In this document: positions 1-59,449 of the stretch, piece by piece
Layout of the letters: each line of letters starts with the position of its first letter
Position numbering within the stretch: the first letter of the stretch is position 1
Assembly: GCA_949283305.1 (NCBI GenBank)
Contig: CASDRU010000021.1
Span: 1 to 59,449, forward strand
Length of the DNA: 59,449 nucleotides
Direction of reading: 5' to 3'
Origin: an uncultured Spirochaetales bacterium
Lineage (GTDB): Bacteria > Spirochaetota > Spirochaetia > Sphaerochaetales > Sphaerochaetaceae
Notes under the pieces: generated by a model
What the model saw: only the letters and a program-made list of their open reading frames with translations
Databases searched by the model: none
What the model was told of the DNA's origin: nothing
Translations under genes and position numbers: made by a program

Positions 1-85
1 ATACTTCCTTATCAGATAGTCTGGGAAAAACAGTGATTGACCTTCGCATACAACAATCATACCATTCCTTATAATAGGAGGCAAT

Positions 86-496
86 ATGAGAAATAACAAC
101 AATTCGGTCTCGACACTGCAGTATCATATCGTATGGTGTACGAAGTACAGGCATCCTGTGCTCACCGGAGCGGTGGAAGTGGAGACGAAAACCATACTGG
201 CACAGACCTGTACAGAGTATGGCTGGACTCTCAAGGCTATAGAGGTCATGCCTGAGCATGTCCACCTCTTTCTCGAGGCCTCTCCTGACGACGCGCCCTC
301 TTCGATAGCGCGCACTCTGAAATCAATCTCTGCGGTACATATCTTCACAGCCTTCCCAAAATTGAAGGAGCGCAAGTTCTGGGGATCCGGACTATGGTCC
401 AGAGGATGCTATTACGGAAGTGTCGGTGCAATCACGGAAGAAAGCGTGAAAAAATACATAGAGAACCAGAAGGCGAACATCGGAGGTACCGAATGA
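86..496 (+). mobile_element. tnpA: IS200/IS605-family Y1 transposase TnpA
   Basis: A 136-residue single-strand DNA transposase of the HUH/Y1 type, which cuts and joins at the ends of IS200/IS605 elements. The sequence shows the HUH pair as HVH in MPEHVHLFLE (about residues 55-64) and the candidate nucleophilic tyrosine in KKYIENQ near the C-terminus, where the family has it. The length matches the usual 130-155 residues and a good ribosome site (aggagg) precedes the ATG. No tnpB partner is visible, so it is IS200-like. The stop overlaps the start of a small zinc-ribbon gene (ATGA), so the two are translationally coupled. I cannot place the element ends: the left end probably lies in bases 1-85 and the right end before the truncated rloB remnant near 710-730. 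Confidence 0.93.
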
Positions 497-696
497 TGAA
501 TTGTCCAATCTGTGGCAAAGAGATGGCAAAAGGAACAGTCATTTCATCGGGGAGCATGCCTTTCAACACAAACGTAATATTCAAATTTGAATTGCACACT
601 GAAAATGTCTGATCTTGCTTGATGCTGGAAAAGAAGGCTGCTGCATACTATTGTCCGGATTGTGGCCATGTGATTGCCTTCTACAAGACGAAGTGA
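493..696 (+). pseudogene. Small zinc-ribbon protein interrupted by an in-frame TGA
   Basis: Reads as a 67-codon frame with an N-terminal CPICGKEM knuckle and a C-terminal CPDCGHVIAF knuckle, the layout of small DUF6487-type zinc-ribbon proteins of about 70 residues. An in-frame TGA at 610-612 splits it: the first 39 codons hold one Cys pair, and the frame then continues unchanged to a second Cys pair and a TGA at 694-696. The start overlaps the tnpA stop. Either it is a passenger gene of the IS or the transposase landed directly in front of it. The zinc site needs both halves, so the gene is probably dead. The family name is from motif memory only. Confidence 0.6.
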
Positions 697-708
697 ACTT
701 TGCCGCAT

Positions 709-849
709 TCATCCTGCAGGACAAGCCTGGCAGGTTTTCTGGCGGTATGTCTTATAAAGAGTCTCTGTAGCATTATGCCCTTCTGCGGCAAATAATATGA
801 GCTTGTTCTGTGTCCTCTTTTTTGATGGAGTCTCTTTTCTTCTTGCCAT
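709..849 (-). pseudogene. RloB-like N-terminal fragment (truncated)
   Basis: A 46-codon frame starting MARRKETPSKKRTQNK and continuing LILFAAEGHNATETLYKTY. This matches the start of RloB-family proteins, which begin with a basic stretch followed by a beta strand and a GxxTE-like motif (here EGHNATE). RloB is normally about 200 residues, so only the first fifth remains; the last dozen residues probably come from foreign sequence at the junction with the IS200/zinc-ribbon segment. It starts 10 bases after the stop of the RloA-like ATPase, the usual gene order for this pair. Inference: the partner gene was cut off by an insertion or deletion. Confidence 0.62.
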
Positions 850-858
850 GATTGTACC

Positions 859-2079
859 TCAAAGTATGTTCGGCACAGCACCGAATCTACCCGCAATATA
901 TGCCTTCCTGATATCTTCTCTGGTACGTGCAGGGAAATCATTGAGTGAATACAGATCTGAAAGCCCTGTATTATTGTCCTTTTCCACGAAGTAAATCTGA
1001 TCCCTTCTCATTATGCTTGTGGAAAGGAGATCTGTTGTATGTGTTGTCATGATGAGCTGAGCACCTTTTGGATTCGTTTCAGGAGAATTAAAAAGATTGA
1101 CAATATAAAGCAGTAGTGCAGGGTGCATACTTGAATCGAGCTCGTCCACACAGAATACATATCCTTTATCGAGAGCTTTCTTAATCCAAGGGCTCAAGAA
1201 AAACAGATTTTGCGTACCTTTTGATTCAGCAAGCAATGGCAGATGGTATATAGCATGATTATCTCCGTCAGTTCGTACTATATGTTCTGCCCTTACTATA
1301 TACTCCTTATGCATTGATGGAATGGGAATATTCATCATGAAAGAAGGCGGATTATTTATATTCTTTGCTTCAACTGTGAAATTGCTTATGTTTATGTCAG
1401 CTTCTCTCAGAAGGTTATTTGTAAATAATCTGAGTTGTCCGCTTTTATCTTTTTCATATAGCTCAAGCGATTGAAGCATGGGGTTATTTGAATCAAAGAC
1501 ATCTATATAACTGCTAAGCCAGAGATAGGGTTTTTTTGTCAGACTGGCATTCCATACTGTGGCAGTGGCAAGGAATAGCTTGTTAGCAGTGGTTCGTTCA
1601 GTTATAGGCATAAGCTGCTTTTGTGCTTCGCTGCTATAGAATTCATATCCCTTTGCTGTTCTCTTGAATATCTTTGCAGGTCTCTGAGAATTGTATGCTG
1701 TCAGATGTTCTTCAACAATCTTTTTCTGAGTGCAAGAAAATCCGTAAATGTATCTGCTTTCATCCATTGTGAATTCGAATTCAAAAGATGTTTCCTTTGC
1801 TTCTTTGCAGAAGGCAAAAGGCTCAACAAACGGAATATGTTCGTTGACCTGCCTTGTTTCTGATGTGCGTATGATTATAAGAGCGGCCGTAATCGCTCTT
1901 ATAAGATTCGATTTTCCTGCAGCATTTGCTCCGAAGATAGCTGCAGACTTTAAAAGCTTTCCACCGATGGGTTGCTCTTTTGTATTTTCCGGATGTTCCT
2001 TGTACGAAGAAGCTTTCATGGAAAATTCCATTGGCTCTCGGAAGGATCGGAAATTGCTTGCTTTGAATCTGATGAGCAT
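859..2079 (-). CDS. RloA-like AAA ATPase (COG1106 family)
   Basis: A 406-residue ATPase of the COG1106/AAA_15 group, found in anticodon-nuclease-related and abortive-infection defence operons beside RloB. Visible parts: an N-terminal strand typical of SMC/RecF-like ATPases (FKASNFRSF), Walker A GANAAGKS at residues 50-57, a signature-like ESKGTQNL near 285-292, Walker B YVFCVDELD around 307-315, and the switch histidine in MTTHTTDL near 344-351. The C-terminal AGRFGAVPNI is a common ending in the group. The gene has a strong ribosome site (aggagg) and follows a tiny AbrB-fold gene by 31 bases. The downstream rloB partner is only a stub, so the ATPase may be an orphan. Defence function is inferred from family and context. 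Confidence 0.85.
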   Translation of the reverse strand: MLIRFKASNFRSFREPMEFSMKASSYKEHPENTKEQPIGGKLLKSAAIFGANAAGKSNLIRAITAALIIIRTSETRQVNEHIPFVEPFAFCKEAKETSFEFEFTMDESRYIYGFSCTQKKIVEEHLTAYNSQRPAKIFKRTAKGYEFYSSEAQKQLMPITERTTANKLFLATATVWNASLTKKPYLWLSSYIDVFDSNNPMLQSLELYEKDKSGQLRLFTNNLLREADINISNFTVEAKNINNPPSFMMNIPIPSMHKEYIVRAEHIVRTDGDNHAIYHLPLLAESKGTQNLFFLSPWIKKALDKGYVFCVDELDSSMHPALLLYIVNLFNSPETNPKGAQLIMTTHTTDLLSTSIMRRDQIYFVEKDNNTGLSDLYSLNDFPARTREDIRKAYIAGRFGAVPNIL

Positions 2080-2110
2080 GATGCCTCCTGTAAAATTTAT
2101 GATTTATTGG

Positions 2111-2236
2111 TTATTCGCTGTTTGATGTGTCAATTTGCACTTCATCTCCAATGCACATGTTTTTCTGTCTCATCACTTCTGCAGGAATCCTTATGCCTTG
2201 AGAGTTTCCCCATTTCGAAACTTTAGCCCTGTACAT
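2111..2236 (-). CDS. Minimal AbrB/MazE-fold DNA-binding protein, 41 aa
   Basis: A short frame, MYRAKVSKWGNSQGIRIP followed by AEVMRQKNMCIGDEVQI, which is the SpoVT-AbrB/MazE swapped-hairpin DNA-binding domain. An aaaggagg ribosome site sits 6 bases before the ATG, so it looks expressed. MazE antitoxins are about 80 residues; here the toxin-binding tail is absent and the frame stops right after the DNA-binding fold. It precedes the RloA-like ATPase by 31 bases on the same strand, so it may be a stand-alone autoregulator of that operon or a truncated antitoxin. No MazF/PemK toxin is nearby. Confidence 0.7.
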   Translation of the reverse strand: MYRAKVSKWGNSQGIRIPAEVMRQKNMCIGDEVQIDTSNSE

Positions 2237-2331
2237 CCTGAAACCTCCTTTTTGGGGATATATATTCTATCATATGGCAGAGCTATCAGCCACGGCTTGA
2301 ATCTCTTCTTGCAATTTAATGATATCGAACA

Positions 2332-2368
2332 ATCTGTTTTTGTACAAAACAGATCTTTCTGCTATCAT
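2332..2368 (+). promoter_or_regulatory. Promoter with overlapping 9-bp inverted repeat, upstream of GT4 gene
   Basis: TTGTAC at 2340-2345 and TATCAT at 2363-2368 are separated by 17 bp, a good sigma-70-type promoter for the glycosyltransferase starting at 2396. The -35 lies inside a perfect 9-bp inverted repeat, ATCTGTTTT (2332-2340) and AAAACAGAT (2346-2354), split by TGTAC. Its placement over the -35 fits a repressor operator. The -10 is embedded in CTTTCTGCTATCAT, a 14-mer repeated exactly upstream of the gene at 5950. Confidence 0.6.
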
Positions 2369-2395
2369 TATCCTATCCATGAGGGGAGGAAATAG

Positions 2396-3574
2396 ATGGT
2401 AATAGGACTATTCAATGAATCATATCCGCCTGTAATGGACGGTGTAAGCCGTATTGTATATGACTACAAGCATACTTTCAGCGCCCTCAATCCTTCAGAT
2501 GAATGCTGGGCACTTGTCAGTGGACCTGAAGAAGGATTTGAGTATGACAGGAAAACAGGAGAAGACAGGATCCTGCGTTTTGTAATGCATCCTCTTCCTG
2601 TCATATCCCCATACGGAGCGGGATTTGTCTCCAGAAAAACAAAGCATCAGCTTTACTCTATTGACTTTGACATAATCCATGCTCACTCCCCTTTCTACAC
2701 AGGGCGCCTGGCGGCAAAGATTGCAAAGAAAAAAGGCATTCCTCTTGTCATGACATTCCACTCTCAGTTCAAGAAAGACATAAAGAGAGTTGTAAAAAGC
2801 ACTTTCATCACGAATCTCGTACTCAAATACATAATCCATTCATTCTCGCTTGCAGATGAGGTATGGGCTGTGAACAGCAACACAGCAGATGTGCTGAAAA
2901 GCTATGGCTTTAAAGGAGAAATAAGGGTTGTAAGGAACTTCACAGAGTTCAGACGTAAAAGCGATGAAGAGCTGGAAAGTCTCAGGAAAGAAGGCAGAAA
3001 GCACTTTGCGATAAAAGAGGATGAGAAAGTGCTTTTATTTGTCGGACAGCAGAGAAAGGAAAAGAATCCTGATCTTGTCCTCGAATGCGTGAAGAGACTG
3101 AGAGATGAGAATGTTTCTGTCAAGTTCATATCTGTCGGCGATGGTCCTGACAGCGGCAAATATAAGGAATATGTGAAAAAGAATGGTCTTGAAGACTGTG
3201 TAATCTTTACTGGTACAATAACAGACCGGGACTTAATGGAGAAGATATATGCATCAGCAGATCTCTTCTGCTTCCCATCGCGCTATGATGCGGCCCCTAT
3301 TGTCGTCCAGGAAGCCTCCTGTCTCAATCTTCCTTCCCTTCTTCCAAAGGGCGCAGTGTGCACCGAAGGATGCATAGATGATCATAATGCATTTTTATCA
3401 GAAGATGATGTCATATCATACAGCGAGAGCATAAAGAGGATACTCTCTGATGATGAACTGAGAAGAAAAGTCGGCAAAACTGCATCAATAGAGATTGCAA
3501 GAGAAAAAGAAGAGGCAATTAAAGAAGTAAGAGATCTCTATAGCCAGATAATAGAAAATTACAATTCAAAGTGA
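2396..3574 (+). CDS. GT4 family glycosyltransferase
   Basis: A 392-residue GT-B fold glycosyltransferase of CAZy family GT4, probably acting at the inner face of the membrane on a lipid or glycan acceptor. Seen: a glycine-containing acceptor loop near PPVMDGVSRIV (11-21), DIIHAHSPF (92-100) typical of diacylglycerol or mannosyl transferases, and the donor half with FVGQQRKEKNPDLV (215-228) and FPSRYDAAPIVVQEAS (293-308). In the latter the second glutamate of the EX7E motif is kept and the first is replaced by aspartate. Start fixed by GGGGAGG upstream. It stands alone with its own promoter. It resembles 1,2-diacylglycerol 3-glucosyltransferases in the N-terminal half, but the acceptor cannot be decided from sequence. 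Confidence 0.88.
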   Translation: MVIGLFNESYPPVMDGVSRIVYDYKHTFSALNPSDECWALVSGPEEGFEYDRKTGEDRILRFVMHPLPVISPYGAGFVSRKTKHQLYSIDFDIIHAHSPFYTGRLAAKIAKKKGIPLVMTFHSQFKKDIKRVVKSTFITNLVLKYIIHSFSLADEVWAVNSNTADVLKSYGFKGEIRVVRNFTEFRRKSDEELESLRKEGRKHFAIKEDEKVLLFVGQQRKEKNPDLVLECVKRLRDENVSVKFISVGDGPDSGKYKEYVKKNGLEDCVIFTGTITDRDLMEKIYASADLFCFPSRYDAAPIVVQEASCLNLPSLLPKGAVCTEGCIDDHNAFLSEDDVISYSESIKRILSDDELRRKVGKTASIEIAREKEEAIKEVRDLYSQIIENYNSK

Positions 3575-3691
3575 TTCTGGCAATATTTAAACGGAATATA
3601 TGTTCTTTTCATCCTTTTCGTGTCAAACCCTTGAAAATCTGGGCTTGATATAAATGAAATCTCAAAAATCTCTACTCTAGGTACAAAAAAC

Positions 3692-3720
3692 TTGACAGGG
3701 GGCAAGTAAGCTACGATAAA
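3692..3720 (+). promoter_or_regulatory. Sigma-70-type promoter for small outer-membrane protein gene
   Basis: Consensus TTGACA (3692-3697), a 17-bp spacer, and GATAAA (3715-3720) lie about 30 bp before the ATG at 3752, which has an aaggag ribosome site. The -35 is perfect and the -10 weak. Confidence 0.5.
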
Positions 3721-3751
3721 AGCAGAAAATTTTCTTATAAGGAGATTTGAA

Positions 3752-4444
3752 ATGAAGAAAATTGCTTTGCTTTTATTGGCACTCGTTCTTGTCTTCCCTG
3801 TTTTCGCAGCAGACAACAGAGTCGACTTCTCAATGGGATATGGCGGAACTTTCCTCTACAGCACAGAAGAAAAGTCTGACCCGACGGAAATCCAGAAGCT
3901 TGATTTCACATTAAGCGGTGCTAACTACTTCCTTTCTGACGGAGATATGGGTATTGCATATGCAGTAGATCTTGCAATGCCGACAGTTTTGACGGATGGA
4001 TACTCTAATTATGTCGATTTATATAAGCTAGCTGTTGATACAGCAAAACGTGAAGGGATAAAAGCTAATCTCATCAATTTTGATCTTGGACTCTCAGTAA
4101 TGTTTGACTACAACCTCGATATTACAGAAGAGCTTTCAATGGACTTTGCAGCAGGACTTGGATATGACTGGATAACTGTAGGATATAAAGCTTCAGATGG
4201 CGGAGTAAAAGTAAAGGAGGCTATAAATATCCATACAATCTCAGTAGATACACAGATTGCTGTAAACTATGCATTCGCAGAAAGCTTTGCTGTAAGAGGT
4301 GGCCTCAATGTCTCAATGCCGTTTGCAGCTTTCATGCAAAGTTCTAGACAGGAAGGAAGCGTTAGCGGAAAGAGTGAGCTTATGAACATGAAGTCTATCG
4401 GCTTCGGCATCTCAGGCTTTGTAGGAGTATCTTATCTTTATTGA
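3752..4444 (+). CDS. Putative outer-membrane beta-barrel protein
   Basis: A 230-residue secreted protein of unknown specific role. The first 19 residues, MKKIALLLLALVLVFPVFA, form a classic signal peptide cut after AxA/FA. The mature part alternates hydrophobic and polar residues with aromatic strand ends (VDFSMGYGG, LTFD-like repeats) and ends in SGFVGVSYLY, a terminal strand with a final aromatic residue as expected for barrel insertion by BamA. The length suggests a barrel of about 8 strands. It is monocistronic: promoter at 3692 and a strong terminator at 4467. Similar small barrels of unknown function are common in spirochaetes; no named family is recognised. Confidence 0.65.
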   Translation: MKKIALLLLALVLVFPVFAADNRVDFSMGYGGTFLYSTEEKSDPTEIQKLDFTLSGANYFLSDGDMGIAYAVDLAMPTVLTDGYSNYVDLYKLAVDTAKREGIKANLINFDLGLSVMFDYNLDITEELSMDFAAGLGYDWITVGYKASDGGVKVKEAINIHTISVDTQIAVNYAFAESFAVRGGLNVSMPFAAFMQSSRQEGSVSGKSELMNMKSIGFGISGFVGVSYLY

Positions 4445-4466
4445 TGTTTTTTCATACTTGCCTTTT

Positions 4467-4495
4467 GGGAAGCTTTGACAGGCTTCCCTTTTTTT
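4467..4495 (+). terminator. Rho-independent terminator after the barrel protein
   Basis: GGGAAGC (4467-4473) pairs with GCTTCCC (4482-4488) around an 8-base loop and is followed by seven or more T. Confidence 0.88.
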
Positions 4496-4554
4496 GTGCT
4501 TGATTATCTTTATTCTTTTTCGGATAATAGCTGAGTTTTATAAGGAAATTTAAT

Positions 4555-5229
4555 ATGAACAAGGTAACGGAAAACCCTTCAAAAAACCGGCTTGGCAGTT
4601 TCTCGCCTCTTACTGTCATTTCATCCCTGCTTGTGATGCTCTACCTTACTGCAAATTTGATGGCAGTGAAAGTCATCACGATATGCGGCCTGTCTGTATT
4701 CGATGCAGGAACAATCACGTTCCCGTTTGCATACATGCTTTCTGACGTTCTTGCAGAGGTGTGGGGCTACAAGAGTGCAAGAAAGGTCATCATCACAACA
4801 TTCTTTTGCAATGTCGCCCTGATAATCTTCACATCAATAGGAATCATCCTTCCCTATCCTGAATACATGGAAAGCATGCAAAGATCATATACAGAAGTCT
4901 TTTCCTATGTTCCCAGGATAACAGTTGCATCCTTGATTGCCTTCCTTTCAGGACAGCTTGTGAATGCGAAAGTGCTTGTGAAGATGAAGGAAAGACAGAA
5001 AGATGGAAGACTTCTTTTTCTGAGGACCATATTCTCTTCAATATGCGGCTATGTCTTTGATACTCTTATTTTCACAGTAATCGCATTTTACGGCACAGTG
5101 AGCCTGGAAGACCTTCTTTCGATGATTGTGCTGCAGTATATAGCAAAAACCCTTATAGAGGCATTAATCGGAACGCCGTGTGCCTATCTGATTATAGGAT
5201 ATCTGAGGAGAAATTATGGATTTAAATAG
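4555..5229 (+). CDS. yhhQ: Queuosine precursor transporter (YhhQ/QPT family)
   Basis: A 224-residue inner-membrane protein with about six hydrophobic segments, matching the COG1738/VUT family that imports queuosine precursors such as preQ0, preQ1 or queuine. Recognisable segments are LTANLMAVKVITI near residue 32, FDAGTITFPFAYMLSDVLAE (about 48-67) and the C-terminal IAKTLIEALIGTPCAYLIIG, all family hallmarks. Ribosome site aaggaa precedes the ATG. Its end overlaps by 14 bp the next gene, a small Fe-S protein, indicating one transcript and a shared salvage job. No preQ1 riboswitch could be made out in the 110 bp upstream. Confidence 0.9.
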   Translation: MNKVTENPSKNRLGSFSPLTVISSLLVMLYLTANLMAVKVITICGLSVFDAGTITFPFAYMLSDVLAEVWGYKSARKVIITTFFCNVALIIFTSIGIILPYPEYMESMQRSYTEVFSYVPRITVASLIAFLSGQLVNAKVLVKMKERQKDGRLLFLRTIFSSICGYVFDTLIFTVIAFYGTVSLEDLLSMIVLQYIAKTLIEALIGTPCAYLIIGYLRRNYGFK

Positions 5230-5902
5230 ATACAGCGTCATAGAAAAAGGATTGAAAAGGGAAATGCTTCTTTTAAAGGGCACCGGATGCCGCTGGAGGA
5301 AGTGCACATTCTGCGACTATTATCTTGATTATGACAGCTCCCCCTTTCTCTTCAACAAGGGCATACTTGATAAAGTAAGCGGCGTTTATGGCGTGCTGGA
5401 TATCATAAACAGCGGATCCTGCTTTGAATATGATGACGAGACATTAAATTACATACGCTCTGTAGTAGAGAAAAAGAACATAAAGGTGCTCTGGCTTGAA
5501 TGCCATTATATGTATAAGGACCGTCTGAAGGAGATGGCTTCCTTCTTTCCATGCTCAGTGAAGTTCCGCTGCGGTGTAGAGACTTTCAATCCAGCCTTAC
5601 GCTCTTTGTGGAACAAAGGAATAGCTGAATCTGTGACTGTAGAAGATATTGCAAGATATTTTAACGGAGTGTGCCTTTTATGCGGAATAAAAGGACAGAG
5701 CAAGAGTGATGTCATAAGCGATATAGAGACAGCTGAAAAGTATTTTGAGTACTATTCTATAAACCTGTTCTGCAAAAACAGCCGCAGTGTTGAAATTGAT
5801 GAAGATCTCAGGCGTTATGTCATAAATGAGCTTCCCACTCTGATTAAAACCAGCAGCAAGGCAGAGCTTCTCATAAACAACACAGACCTGGGTGTCGGCT
5901 GA
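5216..5902 (+). CDS. Small radical-SAM-like protein, candidate queuine lyase (QueL)
   Basis: A 228-residue protein with a cysteine cluster near its N-terminus: C25, C30 and C33 in GTGCRWRKCTFCDYY, spaced C-x4-C-x2-C rather than the usual radical-SAM C-x3-C-x2-C. An acidic GVETFNPALRSLWNKG segment later resembles the SAM-binding half of radical-SAM barrels. It overlaps the queuosine-precursor transporter gene and has a clear gaggaga ribosome site inside that gene. In queuine-salvaging bacteria a radical-SAM queuine lyase, QueL, converts imported queuine to preQ1 and is often clustered with a transporter. The small size, cysteine cluster and context fit QueL, but assignment is by inference; another radical-SAM enzyme remains possible. 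Confidence 0.6.
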   Translation: MDLNRYSVIEKGLKREMLLLKGTGCRWRKCTFCDYYLDYDSSPFLFNKGILDKVSGVYGVLDIINSGSCFEYDDETLNYIRSVVEKKNIKVLWLECHYMYKDRLKEMASFFPCSVKFRCGVETFNPALRSLWNKGIAESVTVEDIARYFNGVCLLCGIKGQSKSDVISDIETAEKYFEYYSINLFCKNSRSVEIDEDLRRYVINELPTLIKTSSKAELLINNTDLGVG

Positions 5903-5937
5903 GCATTTTTCTTCTGTCTTTCTTGTCTTCTTTCTGC

Positions 5938-5949
5938 TATCATATAGCT
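5938..5949 (+). promoter_or_regulatory. -10 element placed 6 bases before ATG (possible leaderless start)
   Basis: TATCAT at 5938-5943 is followed by atagct and then the ATG at 5950, with no ribosome-binding site in between. The preceding CTTTCTG makes the same 14-mer seen at the promoter of the GT4 gene. No convincing -35 is visible in the pyrimidine-rich upstream tract. Confidence 0.4.
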
Positions 5950-7686
5950 ATGAACCAGAGTGCAGTACTTACAAAGGAATGGAAGCTCTATCCTGCTGAC
6001 AGGGAGAGCCTCAGAAAATATACATCTTATTTTGACAAAAACGACAGCCTTGAGATTGATAGCCTCAACTCTGTATACACTGAGCTCATAAAGCATGAGG
6101 CTCTTTCTGACAAGGTAAGATACATCAGCGATACGAAATGGGTTCTTGAAAAGGATTTTGTCCTTGATCCGTCTCTTTTGAAAATGCGCTCTGTGATCAA
6201 GATGGACTCATGCCTGTCTTTAGAGATAAACGGAAAGAATGTCCCTTCAAAGGAAATAACGGAATATATAAAGGAAGGAAAGAACCATATAAAGATAATC
6301 ACCTCCTCTTCCTTTTCTGGTCCTGTCGAGCTTCTTTTCTCAACAGAGTGCGCAATTGAGAATGCAACACTGCGCCCTGTTAAGCTTGATGAGCACACAT
6401 GGTGCGTGAACTTCCATCTCACGCTGTCAAGCTTTAAGAACCAGGACATAAGGATTGTCTACTCCCTTCTTGGTGAGACCAGTGATAAAATCTACTCCAT
6501 CAAGGAAGGCGAAGTGAGTCTTACCATACCTCTCACAATACCGAAGGAGAAGATTGAGCTCTGGAACATCTCTGGAGACGGCAAGCAGAAGATATACACT
6601 GCGTCGATAAAGGTAGGTGAAATAGAGTTCACAAGGCGCACTGCCTTCAGAACAACAGAAATCAGGAACGGCTCCCTTTATGTCAACGGCAAGGAAATAT
6701 TCATAATGGGCGCAATATGGCCCATCACGATATATCCAGATAAGAGAAGATATGAAAAGCTCTTGCAGAATGCGAAGAGCCAGAACATAAATGCACTTTA
6801 TATCCCGTCAGGGCATGAGAACCATGAATTCTATTTCATGACTGACGTGATGGGAATAATAGTACTCCATAATGAGGAAAACCCCTCATTCCTCTTCCAC
6901 CCCTCATTCATGACGGGAGAAAGCAACATCGACATATATGAAGCGAGAGTCCACTCCGAGACAGGTCTTGACAAATGTCTTGATGCAATTTCCCTTGAGC
7001 GCTGGGTACTGAAATCCAGGTCTGACAACATGAAGCATGGTGTGCTTTATGACAACATTCTCTCGACAATGACAATCGATGGCGAATTAAGGCCTAGCCA
7101 CTATGCTGCTCGCCGCTTCTTTGCTGACCTTGTTCCGATAATGTATAAGGATGGGGATAAAATCAGGGTATTCATCTCCAATGACGGGGACAAGGATGAA
7201 GAGTGCGAGGTAAAGCTCCGTTTCATGACATATGAGGGGGTCAAGAAGAACGAGTATTTCTATAATGTGAAGGCTCCTTCCCATACAGCCCTTGAAGTTG
7301 CAAATGTAAATCTCAGGAACAAGGATACAAAGAAGGAATTTGCCACTGTGAGAGTCGAGTCTGCAAAGATTCACAGAGAGCTGACTCTGCTTCTTGATGA
7401 TATTGCTACCCTGCCTTTCATAAGACCGGCTATTACATATACAATCAGGGTCATAAACGACAATACTGTCTCAATAAGGCTTAAGACTGATAAACCTGCT
7501 TTTGCAGTGCATCTGCTTCTTGACGGTTTTGACGGAAGCTTCTCAGACAACTTCTTTGAACTCTTTGCTGACAGCGAAAAGAGCGTGGTATTCTCATCAT
7601 CTTCAAGAATTACAGAAAAAGATGTGATGGATAACCTGAAGATTTATGACATAAGCATCGCAAAGGACATAAAATACAACAGCTGA
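5950..7686 (+). CDS. GH2/beta-mannosidase-like protein lacking the catalytic core
   Basis: About 578 residues with the outer domains of GH2 enzymes. LYVNGKEIFIMGAIWPI (about residues 240-256) is the jelly-roll to barrel junction. The following segment keeps the early barrel pattern (NINALYIPSGHENHEFYFMTDVMGIIVLHNEEN). Soon after comes LRPSHYAARRFFADLVPIMY, a motif that in beta-mannosidases lies past the barrel, and then a C-terminal Ig-like domain (DNFFELFADSEKSVVFSS). The barrel region between is far too short and the NE acid/base motif and nucleophile glutamate are not visible. It is therefore probably catalytically inactive, perhaps binding sugar or acting as a scaffold. The reading frame is intact over 1.7 kb, so it is not simple decay. 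TTG 5923 is a possible upstream start, but ATG 5950 is preferred. Confidence 0.6.
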   Translation: MNQSAVLTKEWKLYPADRESLRKYTSYFDKNDSLEIDSLNSVYTELIKHEALSDKVRYISDTKWVLEKDFVLDPSLLKMRSVIKMDSCLSLEINGKNVPSKEITEYIKEGKNHIKIITSSSFSGPVELLFSTECAIENATLRPVKLDEHTWCVNFHLTLSSFKNQDIRIVYSLLGETSDKIYSIKEGEVSLTIPLTIPKEKIELWNISGDGKQKIYTASIKVGEIEFTRRTAFRTTEIRNGSLYVNGKEIFIMGAIWPITIYPDKRRYEKLLQNAKSQNINALYIPSGHENHEFYFMTDVMGIIVLHNEENPSFLFHPSFMTGESNIDIYEARVHSETGLDKCLDAISLERWVLKSRSDNMKHGVLYDNILSTMTIDGELRPSHYAARRFFADLVPIMYKDGDKIRVFISNDGDKDEECEVKLRFMTYEGVKKNEYFYNVKAPSHTALEVANVNLRNKDTKKEFATVRVESAKIHRELTLLLDDIATLPFIRPAITYTIRVINDNTVSIRLKTDKPAFAVHLLLDGFDGSFSDNFFELFADSEKSVVFSSSSRITEKDVMDNLKIYDISIAKDIKYNS

Positions 7687-8136
7687 GGGATTTTTAAGCT
7701 AGATTTCACTCTATAAAGTGCACGTCGCTCAACAAATAAAGAAGAGATAATGGACATACTCCAAGACAGGTGCTTGAAATGGCTCAATGATGATAACCAT
7801 GGCTGGTAGACGATTAGATGAGGCCATCAGAGAAAGGATACAAGAGAATACAACGAGATTAATCTGCAAACAAGCAGGGGTAAAATCAGCATATGTATTC
7901 CTTCTGAATTCCTCCCATCAGCTTATCTCATCTAGACCAAATCCTCCCGTGTATGAGCTAAACTAAATTTCTTCCCCCATCTTTCCAGCAGGATTAAAGC
8001 TGAATAGCACCCAGCACATATTCATGGCATATGCACAAGAAAAGAACTTCCTGTTCTATCAGCCATTGGAAGGAAAAATTTTCATTTACAAAATGTAACT
8101 AAAATATTATTTTATAGTTATAAACGGAGGAATTAT
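7687..8136 (+). other. 450-bp intergenic region with possible coding remnants
   Basis: No gene can be supported. A 55-codon frame at 7799-7966 begins MAGRRLDEAIRERIQENTTR and has no ribosome site. Further down, a stretch before 8099 reads as protein-like in two different frames around an A5 run near 8040-8044, the pattern of a frameshifted remnant. The parent gene is not recognised. The region ends with the promoter and operator area of the AbiE pair. Location beside a decayed toxin-antitoxin locus suggests accessory DNA. Confidence 0.3.
8087..8099. promoter_or_regulatory. Short inverted repeat upstream of abiEi, possible autorepression site
   Basis: TTACA (8087-8091) and TGTAA (8095-8099) form a perfect 5-bp inverted repeat about 38 bp before the abiEi start, next to AT-rich TATTAT/TATAGT sequences that could be the -10. 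AbiEi antitoxins repress their own operon by binding inverted repeats, so this is a plausible but weak operator candidate. Confidence 0.3.
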
Positions 8137-8745
8137 ATGAATGCGATGCAGACGATTAGGAAGCAGATCATGGCCGTACCTGACGGCAGCATCTTCACCA
8201 TACGAGATTTTTATGGAATAACAGATCAGAATAATACGAAGCAATGCATTAGCCGGCTTGTCAAAGAAGGCGTGCTCAAGCGTGTATGCAAAGGTATTTA
8301 TCAGAAGCCCAAATACATCAAAATCTTGAATTCATACGCTTCTGCAGATCCCTATCTCGTCGCAGAAGCCCTTGTAAGAGAAAACGGCTGGAGTATCAGC
8401 CCTGCTGGAAATGCAGCCCTGAACATCCTTGGTTTAGATACTCAGATTCCGATGCGGACGGTTTACGTTTCGTCTGGACCAAACCGCAAATATGAATGGG
8501 GAAAGACATCAATAGAATTCCTGCACCGCTCCTCCAAAGAGATAGGGCCTTTCTCTGCAATCACAGCATTAATTATTCAAGCCTTGAAAACCATCGGTCC
8601 TGAAAACATAGGGGACTGGCATCTACGCAGACTGCAAAGCCTGCTTACAGAAAAAGATAGGGAGGCGATAAGGAAGGAGTCTCGGTTCGCCTTCACATGG
8701 ATGCAACTTTATCTGGAAAGGATAATAAGTAAGGAGCCTGAATGA
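8137..8745 (+). CDS. abiEi: AbiEi-type antitoxin/transcriptional repressor (DUF6088)
   Basis: A 202-residue protein of the DUF6088/AbiEi group, the antitoxin of type IV AbiE systems and autorepressor of their operon. The N-terminal third is a winged helix (TIRDFYGITDQNNTKQCISRL, then LVKEGVLKRVCKGIYQKP), and the C-terminal domain carries the group pattern SPAGNAALNILGL followed by VYVSSGPNRKYEWG. Start set by cggagg. Its stop overlaps the start of the toxin gene (ATGA), the normal AbiE arrangement. The antitoxin frame is intact although the toxin is broken. Confidence 0.85.
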   Translation: MNAMQTIRKQIMAVPDGSIFTIRDFYGITDQNNTKQCISRLVKEGVLKRVCKGIYQKPKYIKILNSYASADPYLVAEALVRENGWSISPAGNAALNILGLDTQIPMRTVYVSSGPNRKYEWGKTSIEFLHRSSKEIGPFSAITALIIQALKTIGPENIGDWHLRRLQSLLTEKDREAIRKESRFAFTWMQLYLERIISKEPE

Positions 8746-9760
8746 TGGAAAATCTGTTGACAATTGGGAAAAACGACCTCAAAGACATCTGTACGGAAAC
8801 GGCAAACAGACTCGGAATGTCCGCTATCGCGATAGAAAAGGATCTGTGGGTCTGTTTCATGCTACATACGATATTCTCAGACCTTTTTTGAAAGGCATTT
8901 TCCATTTTAAGGGAGGCACCAGCCTTTCAAAGGCCTATGCGTTGATACAGCGTTTTTCCGAGGACATAGACCTTATTCTTGACTGGAGGATGTTGGGTTT
9001 TTCTGAGGATGAACCATGGCAAACCCGTTCATCTACAGCGCAAGGAAAATTCAACATTAACGCAAATAATAAAGCCGCAGTGTACATATGTTCCGAAATT
9101 CTGCCAGCTCTGAAAAGATCCATCGAAAAGAAACTCGGCAATTATGTAGACATCTCAATTGATAGTTCAGATCCGCAGACAATAGTATTCAGGTATCCGC
9201 ACATTTATGAAAGCACATATCTCTCTCCCTCAATAAGGCTGGAAATCGGACCGTTGGCTGCATGGACACCAACAGAAAAACGAGAGATAAAACCATATAT
9301 TCTCGAGGTTTTTCCAAATGCCTTCTTTGACTTATCAATCAGCGTGGATACAGTGCTTCCAGAAAGGACTTTCTGGGAAAAGGCCACAATACTGCATCAT
9401 GAGGCAAATCGTCCTTTGAAAAGTAGCATGCCTGCCAGGTACGCACGACATTACTACGACATATTCATGATGACAAGGACCTTCGTGAAGAAAAAGGCAT
9501 TCGAAAATATCAGACTGCTGGAAGATGTTATAGCGTTCAAGGAGAAATTCTATCCCAGAAATTGAGCAAAATATGGAAATGCCGTTCCTCCGACAATCAA
9601 GCTGGTTCCTCCAGGATTCCGGATTCCGTCTCTGAGGCATGATTATGAGAACATGAAAGAAATGCTGTATGGGGAGATACCGGCTTTTGACACAATCATA
9701 GAAAATATAGAGCAGCTCGAGGATGAGATTCATAAACTACCCTACAACCCTGCCATATGA
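8742..9760 (+). pseudogene. abiEii: AbiEii-type nucleotidyltransferase toxin, frameshifted and nonsense-mutated
   Basis: Product family: AbiEii/AbiGii toxin, a nucleotidyltransferase. The first part (8742-8890) reads MMENLLTIGKNDLKDICTET and on through AIEKDLWVCFMLHTIF in frame, then hits TGA. The rest continues in the -1 frame with FKGGTSLSKAYALIQRFSED and the DxD pair (EDIDLIL), which are the active-site motifs. The join falls in a run of six T at 8884-8889; seven T would restore the frame exactly. A second lesion is a TGA at 9563-9565 where the family has Trp (FYPRN-W-AKY). Reading through it gives 64 more codons typical of the AbiEii C-terminus (TIKLVPPGF, DYENMKEMLYGE) to a stop at 9758-9760. 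Two independent lesions indicate decay. Confidence 0.85.
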
Positions 9761-9808
9761 TGAGATAAAGAGACTGCTGACAATTCAAGAAGCGAAGAAT
9801 TAGCAGCA

Positions 9809-10927
9809 TTATTTGAGATCAAGGACATACACTGTTTCAGTATGGCTTGTTCCGGGATAGAAATCAAAGAGACGGCAGGAAGAAAGAGAGTATACATCAA
9901 GAAGGATCTTCAAATCGCGCGAAGCAGTGACAGATGAGCATGACACATATATGATCCTGTTGCTTCTCATGGCCTTCAATGCCTCAATGACAGTTCTGTC
10001 CAGTCCTGTTCTCGGCGGATCAACTATCACAGTATCAAAATGCCCCTGGTTTTTCTTTAAATAAAGTGAGGCATCGCTTGTGATGCTCATTGCAGAAGGG
10101 GCATTCTTTTTTGAAAGAGCAAGACACCGCTTTTCTCTCTCAACAGCAAAGACTTTTTTATCTTCTCCCTCAAAGAGACGGGAAAAAGTTCCTACCCCGC
10201 TGTAGAGATCCATAACGGAATTACCTGCTGTATTTTCCTTTACAAAGGACAGCATTGAAGGAAGGAGTGCAGGATTTGACTGAAAAAAGACATTCGCACT
10301 CACCTTATAGCCAAGAACATCTATCTCGCTGTCAGAAAAACTCACCTGATCTGAATTTGAGATTGCAGGAACCTCCACTAGATGTGTCTTTGGATTTACA
10401 CCTTTTTCAAGCATGATCTGATGAGCTGCTTTGAGAATGTTGTCCTTCTTCGCAAGCTCCTCATTGAGCTTTGGAGAAAGTGCAATGCAGGAGGAAATAG
10501 GAACAAGGGAAGATGAGTTCTTCCTCAGAAAACCTATCTCCTTTTTCCTCACATCAACATGAAAGCGGCAGCGATGCCGGTAGCCGTTAAAGGAGCCATA
10601 GATGGGAGAAAGCATATTGAACTTCTCAACATCTGCTATATGTCTGAGGTTGTCCTTTACTATCTCAGTCTTATAAAATGCGCTCCTCTCTTCATTTACA
10701 ATTAGAAAATCGCATCCTCCGCATATATCATAATATGGGCAGACGGGATCTATCCTGTCCGCGCTTTTCTTCTTTAGAGAGAGAACGGATGCAAAGACAG
10801 TGCCTGCTTTCCTGCTTCTTTCTTCTATCTCTACATCCTCTGAGGGAAGAGCTCCTGATATAAGATAAGTTAGCTCTTTCTCATGAGTCAGAGAAAGAGC
10901 ATTCTCTACAAGGCGTCCTGCTATCAA
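9809..10927 (-). CDS. RNA m5U methyltransferase, TrmA/RumA family
   Basis: A 372-residue SAM-dependent methyltransferase forming 5-methyluridine in RNA (RlmC/RlmD/RlmCD or TrmA type). Seen: a degenerate N-terminal TRAM-like region, a Fe-S cysteine motif CPYYDICGGCDF (about residues 63-74), a SAM motif MDLYSGVGTFSRLF, VIVDPPRTGLDRTVIEAL, the catalytic cysteine in IYVSCSS and the general-base glutamate in HTETVYVLDL. It begins with TTG overlapping the pepF stop, with ggag upstream, so it is the last gene of the leftward ABC-pepF operon. Size and iron-sulphur motif favour the 23S rRNA enzymes over TrmA. Confidence 0.85.
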   Translation of the reverse strand: MIAGRLVENALSLTHEKELTYLISGALPSEDVEIEERSRKAGTVFASVLSLKKKSADRIDPVCPYYDICGGCDFLIVNEERSAFYKTEIVKDNLRHIADVEKFNMLSPIYGSFNGYRHRCRFHVDVRKKEIGFLRKNSSSLVPISSCIALSPKLNEELAKKDNILKAAHQIMLEKGVNPKTHLVEVPAISNSDQVSFSDSEIDVLGYKVSANVFFQSNPALLPSMLSFVKENTAGNSVMDLYSGVGTFSRLFEGEDKKVFAVEREKRCLALSKKNAPSAMSITSDASLYLKKNQGHFDTVIVDPPRTGLDRTVIEALKAMRSNRIIYVSCSSVTASRDLKILLDVYSLSSCRLFDFYPGTSHTETVYVLDLK

Positions 10928-12624
10928 AGATAGGACTCCAGAGCATCGATATAAGATGAGATTGTCTCAATTGACTCAAGCCAGAATCCTTCATCCTCGA
11001 TATCAATGCCGGCAAGGCGTGCAACATCGTTTGCACTCATCATGCCTGTCTTTGAAAGAAGATTCTTGTACTCGGATGCAAAATCGCTCTTTCCTTCGCT
11101 TCTCTTGAAAAGACCGAGAGCAAAGAGCTGTCCGAACGCATACGGGTAGTTGTAATAGCTGAACTCCTCACCATAATAATGGCTCTTAACTGCCCACATG
11201 TACGGATGATAGACATCAAGAGCATCACCGTATGTGGCCTTCTGTGCATCAAGCATGAGAGAGCACATCTTTTCTGCTGTCACTTCCCCTTTCCTTCTCT
11301 CAGCGAACATGCTCCTTTCAAAATAGAAGCGTGAAAGGATGTCAACGCATACCTGCGCCGCCGATTGCACGAACTGCTCGATTACAGGAAGCTTTTCCTC
11401 GCGGCTGAGATGGCTGAGCATCTGAGTAAAGACAACTGTCTCTCCGAATATGCTTGCAGTCTCTGCAAGTGTCATCGGGTAATCTGAAAGAAGAGAAGGA
11501 ATATCCTTCACAACATAGTCATGATATGCATGCCCAAGCTCGTGAGCAACCGTTGTCACACTGTCATAGGATCCGTCAAAATTGCAGAGCACTCTGGAAA
11601 CTCTTGCCTTCTTGAATGATGTGTCATAAGCTCCGCCGACCTTTCCTCTTCTCGGCTCTGCGTCAATCCAGTTGTTCTCAAATGCATTCTTCACAAAATC
11701 TCCCATCTCAGGTGAGAACTTAAAATAGGATGAGATGATAATCTCCTTCGCATCTGAAAAGCTGTATTTCTTTCCGCTCTCTCCGACCGGGGCAACTATG
11801 TCAAACCATGAAAGCTTATCCAGATTCATAAGCTTTGCCTTGATGGCAAAGTACTTCCTAAAAAGAGGAAGAGACTTCTCAAGTGCTCCGATAAGCGCAT
11901 CGAGAGCTTTCTTTGAGATTCTGGAAGAGAATGCAGAGCGGTCAATAGGATCTGCCCATCCCCTTCTTTTTTCAAGAAGCAGAACTGTTCCCTTTACTCC
12001 GTTGAGGGCCGCACAAAGAGCGGTCTCATGCTCTTTGAGAACAGCGATTTCTCTTTCAAACGCATCCTTTCTCTTTGCCCTGTCATGATCTGTTGCCATG
12101 CCGCGGAGCTCAATCAGAGTGTTTCCGCCCTTCTCAATAGAACTTGTCACACTTGCCTGAAGACGGTCCCATGCAGAGGAGGAGACAGAAAGGAACTCGG
12201 ATGCGAGAGCTTCAAGCTCCGGGCTCATCTGATGGCTCACAAGACTCTCGATCTCAGAAAAGAGAAGAGAATACTCCTCATTTTCCTTATACTCATCCTT
12301 ATGCTCATGTGCATAGCGTATGAATGCCTTGTTTGTGGCATCATATCTGACATAAAGATCGTCAATTTTATTCACAGCCGCAGTATAGAGAGCATTGGAA
12401 GTATCAGTTGAAAGAAGCGCGTGCGCATACGGTGCGACGTTGGAGAGAATCTCAAGCGCGTCATTGAGGCTGGAGATGACGCTTTTCAATCTTTCCCCGC
12501 TCTTCATCATCTCATCTGTCTTATCTAGAAGCGCATAGCAGGCTTTCATGTCATTCTGGTATTCATCAGACTCCACTGATGGATAAATCACGCTCATGTT
12601 CCAGTGTGGAAGTTTCTCACTCAT
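10924..12624 (-). CDS. pepF: Oligoendopeptidase F (M3 family metallopeptidase)
   Basis: A 566-residue cytoplasmic zinc peptidase of family M3B that cleaves peptides of roughly 7-17 residues. The zinc motif is HELGHAYHDYV (HExxH) within TTVAHELGH, with the third ligand expected in the following MTLAETASIFGETV. The N-terminal half is the helical M3 domain (LPHWNMSVIYPS opening is typical). The start overlaps the upstream small gene by 8 bp and its stop overlaps the methyltransferase start, so it is expressed as part of the operon beginning at 15303. Length matches the family. Confidence 0.92.
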   Translation of the reverse strand: MSEKLPHWNMSVIYPSVESDEYQNDMKACYALLDKTDEMMKSGERLKSVISSLNDALEILSNVAPYAHALLSTDTSNALYTAAVNKIDDLYVRYDATNKAFIRYAHEHKDEYKENEEYSLLFSEIESLVSHQMSPELEALASEFLSVSSSAWDRLQASVTSSIEKGGNTLIELRGMATDHDRAKRKDAFEREIAVLKEHETALCAALNGVKGTVLLLEKRRGWADPIDRSAFSSRISKKALDALIGALEKSLPLFRKYFAIKAKLMNLDKLSWFDIVAPVGESGKKYSFSDAKEIIISSYFKFSPEMGDFVKNAFENNWIDAEPRRGKVGGAYDTSFKKARVSRVLCNFDGSYDSVTTVAHELGHAYHDYVVKDIPSLLSDYPMTLAETASIFGETVVFTQMLSHLSREEKLPVIEQFVQSAAQVCVDILSRFYFERSMFAERRKGEVTAEKMCSLMLDAQKATYGDALDVYHPYMWAVKSHYYGEEFSYYNYPYAFGQLFALGLFKRSEGKSDFASEYKNLLSKTGMMSANDVARLAGIDIEDEGFWLESIETISSYIDALESYL

Positions 12625-12985
12625 TCGTATCCTCCTTTTTCTTTGTCACCATTATCACAGGCTTGTTCAGACTCACAAGATCCTTTTCTTCCTCTTCATC
12701 AAGCGCGATGTTCTCCGATGCGAGAACCTCGTTTATATCCCTGATAAGTATCTCAACAAGGGAGAGCATATAAGGACTTCTGCGCTCACTAAGGATGTCA
12801 ATGAGATCCTTGTCCTTTATATCAGCATCGGAGTAGAAAAGAGAAAAGCTGTTTTCTCTTGTATCGGATATCCTGAGACTGTAGGACTTGAACTCATCGC
12901 TTTTGTATATATCATCTGATATGACAAGCCGGTCTGTATTTTCAGCCAGACTCCTTATCTGGCTTATCTGTGTGTTATCAAGCAT
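12617..12985 (-). CDS. Hypothetical small acidic protein
   Basis: About 122 residues from ATG 12985 (MLDNTQISQIRSLAEN), acidic and predicted soluble, with no recognised domain. A 36-bp longer reading from ATG 13021 (MERVSS) overlaps the stop of the ABC ATPase gene and would be translationally coupled. I prefer 12985 because TATAAT lies 6 bases before it, suggesting an internal, possibly leaderless promoter for this gene and pepF. It sits between an ABC importer and a peptidase, overlapping the latter by 8 bp; nothing in the sequence says what it does. Confidence 0.55.
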   Translation of the reverse strand: MLDNTQISQIRSLAENTDRLVISDDIYKSDEFKSYSLRISDTRENSFSLFYSDADIKDKDLIDILSERRSPYMLSLVEILIRDINEVLASENIALDEEEEKDLVSLNKPVIMVTKKKEDTNE

Positions 12986-13020
12986 GTTGTGATTATAGCG
13001 CAAAGAGCTTACTCTTTCCA

Positions 13021-13587
13021 TCAGGAATTCGAAATGCTGACCCTTCTTTCTATTTTTAAAAGCTCCTCATCCTCTTTGCTGTGAGTCACGAGCACTATTG
13101 CACGGTTTGAAGAATTATTCAGGATCAGGGTGGCGCATTTTTTCTTGTTCTCATCATCAAGGCCTGTAAACGGCTCATCAAGAAGCAGGATGCTTGACGG
13201 GTATAAAAGCGCTCTGGCAATTGAAAGCCTCCTTTTCATTCCACCTGAAAGGCTTTCTGTCCTGCTGTTCTCCTCGCCTTCTAGGCCAAGTGAAGAAAGC
13301 ATTGCCAGGGCTTTGTCCCTGTCCTCAGTTACGAGCATAAGATTATTTATCACACTGATGTTCTCTATAAGACGGTCTTCCTGAAATACGGCTGAAAGAG
13401 TATCGCCTTCCAGATCGATTTCACCCTCATCCGGTTTTATCAGCCCGAGCATTATATCAAGAGCGGTCGTCTTGCCCTCCCCGCTTTCGCCATATAGAGA
13501 AATTCTTTCACCTTTCCTGACTGAGAGGGAAAAGGAAGATAGTACAGTCTTTTTTCCAAAGCTCTTTTTTATGTTTCTCAATATCAT
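13021..13587 (-). CDS. ABC transporter ATP-binding protein (SsuB/TauB-like)
   Basis: A short, 188-residue ATPase driving import with the permease and binding protein encoded just upstream. Walker A is GESGEGKTT (about residues 33-41), the signature SLSGGMKRRLSIARAL, Walker B ILLLDEPFTGLD, and the switch histidine in VLVTHSKED. Family members are usually 240-260 residues; this one has a shortened C-terminus. Its ATG overlaps the permease stop (ATGA). The group covers sulfonate, taurine, nitrate and pyrimidine-precursor importers; the substrate cannot be read from the ATPase. Confidence 0.88.
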   Translation of the reverse strand: MILRNIKKSFGKKTVLSSFSLSVRKGERISLYGESGEGKTTALDIMLGLIKPDEGEIDLEGDTLSAVFQEDRLIENISVINNLMLVTEDRDKALAMLSSLGLEGEENSRTESLSGGMKRRLSIARALLYPSSILLLDEPFTGLDDENKKKCATLILNNSSNRAIVLVTHSKEDEELLKIERRVSISNS

Positions 13588-14414
13588 AGGCTTCCCTCAA
13601 TCTTTGAAAGGATTTTCTCCGAGACCCTTATAAGACCTTTCTCAAATGAAAATGAGAGTATGATTATCGCAACGGTGAGCGCAAATAGGCTTGCTGTATC
13701 CAGATAGAGCTTTGCATCATAAAGCATGCTTCCGATACTTGATGAAGGAATTGCTATCACTTCTGCTGCCACAGCACTTTTGAAGCAGAGCGGGAGGGAT
13801 GAGGAGATTGCACTTCTTATGAACGGAACAAGATGGACAAGGAATATGTACTTTATCCTCTTTGCTCTCCTGATGTGGAACACCTCTGCCATTTCAAGTA
13901 TTTTCCCGTCAACGCTCATCAGTCCTTCAAGAAGGATCGAATATACAATAGGAAACACCATGAGAAAAGAAATCACAAGAGAGAGATTCCTGCTCGATAT
14001 CCATATGAGGATCAATATCGTGATGCTTGCAACAGGTGTTGCCTTAAGCGCTGATATAAGAGGAGAAAGTGCACTTCTGACAATGCGCACCCTGTAGGAC
14101 AAGAATGCAAAAACAGCTGCAAGAAGAAATGAGGAAACCAGGCCGAGAAGGATTCTGGAAAGGGAAAACAGGAGCGCAAGGTAGAATGACTTCTCCCCCA
14201 GCATCTCAAATAGCCTTTCCAGAGTCTCAACCGGTCCTACAAGAAGAATCTTCTGGCCAACTAAAAGCGCTATGATCTGCCAGAGTGCAAGCCAGAAGAT
14301 TATTGCATATAAAGTGTGAAGTCTGTCAGTAGTAGAAGTCTTCAGAAGGAAGGGCGCCTCCCACGCTCTTTGGATTCTGGCTATAGAGAATCTCAAGGTA
14401 TGCAGAAAGAGCAC
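13584..14414 (-). CDS. ABC transporter permease (SsuC/TauC-like)
   Basis: An inner-membrane permease with about six hydrophobic segments. The cytoplasmic coupling loop EMAEVFHIRRAKRIKYIFLVHL corresponds to the EAA motif of COG0600 permeases (shown here split: EMAEVFHIRRAK, then RIKYIFLVHL). The longest frame starts at ATG 14414 and overlaps the binding-protein gene by 89 bp, which is long; a CTG near 14342 with a gggagg upstream is an alternative start. The first membrane segment (IIFWLALWQIIALLVG) lies after either start, so function is unaffected. Confidence 0.82.
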   Translation of the reverse strand: MLFLHTLRFSIARIQRAWEAPFLLKTSTTDRLHTLYAIIFWLALWQIIALLVGQKILLVGPVETLERLFEMLGEKSFYLALLFSLSRILLGLVSSFLLAAVFAFLSYRVRIVRSALSPLISALKATPVASITILILIWISSRNLSLVISFLMVFPIVYSILLEGLMSVDGKILEMAEVFHIRRAKRIKYIFLVHLVPFIRSAISSSLPLCFKSAVAAEVIAIPSSSIGSMLYDAKLYLDTASLFALTVAIIILSFSFEKGLIRVSEKILSKIEGSL

Positions 14415-15303
14415 TCTTCATCTCTTCTCCTGTCACTAATGTTATGTTGCATCCTTCAATTGCATCAAGAGCAACAGATTCTGCAATTATTCCATACTCT
14501 CCGATAAGCTTTGCAGCATCCTCAATATTGCTGTTGACAAATTCAACTGAGTCAGCATAGCTTGACAGGAATCTGTCCACAGCTTCCCCGTTTTCCTCTG
14601 CGTATGCGCTACGAGCAACCGTTACTCCAGTAATAAGCATGCTTCCCACTTCATCTTCCCATAAATCGTTTAGATCAAGTGCAACACGCACTGAAGGATT
14701 GCTCTTTAATGCACTTGTCAAAAAAGGCTGGGGAAGCATTGCAACGCTTCCTTCGTTTGCAAGCATCAGAGAAAGGCACTCTGCGTGCTCGCTTCTCCAC
14801 TCGATGAACACATCCTTGCCGATTTCAAGTCCGGCAGATGCAAGGATATAAGTCAGGGCATACTCTGGAGTCGAGCCCTTTCCTGCTGAATAGATTGTCT
14901 TTCCCCTCAAGTCCTCAACAGAAGAAACGCTCTCTCCGTTTTCAGCAATATAGAGCACTCCGAGAGTATTTATTCCAAGGACCTTTATGCCCCCATTTGT
15001 ATTGTTGTAAATAACGGATGCAAGGTTTGCAGGAATTGCCGCAACATCAAGCTTTCCGTTTACCAGAGATGGCGTTATCGCATCTGGAGCGCCCTCTAAG
15101 GTGAATGTATAGTCTATGCCGTCAGAATTCAGGCCCTCGTCGCTTTCTTTCATCAGCTCAACAAGCCCCATGCTTGTGGGCCCCTTAAGAGCTGCTACAT
15201 TCATCGTGACAGTCTCTTTAACATCCTCACTCTCCTTCGGCCCTTGGGCAAAAAGAGAAAGGGATAAAAGCATGCATAATAAAACAAGTATTGTCTTTTT
15301 CAT
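14326..15303 (-). CDS. ABC transporter substrate-binding protein (NMT1/TauA-like)
   Basis: A 325-residue periplasmic binding protein. The start at 15303 is fixed by gggagga and gives a clean signal peptide MKKTILVLLCMLLSLSLFA cleaved by signal peptidase I, with no lipobox. The mature part has the fold pattern of COG0715 proteins: an early GPTSMGLVELM loop, APDAITPSLVNGKLDVAAIPANLA and LRGKTIYSAGKGSTPEYAL. These are seen in binding proteins for sulfonates, thiamine precursors and related small molecules. It is first in the operon, behind an 8-bp inverted repeat. Confidence 0.83.
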   Translation of the reverse strand: MKKTILVLLCMLLSLSLFAQGPKESEDVKETVTMNVAALKGPTSMGLVELMKESDEGLNSDGIDYTFTLEGAPDAITPSLVNGKLDVAAIPANLASVIYNNTNGGIKVLGINTLGVLYIAENGESVSSVEDLRGKTIYSAGKGSTPEYALTYILASAGLEIGKDVFIEWRSEHAECLSLMLANEGSVAMLPQPFLTSALKSNPSVRVALDLNDLWEDEVGSMLITGVTVARSAYAEENGEAVDRFLSSYADSVEFVNSNIEDAAKLIGEYGIIAESVALDAIEGCNITLVTGEEMKSALSAYLEILYSQNPKSVGGALPSEDFYY

Positions 15304-15320
15304 TATATCCTCCCAGAAAG

Positions 15321-15343
15321 ACTTTATCACAGAAGGATAAAGT
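15321..15343 (-). promoter_or_regulatory. 8-bp inverted repeat upstream of the ABC importer operon
   Basis: ACTTTATC (15321-15328) and GATAAAGT (15336-15343) form a perfect inverted repeat with a 7-base spacer, 18 bp before the binding-protein start. Its position over the expected leader fits a repressor site; alternatively it is a small leader hairpin. The regulator is not known. Confidence 0.45.
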
Positions 15344-15374
15344 ATTCTGTTGCAATTACAACATTTCTGTTTTT

Positions 15375-15403
15375 TCGACAAACATCAAAAAGCGATATAT
15401 AAT
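15375..15403 (+). promoter_or_regulatory. hppA promoter
   Basis: TCGACA (15375-15380), a 17-bp spacer and a perfect TATAAT (15398-15403) lie 20 bp before the hppA ATG, which has a caaggag ribosome site. The same TCGACA -35 variant appears at 58270. Confidence 0.6.
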
Positions 15404-15422
15404 TATTTCAAGGAGTGCATTT

Positions 15423-17498
15423 ATGGATGAGAATACAGGAATTTTCTATGGATTATCCATTCTTGTCGTTGCTCTTTCTTTCCTCTTTGCATTCTATCTC
15501 TATTTCTGGGTAAAGAAAAAGAAGACTGAGAACAAGGAAATTGAAAGAATCTCGCTCTTGATCAAAGAAGGTGCTGTCACCTTCATGAGGAGGGAATACA
15601 GGATACTTTTCCGCTTTGCCTTCATCTTCTTCATCCTCATTATCCTTCTTCTTCCCACTCCCATCTGGAATGGGAATGTGATGGATAACCTGATGATGGG
15701 CATAAGCTATATCCTCGGCACTACGATATCTGCCCTTGCAGGACGAATTGGAGTGCTTGTCGCCACCCTTTCAAACGCACGCTGTGCAGAGGCAAGCGAG
15801 AAGAGCATGAAAGATGCTTTTTTAATTGCATTCCGAGGCGGATCAGTGATGGGAATCCTTGTTGTAGGATGCTCGCTACTGGGTGTTGCCCTAGTGCTCA
15901 TGATCACATCAGATGCATCAATCGTGCTCGGCTTCTCATTTGGAGCATCCTCTCTTGCCCTCTTTGCAAAAGCCGGAGGCGGAATATTCACAAAGACTGC
16001 AGATGTTGCTGCTGACCTTACAGGAAAGGTGGAACTCAACATAGCAGAAGATGATCCGAGAAATCCTGCTGTGATTGCTGACAATGTAGGAGACAATGTA
16101 GGTGATGTTGCAGGAATGGGTGCAGATCTCTTTGATTCGAATGTTGCAGCCCTCGCATCATCTGTCGTAATTGCCTCATCCTTGAACGGAAGCTACAACA
16201 ACATAGGCATGATACTCACCTACTCATTTGTCGGCATAATCGCATCCTGCATTGGAATTGCATGTGCAAGGATGAAAAAGGAAGGTGAGCCTACAAGAGC
16301 GCTCAACGCATCGACATACACCACAACAGCAATTTTCATAATCCTTACTCTTATAATCACTCTTCTTGTTGATGGATTTTCAATCAGGATATGGCTTTCA
16401 AGCACCACAGGACTCATTGTCGGTGTGATAATAGGACTGAGCACAAACTATTTTACGGACGACAGATGCCCTGTTGTGAAAAAGGTTGCAAAGGCAAGTT
16501 CAAGCGGAAGCGCCTTCACAATCCTCTCGGGTATCTCATACGGTTTTATCTCCGCATTCCCTGCGATAATAGGAATAGCATTTTCCGCGCTCATTTCATA
16601 CAAGCTCTGCCAGGGCATGGGAGAAGGCTACGCGCTTTTCGGAATATCCATGTCCGCCATCGGAATGCTCTCTATTGTCGGCATGATAATCTCAAACGAT
16701 GCATACGGGCCTATTGTAGATAATGCAAGAGGACTTGCGGAGATGGGAGGACTTTCAGAGAATGCTATAAAGACTGCTGATGAACTTGACAGTGCCGGAA
16801 ACACAGTGAAGGCAGTGACTAAAGGTTTTTCCATAGCAGCTGCAGGTCTTACTGTCATATCACTGCTGGGAGCATTCCTGACAGAAACAAACGAGGCTCT
16901 TTTATCAAGGGGACTGCCTGTTCTCACAGGCTTTGATTTGATGGCCCCTGAAGTGTTCTTCGGCATCCTAGTAGGCTCTGCAGTTCCTGCTCTGTTTTCT
17001 GCCATGCTCATCCTTGGCGTTGACAGAAATGCCCAGAAGATGGTCAAGGAAATCCACAGGCAGTTTGACGAGATAGAAGGGCTAAAAGAGGGTAAAGCGG
17101 ATGCTGATTACAACAGGTGCATAGACATTGCAACAATAGGAGCTCTCAAGGAGCTCATTCCTGCAGGGTTAATGTGCATTGTCACAACCCTTGTCGTGGG
17201 CCTGATCGGCGGAAGCGAGGCTATCGGCGGATTCCTTCTTGGCAACATCACAGTCGGGCTTCTTCTGGCTCTCATGCTCTCAAACTCCGGTGGACTATGG
17301 GATAACGCGAAAAAATATGTGGAAGCTGGTGCTGAAGGCGGAAAAGGAAGCCATGCCCATCAGGCAGCTGTAATCGGAGATACCGTCGGTGACCCGTTTA
17401 AGGATACTGCCGGACCTTCGATAAACACACAGATTACGGTTGTATCCCTTGTTGCAAGCCTCACATCCTCAATCTTTGCCTTATTCTCGATTTTCTAG
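15423..17498 (+). CDS. hppA: Membrane-bound ion-pumping pyrophosphatase, K+-independent type
   Basis: A 691-residue integral membrane pyrophosphatase that couples PPi hydrolysis to export of H+ (or Na+). About 16 hydrophobic segments are visible. The substrate site is marked by DDPRNPAVIADNVGDNVG (about residues 210-227) and later [15 protein letters not shown]. The K+ determinant motif reads GNTVKAVTKGF with Lys at residue 463; alanine at this place marks K+-dependent enzymes and lysine K+-independent ones, so this looks K+-independent and therefore most likely a proton pump. Start chosen at 15423 for its ribosome site; upstream codons are non-coding. Its last 62 codons plus terminator are duplicated at 18845. 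Confidence 0.95.
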   Translation: MDENTGIFYGLSILVVALSFLFAFYLYFWVKKKKTENKEIERISLLIKEGAVTFMRREYRILFRFAFIFFILIILLLPTPIWNGNVMDNLMMGISYILGTTISALAGRIGVLVATLSNARCAEASEKSMKDAFLIAFRGGSVMGILVVGCSLLGVALVLMITSDASIVLGFSFGASSLALFAKAGGGIFTKTADVAADLTGKVELNIAEDDPRNPAVIADNVGDNVGDVAGMGADLFDSNVAALASSVVIASSLNGSYNNIGMILTYSFVGIIASCIGIACARMKKEGEPTRALNASTYTTTAIFIILTLIITLLVDGFSIRIWLSSTTGLIVGVIIGLSTNYFTDDRCPVVKKVAKASSSGSAFTILSGISYGFISAFPAIIGIAFSALISYKLCQGMGEGYALFGISMSAIGMLSIVGMIISNDAYGPIVDNARGLAEMGGLSENAIKTADELDSAGNTVKAVTKGFSIAAAGLTVISLLGAFLTETNEALLSRGLPVLTGFDLMAPEVFFGILVGSAVPALFSAMLILGVDRNAQKMVKEIHRQFDEIEGLKEGKADADYNRCIDIATIGALKELIPAGLMCIVTTLVVGLIGGSEAIGGFLLGNITVGLLLALMLSNSGGLWDNAKKYVEAGAEGGKGSHAHQAAVIGDTVGDPFKDTAGPSINTQITVVSLVASLTSSIFALFSIF

Positions 17499-17545
17499 AA
17501 TGAAGACCCTTCCTGCCTGAATTATGGCAGAAGGGTTTTCTTTAA
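17313..17545 (+). repeat. Direct repeat copy 1: hppA 3' end with terminator
   Basis: This stretch (the last 62 codons of hppA and its terminator) recurs at 18845-19077, offset by 1532 bp, at roughly 93-95% identity by eye. It marks the left edge of a segment containing one DUF4143 ATPase gene. Confidence 0.92.
17506..17544 (+). terminator. hppA terminator, possibly bidirectional
   Basis: ACCCTTCCTGCC pairs with GGCAGAAGGGT (one bulged C) around TGAATTAT, followed by TTTTCTTT on the + strand. The minus-strand ATPase gene ends just beyond at 17575. Confidence 0.85.
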
Positions 17546-17574
17546 GACCAAAGTCTGCCAGGCAAGAGGCTGAA

Positions 17575-18741
17575 TTATGCAATATCTCCGCTCCAGAGCT
17601 CCGAGAGAAAGTCCTTCCATGGATAAATCATGAAACAATCATCAATGAGCCTTTTTCTTTCTTCCCTGCACACTATGATATGTTTTTTCGCAATCTCCTC
17701 TTCTTTAAAAGCTCTCAGGCCGCGCAGATCACGTGGAACAAGTTTTTTTGCTGTTTTGAACTCAATTGCAACATCATCTCCAATAAGAGCATCGACTTCG
17801 TAGCCGCTTGTGCTCCTCCAGTAAGAAAGAACCTTTCTTCTATCCTTCCCGCTGTAACTCAGATAAGCACTTATTTCATTAATCATGAAGGTTTCAAAAA
17901 ACATTCCGTATTCTGTCTGCGTCTCTGACGGTGGGGGACAATTGAGAAGGGAGCGCAGAATCCCTGTGTCAAAAAGATAATATTTTGCAGTTCCGATGGC
18001 TTTTCTTTTCTTCGATTTCATAAATGGCTTGAGCTCAAATCCCAGCAGTGTATCAGTCAGTATCTGATACCATTCTCTTATTGATGTCTTGGAAAGCCCT
18101 ACATCATTTGCAATATTGGAGTAATTGAGTATTTCTCCGTTTGAGACGGCGGCAACCTCAAGGAATCTTGAGAAGGCAGGAAGATTGCGCACTACACCTT
18201 CGCTTTGAATCTCATCATAAAGATAACTGTCAATGTAATCTTCAAGAACATTATCAGGGTTTTCTGAAAGATATGCGGAGGGAAGAAGACCTGATGAGAA
18301 AATATGGTCCAGAGAAAAATCAATATCCATCACCTCCGGGTAAACGAACGGGAACATATGACATTTGCCAGCTCTGCCTCCAAGAAGGTTGACACCGGAT
18401 CTTACTAGCTTTCTTGCACTTGAACCTGTAAGCAGAAAGCGAAATCCTTTTTCTTCAATAAGCCTGTGGACTTCATCAAGCAGCTCAGGTACTTTCTGTA
18501 TCTCGTCGATTACGATAAGTCCACCGTTTCTGCTGGCAGCCACGGCCTGCTCATATAAAAGCCCTGGATCTGCTTCAGCTCTTCTTCTGAGGCGTGTGTT
18601 CAGAAGATCCCATCTGAGCACAATCTCTTCAGAAAGCTCGTTTGAGATGTAAGAAGTCTTGCCTGTTGCTCTTGGTCCAAAAAGAAACTGGCTTTTCCTT
18701 TGAAGCTTCTCTTTTATATTTGTCACCCGCTTAATATACAT
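17575..18741 (-). CDS. AAA_14/DUF4143 ATPase
   Basis: A 388-residue protein with an N-terminal AAA domain (Walker A FGPRATGKTS, about 22-31; Walker B GGLIVIDEIQKVPELL; sensor LLTGSSARKL). The C-terminal DUF4143 region has a restriction-endonuclease-like core, YEVDALIGDDVAIEFKTAK. These proteins are widespread accessory ATPases, sometimes called BREX- or toxin-like, without an established role. The gene lies between two copies of the hppA 3' end, reads against hppA, and has its own promoter at 18771-18799. It therefore looks like a single-gene insertion. Confidence 0.87.
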   Translation of the reverse strand: MYIKRVTNIKEKLQRKSQFLFGPRATGKTSYISNELSEEIVLRWDLLNTRLRRRAEADPGLLYEQAVAASRNGGLIVIDEIQKVPELLDEVHRLIEEKGFRFLLTGSSARKLVRSGVNLLGGRAGKCHMFPFVYPEVMDIDFSLDHIFSSGLLPSAYLSENPDNVLEDYIDSYLYDEIQSEGVVRNLPAFSRFLEVAAVSNGEILNYSNIANDVGLSKTSIREWYQILTDTLLGFELKPFMKSKKRKAIGTAKYYLFDTGILRSLLNCPPPSETQTEYGMFFETFMINEISAYLSYSGKDRRKVLSYWRSTSGYEVDALIGDDVAIEFKTAKKLVPRDLRGLRAFKEEEIAKKHIIVCREERKRLIDDCFMIYPWKDFLSELWSGDIA

Positions 18742-18770
18742 GATAAATGCAACCTCTAGTTCCGATTATA

Positions 18771-18799
18771 ATGATAAACGGAAGCATAGGTTCCGTCAA
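18771..18799 (-). promoter_or_regulatory. Promoter of the first DUF4143 ATPase
   Basis: Read on the minus strand: TTGACG (18799-18794), 17-bp spacer, TATCAT (18776-18771), about 30 bp before the ATG at 18741. TTCCG/CGGAA arms on either side of the -10 make an extra inverted repeat. Confidence 0.5.
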
Positions 18800-18844
18800 T
18801 CGACATTTTCGGTACTAATTCACACGTTTTCGGATACTGCGTAG

Positions 18845-19077
18845 AAATATGCGGAAGCTGGTGCTGAAGGCGGAAAAGGAAGCCATGCCCATCAGGCAGC
18901 TGTAATCGGAGATACCGTCGGTGATCCGTTTAAGGATACTGCCGGACCTTCGATAAACACACAGATTACGGTTGTATCCCTTGTTGCAAGCCTCACATCC
19001 TCCATATTCGCCTTATTCTCGATTTTCTAGAATGCAGGCCCTTCTTGCCTGAATTATAGCAGAAGGGCTTTCATTAA
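18845..19077 (+). repeat. Direct repeat copy 2: diverged hppA 3' end with terminator
   Basis: Encodes the last 62 residues of HppA again, starting mid-codon with no start, down to the TAG and a matching hairpin terminator (GCCCTTC...GAAGGGC, 19038-19065). Within the coding part I count changes GTG to GCG (Val to Ala) and GAC/GAT, TCA/TCC, ATC/ATA, TTT/TTC, all the latter synonymous. That pattern points to divergence under selection in a working gene before it came here. Confidence 0.92.
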
Positions 19078-19095
19078 AGATTAACTCTAAAATGC

Positions 19096-19156
19096 GCCAA
19101 TTTGACTAATAAAAAACTGCCAACTTGACTAATAGAAAAATGCCAACTTGACTAAT
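19096..19156 (+). repeat. Three 15-bp iterons at 23-bp spacing
   Basis: GCCAATTTGACTAAT (19096-19110), GCCAACTTGACTAAT (19119-19133) and the same again (19142-19156) repeat at exact 23-bp steps, separated by A-rich spacers. Each contains TTGACT, so the last could serve as a -35 with TATACT near 19172. They lie just before the second DUF4143-type ATPase and look like a regulator-binding array. Confidence 0.8.
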
Positions 19157-19198
19157 TACATTGCAAACTATACTCTATGATTGGGAGAATAACTTATA

Positions 19199-20485
19199 GT
19201 GCATATACAGAATTTAGAATACAAACCAAGAATTGCAGATGAAATTCTGGCTCGAGAGCTTGAAGGCATGGGAGCTGTTCTGATAAAAGGACCAAAATGG
19301 TGTGGAAAAACAACTACTGCTGAACAAATTGCCAAAAGCATAATCTATATTGATGAGCCTCAAAATGTTGATTTGAATATAAGAACTTCAGAAATCAATC
19401 CATCACAGCTGCTTGAAGGCAATACTCCTCGACTCATCGATGAGTGGCAGATAGCACCAAAACTATGGGATGCAGTACGTTTTACTCTTGACCGAAGGAA
19501 GCTTGATGGTCAATTCATACTAACAGGATCAGCAGTGCCTCCTGAAGCAAATAGGGGGAAACATTCCGGAACAGGACGAATTGCACAGATTATTATGCGG
19601 CCAATGTCTCTGTGGGAATCCGGAGATTCTAACGGCAGTGTCAGCCTCAATGAGTTATTTAACGGGAAGACCGATATAAAAGGAATGAACAGCAGCAATA
19701 TTGACGATATCGCTTATTTTATCTGCCGTGGAGGATGGCCACGTGCAACATTGCAACGCAAGGAAACATCTTTAAGAAGGGCTTTTGATTACTATGATGC
19801 CATAGTAAACGTGGACATTCATCGCGTTGATGGCGCTCGAAGAAGCACAGAGAGGACAAAACATCTTATGAAATCCTATGCACGCATGCAGGGAACTCAG
19901 GTTCCTCTCACAACAATACGTGATGACATGAGACCAAATGACAGCCCTTCTCTTGATGAACGCACCGTATATTCATACGTAGAAGCACTGAAAAAACTAT
20001 TTGTCATAGAAGACATGCCGGCATGGAATCCGAATTTGCGCTCAAAAACAGCAATACGCACCAGCGATACAAGATACTTTATCGATCCTTCAATTGCAAC
20101 AGCTGCATTGGGCATTGGACCTGAAGCCCTAATAAAGGATTTGAATACTATGGGATTGATGTTTGAAACAATGTGTGTTCGGGACCTCCGTGTCTATGCT
20201 GATTCTTTAGATGGTTTCATCTCTCATTATCGTGATAAATCAGGCCTGGAATGTGATGCCGTTCTCCATCGAAGAGATGGTTCATATGGCCTGATTGAGA
20301 TCAAGCTCGGAGGAGAAAGCCTCGTTCAGGAGGGAGTTAAGAATCTACTGCGTCTTGCTTCAAAAATAGATACAGAAAAAATGGCAAAGCCGTCTTTTCT
20401 CATGGTCCTCACAGGAACTGGAGGCTATGCAATAAGAAGACAGGACGGAGTTTTTGAGGTGCCTGTCTGCTGTCTGAAAAACTGA
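19199..20485 (+). CDS. DUF4143-type AAA ATPase (second copy type)
   Basis: A 428-residue protein starting with GTG behind gggag. N-terminal AAA domain: Walker A KGPKWCGKTTTAEQ (about 30-43), RLIDEWQIAPKLWDAVR as Walker B region, and FILTGSAVPPEANRG as sensor. The C-terminal half is DUF4143 with GLECDAVLHRRDGSYGLIEIKLG, a PD-(D/E)XK-like core. It is only distantly related to the gene at 17575, so this is not a local tandem duplication. Role unknown; upstream iterons suggest its expression is controlled. Confidence 0.87.
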   Translation: MHIQNLEYKPRIADEILARELEGMGAVLIKGPKWCGKTTTAEQIAKSIIYIDEPQNVDLNIRTSEINPSQLLEGNTPRLIDEWQIAPKLWDAVRFTLDRRKLDGQFILTGSAVPPEANRGKHSGTGRIAQIIMRPMSLWESGDSNGSVSLNELFNGKTDIKGMNSSNIDDIAYFICRGGWPRATLQRKETSLRRAFDYYDAIVNVDIHRVDGARRSTERTKHLMKSYARMQGTQVPLTTIRDDMRPNDSPSLDERTVYSYVEALKKLFVIEDMPAWNPNLRSKTAIRTSDTRYFIDPSIATAALGIGPEALIKDLNTMGLMFETMCVRDLRVYADSLDGFISHYRDKSGLECDAVLHRRDGSYGLIEIKLGGESLVQEGVKNLLRLASKIDTEKMAKPSFLMVLTGTGGYAIRRQDGVFEVPVCCLKN

Positions 20486-20496
20486 TAATATTTCTT

Positions 20497-21810
20497 TCAG
20501 TCCTTAATTGAGTATTCTTCTATCTTGTTTATCAGGCTTCGCCGGGAAATTCCGAGTTCCTCACTTGCTCTGGTGCGGTTTCCTGAGTTTCTCTTGAGTG
20601 CAAGAACAATCGCCTCCCTTTCAATTTCTTTCATGGTCCGCGCCTTACCTTCCTCCCTTTCAGCCTTTTTCTCCTTGATTTCAATATCCTCTTTCTTTAT
20701 ATAATCGCCTTCAGTGTATATGAAAGCGCGCTCTATTATGTTCTCCATCTCCCGGATATTCCCTGGGAACGAATAGCCTTTAAGTCGTTCAAGTGCACCG
20801 TCCTCGAGGCCTTTGATCTTCCGCGCCATGCTTTTATTCAGTTTAGATATTATATATGCGGCAAGAAGGGATATATCATCCTTCCTTTCCCTTAAAGGTG
20901 GGACATTTATCCTTATTACATTGAGGCGGTAATATAAATCCTCTCGGAATGCACCTGTTTTAACAAGATTCTCAAGATTCTTGTTGGTTGCAGCTATTAT
21001 GCGTGCAGAAATCTCAATTTCCTCAGTAGATCCGAGCCTCTGTATCTTCCTTTCCTGAAGCACGCGCAGTATCTTGACCTGCAAGGAAAGAGGCATGTCG
21101 CCTATCTCATCAAGAAACAGCGTACCTCCGTTTGCAACCTCAAACAGCCCTGTCTTTCTTGTATTTGCACCTGTAAATGCACCTTTTTCATATCCGAAGA
21201 GCTCGCTTTCAAGCAGGCTCTCATTGACCCCTCCTATGTTTATTGCAACAAACGGGCCGCCGGATACTCTGCTGTGTTTATGAATCTCTCTTGCAATCAC
21301 TTCCTTTCCAGTCCCGCTTTCTCCGGTGATCAGTACAGTTGAGTCAGCAGGTGCTGTTCTTATTATCAGGCTCTTTATCCTCATCATCGCCTCAGACTCC
21401 CCGATTAAAGAGAAATCCTTCTTTTCAAGGTTTATTATCCTCTTGAGATTCATGTTCTCATAAAGAGTGCTTATCTTTATGACGAGCTCTTCTGGATTAA
21501 AGGGCTTTACAATGAAGTCACTTGCCCCTTCTTTCAATGCACTGACAGCATCATTTATCTCCCCGTGGGCGCTTATCATGATAAAAGGAATGTCAATGCC
21601 CTCTTCCCTTGTGCGCTTTAAAAGCTCAAGCCCGTCCATCTGAGGCATCCTCAGATCGCTGATGACAGCATCAAAACTCATGCTCTTGAGCATCAGAAGT
21701 GCCTCTTTTCCGTTCTCTGCTGTCTCAAGGTCTATGTTCTTTATCCTGAAATACTTTTTAAGCGAGCTTCTGATGCTCTCTTCATCATCAGCAAGAAGGA
21801 CTCTTATCAT
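20497..21810 (-). CDS. NtrC-family sigma-54-dependent response regulator
   Basis: A 437-residue regulator with three domains. The receiver has Asp52 in [10 protein letters not shown] and Lys in [10 protein letters not shown]. The AAA+ domain has Walker A GESGTGKE (163-170) and the sigma-54 contact loop GAFTGA (210-215). The C-terminal Fis-type helix-turn-helix is [19 protein letters not shown]. It is the last gene of the operon and overlaps its sensor kinase by 4 bp. By linkage it should control the exporter genes upstream, yet I found no clear TGGCAC-N5-TTGC site before tolC-like or SPFH genes. Confidence 0.93.
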
Positions 21811-23072
21811 CTCATCTCCTTTTTAAGCGTGATTGTAACCAGAGCACCGCCACCTTCTCTGTTTTTGATTCCGATTGATCCCCCGGCTGCTTCCAGAAAG
21901 CGCTGTGAAATGGCTAGCCCTATTCCAGATCCATGCACTTTTGTAGTAAAGAACGGGTCATAGAGCTTTCTTTCATCTTCTTTCTTTATTCCGCAGCCGC
22001 GGTCGCTTACAACTACCTTGTAGTTTTTCCTGCCTTCGCTGAGGCTTATTCTTATATCATAAATGCCGCTTTCCCGCGATGCCTCCACCGCGTTCTTGAT
22101 CACATTCTCAAATATGCTTCTCAGCCTGTCCCTGTCAAAGAGAACATATGCTTTCTCCAAACCAGAGCTTTCAAATACTATTTCTTCCTTGAAAAGCGGA
22201 AGAAGAGAGGAAATGAAAGAGCAGAGCTCCAGCTCTTCAGTCTTTCCCTCTCCGCTGCGGAGAAAATCAGAGACCTTTTCAGTAAGCTCGACAAGACGCG
22301 CTGTCTCCCTCTCTATTATCGCAAGATCCTCCATAGCATCCTCAGGAAGAGTGCACTTCAAAAGCGCAATCTGGATTGTGATTGCAGAAAGAGGATTCTT
22401 TATCTCATGATTAAGTGTGCGTGATGCCTCACCAAGCCTCACAAGGCTCTCCTGACGGACAAGGAGCGCCTTGTACTTCCTGTTCTGGCGGAAGATTATG
22501 AGGGCAGTTATGTAAAGGGCTATTGTAAGGGCAATTGCAAGAAAAGATATTACCCTCTCCCTGTTGATCCTCTCACGGTACTCTGTTGCGTCAAAAGAGA
22601 GAAAAAGGATTGAGGGCTTTCTCTCATTCAGGCGGGATGGCAGGATCAGAGAGGAAGATGTGTCAAACTCGACTCCCGCCGCTATTATCCTCGTATACTC
22701 TATCCTGTTTTCTTCCTCGTTTATGCTTGTTATGTTCCTGCTTTCGTTGAAAACGGAGAAAGGAAGACGGGGATACACGCTTCCACGCGAGAACAGGAGC
22801 TCTCCTGCCTGGGTATATACTCCGAGGCTGAGAACATTGTTCCTCTCCATGTTTGCAGAAAGAGTAACTCCCCCGCCGCTGAGGGAAAGGAAAATGTCAT
22901 TGAATGCAATTTCCGCCCTTGCCCTGGCCTCAAGCTCAGTCTGGCGGAATATGAGGTTGGAAAGAAGGAGAACAAGGGATAAAAGAAGTAAGAATGCAAG
23001 AAAGAGGCCTGCCTGCAACAGGGCATGCCTCCTTCTTTCCTTGTTTTTAAATCCTTCTTTCTTTTTTTTCAT
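21807..23072 (-). CDS. Sensor histidine kinase
   Basis: A 421-residue membrane kinase. Two hydrophobic segments (about 22-42 and 174-194) flank a periplasmic sensor region of about 130 residues. The H-box is RTLNHEIKNPLSAIT with His222, followed by N, G1 (VVSDRGCGIKKED) and G2 (GSGIGLAISQRFLEAAGG) boxes. It overlaps both the MacB-like permease upstream and its NtrC-type partner downstream. Likely senses an envelope or substrate signal tied to the exporter. Confidence 0.92.
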   Translation of the reverse strand: MKKKKEGFKNKERRRHALLQAGLFLAFLLLLSLVLLLSNLIFRQTELEARARAEIAFNDIFLSLSGGGVTLSANMERNNVLSLGVYTQAGELLFSRGSVYPRLPFSVFNESRNITSINEEENRIEYTRIIAAGVEFDTSSSLILPSRLNERKPSILFLSFDATEYRERINRERVISFLAIALTIALYITALIIFRQNRKYKALLVRQESLVRLGEASRTLNHEIKNPLSAITIQIALLKCTLPEDAMEDLAIIERETARLVELTEKVSDFLRSGEGKTEELELCSFISSLLPLFKEEIVFESSGLEKAYVLFDRDRLRSIFENVIKNAVEASRESGIYDIRISLSEGRKNYKVVVSDRGCGIKKEDERKLYDPFFTTKVHGSGIGLAISQRFLEAAGGSIGIKNREGGGALVTITLKKEMR

Positions 23073-24253
23073 TCTCTGCTCAGTGCTTCTATCGGATCAA
23101 GACCTGCCGCTTTCTTTGCAGGATACCATCCGAAGAAGATACCGACCAGCATGGAAAACACAAGGGCGAATATTACTGCACCCCAGCTAATATAAAGGCT
23201 CCAAGATGCATAGTCTGCAACAAGATATGACAGGCCAACTCCTATAAGTATTCCGATTATACCACCAAAAAGCGTTAGAATGGTAGACTCGACAAGGAAC
23301 TGTCCCTGTATTGTCTTCGGCCGTGCTCCGAGTGCTTTCCTTATTCCTATTTCCTTTGTTCTCTCGACAACGGAAACAAGCATTATGTTCATAATCCCGA
23401 TTCCGCCTACGATGAGCGAGATGCCGGCTATGCAGGATAAAAACAGCGTGAGCGATGCCATGATCTCATTCGACATTTCAACTATGCTTGCAGGAGAATA
23501 AAGCATGTAGTTATCCCCGCTTCCCATCACGCTCTGAAGGTATTCGTCAATTGCATCGCTTACAGTAATTGCGTCTGTAGTATCATCTACAGTAACGACA
23601 TACTGACTCGGCATTCTTATCGGGCGGAGCCTCTGGTCGTATGTGTTATAAGGAATGAACACATTGTAGTCATAGCTGTTTCCAAGCGTGTCATCCTTGC
23701 TCTCAAGAACTCCGACAACAAGATATCTCTTGCTCTGTGCGCGGAAGATTGAGATATATTTTCCGACAGCGGATTCAGCAGGGAAGAGATCATCTGCAAG
23801 CTCCTCTCCTATCACACAGACCTGGCGTCGGTTTATATTGTCCATTGCAGTGAAGAACTCTCCGTCCTTGAGAGAAAGCGAGTTTGCCTCAAAATATGCC
23901 GAGTATGCTCCAATCACGCTCGCCTGCTCTATGTTCTGTCCGTTGCGGATGTTGTATGAGCTTGTGGCAATTGGAAGGACCTCATCAATTCCCTCGACAT
24001 TCTTTTTCAGCGTTGTCGGAAAATTCTCATCAAAGATCTTTGTCTCATAAGCTGATCCCATCGGCATTATGGTCACCATGTTTATGCCGCTTATCTCAAG
24101 AGACTCATTTATATTCCCGCTCACAGACTGGCCAAGGTTCATTACAGCGACAACGGATGCTACTCCGATAATTATTCCCAAGAGGCTGAGTGCGGTTCTC
24201 ATCTTGTTATGGAACATGCTTGCAAGGGCAAGTTTAATATTCTCTAAAAACAT
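23069..24253 (-). CDS. MacB/FtsX-type ABC permease
   Basis: A 394-residue permease with one N-terminal transmembrane helix (ALSLLGIIIGVASVVAVMNLG), a large periplasmic MacB_PCD domain of about 220 residues, and three C-terminal helices typical of FtsX (GIGIMNIMLVSVVERTKEIG, then IRKALGARPKTI). The ATPase is a separate protein, as in many MacB-like systems outside enterobacteria. Overlaps the ATPase gene by 20 bp. Together with the periplasmic adaptor and TolC-like channel it forms a tripartite exporter for a peptide, lipid or drug. Confidence 0.92.
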   Translation of the reverse strand: MFLENIKLALASMFHNKMRTALSLLGIIIGVASVVAVMNLGQSVSGNINESLEISGINMVTIMPMGSAYETKIFDENFPTTLKKNVEGIDEVLPIATSSYNIRNGQNIEQASVIGAYSAYFEANSLSLKDGEFFTAMDNINRRQVCVIGEELADDLFPAESAVGKYISIFRAQSKRYLVVGVLESKDDTLGNSYDYNVFIPYNTYDQRLRPIRMPSQYVVTVDDTTDAITVSDAIDEYLQSVMGSGDNYMLYSPASIVEMSNEIMASLTLFLSCIAGISLIVGGIGIMNIMLVSVVERTKEIGIRKALGARPKTIQGQFLVESTILTLFGGIIGILIGVGLSYLVADYASWSLYISWGAVIFALVFSMLVGIFFGWYPAKKAAGLDPIEALSRE

Positions 24254-24932
24254 CGTGATCTGCTATCCTCCCGTCATGGATGTATACCTGCTCGCGGCAT
24301 TTGTTTCCAAGTGCCTTGTCGTGTGTTACGAAAACAATGGTGCGTCCCTCTTCATTCAGCTCCTGGAAGAGTGCCATTATCTGCTCTCCTGTGCGGCTGT
24401 CAAGGGCTCCTGTCGGCTCATCTGCAAGCAGTATCGCAGGATTGTTCACAAGTGCACGTGCAATTGCAACCCTCTGCTTCTGTCCTCCAGAAAGCTCAGT
24501 GGGAAGATGCTTCATCCTGTCTTTGAGCCCTACTTTCTCTAAAAGAAAACTTGCCCTCTCCTTTCTCTCCTTCAGTCCGATTCCTCCGACATAAAGGAGA
24601 GGTGTTATTACATTCTCAAGCGCGTTGAGCTTGGGAAGCAGATTGAACTGCTGGAAGACAAAGCCTACTTTCCTGTTTCTCAGATCGGCAAGTTCCGCCT
24701 CATCCATTGCAGAGGTTATTTCCCCGTCAATTGAAAGCAGTCCGCTTGTCGGAGTATCCAAACAGCCTATCATGTTCATCAGAGTGCTCTTTCCGCTTCC
24801 CGAGGGCCCCATTATCGCAGTGAAAGACCCGCGTTCAATATTCAGATTTATCCCGTCCAGCGCCTTTACAACATCTTCTCCCACAAGATAGTAGCGCCTC
24901 AAGTCAGAAATCTGGATTACATAATCATTCAT
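24234..24932 (-). CDS. ABC exporter ATP-binding protein (MacB/LolD-like)
   Basis: About 232 residues. Walker A is GPSGSGKST, signature LSGGQKQRVAIARALV, Walker B AILLADEPTGALD, H-loop VFVTHDKALG, all canonical for the MacB/LolD/FtsE group. ATG 24932 is preferred over TTG 24935 because of the aggtg ribosome site. Lies between the adaptor and the permease gene. Confidence 0.93.
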   Translation of the reverse strand: MNDYVIQISDLRRYYLVGEDVVKALDGINLNIERGSFTAIMGPSGSGKSTLMNMIGCLDTPTSGLLSIDGEITSAMDEAELADLRNRKVGFVFQQFNLLPKLNALENVITPLLYVGGIGLKERKERASFLLEKVGLKDRMKHLPTELSGGQKQRVAIARALVNNPAILLADEPTGALDSRTGEQIMALFQELNEEGRTIVFVTHDKALGNKCREQVYIHDGRIADHDVFREY

Positions 24933-24940
24933 CAATCACC

Positions 24941-26038
24941 TCAGAACATCATGTTCATCATGTTGCCGCTCTTTGATTCATATGTCAGGACATCACCTTC
25001 CTGGATATCTCCTGATATGATCTGGACGAGGTTCTCTCCGAGGTAGCGGACATTTACATTCACACTCTGGCTTGTTCCGTCCTCCATCTTCTTGTTTACA
25101 GTGGAGACTCCGCCACGTCCTGTTGTGACGGCAGCCTGAGCACAGACGAGCATGCTCTCTTCTCCCTCTGCATTGAGGTTGCCTTCAAATGAATAGCCAG
25201 GGATCACACCCTCTGGAGGATTGTCAATGGTAATCTCGACATCTACAACTCCGATTCCGGAATTTGAATAGCGGCCGAGCATAGGAACATATGACACATA
25301 TGCAGGAACCGTTACTCCCGGCAGGCTGTCGAATGTGAGGCTTGCCTGCATGCCCTCGCTCACATACTGCATGTCAATCTCGTCAATCTCGATTGTGGCA
25401 GTAAGCGATGAGTTGTCGATTACTGTTATCACCGCACCTGCTCCAGCCTCATAATAGTCCCCGCTTGCGATATCTACTTTTGTCACAATACCGTCAAAGT
25501 TGGCATATATGTTTGTGTAATCGAGATTTCTCTCAGCAGCAGTCTTCTGAAGCTCAAGGAGCTCGACTTCCTTCAAGGATCCTGTGAGCTTTGCACTCTC
25601 AAGCTGATTCTCGATGTTCTTCAGGCTTGCCATCTGGCTTGTGTTGTCGACACTTGCAAGAAGGTCACCCTCCTTCACTATATCTCCTTCTTCCACATAC
25701 ACTGCAGTTACAGGTCCGGATGTTCTGAATCCAGCCTCCTGGATTTCTTTCGGCTCAACATAACCTGAGACATCAACTGTCACCTGGTAGCTCGTGCGGT
25801 ATACCTGGGTCTCCCTTGCAACAGTGCGGCTCATAGCAGCAGCCTGTGCGGCCCTGTCGCTCTGATACTGTGAATACATGACATAAAGGGTAAGAAGGAT
25901 CACGATGACGACTACCCATGAGATGATCCTCTTTATTCTTCTTTTCCTCTTTCTGCTGGCATACGCGGCCCTCAGTTTCTCTTCCTGTATCTTCGAGACA
26001 TTAAGTTCTTCTTCCTTTTTAAGATCCTTGTTTTCCAT
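24941..26038 (-). CDS. Periplasmic adaptor (HlyD/MacA-like)
   Basis: A 365-residue membrane-fusion protein joining the inner-membrane ABC permease to the TolC-like channel. It has a basic cytoplasmic start, one membrane anchor (IISWVVVIVILLTLYVMY, about 39-56), a lipoyl half-motif (SGPVTAVYVEEGDIVKEGDLLASV), a short coiled-coil hairpin (about 135-165, LKNIENQLESAKLTGS), the second lipoyl half and a beta-barrel domain. The hairpin is shorter than in E. coli MacA. The last residues MMNMMF are methionine-rich. Confidence 0.9.
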   Translation of the reverse strand: MENKDLKKEEELNVSKIQEEKLRAAYASRKRKRRIKRIISWVVVIVILLTLYVMYSQYQSDRAAQAAAMSRTVARETQVYRTSYQVTVDVSGYVEPKEIQEAGFRTSGPVTAVYVEEGDIVKEGDLLASVDNTSQMASLKNIENQLESAKLTGSLKEVELLELQKTAAERNLDYTNIYANFDGIVTKVDIASGDYYEAGAGAVITVIDNSSLTATIEIDEIDMQYVSEGMQASLTFDSLPGVTVPAYVSYVPMLGRYSNSGIGVVDVEITIDNPPEGVIPGYSFEGNLNAEGEESMLVCAQAAVTTGRGGVSTVNKKMEDGTSQSVNVNVRYLGENLVQIISGDIQEGDVLTYESKSGNMMNMMF

Positions 26039-26054
26039 AATTCAAAACTTCTCC

Positions 26055-27485
26055 TTAAAGTGAATAAATGAGGATATCATATTCAAGCTCGAGACCCTCA
26101 AGCTTCTTTATCTCTACATCTGCTTCTGCATTCTCAAGTGCAAGGGCGGCATTCTCAAGCTCGCTTTCGCTTGCAAGCCCCGCATCATAGCTTTCCTTTA
26201 TAAGCTCATAGCTCTGCCTCTGGTATTCAAGATCCTCTTTCAAAAGAGCATAATCGAGGTTGAAGGCATTGATTTTCTGAGCAAGGCTCATTCCTTCTAT
26301 TGTGTAGTTTGTAAGCGAATCTATGTAGTTGTTTGATGCTTTTATTGCATTGTTTGCCTCAGTTTTTTCTGTGATGTCTGAAGTTGAGAGACTGCTCCAG
26401 CTTCCAGAAATTGTAAGCTGCGGAGTATAGGAAAAATCCTTTGTCGCAGTAAGAGTCACATCTGCTCCGATGCTCCAGTTGCCGCCGCTGTATGATACTC
26501 CGGCACTTCCTGTAACAGTATTCTGAACTTTATCCCCGGCCTTTGCCTTGCTGTTTTTATAGCTGGCACCAAGGGAGCCTGAAACGCTGAGGGTGCTTGC
26601 AGCGCTTCCTTCAGCTTCAAGACGTGCAAGCTCAGAATCAATGTAGCTGAGCCTTACATCAGTGTTGCCGCTTTCAAGGCTTACAAGCTCCAGATTCGGC
26701 TCCGGAATGTTCTCAAGGCCGCTCCAATTAAGCCCTGTTGCTGTATAAAATTGCTCCTTTGCATTCTCATACTGCTCATAGAGTGCTGAAAGTGAATTCT
26801 CTGCCTTCTTGACATCCAGCTCAGCCTTCCTCCAGTTGACACTGCCCTCGCTGTATGTTCCAAGAGTCTTTATATCCTCCATGCTCTTCTTTGCACTCTC
26901 AAGCGCATTCTCACTTGTCCTGATGTTCTTTTCTGTAGAAAGGAGGCTCTGCATCTGTGAAATTATGCTCTTTTCAAAGGACAGGAGCGCATTTTTATAT
27001 GTCTGTTCAGTTTTAAGTGTGTTCTGGCTGTCCTGAAGAGTCTTCTTATATTTCCCCTCTGATGAAGAGAGATTGAATGTGTGAGATGCACTCACGCTCG
27101 GTGAAATTGAGAATGCTCCGTCATATCCTGCGCTCAGAGGGGATGATACTGTTATTGTTGTGGCATTGCTCATACCCTCATTCGTTGCTACACTTGATGA
27201 GGATGGAATCACGATGGATGCACTGAGTTTAGATACTTCCGTGCTTCCGTTTTCCATGTTGTCAAAGCTGGTGTTTATCGGAGTTGCCTCTGCAATTACG
27301 CTGTACCTTACATCCTCAGATCTTGAGGCCTTCTCATTATCAAGCAGGCTGTTCTGATATGTTATCTCAGCATTCTCCAGCGTTCTGCTGCTTTCCTTTG
27401 CCTTTGCCATGATCTCTGAATAGTCAGTTGCAAAAAGGGAAAACGGCAGGATTAGAATCAATAGAAGAATAATTATCTTTCTCAT
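26055..27485 (-). CDS. TolC-family outer-membrane channel protein
   Basis: About 476 residues from ATG 27485, with signal peptide MRKIIILLLILILPFSLFA. Two halves each with a long heptad-rich helical pair (SEIMAKAKESSRTLENAEIT early; NAALALENAEADVEIKKLEG late) and beta-strand stretches between match the OEP/TolC fold. The central strands are serine/threonine rich and spirochaete-like. The longer frame to 27575 starts inside the upstream gene and lacks a ribosome site. Partner of the adaptor encoded 16 bp downstream. Confidence 0.87.
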   Translation of the reverse strand: MRKIIILLLILILPFSLFATDYSEIMAKAKESSRTLENAEITYQNSLLDNEKASRSEDVRYSVIAEATPINTSFDNMENGSTEVSKLSASIVIPSSSSVATNEGMSNATTITVSSPLSAGYDGAFSISPSVSASHTFNLSSSEGKYKKTLQDSQNTLKTEQTYKNALLSFEKSIISQMQSLLSTEKNIRTSENALESAKKSMEDIKTLGTYSEGSVNWRKAELDVKKAENSLSALYEQYENAKEQFYTATGLNWSGLENIPEPNLELVSLESGNTDVRLSYIDSELARLEAEGSAASTLSVSGSLGASYKNSKAKAGDKVQNTVTGSAGVSYSGGNWSIGADVTLTATKDFSYTPQLTISGSWSSLSTSDITEKTEANNAIKASNNYIDSLTNYTIEGMSLAQKINAFNLDYALLKEDLEYQRQSYELIKESYDAGLASESELENAALALENAEADVEIKKLEGLELEYDILIYSL

Positions 27486-27571
27486 AGTTTTTTCCTGAAT
27501 AAAATTTATAAGATAAAAAAGGACATGAAAAGAAGAAAGAGGGAGAGAAGTCACCATTTTCTGTGTTGATT

Positions 27572-27739
27572 TCATGAAGACTCTTCTTTCTTCTTTCTTC
27601 TTTTCACGGCCTCAGTCAGTATCCATTCAATCTGTCCGTTTAGTGAGCGGAAGTCATCTTCCGCCCACCTCATCAGATCGTCATAGAGATTCTTTGAAAG
27701 CCTAAGAGGAACCTGCTTTCTCATCTTCTCATCAGCCAT
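27572..27739 (-). CDS. Arc-like ribbon-helix-helix protein
   Basis: 55 residues: a short strand [18 protein letters not shown] then [20 protein letters not shown], the ribbon-helix-helix fold of Arc/MetJ-type DNA-binding proteins. Its ATG overlaps the TGA of the SPFH gene (TGATG), so it is translationally coupled. Small Arc-type genes behind SPFH genes recur in many genomes. It may bind the GATATC operator at the head of this operon. Confidence 0.8.
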
Positions 27740-28752
27740 CAGTATATGCTCCCGCTGTTTACAACAGGCTGCGCATCCTTGTTGCCGCACAGCACTACAA
27801 GAAGATTAGAGACCATCTGGGCCTTGCGCTCTGCATCAAGATCAACAATGTCCTTGCTCTTGAGCTCCTCAAGGGCCATCTCAACCATCGATACTGCACC
27901 TTCGACAATCTTCCTTCTGGCTGCGATTATCGCAACAGCCTGCTGGCGCTGCAGCATTGCCTGTGCTATCTCCTCAGAATAAGCAATATGGTTGATTTTC
28001 ACCTCAAGCACCTCAATTCCAGCACTCTCTACCCTTTCCTGTAGGCTTGCCTTCATGTTCTCTGCAATCTCCTGGGAAGAGCCACGGAGAGTCATCTCAG
28101 TCTCTTTGCTTGATTCATCCTCACTCATATCATCATAAGGATAGAGCCTTGAGATGTTTCTTATCACACTGTCAGCCTGATTTGAAAGATACTGCTTGTA
28201 GTCATCGACCATGAACACAGCCTTTGTCGGGTCAGTTATCTTCCAGATTACAACTGCACCAATCATGATTGGGTTTCCAAGCTTGTCATTGACCTTCTGT
28301 ATCCCGTTCACGAATGTCTGCACCTTCAGCGATACTGTCTTTCTTGTGCTATGGGGCATTGCTGTCTGCACTCCGATGGAAAGAGAGAGCGTTTTCTTCT
28401 TCTCATCATCTTTTTCCTCATTCTTCCTGCAGTCATTTGCAACAACAAAGGGATTGACAAACCAGAACCCCTCATCCTTCAGTGTTCCATAATAAGAGCC
28501 GAAGAGCGTGAATACATATGCCTCATTGGGCTTGACTGTCTTGAGCCCTGCCATAAGGATGGGAAATACAATCCAGGCTATGATGAAGAGCACAAGTGAT
28601 GTTATGAAAAGAGATGAAGCATCATCTTCTGATGAAGCATCAATACACCCGTATACAAAGAAGAGGGTGAATACACTAAGTGCCAGAATCAGCAGAACAA
28701 GTGCCTTATAACCATTTCTTGCCTTTACAGGCTTTTCTTTTACATCTGTCAT
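27739..28752 (-). CDS. SPFH/Band 7 domain membrane protein
   Basis: About 337 residues: two N-terminal transmembrane segments ([21 protein letters not shown] and [20 protein letters not shown], about 14-34 and 48-67), an SPFH domain ([20 protein letters not shown] through [18 protein letters not shown]) and a charged helical tail ([21 protein letters not shown]) typical of prohibitin/flotillin-like oligomers. ATG 28752 is chosen; TTG 28764 is an alternative. It heads the operon leading to the tripartite exporter and two-component pair. Confidence 0.88.
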
Positions 28753-28780
28753 TTTTTCTTTCAATACTCCTTTATCTTTC

Positions 28781-28819
28781 TGATATCAAAAAGATATCAC
28801 CAAGAATACAGCATGTCAA
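28781..28819 (-). promoter_or_regulatory. Operon promoter with GATATC palindrome over the -10
   Basis: Minus strand: perfect TTGACA (28819-28814), 17-bp spacer, TATCTT (28796-28791). A perfect inverted repeat, TGATATC-AAAAA-GATATCA (28781-28799), covers the -10 and start region, a typical repressor site. This drives the SPFH-to-NtrC operon as a sigma-70 promoter. Confidence 0.7.
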
Positions 28820-28922
28820 TACTCTTCCCCTTGAGAGAAGAGGCAAAATTGAGTATCCTCAGACTGTGATTAAAAAAAGAATTGAAGATGAGAAACTCCT
28901 TGAGCATCTCAAGAATATAGAG

Positions 28923-29786
28923 ATGGATCACAAGGAAATATATTTGCTTGCAGATGAAAGCATAAGGCTTTCAATAGTAAATGCGACAGAGATGGTCAAT
29001 CAGGTCAAGGCCAATTTCTCGCTGGGACTTCTTGAATCCTACATCCTTTCACAGGGCTATATCGCAGGATCTCTCTTAAGCTCCACCGTCAAGGGAAACG
29101 ACCGCGTGCTCCTGCAGCTTGAATGCGGAGGCCCTGTGAAGGGAATGAGCATTGAAAGCTGGGCAAGCGGCGCAGTGCGCGGCTATCTTGCAACCAAGAG
29201 CATAGCACTTGAGAAGCCGCTTGAGAGCCTTGACACTTCCTTCCTCTACGGTCCTGGATTTTTAAGCGTGACAAAGATTCTCGAAGGCTCTAAAACGCCT
29301 TTTACCGGCCAGGTGATGATGGAGTACGGCAATCTTGCAAAGGATCTTGCTATGTATTTTACTCAGAGTGAACAGACCCCGTCGCTTTTCTATATAGACC
29401 TCTCATATGACGAGAGAGGAAATATCGATGGAGCTGGAGGAATATTCATCCAGGCCCTGCCATCTGCTGATGAGAAAACGCTTGAGGAAATCAACAGCAT
29501 GAGCTTTGCTCCGCTTGCAAAGGCAATAAGGGACAGAGAAAAGCTTGGCACTTACATAGAGCGTGAGTTCTCACGCTTTTCTGCACGTCTTATCAAGAAG
29601 AGCCTTGTCGGATTTTCATGCCCGTGCAGCAAGGAAGGATTCTTGCCATACATCAAAAGCATGATGGAGAAAAATGAAGAAGAGTTCCTCTCCTCCACTT
29701 TCCCCCTTACTGTTGAATGCATCAACTGCGCAAGCACATACAGCTATACAAAAGATGAGGTGTTATCCCTCAGGGGGTCAAAATGA
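28923..29786 (+). CDS. hslO: Hsp33 redox-regulated chaperone
   Basis: A 287-residue cytosolic chaperone activated by oxidative unfolding. The C-terminal zinc centre is present as CPCSKEG (CxC) and CINCAST (CxxC), 40-odd residues apart, in the usual order. The N-terminal domain aligns with the family from YLLADESIRLSIVNATEMV and GYIAGSLLSSTVKGNDRVLLQ onward. ATG 28923 gives the standard length; GTG 28866 would add 19 residues. Neither has a strong ribosome site. The next gene starts within its last codons (ATGA overlap). Confidence 0.92.
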   Translation: MDHKEIYLLADESIRLSIVNATEMVNQVKANFSLGLLESYILSQGYIAGSLLSSTVKGNDRVLLQLECGGPVKGMSIESWASGAVRGYLATKSIALEKPLESLDTSFLYGPGFLSVTKILEGSKTPFTGQVMMEYGNLAKDLAMYFTQSEQTPSLFYIDLSYDERGNIDGAGGIFIQALPSADEKTLEEINSMSFAPLAKAIRDREKLGTYIEREFSRFSARLIKKSLVGFSCPCSKEGFLPYIKSMMEKNEEEFLSSTFPLTVECINCASTYSYTKDEVLSLRGSK

Positions 29787-32026
29787 TTTTCTTCGCACAG
29801 TGCCCGCTTAATATGGCAGATCTCTTGAGAAGTGAAGCTGAGAGAGCCGGGTTGAAAAACATCAGGGAAAGCAAGGCCGGAATCGAGTTTGAAGCAACTA
29901 AGGAAGAGGCATACCGCTTTGTATATTCAACAAGGATTGCATCAAGAGTGCTTTTAGCAATCTATTTTGACCAGGAAGTCACATCCTCTGATGAGCTTTA
30001 CAATAAAACAAGGGAAATTCCATGGCATGAGTATCTTGACTCATCAAAGAAAATCAAGGTCACATGCACTGCTGTAAAATGTCCTTATATAAAGAACACA
30101 GTATATGCTTCCCAGAAAGTAAAGGACGGTATCTGCGACAGCATAAAAGAAAAAGAAGGCGGTTTGAGACCGGATGTCGATGTAGATAATCCAGATATTA
30201 CAATACATATCCATGCATCTGAGAAAAAGGTGATCTGGTATCTTGATTACTCAGGAGAAAATCTCTCTGTGAGGGGATGGAAGAAGGAAAGCACTCTTGC
30301 AACGATGAAAGAGAATCTTGCCGCGGCGCTTTTATACCGCTCCTCATGGTATAAGAGCGCAAGGGCAAAGGAATACTTCACACTCCTCGATCCTTTCTCT
30401 GGATCCGGAACCATTGCAATAGAGGCCGCCTTGATTGCAACAGATGCAGCGCCTGGGCTGGGCAAAGAAGATTCAGCCTTTGCCTTTACCCGGCTTTTTG
30501 ATTTCGATAAAGCCCTTTTTGACAAAATCAAGAAAGAGGCAGAAGAGATCAGAGAGGAAGGAAGGAAGAAATACAGGGGAAGAATAATCGCATCTGACAT
30601 CTCTCAGAAAGCATTGTCCTATACAGAAAGGAATGCTGAGAATGCCGGAGTATCTGATCTCATTGAAACAATAGAGAAGGATTTCAGGAAATACAGCGAA
30701 AACGAGATTGAGAAAAGCGGATTCTGCTGTATCGTCACAGATCCCCCGTATGGCGTGAGGATGAAGAGTGATGATATAGATAAGCTCTACAGCCAGTTCG
30801 GATTAACACTCTCCTCTGCATTCAAGGGCTGGGACTGCGCTATAATAACAGAAAACCAGGAAGTTCTTTCAAACATACCTTTAAAGGCAGAAAGAACAAA
30901 TACTCTTTATAACGGAGAACTTACCTGCCAGATTGCTCATTATCATGTGTTCACTGATGAGGAAAGAGATGCTCTTGTAAGAAAAAAAGAGGAAGCAAGG
31001 GCAAAAAGGCTTGCTGAGCCTCTCTCCCCCGGAGCCCAGATGGCATTCAATCGCCTGAAAAAGAACATGAACAGCATTTATCCTGCAATGGAAAAAGAAA
31101 AAGTGACATGCTTCAGGCTCTACGATGCGGACATGCCGGAATATTCTGCGGCAATCGACATATATGAGAACAAATGGATAAACCTCTCAGAATACAAGGC
31201 TCCAGATACTATAAAGGAAGAAGATGCAAAGCGGCGCCTGGAAGAGCTGATTGCAGCAACCGAGAGAGCAACAGGAATTGACAGGGAAAACATATTCGTC
31301 AAGACAAGAAGCCGGATGAAGGGAGCAAGCCAGTACAAAAAGCTTGAGAGCAAGAACCATTTCTATATCGCGCATGAGAATGGACTTGTTGTTCTTGTCA
31401 ACTTTGAAGATTATCTGGATACAGGAATATTCCTTGACCACAGAAAGGTAAGAAAGCTCATACAGGAAAAAAGCGATGGCAAGAGATTCTTAAATCTCTT
31501 CTGCTATACAGCAACTGCAACGCTTAACGCAATTAAGGGAGGAGCTGTCTCGACTGTAAGCGTTGACTCTTCGGCAACTTATCTTGACTGGGCGCTGGAG
31601 AATATGAAGATCAACAAGTTTACAACAACCATGGACAACTATTTCTACAAGTCAGATGTAATGGATTACCTTTATTCCACATATGACAAGTTCGATCTCA
31701 TATTCCTTGATCCTCCTACTTTCTCAAACAGCAAGGACAGAGCAACTCTTGATGTGCAGAGAGACCATAAGAAGCTCATAAAGGCAGCGCTTATGCATCT
31801 TGCCCCATCAGGGGAGCTCATATTCAGCACCAACTACAGGAAGTTCAAGATGGATGAGGAGATTCTCTCATCCTGCTCAGTGCGCGATATCAGCGAGGAG
31901 ACAATCGGAGAGGACTACAGGGACAGGAAGATCCATAAGTGCTACATCATAAAGAAGAAAGTCAAGATAAAGCTTTCAGAGATCATCAGGAAGAAGAAGG
32001 ACGATGGGCTTACTCTCAAATACTGA
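29783..32026 (+). CDS. rlmL: Bifunctional 23S rRNA methyltransferase RlmKL
   Basis: A 747-residue fusion modifying 23S rRNA G2445 (N2) and G2069 (N7), by homology. Order: THUMP domain (about 45-165), RlmL methyltransferase (LDPFSGSGTIAIEAALIA, and VTDPPYGVRM as catalytic motif), then the RlmK half (FLNLFCYTATATLNAIKGG and IFLDPPTFSNS). Its GTG/ATG start overlaps the hslO stop and it overlaps the Crp-type gene by 23 bp, so the three are co-transcribed. Confidence 0.95.
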   Translation: MIFFAQCPLNMADLLRSEAERAGLKNIRESKAGIEFEATKEEAYRFVYSTRIASRVLLAIYFDQEVTSSDELYNKTREIPWHEYLDSSKKIKVTCTAVKCPYIKNTVYASQKVKDGICDSIKEKEGGLRPDVDVDNPDITIHIHASEKKVIWYLDYSGENLSVRGWKKESTLATMKENLAAALLYRSSWYKSARAKEYFTLLDPFSGSGTIAIEAALIATDAAPGLGKEDSAFAFTRLFDFDKALFDKIKKEAEEIREEGRKKYRGRIIASDISQKALSYTERNAENAGVSDLIETIEKDFRKYSENEIEKSGFCCIVTDPPYGVRMKSDDIDKLYSQFGLTLSSAFKGWDCAIITENQEVLSNIPLKAERTNTLYNGELTCQIAHYHVFTDEERDALVRKKEEARAKRLAEPLSPGAQMAFNRLKKNMNSIYPAMEKEKVTCFRLYDADMPEYSAAIDIYENKWINLSEYKAPDTIKEEDAKRRLEELIAATERATGIDRENIFVKTRSRMKGASQYKKLESKNHFYIAHENGLVVLVNFEDYLDTGIFLDHRKVRKLIQEKSDGKRFLNLFCYTATATLNAIKGGAVSTVSVDSSATYLDWALENMKINKFTTTMDNYFYKSDVMDYLYSTYDKFDLIFLDPPTFSNSKDRATLDVQRDHKKLIKAALMHLAPSGELIFSTNYRKFKMDEEILSSCSVRDISEETIGEDYRDRKIHKCYIIKKKVKIKLSEIIRKKKDDGLTLKY

Positions 32027-32621
32027 CACACTCTTTTCCTCTCTTGCTGATGAGGAGATCAGGAAGATCATAAGAGAGGAAAGATTTTACAAGAAAGGCT
32101 CTGTGATTATCAGGGCCCAGGAGAGCAATACATCTGTGATGTTCGTGAAATCCGGACTGCTTAAGATTACAAGAATAAGCGCGGATGGGAATGAGAATAC
32201 TGTATCGCTAGCCGAAAGCGGGGATGTCTTTGCCGAGGCCTTCTCTATCCTTGAAAGAGAAAGTCCTGTAGAAATTTCTGCCATCAAAGACTCATCCGTT
32301 GTGTTTTTGGACACAGCAGAGATAAAGAAGAACATAAAGGCTGTAAACAACCTTCTAAAGATTCTTGCAGAGAGAAATCTGTATCTGACAAAGAGGATTG
32401 AACACCTTATGGAAAAGAGCATAAAGGACAAGGTCCTCTCACTTTTGAAAGAAGAATCAGAGCGTCAGGGATGCAGGACCATAAGGCTCTCTTATAACAG
32501 GGAAGAGATGGCAAGATACCTCTCAACAGACCGCTCTGCCCTCTCTGCAGTCCTTTCAAGGATGAAGAAAGAGGGCATAATCAATTACAGGAAAAATGAA
32601 TTCACGCTGCTGGAGACTTAA
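32004..32621 (+). CDS. Crp/Fnr-family transcriptional regulator
   Basis: 205 residues: an N-terminal cyclic-nucleotide-binding-type barrel (FYKKGSVIIRAQESNTSVMF, VKSGLLKITRIS), a long dimer helix (ILAERNLYLTKRIEHLM) and a winged helix (SYNREEMARYLSTDRSALSAV). No N-terminal cysteines, so it is not an Fnr-type Fe-S sensor. The barrel does not show the full RxS cAMP-binding pattern. The last 20 bp overlap the convergent YhhN gene. Confidence 0.9.
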   Translation: MGLLSNTDTLFSSLADEEIRKIIREERFYKKGSVIIRAQESNTSVMFVKSGLLKITRISADGNENTVSLAESGDVFAEAFSILERESPVEISAIKDSSVVFLDTAEIKKNIKAVNNLLKILAERNLYLTKRIEHLMEKSIKDKVLSLLKEESERQGCRTIRLSYNREEMARYLSTDRSALSAVLSRMKKEGIINYRKNEFTLLET

Positions 32622-33264
32622 GAAGTATTGAGGAAAGAAGAAGCGCGTTTGCCGCAATGTAGCTCATCATTATGAGGACCTCATTGGAAATACTGTTGTC
32701 AACTTTTCTAATGCGGTAGATCACAAGCGAGTCAGAGAAGGCATATGATATGCATCCGAGAAGCGCAATAATACGCGCAATCCAGATACCGTTCCAGCTT
32801 GCGCTTCCTGCTGTAACAGCAAGGGATGATACAAAGGAGATGTATACTGTGTACTTAATCCAGTCCTTTTCTCTTTTGTCTATCACAAAGCTCTCGAAAA
32901 GCGCTTTATGAAGCAAGTAGCAGATTCCAAGATACAGCACAAAAAGAGGGAAAGAGAATCCGGAGAGAAGGAAATATATCATATATGCTACATGCCCGAA
33001 TGCAAAAGAGAGCACACCGGCAAAGAAAATCTCCTTTGCCCTGAATTCAAGAAACACATCTCCAAGGGTATAGAAGAAAAGGGCCGCCGTTATAAAGTGC
33101 CAGTTTGAAATTACAAGTGACAGCGATGAGGCGACAGATAAAAACAGAGCAAAAAGAGATGGGATGATAAGGGCCTTGCTGACTGATTTCATGATTTCCC
33201 ATTTTTTCACAAGACAGGTAAAGTGAAGTGCAATTACGATTATGAAGAAAATTAGAGCGCCCAT
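32602..33264 (-). CDS. YhhN/TMEM86 family membrane protein
   Basis: 220 residues with seven to eight hydrophobic helices. LGDVFLEFRAKEIFFAGVLSF and the later FSDSLVIYRI are the conserved acidic motifs of the YhhN/TMEM86 family, whose animal members are lysoplasmalogenases; the bacterial role is less clear. It is followed on the same strand, after 2 bp, by the Fic gene upstream, so the two may be one transcript. Confidence 0.82.
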   Translation of the reverse strand: MGALIFFIIVIALHFTCLVKKWEIMKSVSKALIIPSLFALFLSVASSLSLVISNWHFITAALFFYTLGDVFLEFRAKEIFFAGVLSFAFGHVAYMIYFLLSGFSFPLFVLYLGICYLLHKALFESFVIDKREKDWIKYTVYISFVSSLAVTAGSASWNGIWIARIIALLGCISYAFSDSLVIYRIRKVDNSISNEVLIMMSYIAANALLLSSILLKSPAA

Positions 33265-33266
33265 AC

Positions 33267-34037
33267 TCAGTCCTCCTTTCTGATTATTATTTCCTCAAGC
33301 ACGTCAACAAGAGGCTGATAGTCTCCCTCAATTGCCGCTATGTTCGCCTCAAGGAAATTATCTGCATCCGCATTCTCCCAGTGGATCTCATAGCCGGCAT
33401 TCAGGGCAAGGGTCGTGAAGAAGAAGCGACTTGTGCGTCCGTTTCCCTCCATGAATGGATGAAGTGCTTCAACTTCGCCCATGAAATATGCAAGCTCGTT
33501 GATGAAATCATCCTGATCCTCAATGCCTTTCAAATATGATGCATCAGAAAGCTTTCTGAAAATCTCCTGCCCCATTTTCTCTATGTACTCAGGACGGCAG
33601 AACTCTGTCTTCTTGCTTATGCTCTTTGTCCTGATTGCTCCGGCAGACGGATATATGTCCCCGAAAAAGACAGAGTGCAGGCTCCTGAGATAATTGAAGT
33701 CTGTTACAGCATCATCCTGTCCTTTTTCAAGAAGCTCACATATTCTCACAGATGAGATGAACATCTCAGCCTTCTTCAGAAGGCTCTTGTCCTTTATATT
33801 GAAATAGTTGACAAGGCACCTTGTATCAGGATAGAGAGAAAACTCATCAAAAGATGCATCATAACTGTCAGAAAGATTCATCCTCCTTTTGTAGTCTTCA
33901 ATTGCATCATCGGCACTCTCATCGCCTTCCAGTATCTTTGTAAACAGCTGTTCAGAAAGCTGCGGGAAATCAAGACCATCAAAATCGTAACCGAATCTAA
34001 GATAGCCTATACAGGATTCCACATACCTGTCCTTCAT
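33267..34037 (-). CDS. Fic-domain protein with N-terminal antitoxin-like segment
   Basis: About 256 residues. The Fic core motif is HPFMEGNGRTSR (about 193-204), with catalytic His and the phosphate-binding GNGR; the metal-binding acidic residue is Glu. Such enzymes transfer AMP or similar groups to protein hydroxyls. The first about 50 residues (SEQLFTKILEGDESADDAIEDY) resemble the VbhA-type antitoxin fold, but the inhibitory (S/T)xxxE(G/N) glutamate is not seen: the best match region reads GYLRFG. ATG 34037 is preferred; a TTG at 34049 is possible. Followed by YhhN on the same strand. Confidence 0.82.
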   Translation of the reverse strand: MKDRYVESCIGYLRFGYDFDGLDFPQLSEQLFTKILEGDESADDAIEDYKRRMNLSDSYDASFDEFSLYPDTRCLVNYFNIKDKSLLKKAEMFISSVRICELLEKGQDDAVTDFNYLRSLHSVFFGDIYPSAGAIRTKSISKKTEFCRPEYIEKMGQEIFRKLSDASYLKGIEDQDDFINELAYFMGEVEALHPFMEGNGRTSRFFFTTLALNAGYEIHWENADADNFLEANIAAIEGDYQPLVDVLEEIIIRKED

Positions 34038-34172
34038 ATTTTTTTTCAAACCTCAAACAATCTTTTTCAGATAACTAACTCTATCATATTCAGAGCACTT
34101 TGTCATTTAGAATGCTTTCTCCCTGTTTTCTGCTCTGCCTACCAAAAAACACATTACTGCCCTTATTTCTGA

Positions 34173-35258
34173 TCATCTTGAACCTTTCTTCCTTTCAAGC
34201 TCCAAAAATGTCCTTATAAGTGATCTGACCATCGATGAAACAACCTTCTTCTCCTCACAGCTCAGCTTCATATAGAGCTTTGCCATCCTGGGAGCATCTG
34301 TGAGCACCTTCTTTGAGTATCCAACAAAATCCTTGTAGCCTGCCTTCTCATAAAGAGAAAAAAGGATCTCTGTGAACTTCATGCGCTCTTCGATTGTCAC
34401 TTTCTCAAGCCATGCTGAGACTGTACGGTCAAAGAAAAGAGAGTGCCTGTCTCTCTTTTCAAGGTAGCAGAAATTCCTACCTTCAAAGAGCCATGAATAG
34501 GGATCGTGCTGGAATATGGAGAAATATGATGATGCGATTACAGAATACTCCTCAGCATGCTCCATTATCATGCCGATCATGCTGCTTGACGGGACATATG
34601 TCATTATCCTGTCTTCGCCCTCCTTCATTTTCAGTGCTGTTGGAGATGAGGGAAGAAACCCGGGGCCATCAAAATTGTACACCCCTTTGACTTTTTTCCT
34701 AACGTTTTCAGAAGAATTCAAAAAAGAAAAGACAGCAAGGTTTCCTCCCTTGCTGTGTCCGGTAAGTATTATATCCTCATCATACTTTCTTGCTATCCTC
34801 TTCAGATAGAGGGTCGCAAAATGCTGAGAAGGGACACGCTTCATATAGGAAGTTTCAAAATCCTCCTTCCATCCTGCGAGGGACAGATCCGTGCCCTTAT
34901 AGCATATGATGCTCTTTCCTCCCCCATGGAGCGTGAATGAATAGTACTGGACTGCCTTTGCTGATGAAAAGAGATTGACAGAATCCGTGAGCAGAAGATT
35001 CATATACCGCGGACAGTGAGAGATTGAGAGAAGAAAGCGGTAATCATTTTTCCTGCTTCTCCAGTTCTCTGCCTTATCCCCATCAGAAAGGACTCTCTCC
35101 ACTGCCTGAGAAAGCATTATGCTCTCACTCTCTTTCACATATGCAGAAAAGCGGATATACACAAGATTGCTTAATACAAAGTAATCCTCTTCTTTAAAAG
35201 GAAGGACCTCAAAACTGAGGTCCCCTGTAGTTTTCAGATAATCAAAAAGCGTTTCCAC
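34173..35258 (-). CDS. Mbeg1-like alpha/beta-hydrolase (DUF2974)
   Basis: 361 residues with a lipase-type nucleophile elbow GHSKGGNLA inside EDIILTGHSKGG and the DUF2974 hallmarks FDGPGF (VYNFDGPGFL) and a later HSLF/histidine region. The N-terminus ETLFDYLKTTGDLSFEVLPF is typical of bacterial Mbeg1-like proteins. No signal peptide, so cytoplasmic. GTG start 4 bases after the stop of the barrel-protein gene, so co-transcribed with it. Confidence 0.82.
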   Translation of the reverse strand: METLFDYLKTTGDLSFEVLPFKEEDYFVLSNLVYIRFSAYVKESESIMLSQAVERVLSDGDKAENWRSRKNDYRFLLSISHCPRYMNLLLTDSVNLFSSAKAVQYYSFTLHGGGKSIICYKGTDLSLAGWKEDFETSYMKRVPSQHFATLYLKRIARKYDEDIILTGHSKGGNLAVFSFLNSSENVRKKVKGVYNFDGPGFLPSSPTALKMKEGEDRIMTYVPSSSMIGMIMEHAEEYSVIASSYFSIFQHDPYSWLFEGRNFCYLEKRDRHSLFFDRTVSAWLEKVTIEERMKFTEILFSLYEKAGYKDFVGYSKKVLTDAPRMAKLYMKLSCEEKKVVSSMVRSLIRTFLELERKKGSR

Positions 35259-35262
35259 TTTC

Positions 35263-36264
35263 TCAGAATGTGAAGCCCATCACAAGACCGGCATCAACGA
35301 CATGAGTCATTGACGGGAGCATGAAGCGGTATACACCCTCAAGTCCGAGTGAGAAACATGAACCCATGTAGAATCTCATTCCAAGAGCACCCTGTACAAA
35401 TGCTGCGCTCTTAAAAGATGCATCTCCAATCTTGAAATCCTTGAGCTTATAGTCCTGTCCGATTGTTCCCTCTGCCTCTCCGTTATACATTCCGGCTCCT
35501 CCACCTACTCCAAGATTGAGGTTGAAGAATCCAGCGCGTACATCTGCTGTGAACATAAGTGCTGTCATCAGTGATGCATCATAGTTGTCAATGTCAAAGA
35601 ATTCCTTTGCACTTGAGAAGAGATCCTTTACAGCAGGCACATTCACGAGATTTCCTTCAATGTCCCATCTGAGTCCGAAGCCGAAGTTGTCACCGACTGT
35701 GATGATGTTTGCAAAGTCGAAGCTGAGAGTTGCACCAACATATGGATCAAATTTGAAATTCTCATAATCAATCGGGAAGAGCACGGAGCCTTTCATGAGA
35801 AGGCTGAATGCGAAGCGGCTCTCATCCTCATCTGCAACAGCAACCGGCTCAAGAGCTGCAGGCTCAAGAACAACAGTCTCCTCAGCAGGTGTTATGACAG
35901 GAGTTGCAGTCTCCTCCAGAACAACTTCCTCCTCTTCTGCTGGAACAACTTCCTCCTCTACAGGAAGAACAAGAAGAGCCTCTGCTGTTGATGAAGCTGT
36001 TTCTGACCAGTTGATTGCATCGTATGAGCGCTCAAGATATAGAGTGTGGTCTGAATACGGATCAAGACCAGTTGCGGTATATTCAGAAATGTCTGCAGAG
36101 ACAACTGTCCAGCCGTCATCAAGAGTGCCATCCAGCTGGTAGCGGTAATACTGGACTTCTGGATCATCGAGAAGCCACTGCCATGTTACATTCATCTCCT
36201 GTGCAGCAAAGAGAGCTGCAACAGAGAACAGTAAAACAGATAAAGTCAATAAAATCTTTTTCAT
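35263..36264 (-). CDS. FN3-like plus outer-membrane beta-barrel protein
   Basis: 333 residues: signal peptide MKKILLTLSVLLFSVAALFA, a fibronectin-III-like domain (about 24-97; WTVVSADISEYTATGLDPYS), a Glu/Val/Pro-rich linker (about 98-147), and a C-terminal beta barrel (FAFSLLMKGSVLFPIDYENF on) ending in GLVMGFTF with a terminal aromatic. The linker could span the peptidoglycan or periplasm and the FN3 part may bind a partner. The specific role is unknown. Confidence 0.7.
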   Translation of the reverse strand: MKKILLTLSVLLFSVAALFAAQEMNVTWQWLLDDPEVQYYRYQLDGTLDDGWTVVSADISEYTATGLDPYSDHTLYLERSYDAINWSETASSTAEALLVLPVEEEVVPAEEEEVVLEETATPVITPAEETVVLEPAALEPVAVADEDESRFAFSLLMKGSVLFPIDYENFKFDPYVGATLSFDFANIITVGDNFGFGLRWDIEGNLVNVPAVKDLFSSAKEFFDIDNYDASLMTALMFTADVRAGFFNLNLGVGGGAGMYNGEAEGTIGQDYKLKDFKIGDASFKSAAFVQGALGMRFYMGSCFSLGLEGVYRFMLPSMTHVVDAGLVMGFTF

Positions 36265-36394
36265 AGGATAAACTAAGCTCCTTTTTCTGTCGTCTTTGTA
36301 TCATTTTAGCCTAAAGGAGGCAATACTATCAAGGAAAAAGTGATGCCTCTTAATCAATTGTTCCAAACGCAAGGGAAAGGAAATCATCCCCTGT

Positions 36395-36424
36395 TTGAAC
36401 AAACTTGGGGAAAATATATATAAT
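36395..36424 (+). promoter_or_regulatory. Promoter of the YitT-family gene
   Basis: TTGAAC (36395-36400), 18-bp spacer, TATAAT (36419-36424), followed 17 bp later by ATG 36442 with a ggagg ribosome site. Confidence 0.6.
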
Positions 36425-36441
36425 ACCCGCTGGAGGATAAG

Positions 36442-37362
36442 ATGAAATTGACCAGCGACAAAAGATATCTGGCTCTTGAGTATACATACATTGTGATTGG
36501 ATCTTTCATCACGGGTTTCTCAATCACGATCTTCACCAACCCTTCCCAGATTGCCCCTGGCGGTGTCAGCGGTATAGCGACCATCCTTTATCATATGTTC
36601 GGCTGGGATCTCGGACTGTCTATGCTCCTGATGAACATACCGCTTTTCCTTGTTGGAGTCTGGCTTTTCGGAAAGCAGTTCGGCTTCAAGTCCGTACTCG
36701 GCTCTGTTCTCCTTTCAGTTGCGACGAATTTCTGGGGCTATCTTCTGGGCTATGATGGAATCCTCGACCTTTCACGCGATATGAATGTCTGGCTTTCTTG
36801 CCTGTTTGGAGGAGTCACAGCAGGACTCGGAATAGGTCTGGTAATGAAGAGCGGTTCGAACACAGGGGGAACAGATATCCTTGCACAGATTCTTGCAAAA
36901 TACGGCAAGATTTCTCTTGGAACATCACTTTTCCTGGTCGATGGCGTAATCATCCTGATGTCCGCATTCACATTCGGAATCGAGAAGGCAATGTTCGCAA
37001 TAATCGTTGCATATGTCATGCAGATCATGGTTGACAAGGTCATTCTCAACATGGGCACAAACTATGCAAAGACTGTACTGATCACATCTGAAAAGGTTGA
37101 GGAGATCAGAGCCTTCATACTCAGCGACCTTGATAAATCAGGAAGCATAATAGATGCAAAAGGCATGTATTCCAGAGCCGACAAGCCCATAATCATGACA
37201 GTCATTCCGAACAACATGATTGCCAAGCTCACAAGATTCGTGCACATTATCGACCCGTCAGCATTCATGATCATCCAGGAGACAATCCATGTCTTTGGAG
37301 AAGGAAACAACAGCATGGCCCAGTATGTTGCACTCAATAAGGATGTGACACAGCAGCACTGA
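36442..37362 (+). CDS. YitT family membrane protein (DUF161 + DUF2179)
   Basis: 306 residues: five to six transmembrane helices in the first 200 (YIVIGSFITGFSITIFTNPS, GGVSGIATILYHMFGWDLG, KSGSNTGGTDILAQILAKYG) and a C-terminal DUF2179 domain (SADKPIIM-like region, FVHIIDPSAFMII). YitT proteins have no firmly established substrate. Stands alone with its own promoter; the downstream hairpin has its T-run facing the other strand. Confidence 0.9.
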   Translation: MKLTSDKRYLALEYTYIVIGSFITGFSITIFTNPSQIAPGGVSGIATILYHMFGWDLGLSMLLMNIPLFLVGVWLFGKQFGFKSVLGSVLLSVATNFWGYLLGYDGILDLSRDMNVWLSCLFGGVTAGLGIGLVMKSGSNTGGTDILAQILAKYGKISLGTSLFLVDGVIILMSAFTFGIEKAMFAIIVAYVMQIMVDKVILNMGTNYAKTVLITSEKVEEIRAFILSDLDKSGSIIDAKGMYSRADKPIIMTVIPNNMIAKLTRFVHIIDPSAFMIIQETIHVFGEGNNSMAQYVALNKDVTQQH

Positions 37363-37388
37363 AAAAAAACAAGGCTGCCTAAGCAGCC
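37362..37388 (-). terminator. Terminator of the sugar nucleotidyltransferase gene
   Basis: GGCTGC (37373-37378) pairs with GCAGCC (37383-37388) over a 4-base loop. The A-run at 37362-37369 becomes a T-run on the minus strand, so it serves the gene ending at 37409. Confidence 0.8.
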
Positions 37389-37408
37389 TCACTGGGTGTT
37401 CTATGCTC

Positions 37409-38320
37409 TTATTTTTCCCAGAGCTTTTCAGGATAGTATCCGCTGTCAATCTTTGCCTTAATCTCGCTCATGACAATCGCCTTATCCTCAGGATATGTCA
37501 TCCCGAACCACTTGTCCTGGCTTGTAAGCACATCGATTGTGCCCTCGCCCTTCTGGACCATAAGGCCCGCGGCATTTGGAAGAAGACACTCTTTCTTCTC
37601 TTCGAACCTGTTCTTTCTGATGAAGTCTGACCAGTAAAGCTCAAAGCTTTCAAATGCCTTTGGCGTGAAGCCGAAGAAGTTCATTGATACTGTCTCCTTT
37701 CCTGTCAGCACGTCATCACCGTAGTCCATGTGGGATACGATACCTCCGTTTGCTGTATATTCAATCTTTGTATTCTCAACCATTGATGTGAGCTTCCCGT
37801 CCTTGACTGTACAGATACCGCGGCTGACAGATCCGCTCTTGCTCATTGTGTTTTCAAGCATGTAACCAACCATGGCATGGTTAGTATCGTCAACTGAGAG
37901 CTTTGAAAGATATTCACCCAGCTGCATGTATGCGCTTCTGCCGTAATAGTCATCTGCGTTGATTACTGTAAACGGTGTGTCAATGACATCACGTGCACAG
38001 AGCAGCGCGTGGATTGTGCCCCAAGGCTTCTTCCTGTTTACAGAATCCCTGACTTCCCTGTCAGTAAGCAGGCTTGTCTTTGTCTGGAACACATACTCTG
38101 CATCCATGTTGCGTGCAATCCTGTCAAAAAGGCGCTCCCTGAAATCATGCTCAATATCTTCTCTGATGATGAAAACAACCTTTCCATATCCTGCCTGCTT
38201 TGCATCATATACACCGAAATCGAGGAGAGTCTCTCCGTGCTGACCTACTGCGTCTATCTGTTTTACTCCACCATAGCGGCTTCCCATTCCTGCTGCAAGA
38301 ACCAATAATGTCGGTTTCAT
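37409..38320 (-). CDS. Sugar-phosphate nucleotidyltransferase
   Basis: 303 residues from ATG 38320, set by aggagg. It has the nucleotide-binding loop LVLAAGMGSRYGGVKQ at the N-terminus, VINADDYYG as the metal-binding Asp motif, and NYF/FGFTPKAFESFE later. This places it among NTP_transferase-fold enzymes that make NDP-sugars; the exact sugar and nucleotide cannot be read. Monocistronic with its own terminator, next to the saccharide transporter operon but separated from it by a second terminator. Confidence 0.82.
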   Translation of the reverse strand: MKPTLLVLAAGMGSRYGGVKQIDAVGQHGETLLDFGVYDAKQAGYGKVVFIIREDIEHDFRERLFDRIARNMDAEYVFQTKTSLLTDREVRDSVNRKKPWGTIHALLCARDVIDTPFTVINADDYYGRSAYMQLGEYLSKLSVDDTNHAMVGYMLENTMSKSGSVSRGICTVKDGKLTSMVENTKIEYTANGGIVSHMDYGDDVLTGKETVSMNFFGFTPKAFESFELYWSDFIRKNRFEEKKECLLPNAAGLMVQKGEGTIDVLTSQDKWFGMTYPEDKAIVMSEIKAKIDSGYYPEKLWEK

Positions 38321-38400
38321 TTCTATTCCTCCTGAACATTCAAATTCTACCATAAAAAAATGAAGAGTGACAGGGAAAACTGATTAATAATCTGTTAACA

Positions 38401-38427
38401 AAAAGGGAGCAGAAAACATCCTGCTCA
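38401..38427 (-). terminator. Terminator of the first sugar ABC operon
   Basis: GAGCAG (38407-38412) and CTGCTC (38421-38426) form the stem. On the minus strand it is followed by CCCTTTTTG, downstream of the permease gene ending at 38457. Confidence 0.75.
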
Positions 38428-38456
38428 CCTTAATATAAATTCTCCCGAAAATCCAA

Positions 38457-39293
38457 TCAGCCTTTAAGACCGCTTGATGCGACTCCTTCAACGAAGTATT
38501 TCTGCAGTGCGAGGAATACGACGAGAACAGGAACAAGCGCGACAACGCTTGCTGCCATGATAAGGCCGTATTCACTTGAATACTGTCCGATGAAGGATCT
38601 GATTCCAAGCTGGATAGTCTTGAGGTGATCCCTTGTAAGATAAAGATACGGACCAAGGAAGTCGTTCCATGTGTTCACGAATGTGAAGATCGTGAGTGTT
38701 GCCAGTGCCGGCTTTGAGAGCGGAAGCATTATCCTTGCCCAGATGCCGTACTCTGTCATTCCGTCAATTCGGCTTGCCTCACAGAGCTCTGTCGGAACTC
38801 CTTCATAGAACTGCTTCATCATGAACACTCCGAAGGCAGAGAATGCCTGGAGTATTATGATTGCCAGGTGCGTGTTATTCAGGCCCATCTCTCTCATCAT
38901 GATGAACTGAGGAACCATGTACACCTGCCATGGCATTGCAATTGTTGCTATATAGCCCAAGAAGAGAGCCTTCTTGCCCTTGAACTCAAGCTTGCTGAAA
39001 GCATATGCTGCAAAGCTTGATGTGAAAAGCTGCAGTATTGTGACAATAAGCGTCAGCTTGACTGTGTTCAAAAAGTATGTTGCAAGAGGGATTCTCTCCC
39101 AGATTTCTGCATAGTTGCTCCATCTCGGATTGCTCGGAATCCACTGAATCGGGAACGTGAACACGTCCTTGTTCAGCTTCAAGGAAGCACTGAGCATCCA
39201 TACAAACGGAATAAGCATCAAAAATGCTGTAACAATCAGGAAAATATAAAGCAGGACCTTGAGGATTTTCTGTCCTGTAGACTGAATCATCAT
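38457..39293 (-). CDS. Carbohydrate ABC permease (MalG type)
   Basis: 278 residues, six transmembrane helices and the coupling loop EASRIDGMTEYGIWARIMLPLS (EAA motif, given here in two parts: EASRIDGMTE, YGIWARIMLPLS). Typical C-terminal VEGVASSGLKG of MalG/CUT1 permeases is present. Ribosome site aaggagg. Third gene of the SBP-MalF-MalG operon; no ATPase gene is linked, so a shared MsiK/UgpC-type ATPase elsewhere is assumed. Confidence 0.92.
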   Translation of the reverse strand: MMIQSTGQKILKVLLYIFLIVTAFLMLIPFVWMLSASLKLNKDVFTFPIQWIPSNPRWSNYAEIWERIPLATYFLNTVKLTLIVTILQLFTSSFAAYAFSKLEFKGKKALFLGYIATIAMPWQVYMVPQFIMMREMGLNNTHLAIIILQAFSAFGVFMMKQFYEGVPTELCEASRIDGMTEYGIWARIMLPLSKPALATLTIFTFVNTWNDFLGPYLYLTRDHLKTIQLGIRSFIGQYSSEYGLIMAASVVALVPVLVVFLALQKYFVEGVASSGLKG

Positions 39294-39305
39294 AGCGCGG
39301 CCTCC

Positions 39306-40241
39306 TTATTTCTTATCCCTGTCTAGACGGAACTGGATGATAGTGACGATAAGTACCATTATGAACAGCACGAGGGCTTCGGCACTTGCCTGACCGTATC
39401 TGAGGTATCTGAATGCCCTGTTATAGATATCGTAGACAAGAACAGTCGTTGCCTGTGTGAGTGTTCCGGCACTTCCTCCTGCAAGCATGAATACAATGTC
39501 GTATACCTTGAAGCACTGGATTGTAAGCATGATGAGGACAAAGAATGTCGTGTTCCTGAGCTGAGGAAGAGTAACATACCAGAATTTCTGCCATGTGTTT
39601 ACTCCGTCAATGCTTGCTGCCTCATATAGCTCTGTGTTGATTCCCTGCAGACCTGCCAGGTATATGATCATGTAGTATCCCATATACTTCCAGATCGAGA
39701 AGAGAACCATTGTGAACATTGCCCAGTCATTATCGGCAATCCATCCTGGAGGATCCTCTACTCCAAGCCGGATGAGGATTTCGTTTACAGGTCCCATTGC
39801 CGGATTGAAGATCATGTTCCATACTGCCGTGATCGCGACAAGGGATGCAACATAAGGGAAGAAGGACACAGTCCTGAAAAAATTCCTTCCCTTGATCTTC
39901 TGGTTGAGCACGATTGCAAGGAAAAGAGATGCAATCAGTGTCAGCGGAACCGTTCCGATTGAGTAGATTACCGTGTTTACAAACGATGATCTGAACTGCT
40001 GGTCATCCATGAGAGAAGTGAAATTGCTTATTCCTGCCCATGTGATTGCATTTGCTCCGTCCCAGTTCAAAAATGCAAGTGCGAATGCGAAAATGATAGG
40101 CACAAGCGTGAAGACAGCAAAGCCGATGAAGTTAGGAGCAATGAATGAGTAGGCGACAATCTGCTTCTGGACCTCAGCTTTCTTCTTTGCCGCGCTCTTT
40201 ACAACCTTTATATCTGTTACAGGTAGTTTTTCTTCTGCCAT
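39306..40241 (-). CDS. Carbohydrate ABC permease (MalF type)
   Basis: 311 residues from ATG 40241 (caaggag before it). Six hydrophobic helices follow a basic N-terminus; the coupling loop is EAASIDGVNTWQKFWYVTLPQL (EAASIDGVNTWQ, then KFWYVTLPQL). Separated from the binding-protein gene by a strong hairpin and from the MalG-type partner by 12 bp. CUT1 family. Confidence 0.92.
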   Translation of the reverse strand: MAEEKLPVTDIKVVKSAAKKKAEVQKQIVAYSFIAPNFIGFAVFTLVPIIFAFALAFLNWDGANAITWAGISNFTSLMDDQQFRSSFVNTVIYSIGTVPLTLIASLFLAIVLNQKIKGRNFFRTVSFFPYVASLVAITAVWNMIFNPAMGPVNEILIRLGVEDPPGWIADNDWAMFTMVLFSIWKYMGYYMIIYLAGLQGINTELYEAASIDGVNTWQKFWYVTLPQLRNTTFFVLIMLTIQCFKVYDIVFMLAGGSAGTLTQATTVLVYDIYNRAFRYLRYGQASAEALVLFIMVLIVTIIQFRLDRDKK

Positions 40242-40263
40242 ATTATAAGCTCCTTGAAAGAAA

Positions 40264-40287
40264 ATGCCGTGCACCGACGCACGGCAT
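40264..40287 (-). terminator. Intercistronic hairpin between SBP and permease genes
   Basis: ATGCCGTGC (40264-40272) and GCACGGCAT (40279-40287) form a perfect 9-bp stem with a 6-base loop, followed on the minus strand by TTTTCTTTC. In transporter operons such a structure lowers permease expression relative to the binding protein and protects its mRNA; partial termination is likely. Confidence 0.75.
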
Positions 40288-40305
40288 CATTTTAGGCTCT
40301 GAGCA

Positions 40306-41595
40306 TCAGTTGGCAAGTACTGCGTCAACCTGCTCTCCCATCTTTACAAGACCATCGTCAACAGAGATGTTGCCTGTCATGATCTCATCGTGTACCTGAT
40401 TGAGCACAACCTCGATTTCTGCGCTCTTGTCATGCAGAGGCATCTCAAGGTAGAGGTTTGCAACCTCAAGTGCTGCTGCGCTGTTCTCGTCCTGCGGGAA
40501 GCCAGGAATGCTTGTGATGATTTCTGTTGTTGCATCTGTTGTGATTGCAGGGAATGATCCTGTTGATGCTACAACCTCAGCTCCTTCCTCGCCTGTCACG
40601 AACTTGACAAAGTCCCATGCAGCGTCCTTGTTCTCGCTGTTTGTAGGAATACCGAGTGCTGTGATTGTTCCAAGTGTTGAACCCGGCTCTACGCCTTCAG
40701 CATGCGGATACTTGACGATACCCCAGTTCTTGCACTCTGTTGTTCCCTTCTCAATCTCCTGGATCAGAGTTGCGATGAACCATGAACCCATGTTCATTGT
40801 TGCTACCTGGTTGTTGTAGAATACGCCAGAGTAGTGAGTGTTGCTTGTCTTGAGCATTGCATAGTCCATTACGATTCCATCTTCCTGCTGAGCAAGAACC
40901 ATGTCATAGTAAGGCTTCATGTAGCTGTAGTCCCCGCCGTCAACGATTGTGTGCTTTCCGTCAAGGATGGCAAAGAGCTGGACTGCGCTTCTCCATGTAT
41001 GATAATGTCCGCCGTAGACCTTGCTTGCACCGCTTCCGCTTGTGACTGCACGTGCAAGAGCATCATACTCTTCGAATGTCATGTCGTTTGTAGGATAGTC
41101 AACGCCTGCTGCGTCAAAGAGATCCTTGTTGTAGAATACTACCCAGAAGTCATTTCTGAACGGAAGCTCATAGACCTTTCCGTCAACTGTGACCTGCTCT
41201 ACGACTCCACCGTACTTGGAAGCATCTACTCCATCTCTCTCCATATAAGGTGTGAGGTCGACAAGAAGATTTGTCTTCACAAGGTTGTTGTAGCCAGGAA
41301 TATCCTTGACTGCTACTACATCATATGTCTCTCCACCAGAGAGCTGGATCTGAAGCATGTTGGAATAATCTGATGAACCAAGGTCAACCATCTCGATCTT
41401 GACGTTCGGATTTGCTGCCTCATATGCATCGATAAGCGGCTGGTAATATGCTGTCTGTGCGATATCCCAGACTGCCCATGTAAGTGTTGTTTCTTCGTTT
41501 TCTGCAGATGCAGAAGCTGCACTCTCATCCTTTGAACAGGATGCGAATGAGAAGATGACTGCAAGAGCAAGTAAAACTGCTAAAAGCTTCTTCAT
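40306..41595 (-). CDS. Carbohydrate ABC substrate-binding lipoprotein
   Basis: 429 residues. The signal peptide MKKLLAVLLALAVIFSFASC carries a lipobox with Cys20, followed by an Asp-containing SKDES, so it is a lipoprotein. The mature chain fits cluster-B sugar-binding proteins (LTWAVWDIAQTAYYQPLIDA, FRNDFWVVFYNKDLFDAAGV, NMGSWFIATLIQ, ALGIPTNSENKDAAWDFVKF). Divergent from the sensor kinase gene that probably controls it. The substrate is inferred to be an oligosaccharide released from a uronate-containing polymer, from the neighbouring enzymes. Confidence 0.9.
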   Translation of the reverse strand: MKKLLAVLLALAVIFSFASCSKDESAASASAENEETTLTWAVWDIAQTAYYQPLIDAYEAANPNVKIEMVDLGSSDYSNMLQIQLSGGETYDVVAVKDIPGYNNLVKTNLLVDLTPYMERDGVDASKYGGVVEQVTVDGKVYELPFRNDFWVVFYNKDLFDAAGVDYPTNDMTFEEYDALARAVTSGSGASKVYGGHYHTWRSAVQLFAILDGKHTIVDGGDYSYMKPYYDMVLAQQEDGIVMDYAMLKTSNTHYSGVFYNNQVATMNMGSWFIATLIQEIEKGTTECKNWGIVKYPHAEGVEPGSTLGTITALGIPTNSENKDAAWDFVKFVTGEEGAEVVASTGSFPAITTDATTEIITSIPGFPQDENSAAALEVANLYLEMPLHDKSAEIEVVLNQVHDEIMTGNISVDDGLVKMGEQVDAVLAN

Positions 41596-41651
41596 TAATT
41601 TCCTCCGTATTTTTTACTGTAACCAGCTTAAAACCGGATTTGAGCGCTTAA

Positions 41652-41730
41652 CATGTAAAATTTTTACTGTTTTATTAAAATTTTTAACAAGATTTTTACA
41701 TGCAGAGCTTTTTTTAGTACAATCTGTAAT
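41652..41730 (+). promoter_or_regulatory. Divergent control region with inverted repeat and near-leaderless promoter
   Basis: CATGTAAAA (41652-41660) and TTTTACATG (41694-41702) are a perfect 9-bp inverted pair in the intergenic region between the binding-protein gene (-) and the kinase gene (+). TTTACA (41695-41700), 17-bp spacer, TACAAT (41718-41723) form the kinase promoter; only 7 bases separate the -10 from ATG 41731 and there is no ribosome site. A regulator bound at the repeats could control both directions. Confidence 0.55.
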
Positions 41731-43470
41731 ATGAACAGAGAAAGGGGTATAAGAAGGAAAATCATCGCGCTCTCGCTTGTGATCATGATGATTCTCCTTG
41801 CCGCCTTCTCCCTCCTTTTGATAAACATATCAAACAGAACATACAGGGAAAGATACATCAGCGACAGTTTTTCACAGCTTTCTGAATACATGATGAGACT
41901 TGACACGATAAAGGACAATATCGAGAAACTTCTTATCAGGGTAAGCATAAATGAGAATCTGAAGAGCAGCCTCAGAAGCGGCGATTCCCTTTCATGGTTT
42001 GACAGCTATGAGGAGATAAGCAGTTTCATCGAGGCAAACCCTTCATATTTTTACATAAACCGCATAGTTGTCTCAGACTCATCATTTACACGTTTTATTC
42101 AGGTCGGAAACGACATATCAAACTCGAAGCCGCTCAACATGGAAAGGGTCCTGAGAGAAATAGAGGCCTCAAGTGACCTGTTTTGCAATGCAAGCTACTC
42201 AGAGCTCTCATTTTCAGGGGACCTTGAGAGCAGGATGAGCATGGAGATAATAGACTACAACACAGGGCTCACTCTGGGCTATGTGACTGCAGCCATATCC
42301 GTTACAAAAGTCCTTGATGCAATGAGCGATACCAGCCAGCCTTATATATCATATGCGATATACACTGACGGAGCGGCATACACAGTTGGAGAAAACGGGG
42401 TCATCCGCTATGGCGAGAATGATTTTCTTCTGGACCCCAATTCCTGGCTTCTCTACTCCATTTCAGACAAAGAGAAAGTTTATAAGTACAACGGATTGCT
42501 GATTGAACAGCTGATTTCAGATGACGGATACTCCCTCCTTCTTTTGCTGAGCGAACCCAATCTCTTTGACGGCTTCACATCAATAAGCTACATAATCCCG
42601 ATGATGGTCTTTTCTGCCCTCCTGATAATCGCACTGATGGTTGCCTATCTTGACAGGATTATGTACCGCCCGGTAGTCCGGCTTGCGCAGAAAATCAGAA
42701 AGATAAGAATCGGAGATTACACGAGGGATGAGAGCATAGAGACCAGCGATGAGCTCGGGCTTGTCGGGAAGGGAATAAATGACCTATCAGAGGAAGTGAC
42801 TACTTTAATTGAGCGCCGCGTTGAGGATGAGAGAGCAAAAATCGAACTTGAGTATAAAATGCTTCAAAGTCAGATAAACCCGCATTTTCTCTACAACACT
42901 TTGAATGCGATAAAATGGATGGCAACGCTCCAGCATGCTGACGGTATAGCAGAAATGGTCCTCTCTCTTTCGCGCCTGATGAAGGTGACAAGCAAGGGCC
43001 AGGGAGGCATGATAAGCCTTGAAGAGGAACTCTCGTTCATTGATGACTACATGACAATCATGCGTTACCGCTACGGAAGCACAATTACCTACATCAAGAG
43101 GATTGAAAAAAGTGCTCTTGATATCAGGATTCCACGTTTCACACTCCAGCCCCTTGTTGAGAATGCCATATTCCATGGCCTTGAGCCAAAGGGAGAAGGA
43201 TGCGTTGCGATTGTTGCAAAATGCTTTCCTTCCCATGTGTCGGTCCTTGTTGCAGACAACGGAGTCGGCTTTGACACCAAGGCAAAGGGAGAGAGAAAAA
43301 GTGATGCAATGTTCCGCCATATAGGCATCGAGAATATAACAAAAAGGCTGAAATATGAGTATAATGGAAGAGACGTTCTATCTATATGGAGCAAGAAGGG
43401 TGTGGGCACATCCTGCATCCTGCACCTTGTAAGGAGTTACGATGATAAGCCGTGTGATAATTGCAGATGA
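41731..43470 (+). CDS. YesM-like sensor histidine kinase
   Basis: 579 residues. First helix IIALSLVIMMILLAAFSLLLI (about 12-32), a large extracytoplasmic sensor region of about 250 residues, a second helix near 285-308, a HAMP linker (MYRPVVRLAQKIRKIRIGDY), the His_kinase motif QSQINPHFLYNTLNAIKWMA, and an ATPase domain with NAIFHGLEPKGEG and VADNGVGFD. This is the LytS/YesM class found in polysaccharide loci. It overlaps its regulator gene by 29 bp. Confidence 0.93.
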   Translation: MNRERGIRRKIIALSLVIMMILLAAFSLLLINISNRTYRERYISDSFSQLSEYMMRLDTIKDNIEKLLIRVSINENLKSSLRSGDSLSWFDSYEEISSFIEANPSYFYINRIVVSDSSFTRFIQVGNDISNSKPLNMERVLREIEASSDLFCNASYSELSFSGDLESRMSMEIIDYNTGLTLGYVTAAISVTKVLDAMSDTSQPYISYAIYTDGAAYTVGENGVIRYGENDFLLDPNSWLLYSISDKEKVYKYNGLLIEQLISDDGYSLLLLLSEPNLFDGFTSISYIIPMMVFSALLIIALMVAYLDRIMYRPVVRLAQKIRKIRIGDYTRDESIETSDELGLVGKGINDLSEEVTTLIERRVEDERAKIELEYKMLQSQINPHFLYNTLNAIKWMATLQHADGIAEMVLSLSRLMKVTSKGQGGMISLEEELSFIDDYMTIMRYRYGSTITYIKRIEKSALDIRIPRFTLQPLVENAIFHGLEPKGEGCVAIVAKCFPSHVSVLVADNGVGFDTKAKGERKSDAMFRHIGIENITKRLKYEYNGRDVLSIWSKKGVGTSCILHLVRSYDDKPCDNCR

Positions 43471-45043
43471 TGAGCCTGTGGTCCTCGCAGGGCTCTCTTC
43501 CTTGATCGACTGGACAAAGGAAGGCTATGAGATTGTCGCAAAGGCAAGGAACGGTCAGGTTTTGCTTGACGAGATTGAACGTCTGAAGCCGGACATTGTC
43601 ATAACTGACATAAAGATGCCTGTAATGGATGGCTTTGATGTAATTGAAAGCCTGAAGGATGCAGAAGACAGGCCGAGCTTCATCCTGCTCACAAGTTTCG
43701 AGGAATTCGATTATGTGAAAAAGGCCATAGGCCTTGATGTCGTTGACTACATTGTGAAACTCGAGCTTAACAGAAATGATCTTTTAAAAGCGCTGGAGAA
43801 AGCAAAGAAGACACGGGAAGAAAAGAAGAAAATACTCTCTGATGACTTCAAAGGCTCTGAAAGCCTTATCGAGAGCTTCTTCTTCCGCCTGCTTTTCAAG
43901 CTCAATGATGACGAGGATATAAAGGCACAGGCAGAAAGCCTCGCTCTTGACATCTCTTTTTCAAAATACGTTGTCTCCTACACCAAAATCGAAATTTCTG
44001 AAAATATGGATAAAAGCCAGGCAGTGGCACTTTATAAATCAGCAATCACTCTCCTTTCAGATTCAATCAGCCGCTATATGAAAAATCACATAGTCCCTCT
44101 TGATCTTTCCCATGCGGCTGTGATCTTTGCTTTCAATGCTCAAGATGCAGGGGGTTACTACAACCAGATTTTCCAGGCTCTGAGATCTGCCCAGGAGAAT
44201 GTGAGATCCCTTTTCAGCCTCAGGGCCACATCATCTGTCGGGCCCGCTGTTGACAGCATCCTGCAGATTTCAAGCTCATTTCACAGAGCTAAAGTGCTGA
44301 GCACGAAGAAAACCGAAAGTGACGAGATTCTTATTTCCACACACAGGCAGAACGAGAGTTTTGAAGGAAATGATATAGATTTCTCTCAATACCGCGAGAG
44401 GATAAAGAAAGCATTTGAAGAGCTCAAGGGTGAGGAGATAGAACAGGTGCTCACTGATCTCATTGAGAACATGAGAAACAATGAAATACTGTTTGAAAGT
44501 GCAATGGACATCTCTTCAAACGTCCTTTATATGGCGGCCAACCTCATTCCTGAGTGCGAGGAGATGCTTGAGGAGATTTTCAGGCCCTACTCTGCATCAG
44601 GCTACCGCTCGCTTTACCTTGCCCGCAACAGCAGCGACTGCATCACTTTCCTGGAGCATCTGAAAAAAGGCCTTATAGAGGAACTGGAGAAAAGGCGACA
44701 GGATTACAGAATGATCCAGATAAACAAGATTCAGGGCTATATCATCGACAATATCTCAAGAAAGCTGAGCCTGAAAGAGGTGGCTGATCTCTTCGGCTAC
44801 AGCCAGGCATATCTTTCAAGCCTTTTTTCGCGCCTGTGCGGCATGAGTTTTGTCGATTATGTGACAAAGGAGAAGATAACAAGGGCAAAGCAGATGATGG
44901 CTACCAGCGATGCGAAGATCTACAGTGTTGCAACATCTCTTGGCTTTGAGTCCCCCTTCTACTTCTCGAAGGTGTTCAAGAAAGTAACAGGGGTTTCGCC
45001 CAGCGAATATATAGACAGCTTAGGAAATACAAAGGAGAAATGA
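43442..45043 (+). CDS. YesN-like response regulator with AraC-type DNA-binding domain
   Basis: 533 residues. Receiver with phosphoacceptor in ITDIKMPVMDGFD (Asp about 56); the usual KP after beta-5 is replaced by KLEL. A central region of about 270 residues, then an AraC helix-turn-helix pair (LKEVADLFGYSQAYLSSLF; IYSVATSLGFESPFYFSKVF). Strong ribosome site aaggag. Likely activates the divergent ABC operon and the downstream enzymes; its stop overlaps the start region of the GH88 gene. Confidence 0.93.
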   Translation: MISRVIIADDEPVVLAGLSSLIDWTKEGYEIVAKARNGQVLLDEIERLKPDIVITDIKMPVMDGFDVIESLKDAEDRPSFILLTSFEEFDYVKKAIGLDVVDYIVKLELNRNDLLKALEKAKKTREEKKKILSDDFKGSESLIESFFFRLLFKLNDDEDIKAQAESLALDISFSKYVVSYTKIEISENMDKSQAVALYKSAITLLSDSISRYMKNHIVPLDLSHAAVIFAFNAQDAGGYYNQIFQALRSAQENVRSLFSLRATSSVGPAVDSILQISSSFHRAKVLSTKKTESDEILISTHRQNESFEGNDIDFSQYRERIKKAFEELKGEEIEQVLTDLIENMRNNEILFESAMDISSNVLYMAANLIPECEEMLEEIFRPYSASGYRSLYLARNSSDCITFLEHLKKGLIEELEKRRQDYRMIQINKIQGYIIDNISRKLSLKEVADLFGYSQAYLSSLFSRLCGMSFVDYVTKEKITRAKQMMATSDAKIYSVATSLGFESPFYFSKVFKKVTGVSPSEYIDSLGNTKEK

Positions 45044-45045
45044 CT

Positions 45046-46212
45046 ATGGAAAAGAAACTCTTGAGTGAAAGCGAGAGAATCAGGGCACTGGATAATGCAT
45101 ATGCAATTATCAGGAGGAACTTAAAGGAATTCACCTACTTCTGTCAGAGCGAGGCGGGAAAGGATGGGTTCTATTACCCGATAGACAATGTTGAATGGAC
45201 AACAGGATTCTGGCCGGGAGAGCTCTGGCTCATATATGAGTACTCAAAGGATGAGGAGATAAAGAAGGTTGCCCAGATATTCACTGAAAGCTTCAGAAAG
45301 AGAATTGACAATAAGATTGCTGTTGATCATCACGACATGGGATTCCTTTATACCCCAAGCTGCGTATATGACTACATGCTCACACAAAGCGCCGGGGCAC
45401 GGGATGCCGCAATCAAAGCCGCTGACCAGCTTTTAAGAAGATGGCAGGAAAAAGGACAGTTCTTGCAGGCATGGGGCGCATTCGGAGCAAAAGAGAATTA
45501 CCGCTATATAATCGACTGCCTTTTAAATCTTCCGCTCCTTTATTGGGCAAGTGATGAAACGGGGGATGAGAAATACAGGAAAACTGCACTTCTTCATACT
45601 GCAACATGCATGGCAAACAGCTTCAGAAGCGACAATTCCACATTCCACACATTCTTCATGGACCCGGATACAGGAGCACCTGTAAGAGGAGAAACATGCC
45701 AGGGCTACAAGGCTGATTCTTCATGGGCACGCGGTCAGGCATGGGGTGTATACGGCATGGCACTCAGCTACCGCCACACAAAGGAGATGAAATACCTTGA
45801 CAAATTCGAGGCTGTACTTGACTATTTCCTCTCAAAGCTTCCTGAGGATAAGATTCCTTACTGGGATCTGATCTTCACTTCCGGCGATGAGCCAAGGGAT
45901 TCATCCAGCGCATCAATTGTCGCATGCGGATGCCTTGAGGCTGCAGAAAGCTATGAGAAGCTCAACATGTATGAAAAGAGCGTGAAATACAAGATGATCG
46001 CAAAAGAGCTTCTGAAGGCTGTTTATGACACATGCATGACCGACAAGGACGACATGAGCACAAACGGACTGATAAAGCATGGCACATACAGCAAGAAGAG
46101 CCCGTACAACACATGTACGGAAAACGGTGTCGATGAGCCTGTGTCCTGGGGAGACTATTACTGGCTCGAGGCCCTGATGAGACTTTCTGGAGAATGGAAA
46201 TGCATCTGGTAA
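45046..46212 (+). CDS. Unsaturated glucuronyl hydrolase (GH88)
   Basis: 388 residues, no signal peptide, so cytoplasmic. It hydrates and removes the unsaturated uronic acid from oligosaccharides made by polysaccharide lyases. The two catalytic aspartates expected for the family are at 97 (HHDMGFLYTPS) and 157 (YRYIIDCLLNLPLLYWAS), 60 apart as compared with 61 in the Bacillus enzyme. Further family motifs: VEWTTGFWPGELWL and DSSWARGQAWGVYG. ATG 45046 suits the aaggag site better than 45040. The sequence alone does not tell heparin- from chondroitin/hyaluronan-type specificity. Confidence 0.93.
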   Translation: MEKKLLSESERIRALDNAYAIIRRNLKEFTYFCQSEAGKDGFYYPIDNVEWTTGFWPGELWLIYEYSKDEEIKKVAQIFTESFRKRIDNKIAVDHHDMGFLYTPSCVYDYMLTQSAGARDAAIKAADQLLRRWQEKGQFLQAWGAFGAKENYRYIIDCLLNLPLLYWASDETGDEKYRKTALLHTATCMANSFRSDNSTFHTFFMDPDTGAPVRGETCQGYKADSSWARGQAWGVYGMALSYRHTKEMKYLDKFEAVLDYFLSKLPEDKIPYWDLIFTSGDEPRDSSSASIVACGCLEAAESYEKLNMYEKSVKYKMIAKELLKAVYDTCMTDKDDMSTNGLIKHGTYSKKSPYNTCTENGVDEPVSWGDYYWLEALMRLSGEWKCIW

Positions 46213-48008
46213 AAAATGCGCTGAAAGGCTGCAGAATCACACCTGCCTCATTTTCTGACTTCTCTTCTTCAAACCGCGCCTTGTATGAGGAAGTGGATGA
46301 GAAGACAAGAAGAGCTTATATAAAGAATGCATATTCGATGATGAAAAAAGGCTACAGCGAAATAAGCCTTCCTCTGTTCCGGGAGTTTCTTGAAACCGGG
46401 GACAGAAAGCATCATGAGACATTGTATTTTTTCAAGCGCAGGAAGCTCAGCGTCCTTACATGCGCTGAGGCTCTTGAGAATGAGGGAAGATTTACTTCTG
46501 AGATAGAAAACGGAATCTACAGCCTTTTAAGCGAGCCAGCATGGGTTATTCCGGCACATAACAGCTACATCCGTGACACACCTCAGCTTCCGACTCCCGA
46601 TATATCCCGTCCTGTTCTGGATCTCTTTGCATGCGAAAGCGGAGAAATACTTGCTCTTGTAAAAGAGGTCCTTGGAACAAAAATCGATCCGATTCTGAAA
46701 AAAGACATCGAATTTGAGCTCATGAGAAGGATAATCAAACCATATCTTGAGGACCATTTCTGGTGGATGGGAGGATGCGGAAAGCTTAATAACTGGAGCA
46801 TCTGGTGCACGCAGAACGTGCTGGTTGCTGCTCTTTCTCTTCCCCTTTCTGAAAAAGAGCTCTCACTTGTGATCAAAAAAGCTGTCAGAACAATAGACTT
46901 GTGGCTTGATGAATACAAAAAGGACGGATGCTGCGATGAAGGGGCATCTTATTATCATGCCGCAGGACTTGCCCTCTTTGGATGCCTCTATCTGCTGGAC
47001 AGAGTTACAAATGGAGCTATGACGCCGGTTTTTGAGAATGAGAAGATCAAAAACATCGCTTCATATATTGAGAAGGTGTTCGTCCAGGACGATATCTATC
47101 TCAATTTTGCTGACTGCTCACCGAAGGCAGGAAGGCTTTCAGCACGTGAATTCCTTTTTGCAGAGAAATGCAGGAATGAAGAGATGATGGCTCATGCGAG
47201 GAAGGACTACATAAAAGAGACATATAAGGGAGAGGAGGACAACAACTACAATCTCTTTTACATGCTTCTTGCCCTTTCTTCTGACAGGAAAATAAGAACA
47301 TATAAAGGGGAAAACAGAAGAAGGAAAGCTCTTTCTTTCACAGACTTTCCGTCAGTGGGCCTTACCATATACAGAGAAAAAGATATCACGCTTGCTGTAA
47401 AGAGCGGCTCAAATGACGACAGCCACAATCACAATGATGTGGGATCCATCACTCTTTATAAGGGCAAGAAACCCCTTTTAATAGACATAGGTGTAGAGAC
47501 TTACACAAAAAAGACATTCTCTCCTGAACGCTACACTCTCTTTCCGATGAGGAGCACTTATCATAACACGGTCAATTTTCCTCCCATCGAGCAGAAAGCA
47601 GGAAAGGAGTTTGGTGCAACAGAAAGAAAGGTGAGTCCGTCTTCCATCTCATTCCATCTTGAGAAGGCTTACAGTGATGAGAGAATCGAAAGCTACGTCA
47701 GGTCCGTATTCTTCAACCGCAAGGATGAAAGCATCAAGGTAAAGGATGAGACATCTTCATCGCTTCCTCCATGCCTGAGCATAATAACCCAGGAGGAGCC
47801 TGAAGTCAGTGAAAACAGGATCTCATTTCCTTCCTTTGAAATAAGTTTCACAGGTGCGGGAAAGATTGAGAAAGAAATCATTGAGATTTCCGACCAGAGA
47901 CTGATGAAGATGTGGAAAAGCCCGATTTACAGATGTCTGGTATCGTTTGAAAAAAATCTTGAATGGGTAATAACATATAGAGAACAAGGAGAAAAAAGTG
48001 AAAATTGA
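46200..48008 (+). CDS. Heparinase II/III-like polysaccharide lyase
   Basis: About 602 residues with an alpha/alpha toroid followed by a beta-sandwich. Candidate catalytic residues fit the family: Asn in GGCGKLNNWSIWC (199-200 counted from ATG 46194), Tyr in CDEGASYYHAAG (253-254) and His in DSHNHNDVGS (411-413). No signal peptide, so it would act in the cytoplasm on imported oligosaccharides as an oligosaccharide lyase. It overlaps the GH88 gene; both 46194 and 46200 are possible starts and 46200 has the better spaced ggag. The substrate is likely heparan sulfate, chondroitin or another uronate polymer. Confidence 0.88.
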   Translation: MHLVKNALKGCRITPASFSDFSSSNRALYEEVDEKTRRAYIKNAYSMMKKGYSEISLPLFREFLETGDRKHHETLYFFKRRKLSVLTCAEALENEGRFTSEIENGIYSLLSEPAWVIPAHNSYIRDTPQLPTPDISRPVLDLFACESGEILALVKEVLGTKIDPILKKDIEFELMRRIIKPYLEDHFWWMGGCGKLNNWSIWCTQNVLVAALSLPLSEKELSLVIKKAVRTIDLWLDEYKKDGCCDEGASYYHAAGLALFGCLYLLDRVTNGAMTPVFENEKIKNIASYIEKVFVQDDIYLNFADCSPKAGRLSAREFLFAEKCRNEEMMAHARKDYIKETYKGEEDNNYNLFYMLLALSSDRKIRTYKGENRRRKALSFTDFPSVGLTIYREKDITLAVKSGSNDDSHNHNDVGSITLYKGKKPLLIDIGVETYTKKTFSPERYTLFPMRSTYHNTVNFPPIEQKAGKEFGATERKVSPSSISFHLEKAYSDERIESYVRSVFFNRKDESIKVKDETSSSLPPCLSIITQEEPEVSENRISFPSFEISFTGAGKIEKEIIEISDQRLMKMWKSPIYRCLVSFEKNLEWVITYREQGEKSEN

Positions 48009-48771
48009 AATCATAAGAGAAGGATCTGTATACCGCTCTGCAGAGCAGGAAAACGAAGCGTACCTCGTATTTGAAGAAGAATACAAGGAAGGAGATGTGA
48101 TCAAAGTCACCGCAGAAGGAAAAGGCTTTGTGACAATCCAGCTTGATGCAGTCCTTGGAAGAAGCACAGTATACACTGACGGGAGTGCTTACAGCCTCAC
48201 TGTTCCGTTTGGACAGAAGCATGACTGCTACCATCCTGCCGCATTCAAGGGCGATATCCATTTCCTGTGGATAAGAAAGGCATACAGCTGGGAATATGGA
48301 TACAGGAATCTTGCTTTAAATCCATATGACAGCCACGAGAACAGCTCATTCTTCCCTCACAGCAAGGCAAATATCGAGACAAGAGGAGAAAGCGTGTTTG
48401 CTTCCCGCAACGCAATGGACGGCATAATTGCTGCAAACAACCACGGCAGGTGGCCATGGTCTAGCTGGGGAATCAACAGGGACCCGAAGGCTGAGATGTA
48501 TCTTGATTTCTGCCGGGAAGTGCTTGTTGACAGGATTGTGTTCTACAACCGTGCAGATTTCCCGCATGATGCATGGTGGGACAGCGCTGAAATCACATTC
48601 TCAGACGGAAGCACGGAAGTCTTCAATTTCGTCAAGAAAGACGGGGCCCAGAGCTTTGATATAAAGGAGAGGAAGATAAGCTCTCTTACACTCCATTCGC
48701 TTATCAAGGCAGATGACCCTTCCCCGTTCCCAGCTCTGATCCAGCTTGAGGTGTACGGAAAAGAATGCTAA
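47998..48771 (+). CDS. Putative carbohydrate-binding protein of the lyase operon
   Basis: 257 residues, GTG start with a perfect aaggag site inside the end of the lyase gene. No signal peptide. The C-terminal half has the look of an F5/8-type (discoidin) beta-sandwich: NLALNPYDSHENSSFFPHSK, RNAMDGIIAANNHGRWPWSS, DRIVFYNRADFPHDAWW, AEITFSDGSTEVF and a closing strand LIQLEVYGKEC. The tryptophan-rich loop could stack on sugar rings. No catalytic motif recognised. Its role beside two cytoplasmic saccharide enzymes is unknown. Confidence 0.65.
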   Translation: MKIEIIREGSVYRSAEQENEAYLVFEEEYKEGDVIKVTAEGKGFVTIQLDAVLGRSTVYTDGSAYSLTVPFGQKHDCYHPAAFKGDIHFLWIRKAYSWEYGYRNLALNPYDSHENSSFFPHSKANIETRGESVFASRNAMDGIIAANNHGRWPWSSWGINRDPKAEMYLDFCREVLVDRIVFYNRADFPHDAWWDSAEITFSDGSTEVFNFVKKDGAQSFDIKERKISSLTLHSLIKADDPSPFPALIQLEVYGKEC

Positions 48772-48790
48772 AGAGCATTCTGAGAATCAC

Positions 48791-48822
48791 GGGCATGGGT
48801 TTTCCTCATGCCCTTCTTTTTT
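48791..48822 (+). terminator. Terminator of the saccharide operon
   Basis: GGGCATG (48791-48797) pairs with CATGCCC (48807-48813), followed by TTCTTTTTT. Confidence 0.85.
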
Positions 48823-48930
48823 CATGAAATACAATGAGTTAGCATCAGATGCCTTACATTAAAAAGCTTACGTAATGTTTTAATATGTAATATATTCTCT
48901 TGTAATACAAGAAATTATTAAAATTTCATA

Positions 48931-48967
48931 TTGATTTTACCCTTATCTTCAGGTTATATTTTCCTAG
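48931..48967 (+). promoter_or_regulatory. Near-leaderless promoter of the second sugar ABC operon
   Basis: TTGATT (48931-48936), 18-bp spacer, TATATT (48955-48960), then seven bases (ttcctag) to ATG 48968, without a ribosome site. The 110 bp between the terminator and this promoter are AT-rich and show no other clear feature. Confidence 0.5.
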
Positions 48968-49771
48968 ATGACATATAACAGAAAGGCATACTTATATCTT
49001 CTTCCTTCCCTCACCCTGGCAACTGTTTTCTTCATCATGCCAGCACTTTCATCCGCATTCTTATCTTTTTTCTCACCAGGAGGTTATATAAGCCTCTTTA
49101 AAAACAGATATTTTCTTCTCGCTGTTAGAAACACGCTGACCTTCACTTTTTTATTCATTCCTATCAATACGCTTTTTCCCCTTGTCCTTGCATCTCTTAC
49201 AAGAAAGGATGACAGGATGTCTCTGTTTTTCAGGAACATCTATATCATTCCTCTTTCCTTCTCTCTTGCTCTCATTGCAGTTGTTTTCAGGAAGATGTTC
49301 TCAAACAGCGGGATAATAAGCCGTACTCTGGGCTTGGATTTCTCTTTTCTCGACAGCCCCTCCGGATCCTTTGCATCTCTTGTGCTTTTATCATTATTTC
49401 TTGATGTTGCAGTAAATTATATAATACTCTACTCATCTTTCAGATCCATTGACAAAAGCATTATAGAGATGGCTCTGATTGACGGTGCGGAAAAAAACCG
49501 GCTTTTTTTCTCAATAGAAATCCCCTTGATAAAGAAAGCCATCTTCCTTGTGCTCGCGCTTGGAATAAAGGATGCTCTTCTGATTTCCTCTCCCATAATG
49601 ATTTTGACATCAGGCGGTCCTTTCAGAAGCACGGAAAGCATAATGTTCTTTTATTATGTTGAAGCATTCAGCAACATGAATTATTCATATGCGAACTCAA
49701 TTTCAACTCTGATGCTCAGCCTCAGCATCTCATCATCGCTTTTTTTTGCGAAGAGGAGGAAACATGATTAA
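48968..49771 (+). CDS. Sugar ABC permease (UgpA/MalF type)
   Basis: 267 residues with six predicted helices; coupling loop EMALIDGAEKNRLFFSIEIPLI (EMALIDGAEK, then NRLFFSIEIPLI). Shorter than usual CUT1 MalF-type permeases (about 290-310). First gene of an operon with a UgpE-like permease and a UgpB-like binding protein; no ATPase gene is linked. Confidence 0.88.
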   Translation: MTYNRKAYLYLLPSLTLATVFFIMPALSSAFLSFFSPGGYISLFKNRYFLLAVRNTLTFTFLFIPINTLFPLVLASLTRKDDRMSLFFRNIYIIPLSFSLALIAVVFRKMFSNSGIISRTLGLDFSFLDSPSGSFASLVLLSLFLDVAVNYIILYSSFRSIDKSIIEMALIDGAEKNRLFFSIEIPLIKKAIFLVLALGIKDALLISSPIMILTSGGPFRSTESIMFFYYVEAFSNMNYSYANSISTLMLSLSISSSLFFAKRRKHD

Positions 49772-50561
49772 AAAGGCTCTCGTTGTATTCTTCGCCATCT
49801 TGCTCATTTTTCCACTGTTTCATGCACTCTGCCTTTCTCTTTTCTCTCCTTCTGACTTCTACTCCACTCCTGCCAGGTTCTTCCCATCAGCATTGCATTT
49901 TGAAAACTATAAGGCAATATTTGACTCCTCTTCTTTATTGAGACCTTTGATCAACACACTTTTTGTGGCAATGGCGACAGGAGCTCTGAGAATACTGATC
50001 ATACTTCCCGCATCCTATGCGATAAGCAATATGAATTTCCGTTTCAAGAAGGCTATATCGGCAATTCTGATTATCCCCATTTTAATTCCTCAGGATGTGG
50101 TTCTGCATTCTAATTACAGAATAACAGCCGCACTCTCTCTTCTTGATACGCTTTCAGGCATTATCGTCGCATGCATATACTCAGCATCTTCTTTCATAAT
50201 AATCCATCTCTCTCTTTCCTCTGTTCCAGGAGAACTGATTGGAGCAGGAAAAATCGACGGGGCTGATGATCATGTGATTCTCATAAAAATAATAGTCCCT
50301 CTCATCCGCAACACGATAGCTCTTATCTTCATCCAGGCTTTTTTAAACCAGTTCAACTCATATCTCTGGCCCCTGGCTGTATCTTCAAGCGAGGAAAGCA
50401 GGATGCTACAGATTGCAATAAACCAGCTTGGCTTTATCGAGGATGGAAATATGGGAGCAGTATTTGCCTCAATCACATTCATCTTCATTCTGAGCCTTTT
50501 TTTGATACTCAGCATGAGAAAAAGAATATTTTCAGCAACAGAAGAGAGTCTTCTGTTTTAA
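49764..50561 (+). CDS. Sugar ABC permease (UgpE/MalG type)
   Basis: 265 residues from ATG 49764 (ggagga upstream), overlapping the first permease by 8 bp. N-terminal helix VVFFAILLIFPLFHALCLSL, extracellular SPSDFYSTPARFFPSALHFE, and coupling loop GAGKIDGADDHVILIKIIVPLI (GAGKIDGADD, then HVILIKIIVPLI). The NQFNSYLWPLAV segment is typical of UgpE. Confidence 0.9.
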   Translation: MIKKALVVFFAILLIFPLFHALCLSLFSPSDFYSTPARFFPSALHFENYKAIFDSSSLLRPLINTLFVAMATGALRILIILPASYAISNMNFRFKKAISAILIIPILIPQDVVLHSNYRITAALSLLDTLSGIIVACIYSASSFIIIHLSLSSVPGELIGAGKIDGADDHVILIKIIVPLIRNTIALIFIQAFLNQFNSYLWPLAVSSSEESRMLQIAINQLGFIEDGNMGAVFASITFIFILSLFLILSMRKRIFSATEESLLF

Positions 50562-50573
50562 TAGGAGAAAAAA

Positions 50574-51845
50574 ATGAAAAAATCTGTATTGCTGTTTCTG
50601 TCATCACTTCTCTTTATCTCATCCATTTTTTCATTCGGAGCAAAAGAAGATGAGAATACAATAGAAATATGGCACTCAAACACGGGAGCAAAGGCAGCGG
50701 CATTTGAAAATATAGTTGATAATTTCAACAGCACGCACGAAGACCTGAAGATAAATGCTGTTTATCAGGGCAGTGCAAGCGATGTGCTTACAAAGGTGAA
50801 AAGTGCTGAATCAGCTGGAGGAAAAACTCTTCCAGACATTGCCATACTGGACGCTACAAGCGCGCTTGACATGTCAAGAAGCCGCTTTCTGGTGACTCCA
50901 GAAGAGCTTGAGATTGACACATCAGCACTCCTTGACAAGGCACTTTCAGAATATTCATATAAAGATGTGCATATAGGACTTCCGTTTTCTGCCTCAGCCC
51001 TTCTGATGTACTCTAATGCTTCACTCTATGAAGAAGCAGACCTTGTTATCCCATCCACTCTGGATGAGATGACAGAGTCAGGGAAAAAGATGAAGGAGAA
51101 AACCGGAGCATATATCCTTTCATCTGTCCCATCCACATACGAGATGATCACTTTCCTCTCCTCACAGAACGGCGGGTGCTACATAACCGATAACAGAAAC
51201 GGCCATGACGGAATACCGGAAAACGTGCTCTTTGACGATAACGGAACGTTCATTTTCTTTCTTGAAAAGTGGATAGAGCTTTCTGAAACAGGTGCTCTTA
51301 ACAGCATAACAAGCGGTGCTGAGGATGAGTTCCTGACGGGAAAGACCGCATCTGTTTTCCTCTCTTCATCCAATCTTGAGAACATGATAAATAAAATCAA
51401 CGGACGCTTTGTTCTCTCTGTCTCGCCCGCTCCGCTTGTGAATGAAAATGCAACTGGAGGAGAGAATATAGGAGGAGGATATCTTGCATTCTTTTCTCAA
51501 AAGGATGGTGTGAAAAAAGCAGCTGAGTACCTTATTAGTGAAGATGTACAGCTTTATTTTGCAATGAACACAGGCTATGTTCCCGTGAACAAAAGAGTAT
51601 ATGACAATCCTCAGTGGAAGGGTTTTTTAGAGGAGAATCCCCTTTTCAGTGTTGCTCCAGAGATAATATCAGAATCATCTGACAAGGTAATGGGACTCTG
51701 GATTCCTTCTGCCTACCAGATCTACCATTCCTTCCAGAAGACCATCAAGGATGCTGTGGATAAGAAGATAAATATCAAGGAGGCAGAAGAGATTATGGCA
51801 AAGGAGATTGAAAGTGCGCTCAATGAGTACAGAAGGATTAATTGA
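50574..51845 (+). CDS. UgpB-like substrate-binding protein
   Basis: 423 residues with signal peptide MKKSVLLFLSSLLFISSIFS ending before FGAKEDE; no lipobox cysteine, so likely a periplasmic form. The early IEIWHSNTGAKAAAFENIVD and NFNSTHEDLKINAVYQGS match glycerol-3-phosphate-binding UgpB. GGGYLAFFSQKDGVKKAAEYL and GYVPVNKRVYDNP are later family motifs. Glycerol-3-phosphate, glycerophosphodiesters or a sugar are possible ligands. Its last 8 bp overlap the convergent merR-type gene. Confidence 0.88.
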   Translation: MKKSVLLFLSSLLFISSIFSFGAKEDENTIEIWHSNTGAKAAAFENIVDNFNSTHEDLKINAVYQGSASDVLTKVKSAESAGGKTLPDIAILDATSALDMSRSRFLVTPEELEIDTSALLDKALSEYSYKDVHIGLPFSASALLMYSNASLYEEADLVIPSTLDEMTESGKKMKEKTGAYILSSVPSTYEMITFLSSQNGGCYITDNRNGHDGIPENVLFDDNGTFIFFLEKWIELSETGALNSITSGAEDEFLTGKTASVFLSSSNLENMINKINGRFVLSVSPAPLVNENATGGENIGGGYLAFFSQKDGVKKAAEYLISEDVQLYFAMNTGYVPVNKRVYDNPQWKGFLEENPLFSVAPEIISESSDKVMGLWIPSAYQIYHSFQKTIKDAVDKKINIKEAEEIMAKEIESALNEYRRIN

Positions 51846-52290
51846 TAGTCTCAGAAGAGTAGAATGTACACCTGTCTTTAAATGCGCATGTGCTGCACAG
51901 CTCTCCCGGGCAAGATGTGAAATTATCTTTTGCGCTCTCAAGCTGCTTTAGCCTCCAGGACAGCTCACTGATGTATATCTCTGTCTTCTTCTTTTTCTCA
52001 AGCGCCTGAGAAAGCTTTGCCCTGTATGCCTTAATCAGCTCTTCCCTTCTTCTGTTTCCGCTCTCATCTGCCTTTTTGAGCCTGATTACCTTCTTTATCT
52101 CGTCAATGGAAAATCCAAGGCTTCTGAGTTCGATGATTCTCTTCAAGATTATTATGTCCCTCTCAGTGTAGAATCTCTGGTTCCCACTGGATCTAGAGAC
52201 CTTAATCAGATTTTCCTCCTCATAATACCTTATTGTTCTGATCGTGAGGTTCAGCTTTGCCGCTATTTCCCCTATCTTGTATTTCTTCAT
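51838..52290 (-). CDS. MerR-family regulator with C-terminal cysteine cluster
   Basis: 150 residues. N-terminal winged helix (KIGEIAAKLNLTIRTIRYYE, then EENLIKVSRSSGNQRFYTER), a dimerisation coiled coil (about 80-120), and a cysteine tail with C127, C132, C135 and C141 (SCPGELCSTCAFKDRC). A four-cysteine cluster at this place recalls the metal or Fe-S sensor loops of SoxR and metal-sensing MerR proteins, but the spacing C-x4-C-x2-C-x5-C differs from SoxR. A -10-like TAAAAT lies 6 bases before the ATG. Confidence 0.88.
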   Translation of the reverse strand: MKKYKIGEIAAKLNLTIRTIRYYEEENLIKVSRSSGNQRFYTERDIIILKRIIELRSLGFSIDEIKKVIRLKKADESGNRRREELIKAYRAKLSQALEKKKKTEIYISELSWRLKQLESAKDNFTSCPGELCSTCAFKDRCTFYSSETIN

Positions 52291-52302
52291 AGCGCTATTT
52301 TA
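52291..52302 (-). promoter_or_regulatory. -10 element 6 bases before the MerR-type gene start
   Basis: Minus strand: TAAAAT (52302-52297), then six bases and ATG at 52290, with no ribosome site. It is preceded by TTTTCTGC as in the other ctgcTA-type -10 elements of this window. The upstream -35 zone overlaps the terminator hairpin at 52311-52339. Confidence 0.4.
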
Positions 52303-52306
52303 GCAG

Positions 52307-52339
52307 AAAAATCCTCCGGAGTGGACTTCTCCGGAGGAT
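52307..52339 (-). terminator. Terminator of the large lipoprotein gene
   Basis: ATCCTCCGGA (52311-52320) and TCCGGAGGAT (52330-52339) form a perfect 10-bp stem. The A-run at 52307-52311 is the T-run on the minus strand. Confidence 0.88.
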
Positions 52340-52344
52340 GATGA

Positions 52345-55300
52345 TCACCTTATGAGGATATTCACTTCCTCTGTGTGCACAAGATTATCTGAGTCATATA
52401 TAAGGATTTCAACTTTATGCAGACCATCAGATGCCTCTGGAGAAATCCTTACTTCAGCACCCTGCCCGTTCTGCATTGCCTCAACAGCATTGTTCCTGTT
52501 CTGCCAGCTGTAGCGGCTTGAGGTGTTGCTCAAAAGGAATGTATATCCGCTGTCGACATTTCCGATGTTTATCACTGGTGTGTTTACAGTAATATCGCTG
52601 TCAGCGCTTCTTACTTCAACTCTAACATTCCCGCTTAAAGGACCGATGTTGTTTACAGCCATGTCTATATATGCATATCCGCCCTTTTCAAGCTTCTCCT
52701 CACCCTTTGCACTAAGCCCGTAGACCTTTGATGAGAGGATTACCGGGTCAAAGCGCTCTGGACCGACTGTAAAAGTCTTCTCAAATGACTTTTCAAGTCC
52801 GCTGTTGTCCCTGAAAGTGAAGACCATTGTCACTTCCTCTCCAACAGGTGCATCCTTTGAAATCTTTATCCTGTTGTCATCAGAGCTTCTCAGGCTCCTG
52901 CTCCTTCCGCTTGAGATTGTCTCAAAGTCCCATACCTTTTCAAAGCCCGATGCATATTCGCTCTCACTTGATGTGTACATCTTCAGTCCGTTTATCGCAT
53001 TGACTCCTGTGTTTTCAGCCTCAATGCGGACTGCAAACTCCTTTCCTGGATATACTTTCTCAAAGCTGTCTTTATTGTAATAGCCAATTGATGCATCAAG
53101 TCCAAGCTCAGGCTTCTTTATCTCAAATGAAATTGGCACTTTCCACTCATCATAACCGTTTGTAAGCGTGAGTGTCAGCGATGCGGTCTTCCCTTCCTCA
53201 GCATCATTTGCAATGCGGAAGGAAAGGCAGTTGGCGCTCTTGTTTGAAAGAGTGCTGCTCATCGAAACTCTCCTAAGCTCCGTACTCTGGTTCTTTCCTG
53301 ATAGAATTGTCTTTATGTTGTTCCCGCTGATTGTGCCGTAATCGTAGCTGGATCTTGTGACAATCACGCCATCTGTGTTGCTTTCAAGCGTTGCCTTAAC
53401 ACTAACACTGCTCTTCCCGCTGTTCAAAACTGCGAAATCAAGATATGCAACCTCCCCGATTTCACATATTCCGTTTCCGTTTATGGAATCAATAAGCACG
53501 CTCTTTTCAACTGAGAGCTTCGAATCCGGCTTCCTGATTACAACAGGAATTGTTCTCTCCCACACATTGATTCCATCGCTCATGCTGACCTTCACATGGG
53601 CTACAGTATTCTCTGGAGCATCATCCTTCACTTCTATCTTCATGTTCGATGAGGAAGAGAGGCTGGAAGGACTTGAGCTCGTAGTTCTCCCTTTTGCGGC
53701 AAGAAGATAATAGCCTGCCCTGATTTCGCTGTTATATTTAAATGGTCCCTTGTTAGGAATATCTATATACTCGCTGTCTGTTGAGAGTGTCCATGAAAGG
53801 TTCCTTATTCTTGCCTCTCCCGAGTTGCGCAGAGCAAAGTCAAGGGATACTGTCTCCCCCGGGCTTGCAATGCCGTCATTGTTCTCATCAGGATCGAATA
53901 TCTGATAGCGCGTGATTACTGGATTGCTTCTGACACTCACAACGGGAAGCTCGATTTCTCCGCTCCAGCCCCCTTCCGGACATCCGATTCCGGTTGCAGT
54001 CCATTTGATGACGATTGGAGTTCCTGCTTCATAATCAGGGCTGACCTTTATCTCGATTCCTCTTTCCTTTGATGTGTTTGTCGTGTCTGCAGACGAATTG
54101 AAATAATATGTGCTTACACGTCGTCCTGAGTTCCAGTAGTCCCCGCTCCTGGTTGCCTGGGAAAGAATCTGCACTCCCTTTGTCTCGGTGGTGAATGTGA
54201 TTTTAGGATTTTTGAGCGCACTCTTTCCTGTGTTCTTGAAAAGATAACCTACTCTGATTGTCTCACCCGGGTTGATTGTCTTGTCTCCATCCCCGTCAGT
54301 CTCAAGGAAATCAAATTTTTCAAGAACTATGTTTGCATCCGTGTACTTTATCGGCAGCGTGATGCTGTCTGAGGAGCTTGCTCCGAGAGGAGTTGAAAGT
54401 GTGAATGTGAGCGTGATGTTCTTTGGCTCTGTTGAGCTTCCTACTGTGAACTTGTACCTTCCCTTGCCCTCTGCATTCAGGTATCTTGTTCCATTATTCT
54501 CACTTGAAGATGATCCGTAGAGCGAGACATACTTGCCCTCTTCAATGCTTGCATAGCTTGCTCTTCCTGTATTTATCTGAATCCCTTCATCGCTCGAGCT
54601 CATTATGCTTGTAAGATTATATGCGCTGTCAGAACCATCTTTGAGCTTCCAGAGCACATCAAGAGTAATGCTCTCTCCGGGATTGATTACTCCATCCTCA
54701 TTTGCCTCATCATGAATCTTGTAGCTTACAATCTCAGCATCAAAACCTGATTTTGCAACAGGAATGCTAACAACTTTTTGGGATGTGTATTCTCCTGCGC
54801 TGACCTTGACAAGGACATCAACAGCCTCGATATCCTCTGTTACAGGAACACTTATCTGGTAGCGGTTATCAGGCATGTTGCGTTCAAAATAACTGTCATT
54901 TATGTTATCTCTTGAGCGTACGACAGATGAGTCCTCTCCTGCCGCAATAAGCATCCTTGAAGAATAGACATAGTTCTCATAACTATCCGGAGAACCTATC
55001 TTTTCCAGCTTTGCTTCCTCACTCAGACACTCGACAGAGACCTTCAAGTCTGCACTGATCGTTCCTGTATTCATAATAAGAGGATAGAAATTGACGGTCT
55101 CACCGTAATTGAGCTTTCCGTTCTTATCCCCATTGAGGTCCTGGATTATATAATCCGTATCAAAACTGACATACTGGGCATAAAGTGTCTTATCAAGCAG
55201 GTCTAGAGCGCTTGCAGGATTATCTGAGTTGTACAGCTCAGAGTCTGAAGAATACCCGCTTTCTGTGCTGTATCCGAGGATTATATACCCCTCATCATCT

Positions 55301-56097
55301 GGAGACGGGATATCAATTAAATCAGATAGCTCTGCTTCGTATGTATGAACCTCGCTATCTCCGCCAATTCCATTGTAGCTGTAGCTTACAGGAATTGAGA
55401 TATTTACATCAAATGCATTTCCAAATGGGACAGAAAGAGGATAGCTGTCAAGATTGCTGATGCTCTCTCCGCTTTCGTTGCTGACATCCTTGATTATCAC
55501 GGAATCAGAAAGGTAGCCATATATGTCGCTTTCTATATCGACATACCTTCCCTCTATCTCTGAGCGGGAAAGGGAGCGTGTGACTTCCTCTGAACCAGCT
55601 TTATATATGACAGGAACATCGATTGAGAAATAATCATCACCCCATGAAAGAGCATTCCATGAATCTTCTGCATCCAGGAATCTTGTAATGTAGTTTTCAA
55701 ATTCTGTGGAAAGATTATTTATTCTGTATTCATAAAGCGCATCAATATCCGCATTGTACTTATCTCTGGCCCTGTCCATCTCCTCTTCAAGTTTCTCACC
55801 CTCAGATGCAACTTTTTCAAACTCGCTCCAGCTTGAGACCTTCTCCAGCTTCGCCTCAAGGTTTTCTTCTTTTCTGTCAAGCTGGTTTCTCTTGTTCTGA
55901 TAGCTCCTGTCCAGCTTTTCAATCTCGCTGTAAAAAGAGACATTATATTTCTCGACCATGCTCTGGATTTTTTCCAGAGCCTCTCCTTTTGTAAGGCTTA
56001 CCAGGATTTTATCAAACTCTTCAGATGCATTGAAACCGCATGATGAGAGTACTAAAAGGCACAGCAGCCCTAAAAGCAAAAACAATTTCTTCCTCAT
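52345..56097 (-). CDS. Large lipoprotein with tandem CARDB-like domains and Ca-loop motifs
   Basis: 1250 residues. Lipobox LVLSSC with Cys20; a charged helical, coiled-coil region (about 35-130, YQNKRNQLDRKEENLEAKLE); a domain with a Flg_new/InlB-B-like patch near 262-312 (GYIILGYSTESG, LDKTLYAQYV). Then seven beta-sandwich repeats follow. Five open with EF-hand-like calcium loops: LNGDKNGKLNYGE (321), DEANEDGVINPGE (463), DGDGDKTINPGE (601), DPDENNDGIASPGE (735), SINGNGICEIGE (871). Two more are degenerate, near 1008 (NKDSFEKVYPGKE) and 1127. Each is followed by a strand and an xNTG/xNSG turn as in CARDB/DUF11-type adhesion domains. Spacing is about 135-143 residues. Likely surface or periplasmic; own terminator. 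The role is unknown. Confidence 0.85.
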   Translation of the reverse strand: MRKKLFLLLGLLCLLVLSSCGFNASEEFDKILVSLTKGEALEKIQSMVEKYNVSFYSEIEKLDRSYQNKRNQLDRKEENLEAKLEKVSSWSEFEKVASEGEKLEEEMDRARDKYNADIDALYEYRINNLSTEFENYITRFLDAEDSWNALSWGDDYFSIDVPVIYKAGSEEVTRSLSRSEIEGRYVDIESDIYGYLSDSVIIKDVSNESGESISNLDSYPLSVPFGNAFDVNISIPVSYSYNGIGGDSEVHTYEAELSDLIDIPSPDDEGYIILGYSTESGYSSDSELYNSDNPASALDLLDKTLYAQYVSFDTDYIIQDLNGDKNGKLNYGETVNFYPLIMNTGTISADLKVSVECLSEEAKLEKIGSPDSYENYVYSSRMLIAAGEDSSVVRSRDNINDSYFERNMPDNRYQISVPVTEDIEAVDVLVKVSAGEYTSQKVVSIPVAKSGFDAEIVSYKIHDEANEDGVINPGESITLDVLWKLKDGSDSAYNLTSIMSSSDEGIQINTGRASYASIEEGKYVSLYGSSSSENNGTRYLNAEGKGRYKFTVGSSTEPKNITLTFTLSTPLGASSSDSITLPIKYTDANIVLEKFDFLETDGDGDKTINPGETIRVGYLFKNTGKSALKNPKITFTTETKGVQILSQATRSGDYWNSGRRVSTYYFNSSADTTNTSKERGIEIKVSPDYEAGTPIVIKWTATGIGCPEGGWSGEIELPVVSVRSNPVITRYQIFDPDENNDGIASPGETVSLDFALRNSGEARIRNLSWTLSTDSEYIDIPNKGPFKYNSEIRAGYYLLAAKGRTTSSSPSSLSSSSNMKIEVKDDAPENTVAHVKVSMSDGINVWERTIPVVIRKPDSKLSVEKSVLIDSINGNGICEIGEVAYLDFAVLNSGKSSVSVKATLESNTDGVIVTRSSYDYGTISGNNIKTILSGKNQSTELRRVSMSSTLSNKSANCLSFRIANDAEEGKTASLTLTLTNGYDEWKVPISFEIKKPELGLDASIGYYNKDSFEKVYPGKEFAVRIEAENTGVNAINGLKMYTSSESEYASGFEKVWDFETISSGRSRSLRSSDDNRIKISKDAPVGEEVTMVFTFRDNSGLEKSFEKTFTVGPERFDPVILSSKVYGLSAKGEEKLEKGGYAYIDMAVNNIGPLSGNVRVEVRSADSDITVNTPVINIGNVDSGYTFLLSNTSSRYSWQNRNNAVEAMQNGQGAEVRISPEASDGLHKVEILIYDSDNLVHTEEVNILIR

Positions 56098-56222
56098 AAA
56101 ATGCTCCTGAAAAAAATTATTTCACATGAATTGGGCATCAGCAAGTGAGAATAAATAATTAGAAAAAACAATAATCTGAATTCATTTTTGTCCAACCTGC
56201 TGAAAGAATCTTCTTGTAAGGT

Positions 56223-56870
56223 ATGGAAGCATGTGAAAAGAAAGAAGACGCAAGAGAAAAAATCGGAAGACTCGGAATAAGGGCATTAAGCGACAAGGAG
56301 CTTTTAATGCTGCTGATCCAGAACGGAAGCAGGACAAGGAGTCTTGAGGAGATAAGCTCTGATGTGCTTGCACTCCTTGACAGAAAATCATCGATAATGT
56401 TCTCAGAGCTCAGTGCGATAAACGGACTGTCGAATGCAAAAGCATCAATCATCGCAGCCTCTTTAGAACTTGGAAGAAGAAGGATTGCAAAGCAGAGCGT
56501 GCAGATAAAGAGTCCTGAGGATGTTTATAACTCAATAAGACATTACTCGGACAGAAGCCAGGAGCATCTTATAGTAGTTGCTTTAAACGGTGCTCATGAG
56601 ATTATATACACAGAGACCGTTACAGTCGGCCTTGTAAATATGACGATAGTGCACCCCAGAGAAGTCTTCTCAAATGCGATTGAGAAAAGAGCCAGTGCGA
56701 TAATAATTGCTCATAACCATCCATCAGGCCGTCTTAATCCAAGCAGTGAGGATATCGACATGACAAGGAAAATCGTGAAAGCCGGTTCCATTTTGGGAAT
56801 TTCTGTTCTCGATCACCTCATAATCTCGAGTGCTGGCTATCTGAGCTTTAAGGCTAAAGGCCTGATTTAG
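56223..56870 (+). CDS. radC: RadC family protein (JAB/MPN domain)
   Basis: 215 residues. N-terminal helix-hairpin-helix part (SAINGLSNAKASIIAASLEL) and a JAMM metalloprotease-like domain with HNHPSGRLNPSSEDID, the conserved HxHPSG-x8-D zinc motif. Despite its name the family has no proven role in repair. Start at 56223 lacks a clear ribosome site. It marks the border between the chromosome-like genes to the left and the accessory stretch to the right; RadC homologues are often found near mobile DNA. Confidence 0.92.
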   Translation: MEACEKKEDAREKIGRLGIRALSDKELLMLLIQNGSRTRSLEEISSDVLALLDRKSSIMFSELSAINGLSNAKASIIAASLELGRRRIAKQSVQIKSPEDVYNSIRHYSDRSQEHLIVVALNGAHEIIYTETVTVGLVNMTIVHPREVFSNAIEKRASAIIIAHNHPSGRLNPSSEDIDMTRKIVKAGSILGISVLDHLIISSAGYLSFKAKGLI

Positions 56871-56882
56871 TCAATGTTAAAA

Positions 56883-56919
56883 AACAGAAAACATATTAAT
56901 ATATCGCAATTGCTCTTCT
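56883..56919 (+). repeat. 37-bp direct repeat, copy 1
   Basis: Begins AACAGAAAACATATTAATAT and ends CGCAATTGCTCTTCT. Recurs at 57644-57680 with two mismatches (35 of 37), so the two copies bracket the BrnTA module. Confidence 0.9.
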
Positions 56920-56986
56920 CAATCACTTGGTATTCATGGACAACGGGTGTTACTCGATTATGAAATATGGGCTGATATAAATATAT

Positions 56987-57014
56987 TTGCAATAATTCTT
57001 AATTATATTATAAT
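56987..57014 (+). promoter_or_regulatory. brnTA promoter
   Basis: TTGCAA (56987-56992), 16-bp spacer, TATAAT (57009-57014), then aaggagg before ATG 57027. BrnA normally represses its operon at the promoter; no clear dyad could be singled out. Confidence 0.55.
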
Positions 57015-57026
57015 GAAGGAGGATGA

Positions 57027-57335
57027 ATGTACAGAAACATCTCGTTTTCATGGGATGCGAATAAGAACCGTGCGAACAAACGGAAGCATTCCATTTCATT
57101 CGAGGAGGCGCTGACAGTGTTCTACGATGAGGATGCATTGCTGATATCCGATGATAATCATTCACTTGAAGAAGACCGCTTCGTGATGATGGGAAGGAAT
57201 AGCCAATTCCGGATCTTAATTGTCTGCCACTGCTATCGCAAAGATGATGAGGAGATCAGGATTATATCAGCTCGCAAGGCGAACAATGAAGAAAGAAAAC
57301 AATACGAAAACCAGTTGGGCAGGAGATGGAAATGA
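57027..57335 (+). CDS. brnT: BrnT-family ribonuclease toxin
   Basis: 102 residues. FSWDANKNRANKRKHSISFE, then EALTVFYDEDALLISDDNH and EEIRIISARKANNEERKQYE are the BrnT hallmarks; the RelE-like fold cleaves RNA. Toxin first, antitoxin second with a 4-bp type overlap is the usual BrnTA order. The frame is intact. Confidence 0.92.
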   Translation: MYRNISFSWDANKNRANKRKHSISFEEALTVFYDEDALLISDDNHSLEEDRFVMMGRNSQFRILIVCHCYRKDDEEIRIISARKANNEERKQYENQLGRRWK

Positions 57336-57544
57336 AGGATAATTACGATTTCAGCAAAGGCATAAAGAATCCATATGCGAAGAAGCTCAAGAAGCAGATT
57401 ACAATACGCATCGATGCAGATGCAATAGAATATTTCAAAGAACAGGCAACCGATGTCGGGATATCCTATCAGAATCTCATCAATCTTTATCTCAGGGACT
57501 GTGCAGAGAAAAAGAGGAGACTTTCGTTATCATGGGAAAAATAA
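57332..57544 (+). CDS. brnA: BrnA-family antitoxin
   Basis: 70 residues from ATG 57332 (aggag at about 8 bases); ATG 57326 is an alternative. Contains the ribbon-helix-helix DNA-binding fold KKQITIRIDADAIEYFKEQA and GISYQNLINLYLRDCAE. It neutralises BrnT and represses the operon. Confidence 0.9.
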   Translation: MKDNYDFSKGIKNPYAKKLKKQITIRIDADAIEYFKEQATDVGISYQNLINLYLRDCAEKKRRLSLSWEK

Positions 57545-57643
57545 GCTATAGCCACAACAAATCCAGTTTGGTAGTAGTTTGACATTCTTCATTGATTGTA
57601 TTTTTCTGCAAAAATGCATCTACTATTAATCTTAAATGATGGG

Positions 57644-57680
57644 AACAGAAAGCATGTTAATATATCGCAATTGCTCTTCT
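57644..57680 (+). repeat. 37-bp direct repeat, copy 2
   Basis: Second copy of the repeat at 56883, differing at two A/G positions, and joined directly to the left end of the longer repeat at 57685. Confidence 0.9.
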
Positions 57681-57684
57681 TGAT

Positions 57685-57929
57685 CATTTGATGTTTACAC
57701 TTTTGATACAATCGGGATTTTGAGGCATATCTCTGCAACTAAGGAGATTTTGACATTATTCTTTTTATTATAAGAAATTACAAATCAGGCATTATCTTTA
57801 GATAAGCACCGCTATAGAGATTTACAAGAAGATGCAAAGGAATAAAATCTACCCCCTCCTGTGCTTTTTAATTCTTTAGCCACCCCTATGGGTATTTTCG
57901 TTTCATTGTGTGAATTTCGTTTCAGGGTT
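57685..57929 (+). repeat. About 245-bp direct repeat, copy A
   Basis: Starts CATTTGATGTTTACACTTTT and continues GATACAATCGGGATT; ends TTCTTTAGCCACCCCTATGG plus GTATTTTCGTTTCATTGTG...TTTCAGGGTT. It matches 58943-59187 at both ends almost perfectly and less well in the middle. No ORF is visible within it. This and copy 1/2 of the short repeat fill the 427-bp gap between brnA and the next gene. Confidence 0.85.
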
Positions 57930-57971
57930 CAATTTGAGTGAGGCGGAGCATATCTACCCCACCTCTTTCCG

Positions 57972-58298
57972 TCACACATCTCCGAAGATATGCTCCGGAG
58001 TCCCTTCCGGCCAGCTGCTGAAATCCGCAGGCTCAATCCTGAGGAGCTCTTCTTTGTAGTCCCCGTACTTAACCCCGCCGATTACCAGATCATCCTCTGA
58101 AGGGACAAGTTCAAGAATCTCTCCTGTCCTCAGATTCTGGCCGCAATAAGCCGTTCCGACAACAAGCCGCTCATCAGGCTCCAGCTTCATCAGAAGCTCC
58201 TTGGCCTTCGTCAGTGCCTAACGCACATCAAGATAGCACCATGTCCAGGTGCCATCATTGTTTCCAAACTCGACACAATTCGCAGTGCTGATATGATA
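57972..58298 (-). pseudogene. Unrecognised gene remnant with in-frame TAG
   Basis: The minus strand reads ISTANCVEFGNNDGTWTWCY, LDVR, then TAG (58220-58218), then ALTKAKELLMKLEPDERLVV and on without interruption to PEGTPEHIFGDV and a stop at 57972. The downstream part from ATG 58190 could be made as a 72-residue protein. The continuous frame on both sides of the TAG and the lack of a start codon at the 5' end suggest a truncated, nonsense-mutated gene. Its family is not recognised. It lies between repeat copy A and the DUF4258/YgiT-type module. Confidence 0.5.
58270..58297 (+). promoter_or_regulatory. Promoter of the DUF4258/YgiT-type module
   Basis: TCGACA (58270-58275), 16-bp spacer, TATGAT (58292-58297), about 40 bp before ATG 58338, which has an agaggga site. 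Confidence 0.4.
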
Positions 58299-58337
58299 TT
58301 ATTGACTTAAGTAAGCAAAACTCCAAAGAGGGAATTA

Positions 58338-58643
58338 ATGGATATAGAAAGAATCAAAGAGCTATCAACTGCTAGGCGGATAAGGTGGTCAGCTCATGTT
58401 GCTCAACGGATGATGGAAAGATCCATCTCGAGATCTGATGTGCTAAGCGCAATATGCTCAGGAGAGATTATAGAAGACTATCCAGAAGATTTTCCTCTCC
58501 CAAGTTGCCTCATATTGGGGATAGTCAATAAAAAACCAATACATGTTGTGGTTGCACAAGATGAAGAAGAAATTGTTATAATATCAGTGTATCGGCCCAA
58601 TCTAAATAAATTTGAGCCAGATTTCAGGACAAGGAGGAAATAA
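58338..58643 (+). CDS. DUF4258-domain toxin-like protein
   Basis: 101 residues: IRWSAHVAQRMMERSISRSD, then VLSAICSGEIIEDYPED and VAQDEEEIVIISVYRPN, the pattern of DUF4258 proteins, a RelE-like small fold. It is followed after one base by a YgiT-type zinc-finger protein, the common toxin-antitoxin order. No experimentally based function can be claimed from sequence. Confidence 0.87.
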   Translation: MDIERIKELSTARRIRWSAHVAQRMMERSISRSDVLSAICSGEIIEDYPEDFPLPSCLILGIVNKKPIHVVVAQDEEEIVIISVYRPNLNKFEPDFRTRRK

Positions 58644-58644
58644 T

Positions 58645-58869
58645 ATGTGTTCATATTGCCGCGGAAAAGAACTCAAGGAATCTACAACAACATATGTAGC
58701 TGTACTCGGTGAGTATACAATCATCATCAAGAATGTTCCTTGTCTGGAATGCGTCCAATGCGGAGAGAAATATTATACCGACGAGGTTATGCAGAATATC
58801 GAGAGAATTGCAACGAAGGCAAAGGAACTGAATAGCGAGTTCTTTGTAGCTGAATATAAAGCGGCATGA
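58645..58869 (+). CDS. YgiT/MqsA-type zinc-finger antitoxin-like protein
   Basis: 74 residues from ATG 58645 with aaggagg before it. CSYCRGKELK and CLECVQCGEKYYTDEVMQNI give two CxxC pairs that bind zinc, as in the N-terminal domain of MqsA. The C-terminal helix-turn-helix of full MqsA is missing, so it is the short YgiT-type form that neutralises DUF4258 partners. Confidence 0.88.
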   Translation: MCSYCRGKELKESTTTYVAVLGEYTIIIKNVPCLECVQCGEKYYTDEVMQNIERIATKAKELNSEFFVAEYKAA

Positions 58870-58912
58870 AGGCTAGCCACTTTTGCTGAATTTAGTCCCT
58901 CTGAAAGTTTCG

Positions 58913-58974
58913 CCCGATTGTATCATCAAGAGCGTTCAAACACATTTGATGTTTACACTTTTGATACAATCGGG
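58913..58974. repeat. 13-bp perfect inverted repeat at the edge of repeat copy B
   Basis: CCCGATTGTATCA (58913-58925) and TGATACAATCGGG (58962-58974) are exact reverse complements, 36 bp apart. The right arm is part of the 245-bp repeat; the left arm is not present at copy A. It could be a terminator-like structure for the preceding module or a recombination junction. Confidence 0.75.
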
Positions 58975-59187
58975 ATTCTGAGGCATATCTCAACAAAATC
59001 ACAACTCGTGGTGTTATTCTTTATATTAAAAGAAATTAAGAAACAGATATCACATTTACACAAACGACATCATAGTGATCAACAAGAAAATGCAGGTAAG
59101 GAAAATCAGTCCTCTTATGTGCTTTCATATTCTTTAGCCACCCCTATAGGTATTTTCGTTTTATAGTGTGATTTTCGTTTCAGGGTT
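58943..59187 (+). repeat. About 245-bp direct repeat, copy B
   Basis: Second copy of the element at 57685-57929, offset by 1258 bp, bracketing the gene remnant and the DUF4258/YgiT-type module. The first 36 and last 60 bases are nearly identical to copy A; the interior is more diverged. No ORF is visible within it. Confidence 0.85.
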
Positions 59188-59237
59188 TCTTTTATACAAA
59201 AATCTGCTGACGAGGCGAATTAAATTTTAAGATTTGG

Positions 59238-59243
59238 TATAAT
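59238..59243 (+). promoter_or_regulatory. Extended -10 element upstream of the GNAT gene
   Basis: TTTGGTATAAT contains a TG extension and a perfect TATAAT (59238-59243) in front of the partial gene at 59344. No good -35 is seen. Confidence 0.4.
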
Positions 59244-59343
59244 AGCAGTAATCCACGTCCTGTCAACATAATCCAAAGAGGAGATCCCATATTTCTGATT
59301 TCATGAGACTGCTTGCAATCAAAAGGAAGCCCAATAAAAACCA

Positions 59344-59449
59344 ATGATAATTTACAGACAGGCAAAAGCCTGTGATGAACAGTTGCTGCGAATTTTTCTA
59401 TACCATGCGATATATGTCCCTGAAGGATGTGAACCTCCATCAGCAGATA
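59344..59449 (+). CDS. GNAT family N-acetyltransferase, 5' part only
   Basis: Starts MIIYRQAKACDEQLLRIFLY and continues HAIYVPEGCEPP before the window ends. The AKxxD...LxxFLYxAIYVPEG pattern is the N-terminus of a GNAT acetyltransferase subgroup, with the first strand and helix of the fold. The acetyl-CoA site lies beyond the window. A weak aaggaag site is present 14 bases upstream. Confidence 0.72.
   Translation, partial: MIIYRQAKACDEQLLRIFLYHAIYVPEGCEPPSAD

Follow-up and report, generated by a model that had tools for sequence, protein, structure and literature searches.

A gut spirochaete lipoprotein with EF-hand-like loops in its tandem Ig-like repeats is probably a calcium-stabilized rod or scaffold

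In EF-hand loops, position 1 is a direct metal ligand. Calcium also acts in proteins built from beta-sandwiches: it rigidifies the tandem Ig-like repeats of MpAFP (PMC4083281), it is bound by domains of the Lig lipoproteins of Leptospira (PMC3012076), and a DxDxDG loop, once set between two beta strands, is enough for CD2 to bind it (PMC3123361). Here, we describe a protein of a gut spirochaete that is probably a calcium-stabilized rod or scaffold. Such a protein would be of a generally familiar kind and not a novel type of system; this reading is suggested by its sequence, because the loop letters of five of its domains match those of known calcium-binding loops. The gene lies in a window of 59,449 nucleotides, the whole stretch of DNA analyzed, from an uncultured member of the Sphaerochaetaceae (contig CASDRU010000021.1).

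A sequence-only reading had proposed a 1,250-residue lipoprotein. Its reading frame is exact, and it opens with a signal peptide and a lipobox, LSSC (residues 17 to 20), that ends at Cys20; the orthologs L025, L021, L022, and L023 have a similar N terminus. Over the whole gene, comparison with a 93% ortholog (dN 0.037, dS 0.353) indicates purifying selection, which is strong across all repeats. The GC content of the gene equals that of the window (0.443 and 0.437) and gives no hint of transfer. An origin from a phage or plasmid lacks support, since searches of viral contigs and phages returned no homolog and plasmids yielded two Sinorhizobium matches, both weak and one of them annotated as DUF11. 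A PDB sequence search with the whole protein found no match; a PDB profile search gave weak matches only, to a scaffoldin, a surface protein associated with biofilms, and designed Ig proteins, and these were judged fold-level or compositional.

TABLE 1 Features of the lipoprotein gene, with window positions and protein residues
Feature	Residues	Position	Strand	Basis or remark
1250-aa lipoprotein gene		52345..56097	minus	ORF coordinates exact
Signal peptide, lipobox LSSC, lipid Cys20		56038..56097	minus	Sequence
Two long helices, coiled-coil-like, break at 86-89	37-85, 90-147	55657..55989	minus	AlphaFold, heptad bias, weak Pfam/NCBIfam matches
InlB B-repeat-like (Flg_new/List_Bact_rpt) segment	237-308	55174..55389	minus	PF09479 below cut-off
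Repeat R1	308-449	54751..55176	minus	Self-alignment, profile
Loop 1, NGDKNGKLNYGE	322-333	55099..55134	minus	Ligands not kept in distant orthologs
Repeat R2	450-586	54340..54750	minus	Self-alignment, profile; DUF7932 match at its start
Loop 2, EANEDGVINPGE	464-475	54673..54708	minus	Ortholog comparison
Repeat R3	587-722	53932..54339	minus	Self-alignment, profile
Loop 3, DGDGDKTINPGE	601-612	54262..54297	minus	Ortholog comparison
Repeat R4	723-856	53530..53931	minus	Self-alignment, profile, model; missing from two orthologs
Loop 4, DENNDGIASPGE, between strands 726-734 and 749-758	737-748	53854..53889	minus	Orthologs, model
Repeat R5	857-993	53119..53529	minus	Self-alignment, profile, model
Loop 5, SINGNGICEIGE, between strands 861-870 and 883-892	871-882	53452..53487	minus	Orthologs, model
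Repeat R6, shorter (121 aa)	994-1114	52756..53118	minus	Loop degenerate in all orthologs
Degenerate loop 6, NKDSFEKVYPGK	1008-1019	53041..53076	minus	Ortholog comparison
Repeat R7, C-terminal domain	1115-1250	52348..52755	minus	Loop degenerate in all orthologs
Degenerate loop 7, SAKGEEKLEKGG	1129-1140	52678..52713	minus	Ortholog comparison

Most of the protein consists of seven diverged tandem repeats, anchored at residues 332, 474, 611, 747, 881, 1018, and 1139, and their spacing (142, 137, 136, 134, 137, and 121) bears out the proposed period of about 137 residues. Self-similarity is clear in the middle (R3/R4, z=12.5; R4/R5, z=13.1; R2/R4, z=8.0) and weak in pairs involving R1, R6, and R7; even R2 to R5 are only about 20% identical to one another. 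A profile of relatives' loop-bearing repeats found all seven in order, with E values of 1e-7 for R1, 3e-35 to 9e-43 for R2 to R5, 4e-5 for R6, and 3e-8 for R7; as the profile contains R2 to R5 of the window protein, the independent matches are R1, R6, and R7.

Between the anchor and the repeats, the sequence-only reading had placed a coiled-coil stalk. A long helical region does follow the anchor, with heptad bias and weak Pfam and NCBIfam matches to coiled-coil families, but the prediction divides it into two helices separated by a break, which may form a hairpin, and no other part of the protein evolves as fast. These helices (pLDDT about 75 to 93, over residues 52 to 121 only) are the sole usable part of an N-terminal AlphaFold model with a mean pLDDT of 51. 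Farther along, residues 237 to 308 align with nearly the full profile of the Listeria-Bacteroides (InlB) repeat, PF09479, at E 0.063 and 13.8 bits, below the 27-bit cut-off, and the model of this segment is of low confidence.

Loops 1 to 5 match the spacing of an EF-hand loop at positions 3, 5, 6, 8, 9, and 12. In the whole protein the pattern occurs only at residues 322, 464, 601, 737, and 871, one site per loop-bearing repeat, against a chance expectation of 0.002 to 0.02 per shuffled protein, depending on the strictness of patterns that were written after the loops had been seen. The five clear loops noticed earlier are thus far above chance, and the two regarded as degenerate are so in every ortholog examined; as for the label DxDxDG-like, Asp strictly occupies position 1 in R3 and R4 only. 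Among 22 R2 to R5 loops from the window protein and its orthologs, position 3 is always N or D, position 5 D or N, position 9 N, S, or E, and position 12 E (22/22 each), with Gly at position 6 in 19; position 1 is Asp in 5 and D, E, or N in 10. An acid at -2, -1, or 0 accompanies all 22 of these loops and none of the 12 R6 and R7 loops. Within the window protein, loop 5 has the weakest ligand set of the five, with Asn alone at positions 3 and 5; the R1 loop has lost its ligands in three orthologs. The conserved positions 3, 5, 6, 9, and 12 agree with EF-hand loop rules as given in PMC3123361, where none of 16 folds has an extra ligand preceding the motif, so that a ligand role for the upstream acid would be without precedent there.

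The loss of the loops in the last two repeats had been taken to mark a flexible tip. This is not supported, because conservation in R6 and R7 is on a par with that in R3 and R5 (mean pairwise identity about 41% versus 42 to 43%), both lack the loop in all orthologs, and no joint follows R7; the absence of their loops is ancestral.

An AlphaFold model of R4 and R5 predicts two Ig-like beta-sandwiches (pLDDT 73, pTM 0.58, and about 59 to 68 in the loop blocks), and the single domains match Ig-like domains at Z 9 to 12 and rmsd of about 2 to 2.6 Å. The model was built from a shallow alignment of six rows, representing one protein and its close ortholog, homologs from the whole-genome searches being left out, and, at medium confidence, it says little about relative domain orientation. 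In it, the loop connects strand A to strand B about 12 to 14 residues into the domain, in a strand-loop-strand setting rather than the helix-loop-helix of an EF-hand. The earlier idea of a loop at each domain boundary therefore keeps its count of one per repeat but not its placement. From the last strand of R4 to the first of R5, the predicted linker spans 6 residues, which is compatible with a rod.

We consider it somewhat better than an even chance that the protein is an anchored rod in which Ca2+ sites in the A-B turns of R1 to R5 stiffen domains and joints and present R6 and R7. It would be an envelope lipoprotein of a spirochaete of the Ornithospirochaeta type, in which the lipid anchor is followed by a helical spacer that evolves fast, a short segment resembling the InlB repeat, and seven CARDB/DUF11-type Ig-like domains in a row. 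The turn in R1 to R5, a 12-residue loop x-G-[ND]-x-D-G-x-[ILV]-N-P-G-E with an acid just before it, would most likely be the Ca2+ site. By general Ig topology, the A-B turn is expected at the pole where the domain ends, the C-terminal one, which faces the following domain; loop n would thus guard the joint between domains n and n+1, its Ca2+ site would stiffen domain n as well as this joint, and the last domain would need no loop. A stiff proximal rod with about five joints might then present the conserved, loop-less pair R6-R7, probably for display or scaffolding of the pair or of a partner. Such a rod may stand at the cell surface; for spirochaete lipoproteins, a periplasmic location is also possible.

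Unlikely, in our estimation, is that the loops bind Ca2+ but stabilize only their own domains, leaving the joints unlocked in a flexible string of calcium-stable beads. The modeled placement of the loop, internal to the domain and linking strand A with strand B, fits this, as does the frequent classification of Dx[DN]xDG loops as structural or folding sites in PMC3123361. Acids in the linkers, considered as a joint ligand, do not track the loops and do not discriminate, since they also occur at the loop-less R6/R7 joint. Against such beads stand the general Ig topology, with the A-B turn facing the next domain, and the fact that the loop-less repeats are the two C-terminal ones, where at most one joint remains.

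Less probable again is a scaffold, periplasmic or at the surface, that acts together with caspase-like peptidases and lipoproteins of the LPP20 type and whose repeats are peptidase-accessory domains. In a genome of the same family, six such repeats are joined in one lipoprotein to a caspase-like Peptidase_C14 domain, in a gene run with LPP20 and DUF4384 proteins; LPP20 genes adjoin two genus homologs; and the best NCBIfam match is the MXAN_5808 serine peptidase family, a subtilisin also carrying the domain. However, searches of the window protein against Pfam and NCBIfam give no peptidase domain, its neighbors in the window are MerR and RadC, in genome G000 the caspase is encoded on a different contig (contig 6) and a search for an LPP20 gene had no match, and the repeats, a type that attaches to many proteins, are the sole shared part. 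This reading overlaps with the calcium-stabilized rod, as it concerns the partner and not the loops.

It is improbable that the loops are metal-free, conserved Gly/Asn/Pro-rich CARDB/DUF11 turns (PGE) whose acids are retained because they aid solubility or form hydrogen bonds: R6 has the PGE part without the ligands, conservation is lacking at position 1, and a 'pGe' ahead of strand B is common in the CARDB/DUF11 fold class, but positions 3, 5, 9, and 12 and the upstream acid are kept together in R2 to R5 despite their low identity, and R6 retains PGE while losing most other ligand positions, which argues that the ligand pattern was selected separately from the turn.

A more tentative and rather doubtful reading is that the CARDB/DUF11-type A-B turn is an undescribed Ca2+ site of EF-hand-like form, with an acid from the end of strand A standing in for the usual position 1 Asp, and that tandem copies form joint-locking rods in envelope proteins of spirochaetes and other bacteria. 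If this holds, it would be a natural counterpart of the calcium loop engineered into the Ig-like CD2, the rule of an acid plus GNxDGxINPGE in the A-B turn would predict calcium dependence in many unannotated CARDB/DUF11-like domains, and there would be a handle on uncharacterized gut-spirochaete envelope proteins. If not, the protein is an ordinary repetitive lipoprotein.

Among described systems, the Dx[DN]xDG motif shares with the window loops the spacing of positions 3, 5, 6, 8, 9, and 12 but differs in its conserved position 1 Asp, the acid of the window loops preceding the motif instead; the main table of PMC3123361 lists no context that is an Ig-like A-B turn. Leptospira LigA and LigB are surface proteins of spirochaetes whose tandem Ig-like domains reportedly bind Ca2+ (PMC3012076), but these are Big domains of another family; no Big model matches the window protein, whose own place at the surface is putative. 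MpAFP region II and RTX adhesin extenders are similar in forming rods of tandem Ig-like repeats with Ca2+ at the joints; in MpAFP, a C-terminal Asp together with residues from the following repeat coordinates the Ca2+ at the joint, whereas the candidate site here is the A-B turn (PMC4083281). The suggested kinship with RTX proteins does not hold: RTX adhesins use type I secretion, whereas the window protein has a lipid anchor, and no GGxGxDxUx nonapeptide repeats were found in it. The MXAN_5808 serine peptidase family (TIGR03900) resembles R2 and, in orthologs, R5 over profile positions of about 631 to 744 (E 1e-10 to 1e-12), but the window protein scores 43.3 bits against a cut-off of 660.95 and matches positions 631 to 738 only. 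The Ig-like domains CARDB, DUF11, NPCBM_assoc (NEW3), and DUF7932 (PF07705, PF01345, PF10633, and PF25560) share with the repeats the fold and an N-terminal 'loop-PGE-strand-N(T/S)G' signature. DUF7932 matches R2 above its cut-off (28.7 versus 27 bits, 26 residues), but extends over only some 25 of 130 positions near the loop, and no Pfam model spans a whole repeat; in L070, a relative with the same repeats, CARDB exceeds its cut-off on the same domain, and a fold comparison with the viral library ranked entries named DUF11 and DUF7932 highest.

The minus strand of the locus tabulated below translates as one protein of 1250 residues with an LSSC lipobox and lipid Cys at residue 20, which bears out the lipoprotein called in the sequence-only reading. 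We lean towards a lipid-anchored rod or scaffold whose proximal domains and joints would be stabilized by Ca2+ and which would present its last two Ig-like repeats, R6 and R7. The gene stands alone, with a MerR-type regulator gene on the same strand on one side and radC on the opposite strand on the other; farther left of the MerR-type gene lie a sugar-binding-type transporter and GH88 and heparinase-like genes. The gap to radC is ~126 bp in the window (52300-56223) and holds two additional genes in the sister genome (L025:6877-12700), an insertion or deletion difference.

Features of the lipoprotein locus, its repeats (units anchored on the Gly preceding the loop Glu), and related loci
Feature	Position	Description
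Lipoprotein gene	52345-56097 (-)	
MerR-type regulator gene	51838-52290	
radC	from 56223	
Polysaccharide-use locus	41731-51845	histidine kinase, AraC response regulator, GH88, heparinase-like, ABC permeases, binding protein
R1	residues 308-449	
R2	residues 450-586	
R3	residues 587-722	
R4	residues 723-856	
R5	residues 857-993	
R6	residues 994-1114	
R7	residues 1115-1250	
Caspase-repeat fusion	L024:5329-10170	G056 (same family), contig 1
Split ortholog	L018:3495-7123	G033 (same genus), contig 77
Recurring LPP20 cluster	L071:4810-11565; L072:517-4705; L020	G020 contig 9; G033; G015
Small caspase-like lipoprotein	L073:5346-6329	window's own genome, contig 6
Other carrier	L026	lipoprotein-like protein, fn3-like repeats
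Other carrier	L067	CarboxypepD_reg protein
Other carrier	L069	subtilisin
Other carriers	L066, L068, L070	helical proteins, 430- and 987-residue sizes, one or several units

Successive repeat anchors are 142, 137, 136, 134, 137, and 121 residues apart. Pairwise scores among R2-R5 exceeded all 300 shuffles in five of six pairs (z up to 13), and similarity involving R1, R6, and R7 was weak; a profile of R2-R5-like units from the window genome and related genomes, with R1, R6, and R7 left out, nevertheless found all seven (R1, 1e-7; R6, 4e-5; R7, 3e-8). As first read, a clear loop pattern occurs five times, once in each of R1-R5, against 0.002 to 0.02 expected in shuffled sequence. R4 is absent from two orthologs, as would be predicted were repeat number chiefly a determinant of length.

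An AlphaFold model of R4-R5, built from six alignment rows (repeats of the protein and its ortholog), shows two beta-sandwich domains (mean pLDDT, 73). Foldseek and VIA-align matched it to Ig-like domains from many proteins (single domains: Z 9-12, about 2 to 2.6 Å, 96 to 110 residues). The best viral-library matches carry the names DUF11 and DUF7932, in agreement with a DUF7932 sequence match in R2, an above-cut-off CARDB match in a relative with the same unit, and the resemblance to a portion of the MXAN_5808 peptidase family. The modeled loop sits inside the domain, connecting strand A (726-734; 861-870) to strand B (749-758; 883-892), rather than literally at each domain boundary as originally proposed, and the linker from the final strand of R4 to strand A of R5 is just six residues long. 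That Ca2+ acts inside domains only, as this placement allows, we consider unlikely, if the strongest of the alternatives. In Ig-type topology, the A-B turn sits at the C-terminal pole; hence, each loop should lie near the joint with the following domain. On this register, loops would serve five joints (R1/R2 to R5/R6), the R6/R7 joint would have none, and any R7 loop would guard no joint.

Near the anchor, the prediction gives two long helices, at residues 37-85 and 90-147 (confident only at ~52-121), with hydrophobic heptad bias; the proposed "stalk" is unproven, since the break could let the helices fold back as a hairpin. This part evolves fastest (dN of 0.146 versus 0.037 for the whole protein, against the sister species), consistent with a spacer. 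Residues 237-308 resemble nearly the whole InlB/Flg_new profile, scoring under the cut-off.

The lipoprotein is present in 7 of 48 genus genomes (6 of 24 of good quality) and the repeat unit in 9 of 296 genomes from a phylum-wide sample. The nearest named genome, the spirochaete MAG Candidatus Ornithospirochaeta avicola, has an ortholog 93% identical. Ortholog neighbors, named from the starts of their proteins, vary: the genus genome G014 has rpoD-like, PPDK-like, and tsaD-like genes, and G033 and G015 have a pyruvate-oxidoreductase-like gene. The G033 ortholog is split within the helical region into open reading frames of 1065 and 139 amino acids, reflecting either a disrupted gene or a misassembly.

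A peptidase scaffold, which overlaps the other readings, appears quite unlikely. In its favor, one same-family lipoprotein fuses a caspase domain (Peptidase_C14, E 2e-34; AGHG and DACR motifs kept), a coiled coil, and six repeat units, in a gene run with two LPP20 proteins, one DUF4384 protein, and further lipoproteins; this family of spirochaetes may possess a caspase system of the envelope. The window's own genome gave no LPP20 match; it encodes a separate small caspase-like lipoprotein adjoining a 173-amino-acid exported protein. In G020, G033, and G015, LPP20-type lipoproteins recur with exported proteins of 731 to 746 and ~190 residues.

Loops were numbered by EF-hand positions under the rules of PMC3123361. 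Across 22 R2-R5 loops from the window and orthologs in five genus genomes, counts that shared descent makes nonindependent, positions 3 (N/D), 5 (D/N; D in 20), 9 (N/S/E), and 12 (E) are invariant in class, position 6 is G in 19, and position 8 is I/V/L in 20. At position 1, just 5 loops have Asp and 10 have D/E/N; an acid stands at -2, -1, or 0 in all 22, versus 0 of 12 R6/R7 loops. Because the repeats are just ~20% identical, this joint retention is informative despite shared descent. That no metal is bound seems improbable. R1 ligands are kept only in the window and a close ortholog, and partly in G033. An upstream acid as replacement ligand would be unusual: PMC3123361 states that, among 16 folds, there is no example of an extra ligand ahead of the motif, so metal binding by the R2-R5 loops, Ca2+ included, stays an inference.

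The two loops first read as degenerate are so in all orthologs, R6 retaining (V/I)YPG[EK] while lacking most of the ligands, R7 terminating in GG; their loss is thus older than the divergence of these genomes. Mean pairwise identity is 40.8% for R6 and 40.5% for R7, similar to R3 (42.1%) and R5 (43.4%), with R1 at 26.0%. The suggested flexible tip therefore finds no support, and a conserved R6-R7 pair acting as a putative functional head fits better than a decaying end.

Ca2+-stiffened Ig-like arrays (PMC4083281) and Ca2+-binding spirochaete Ig-like proteins (PMC3012076) have precedent, so a Ca2+ rod is not new in kind. Sequence search returned no solved-structure relative with a CARDB/DUF11-type domain whose A-B turn is EF-hand-like and has its first ligand displaced; it is this combination that seems new.
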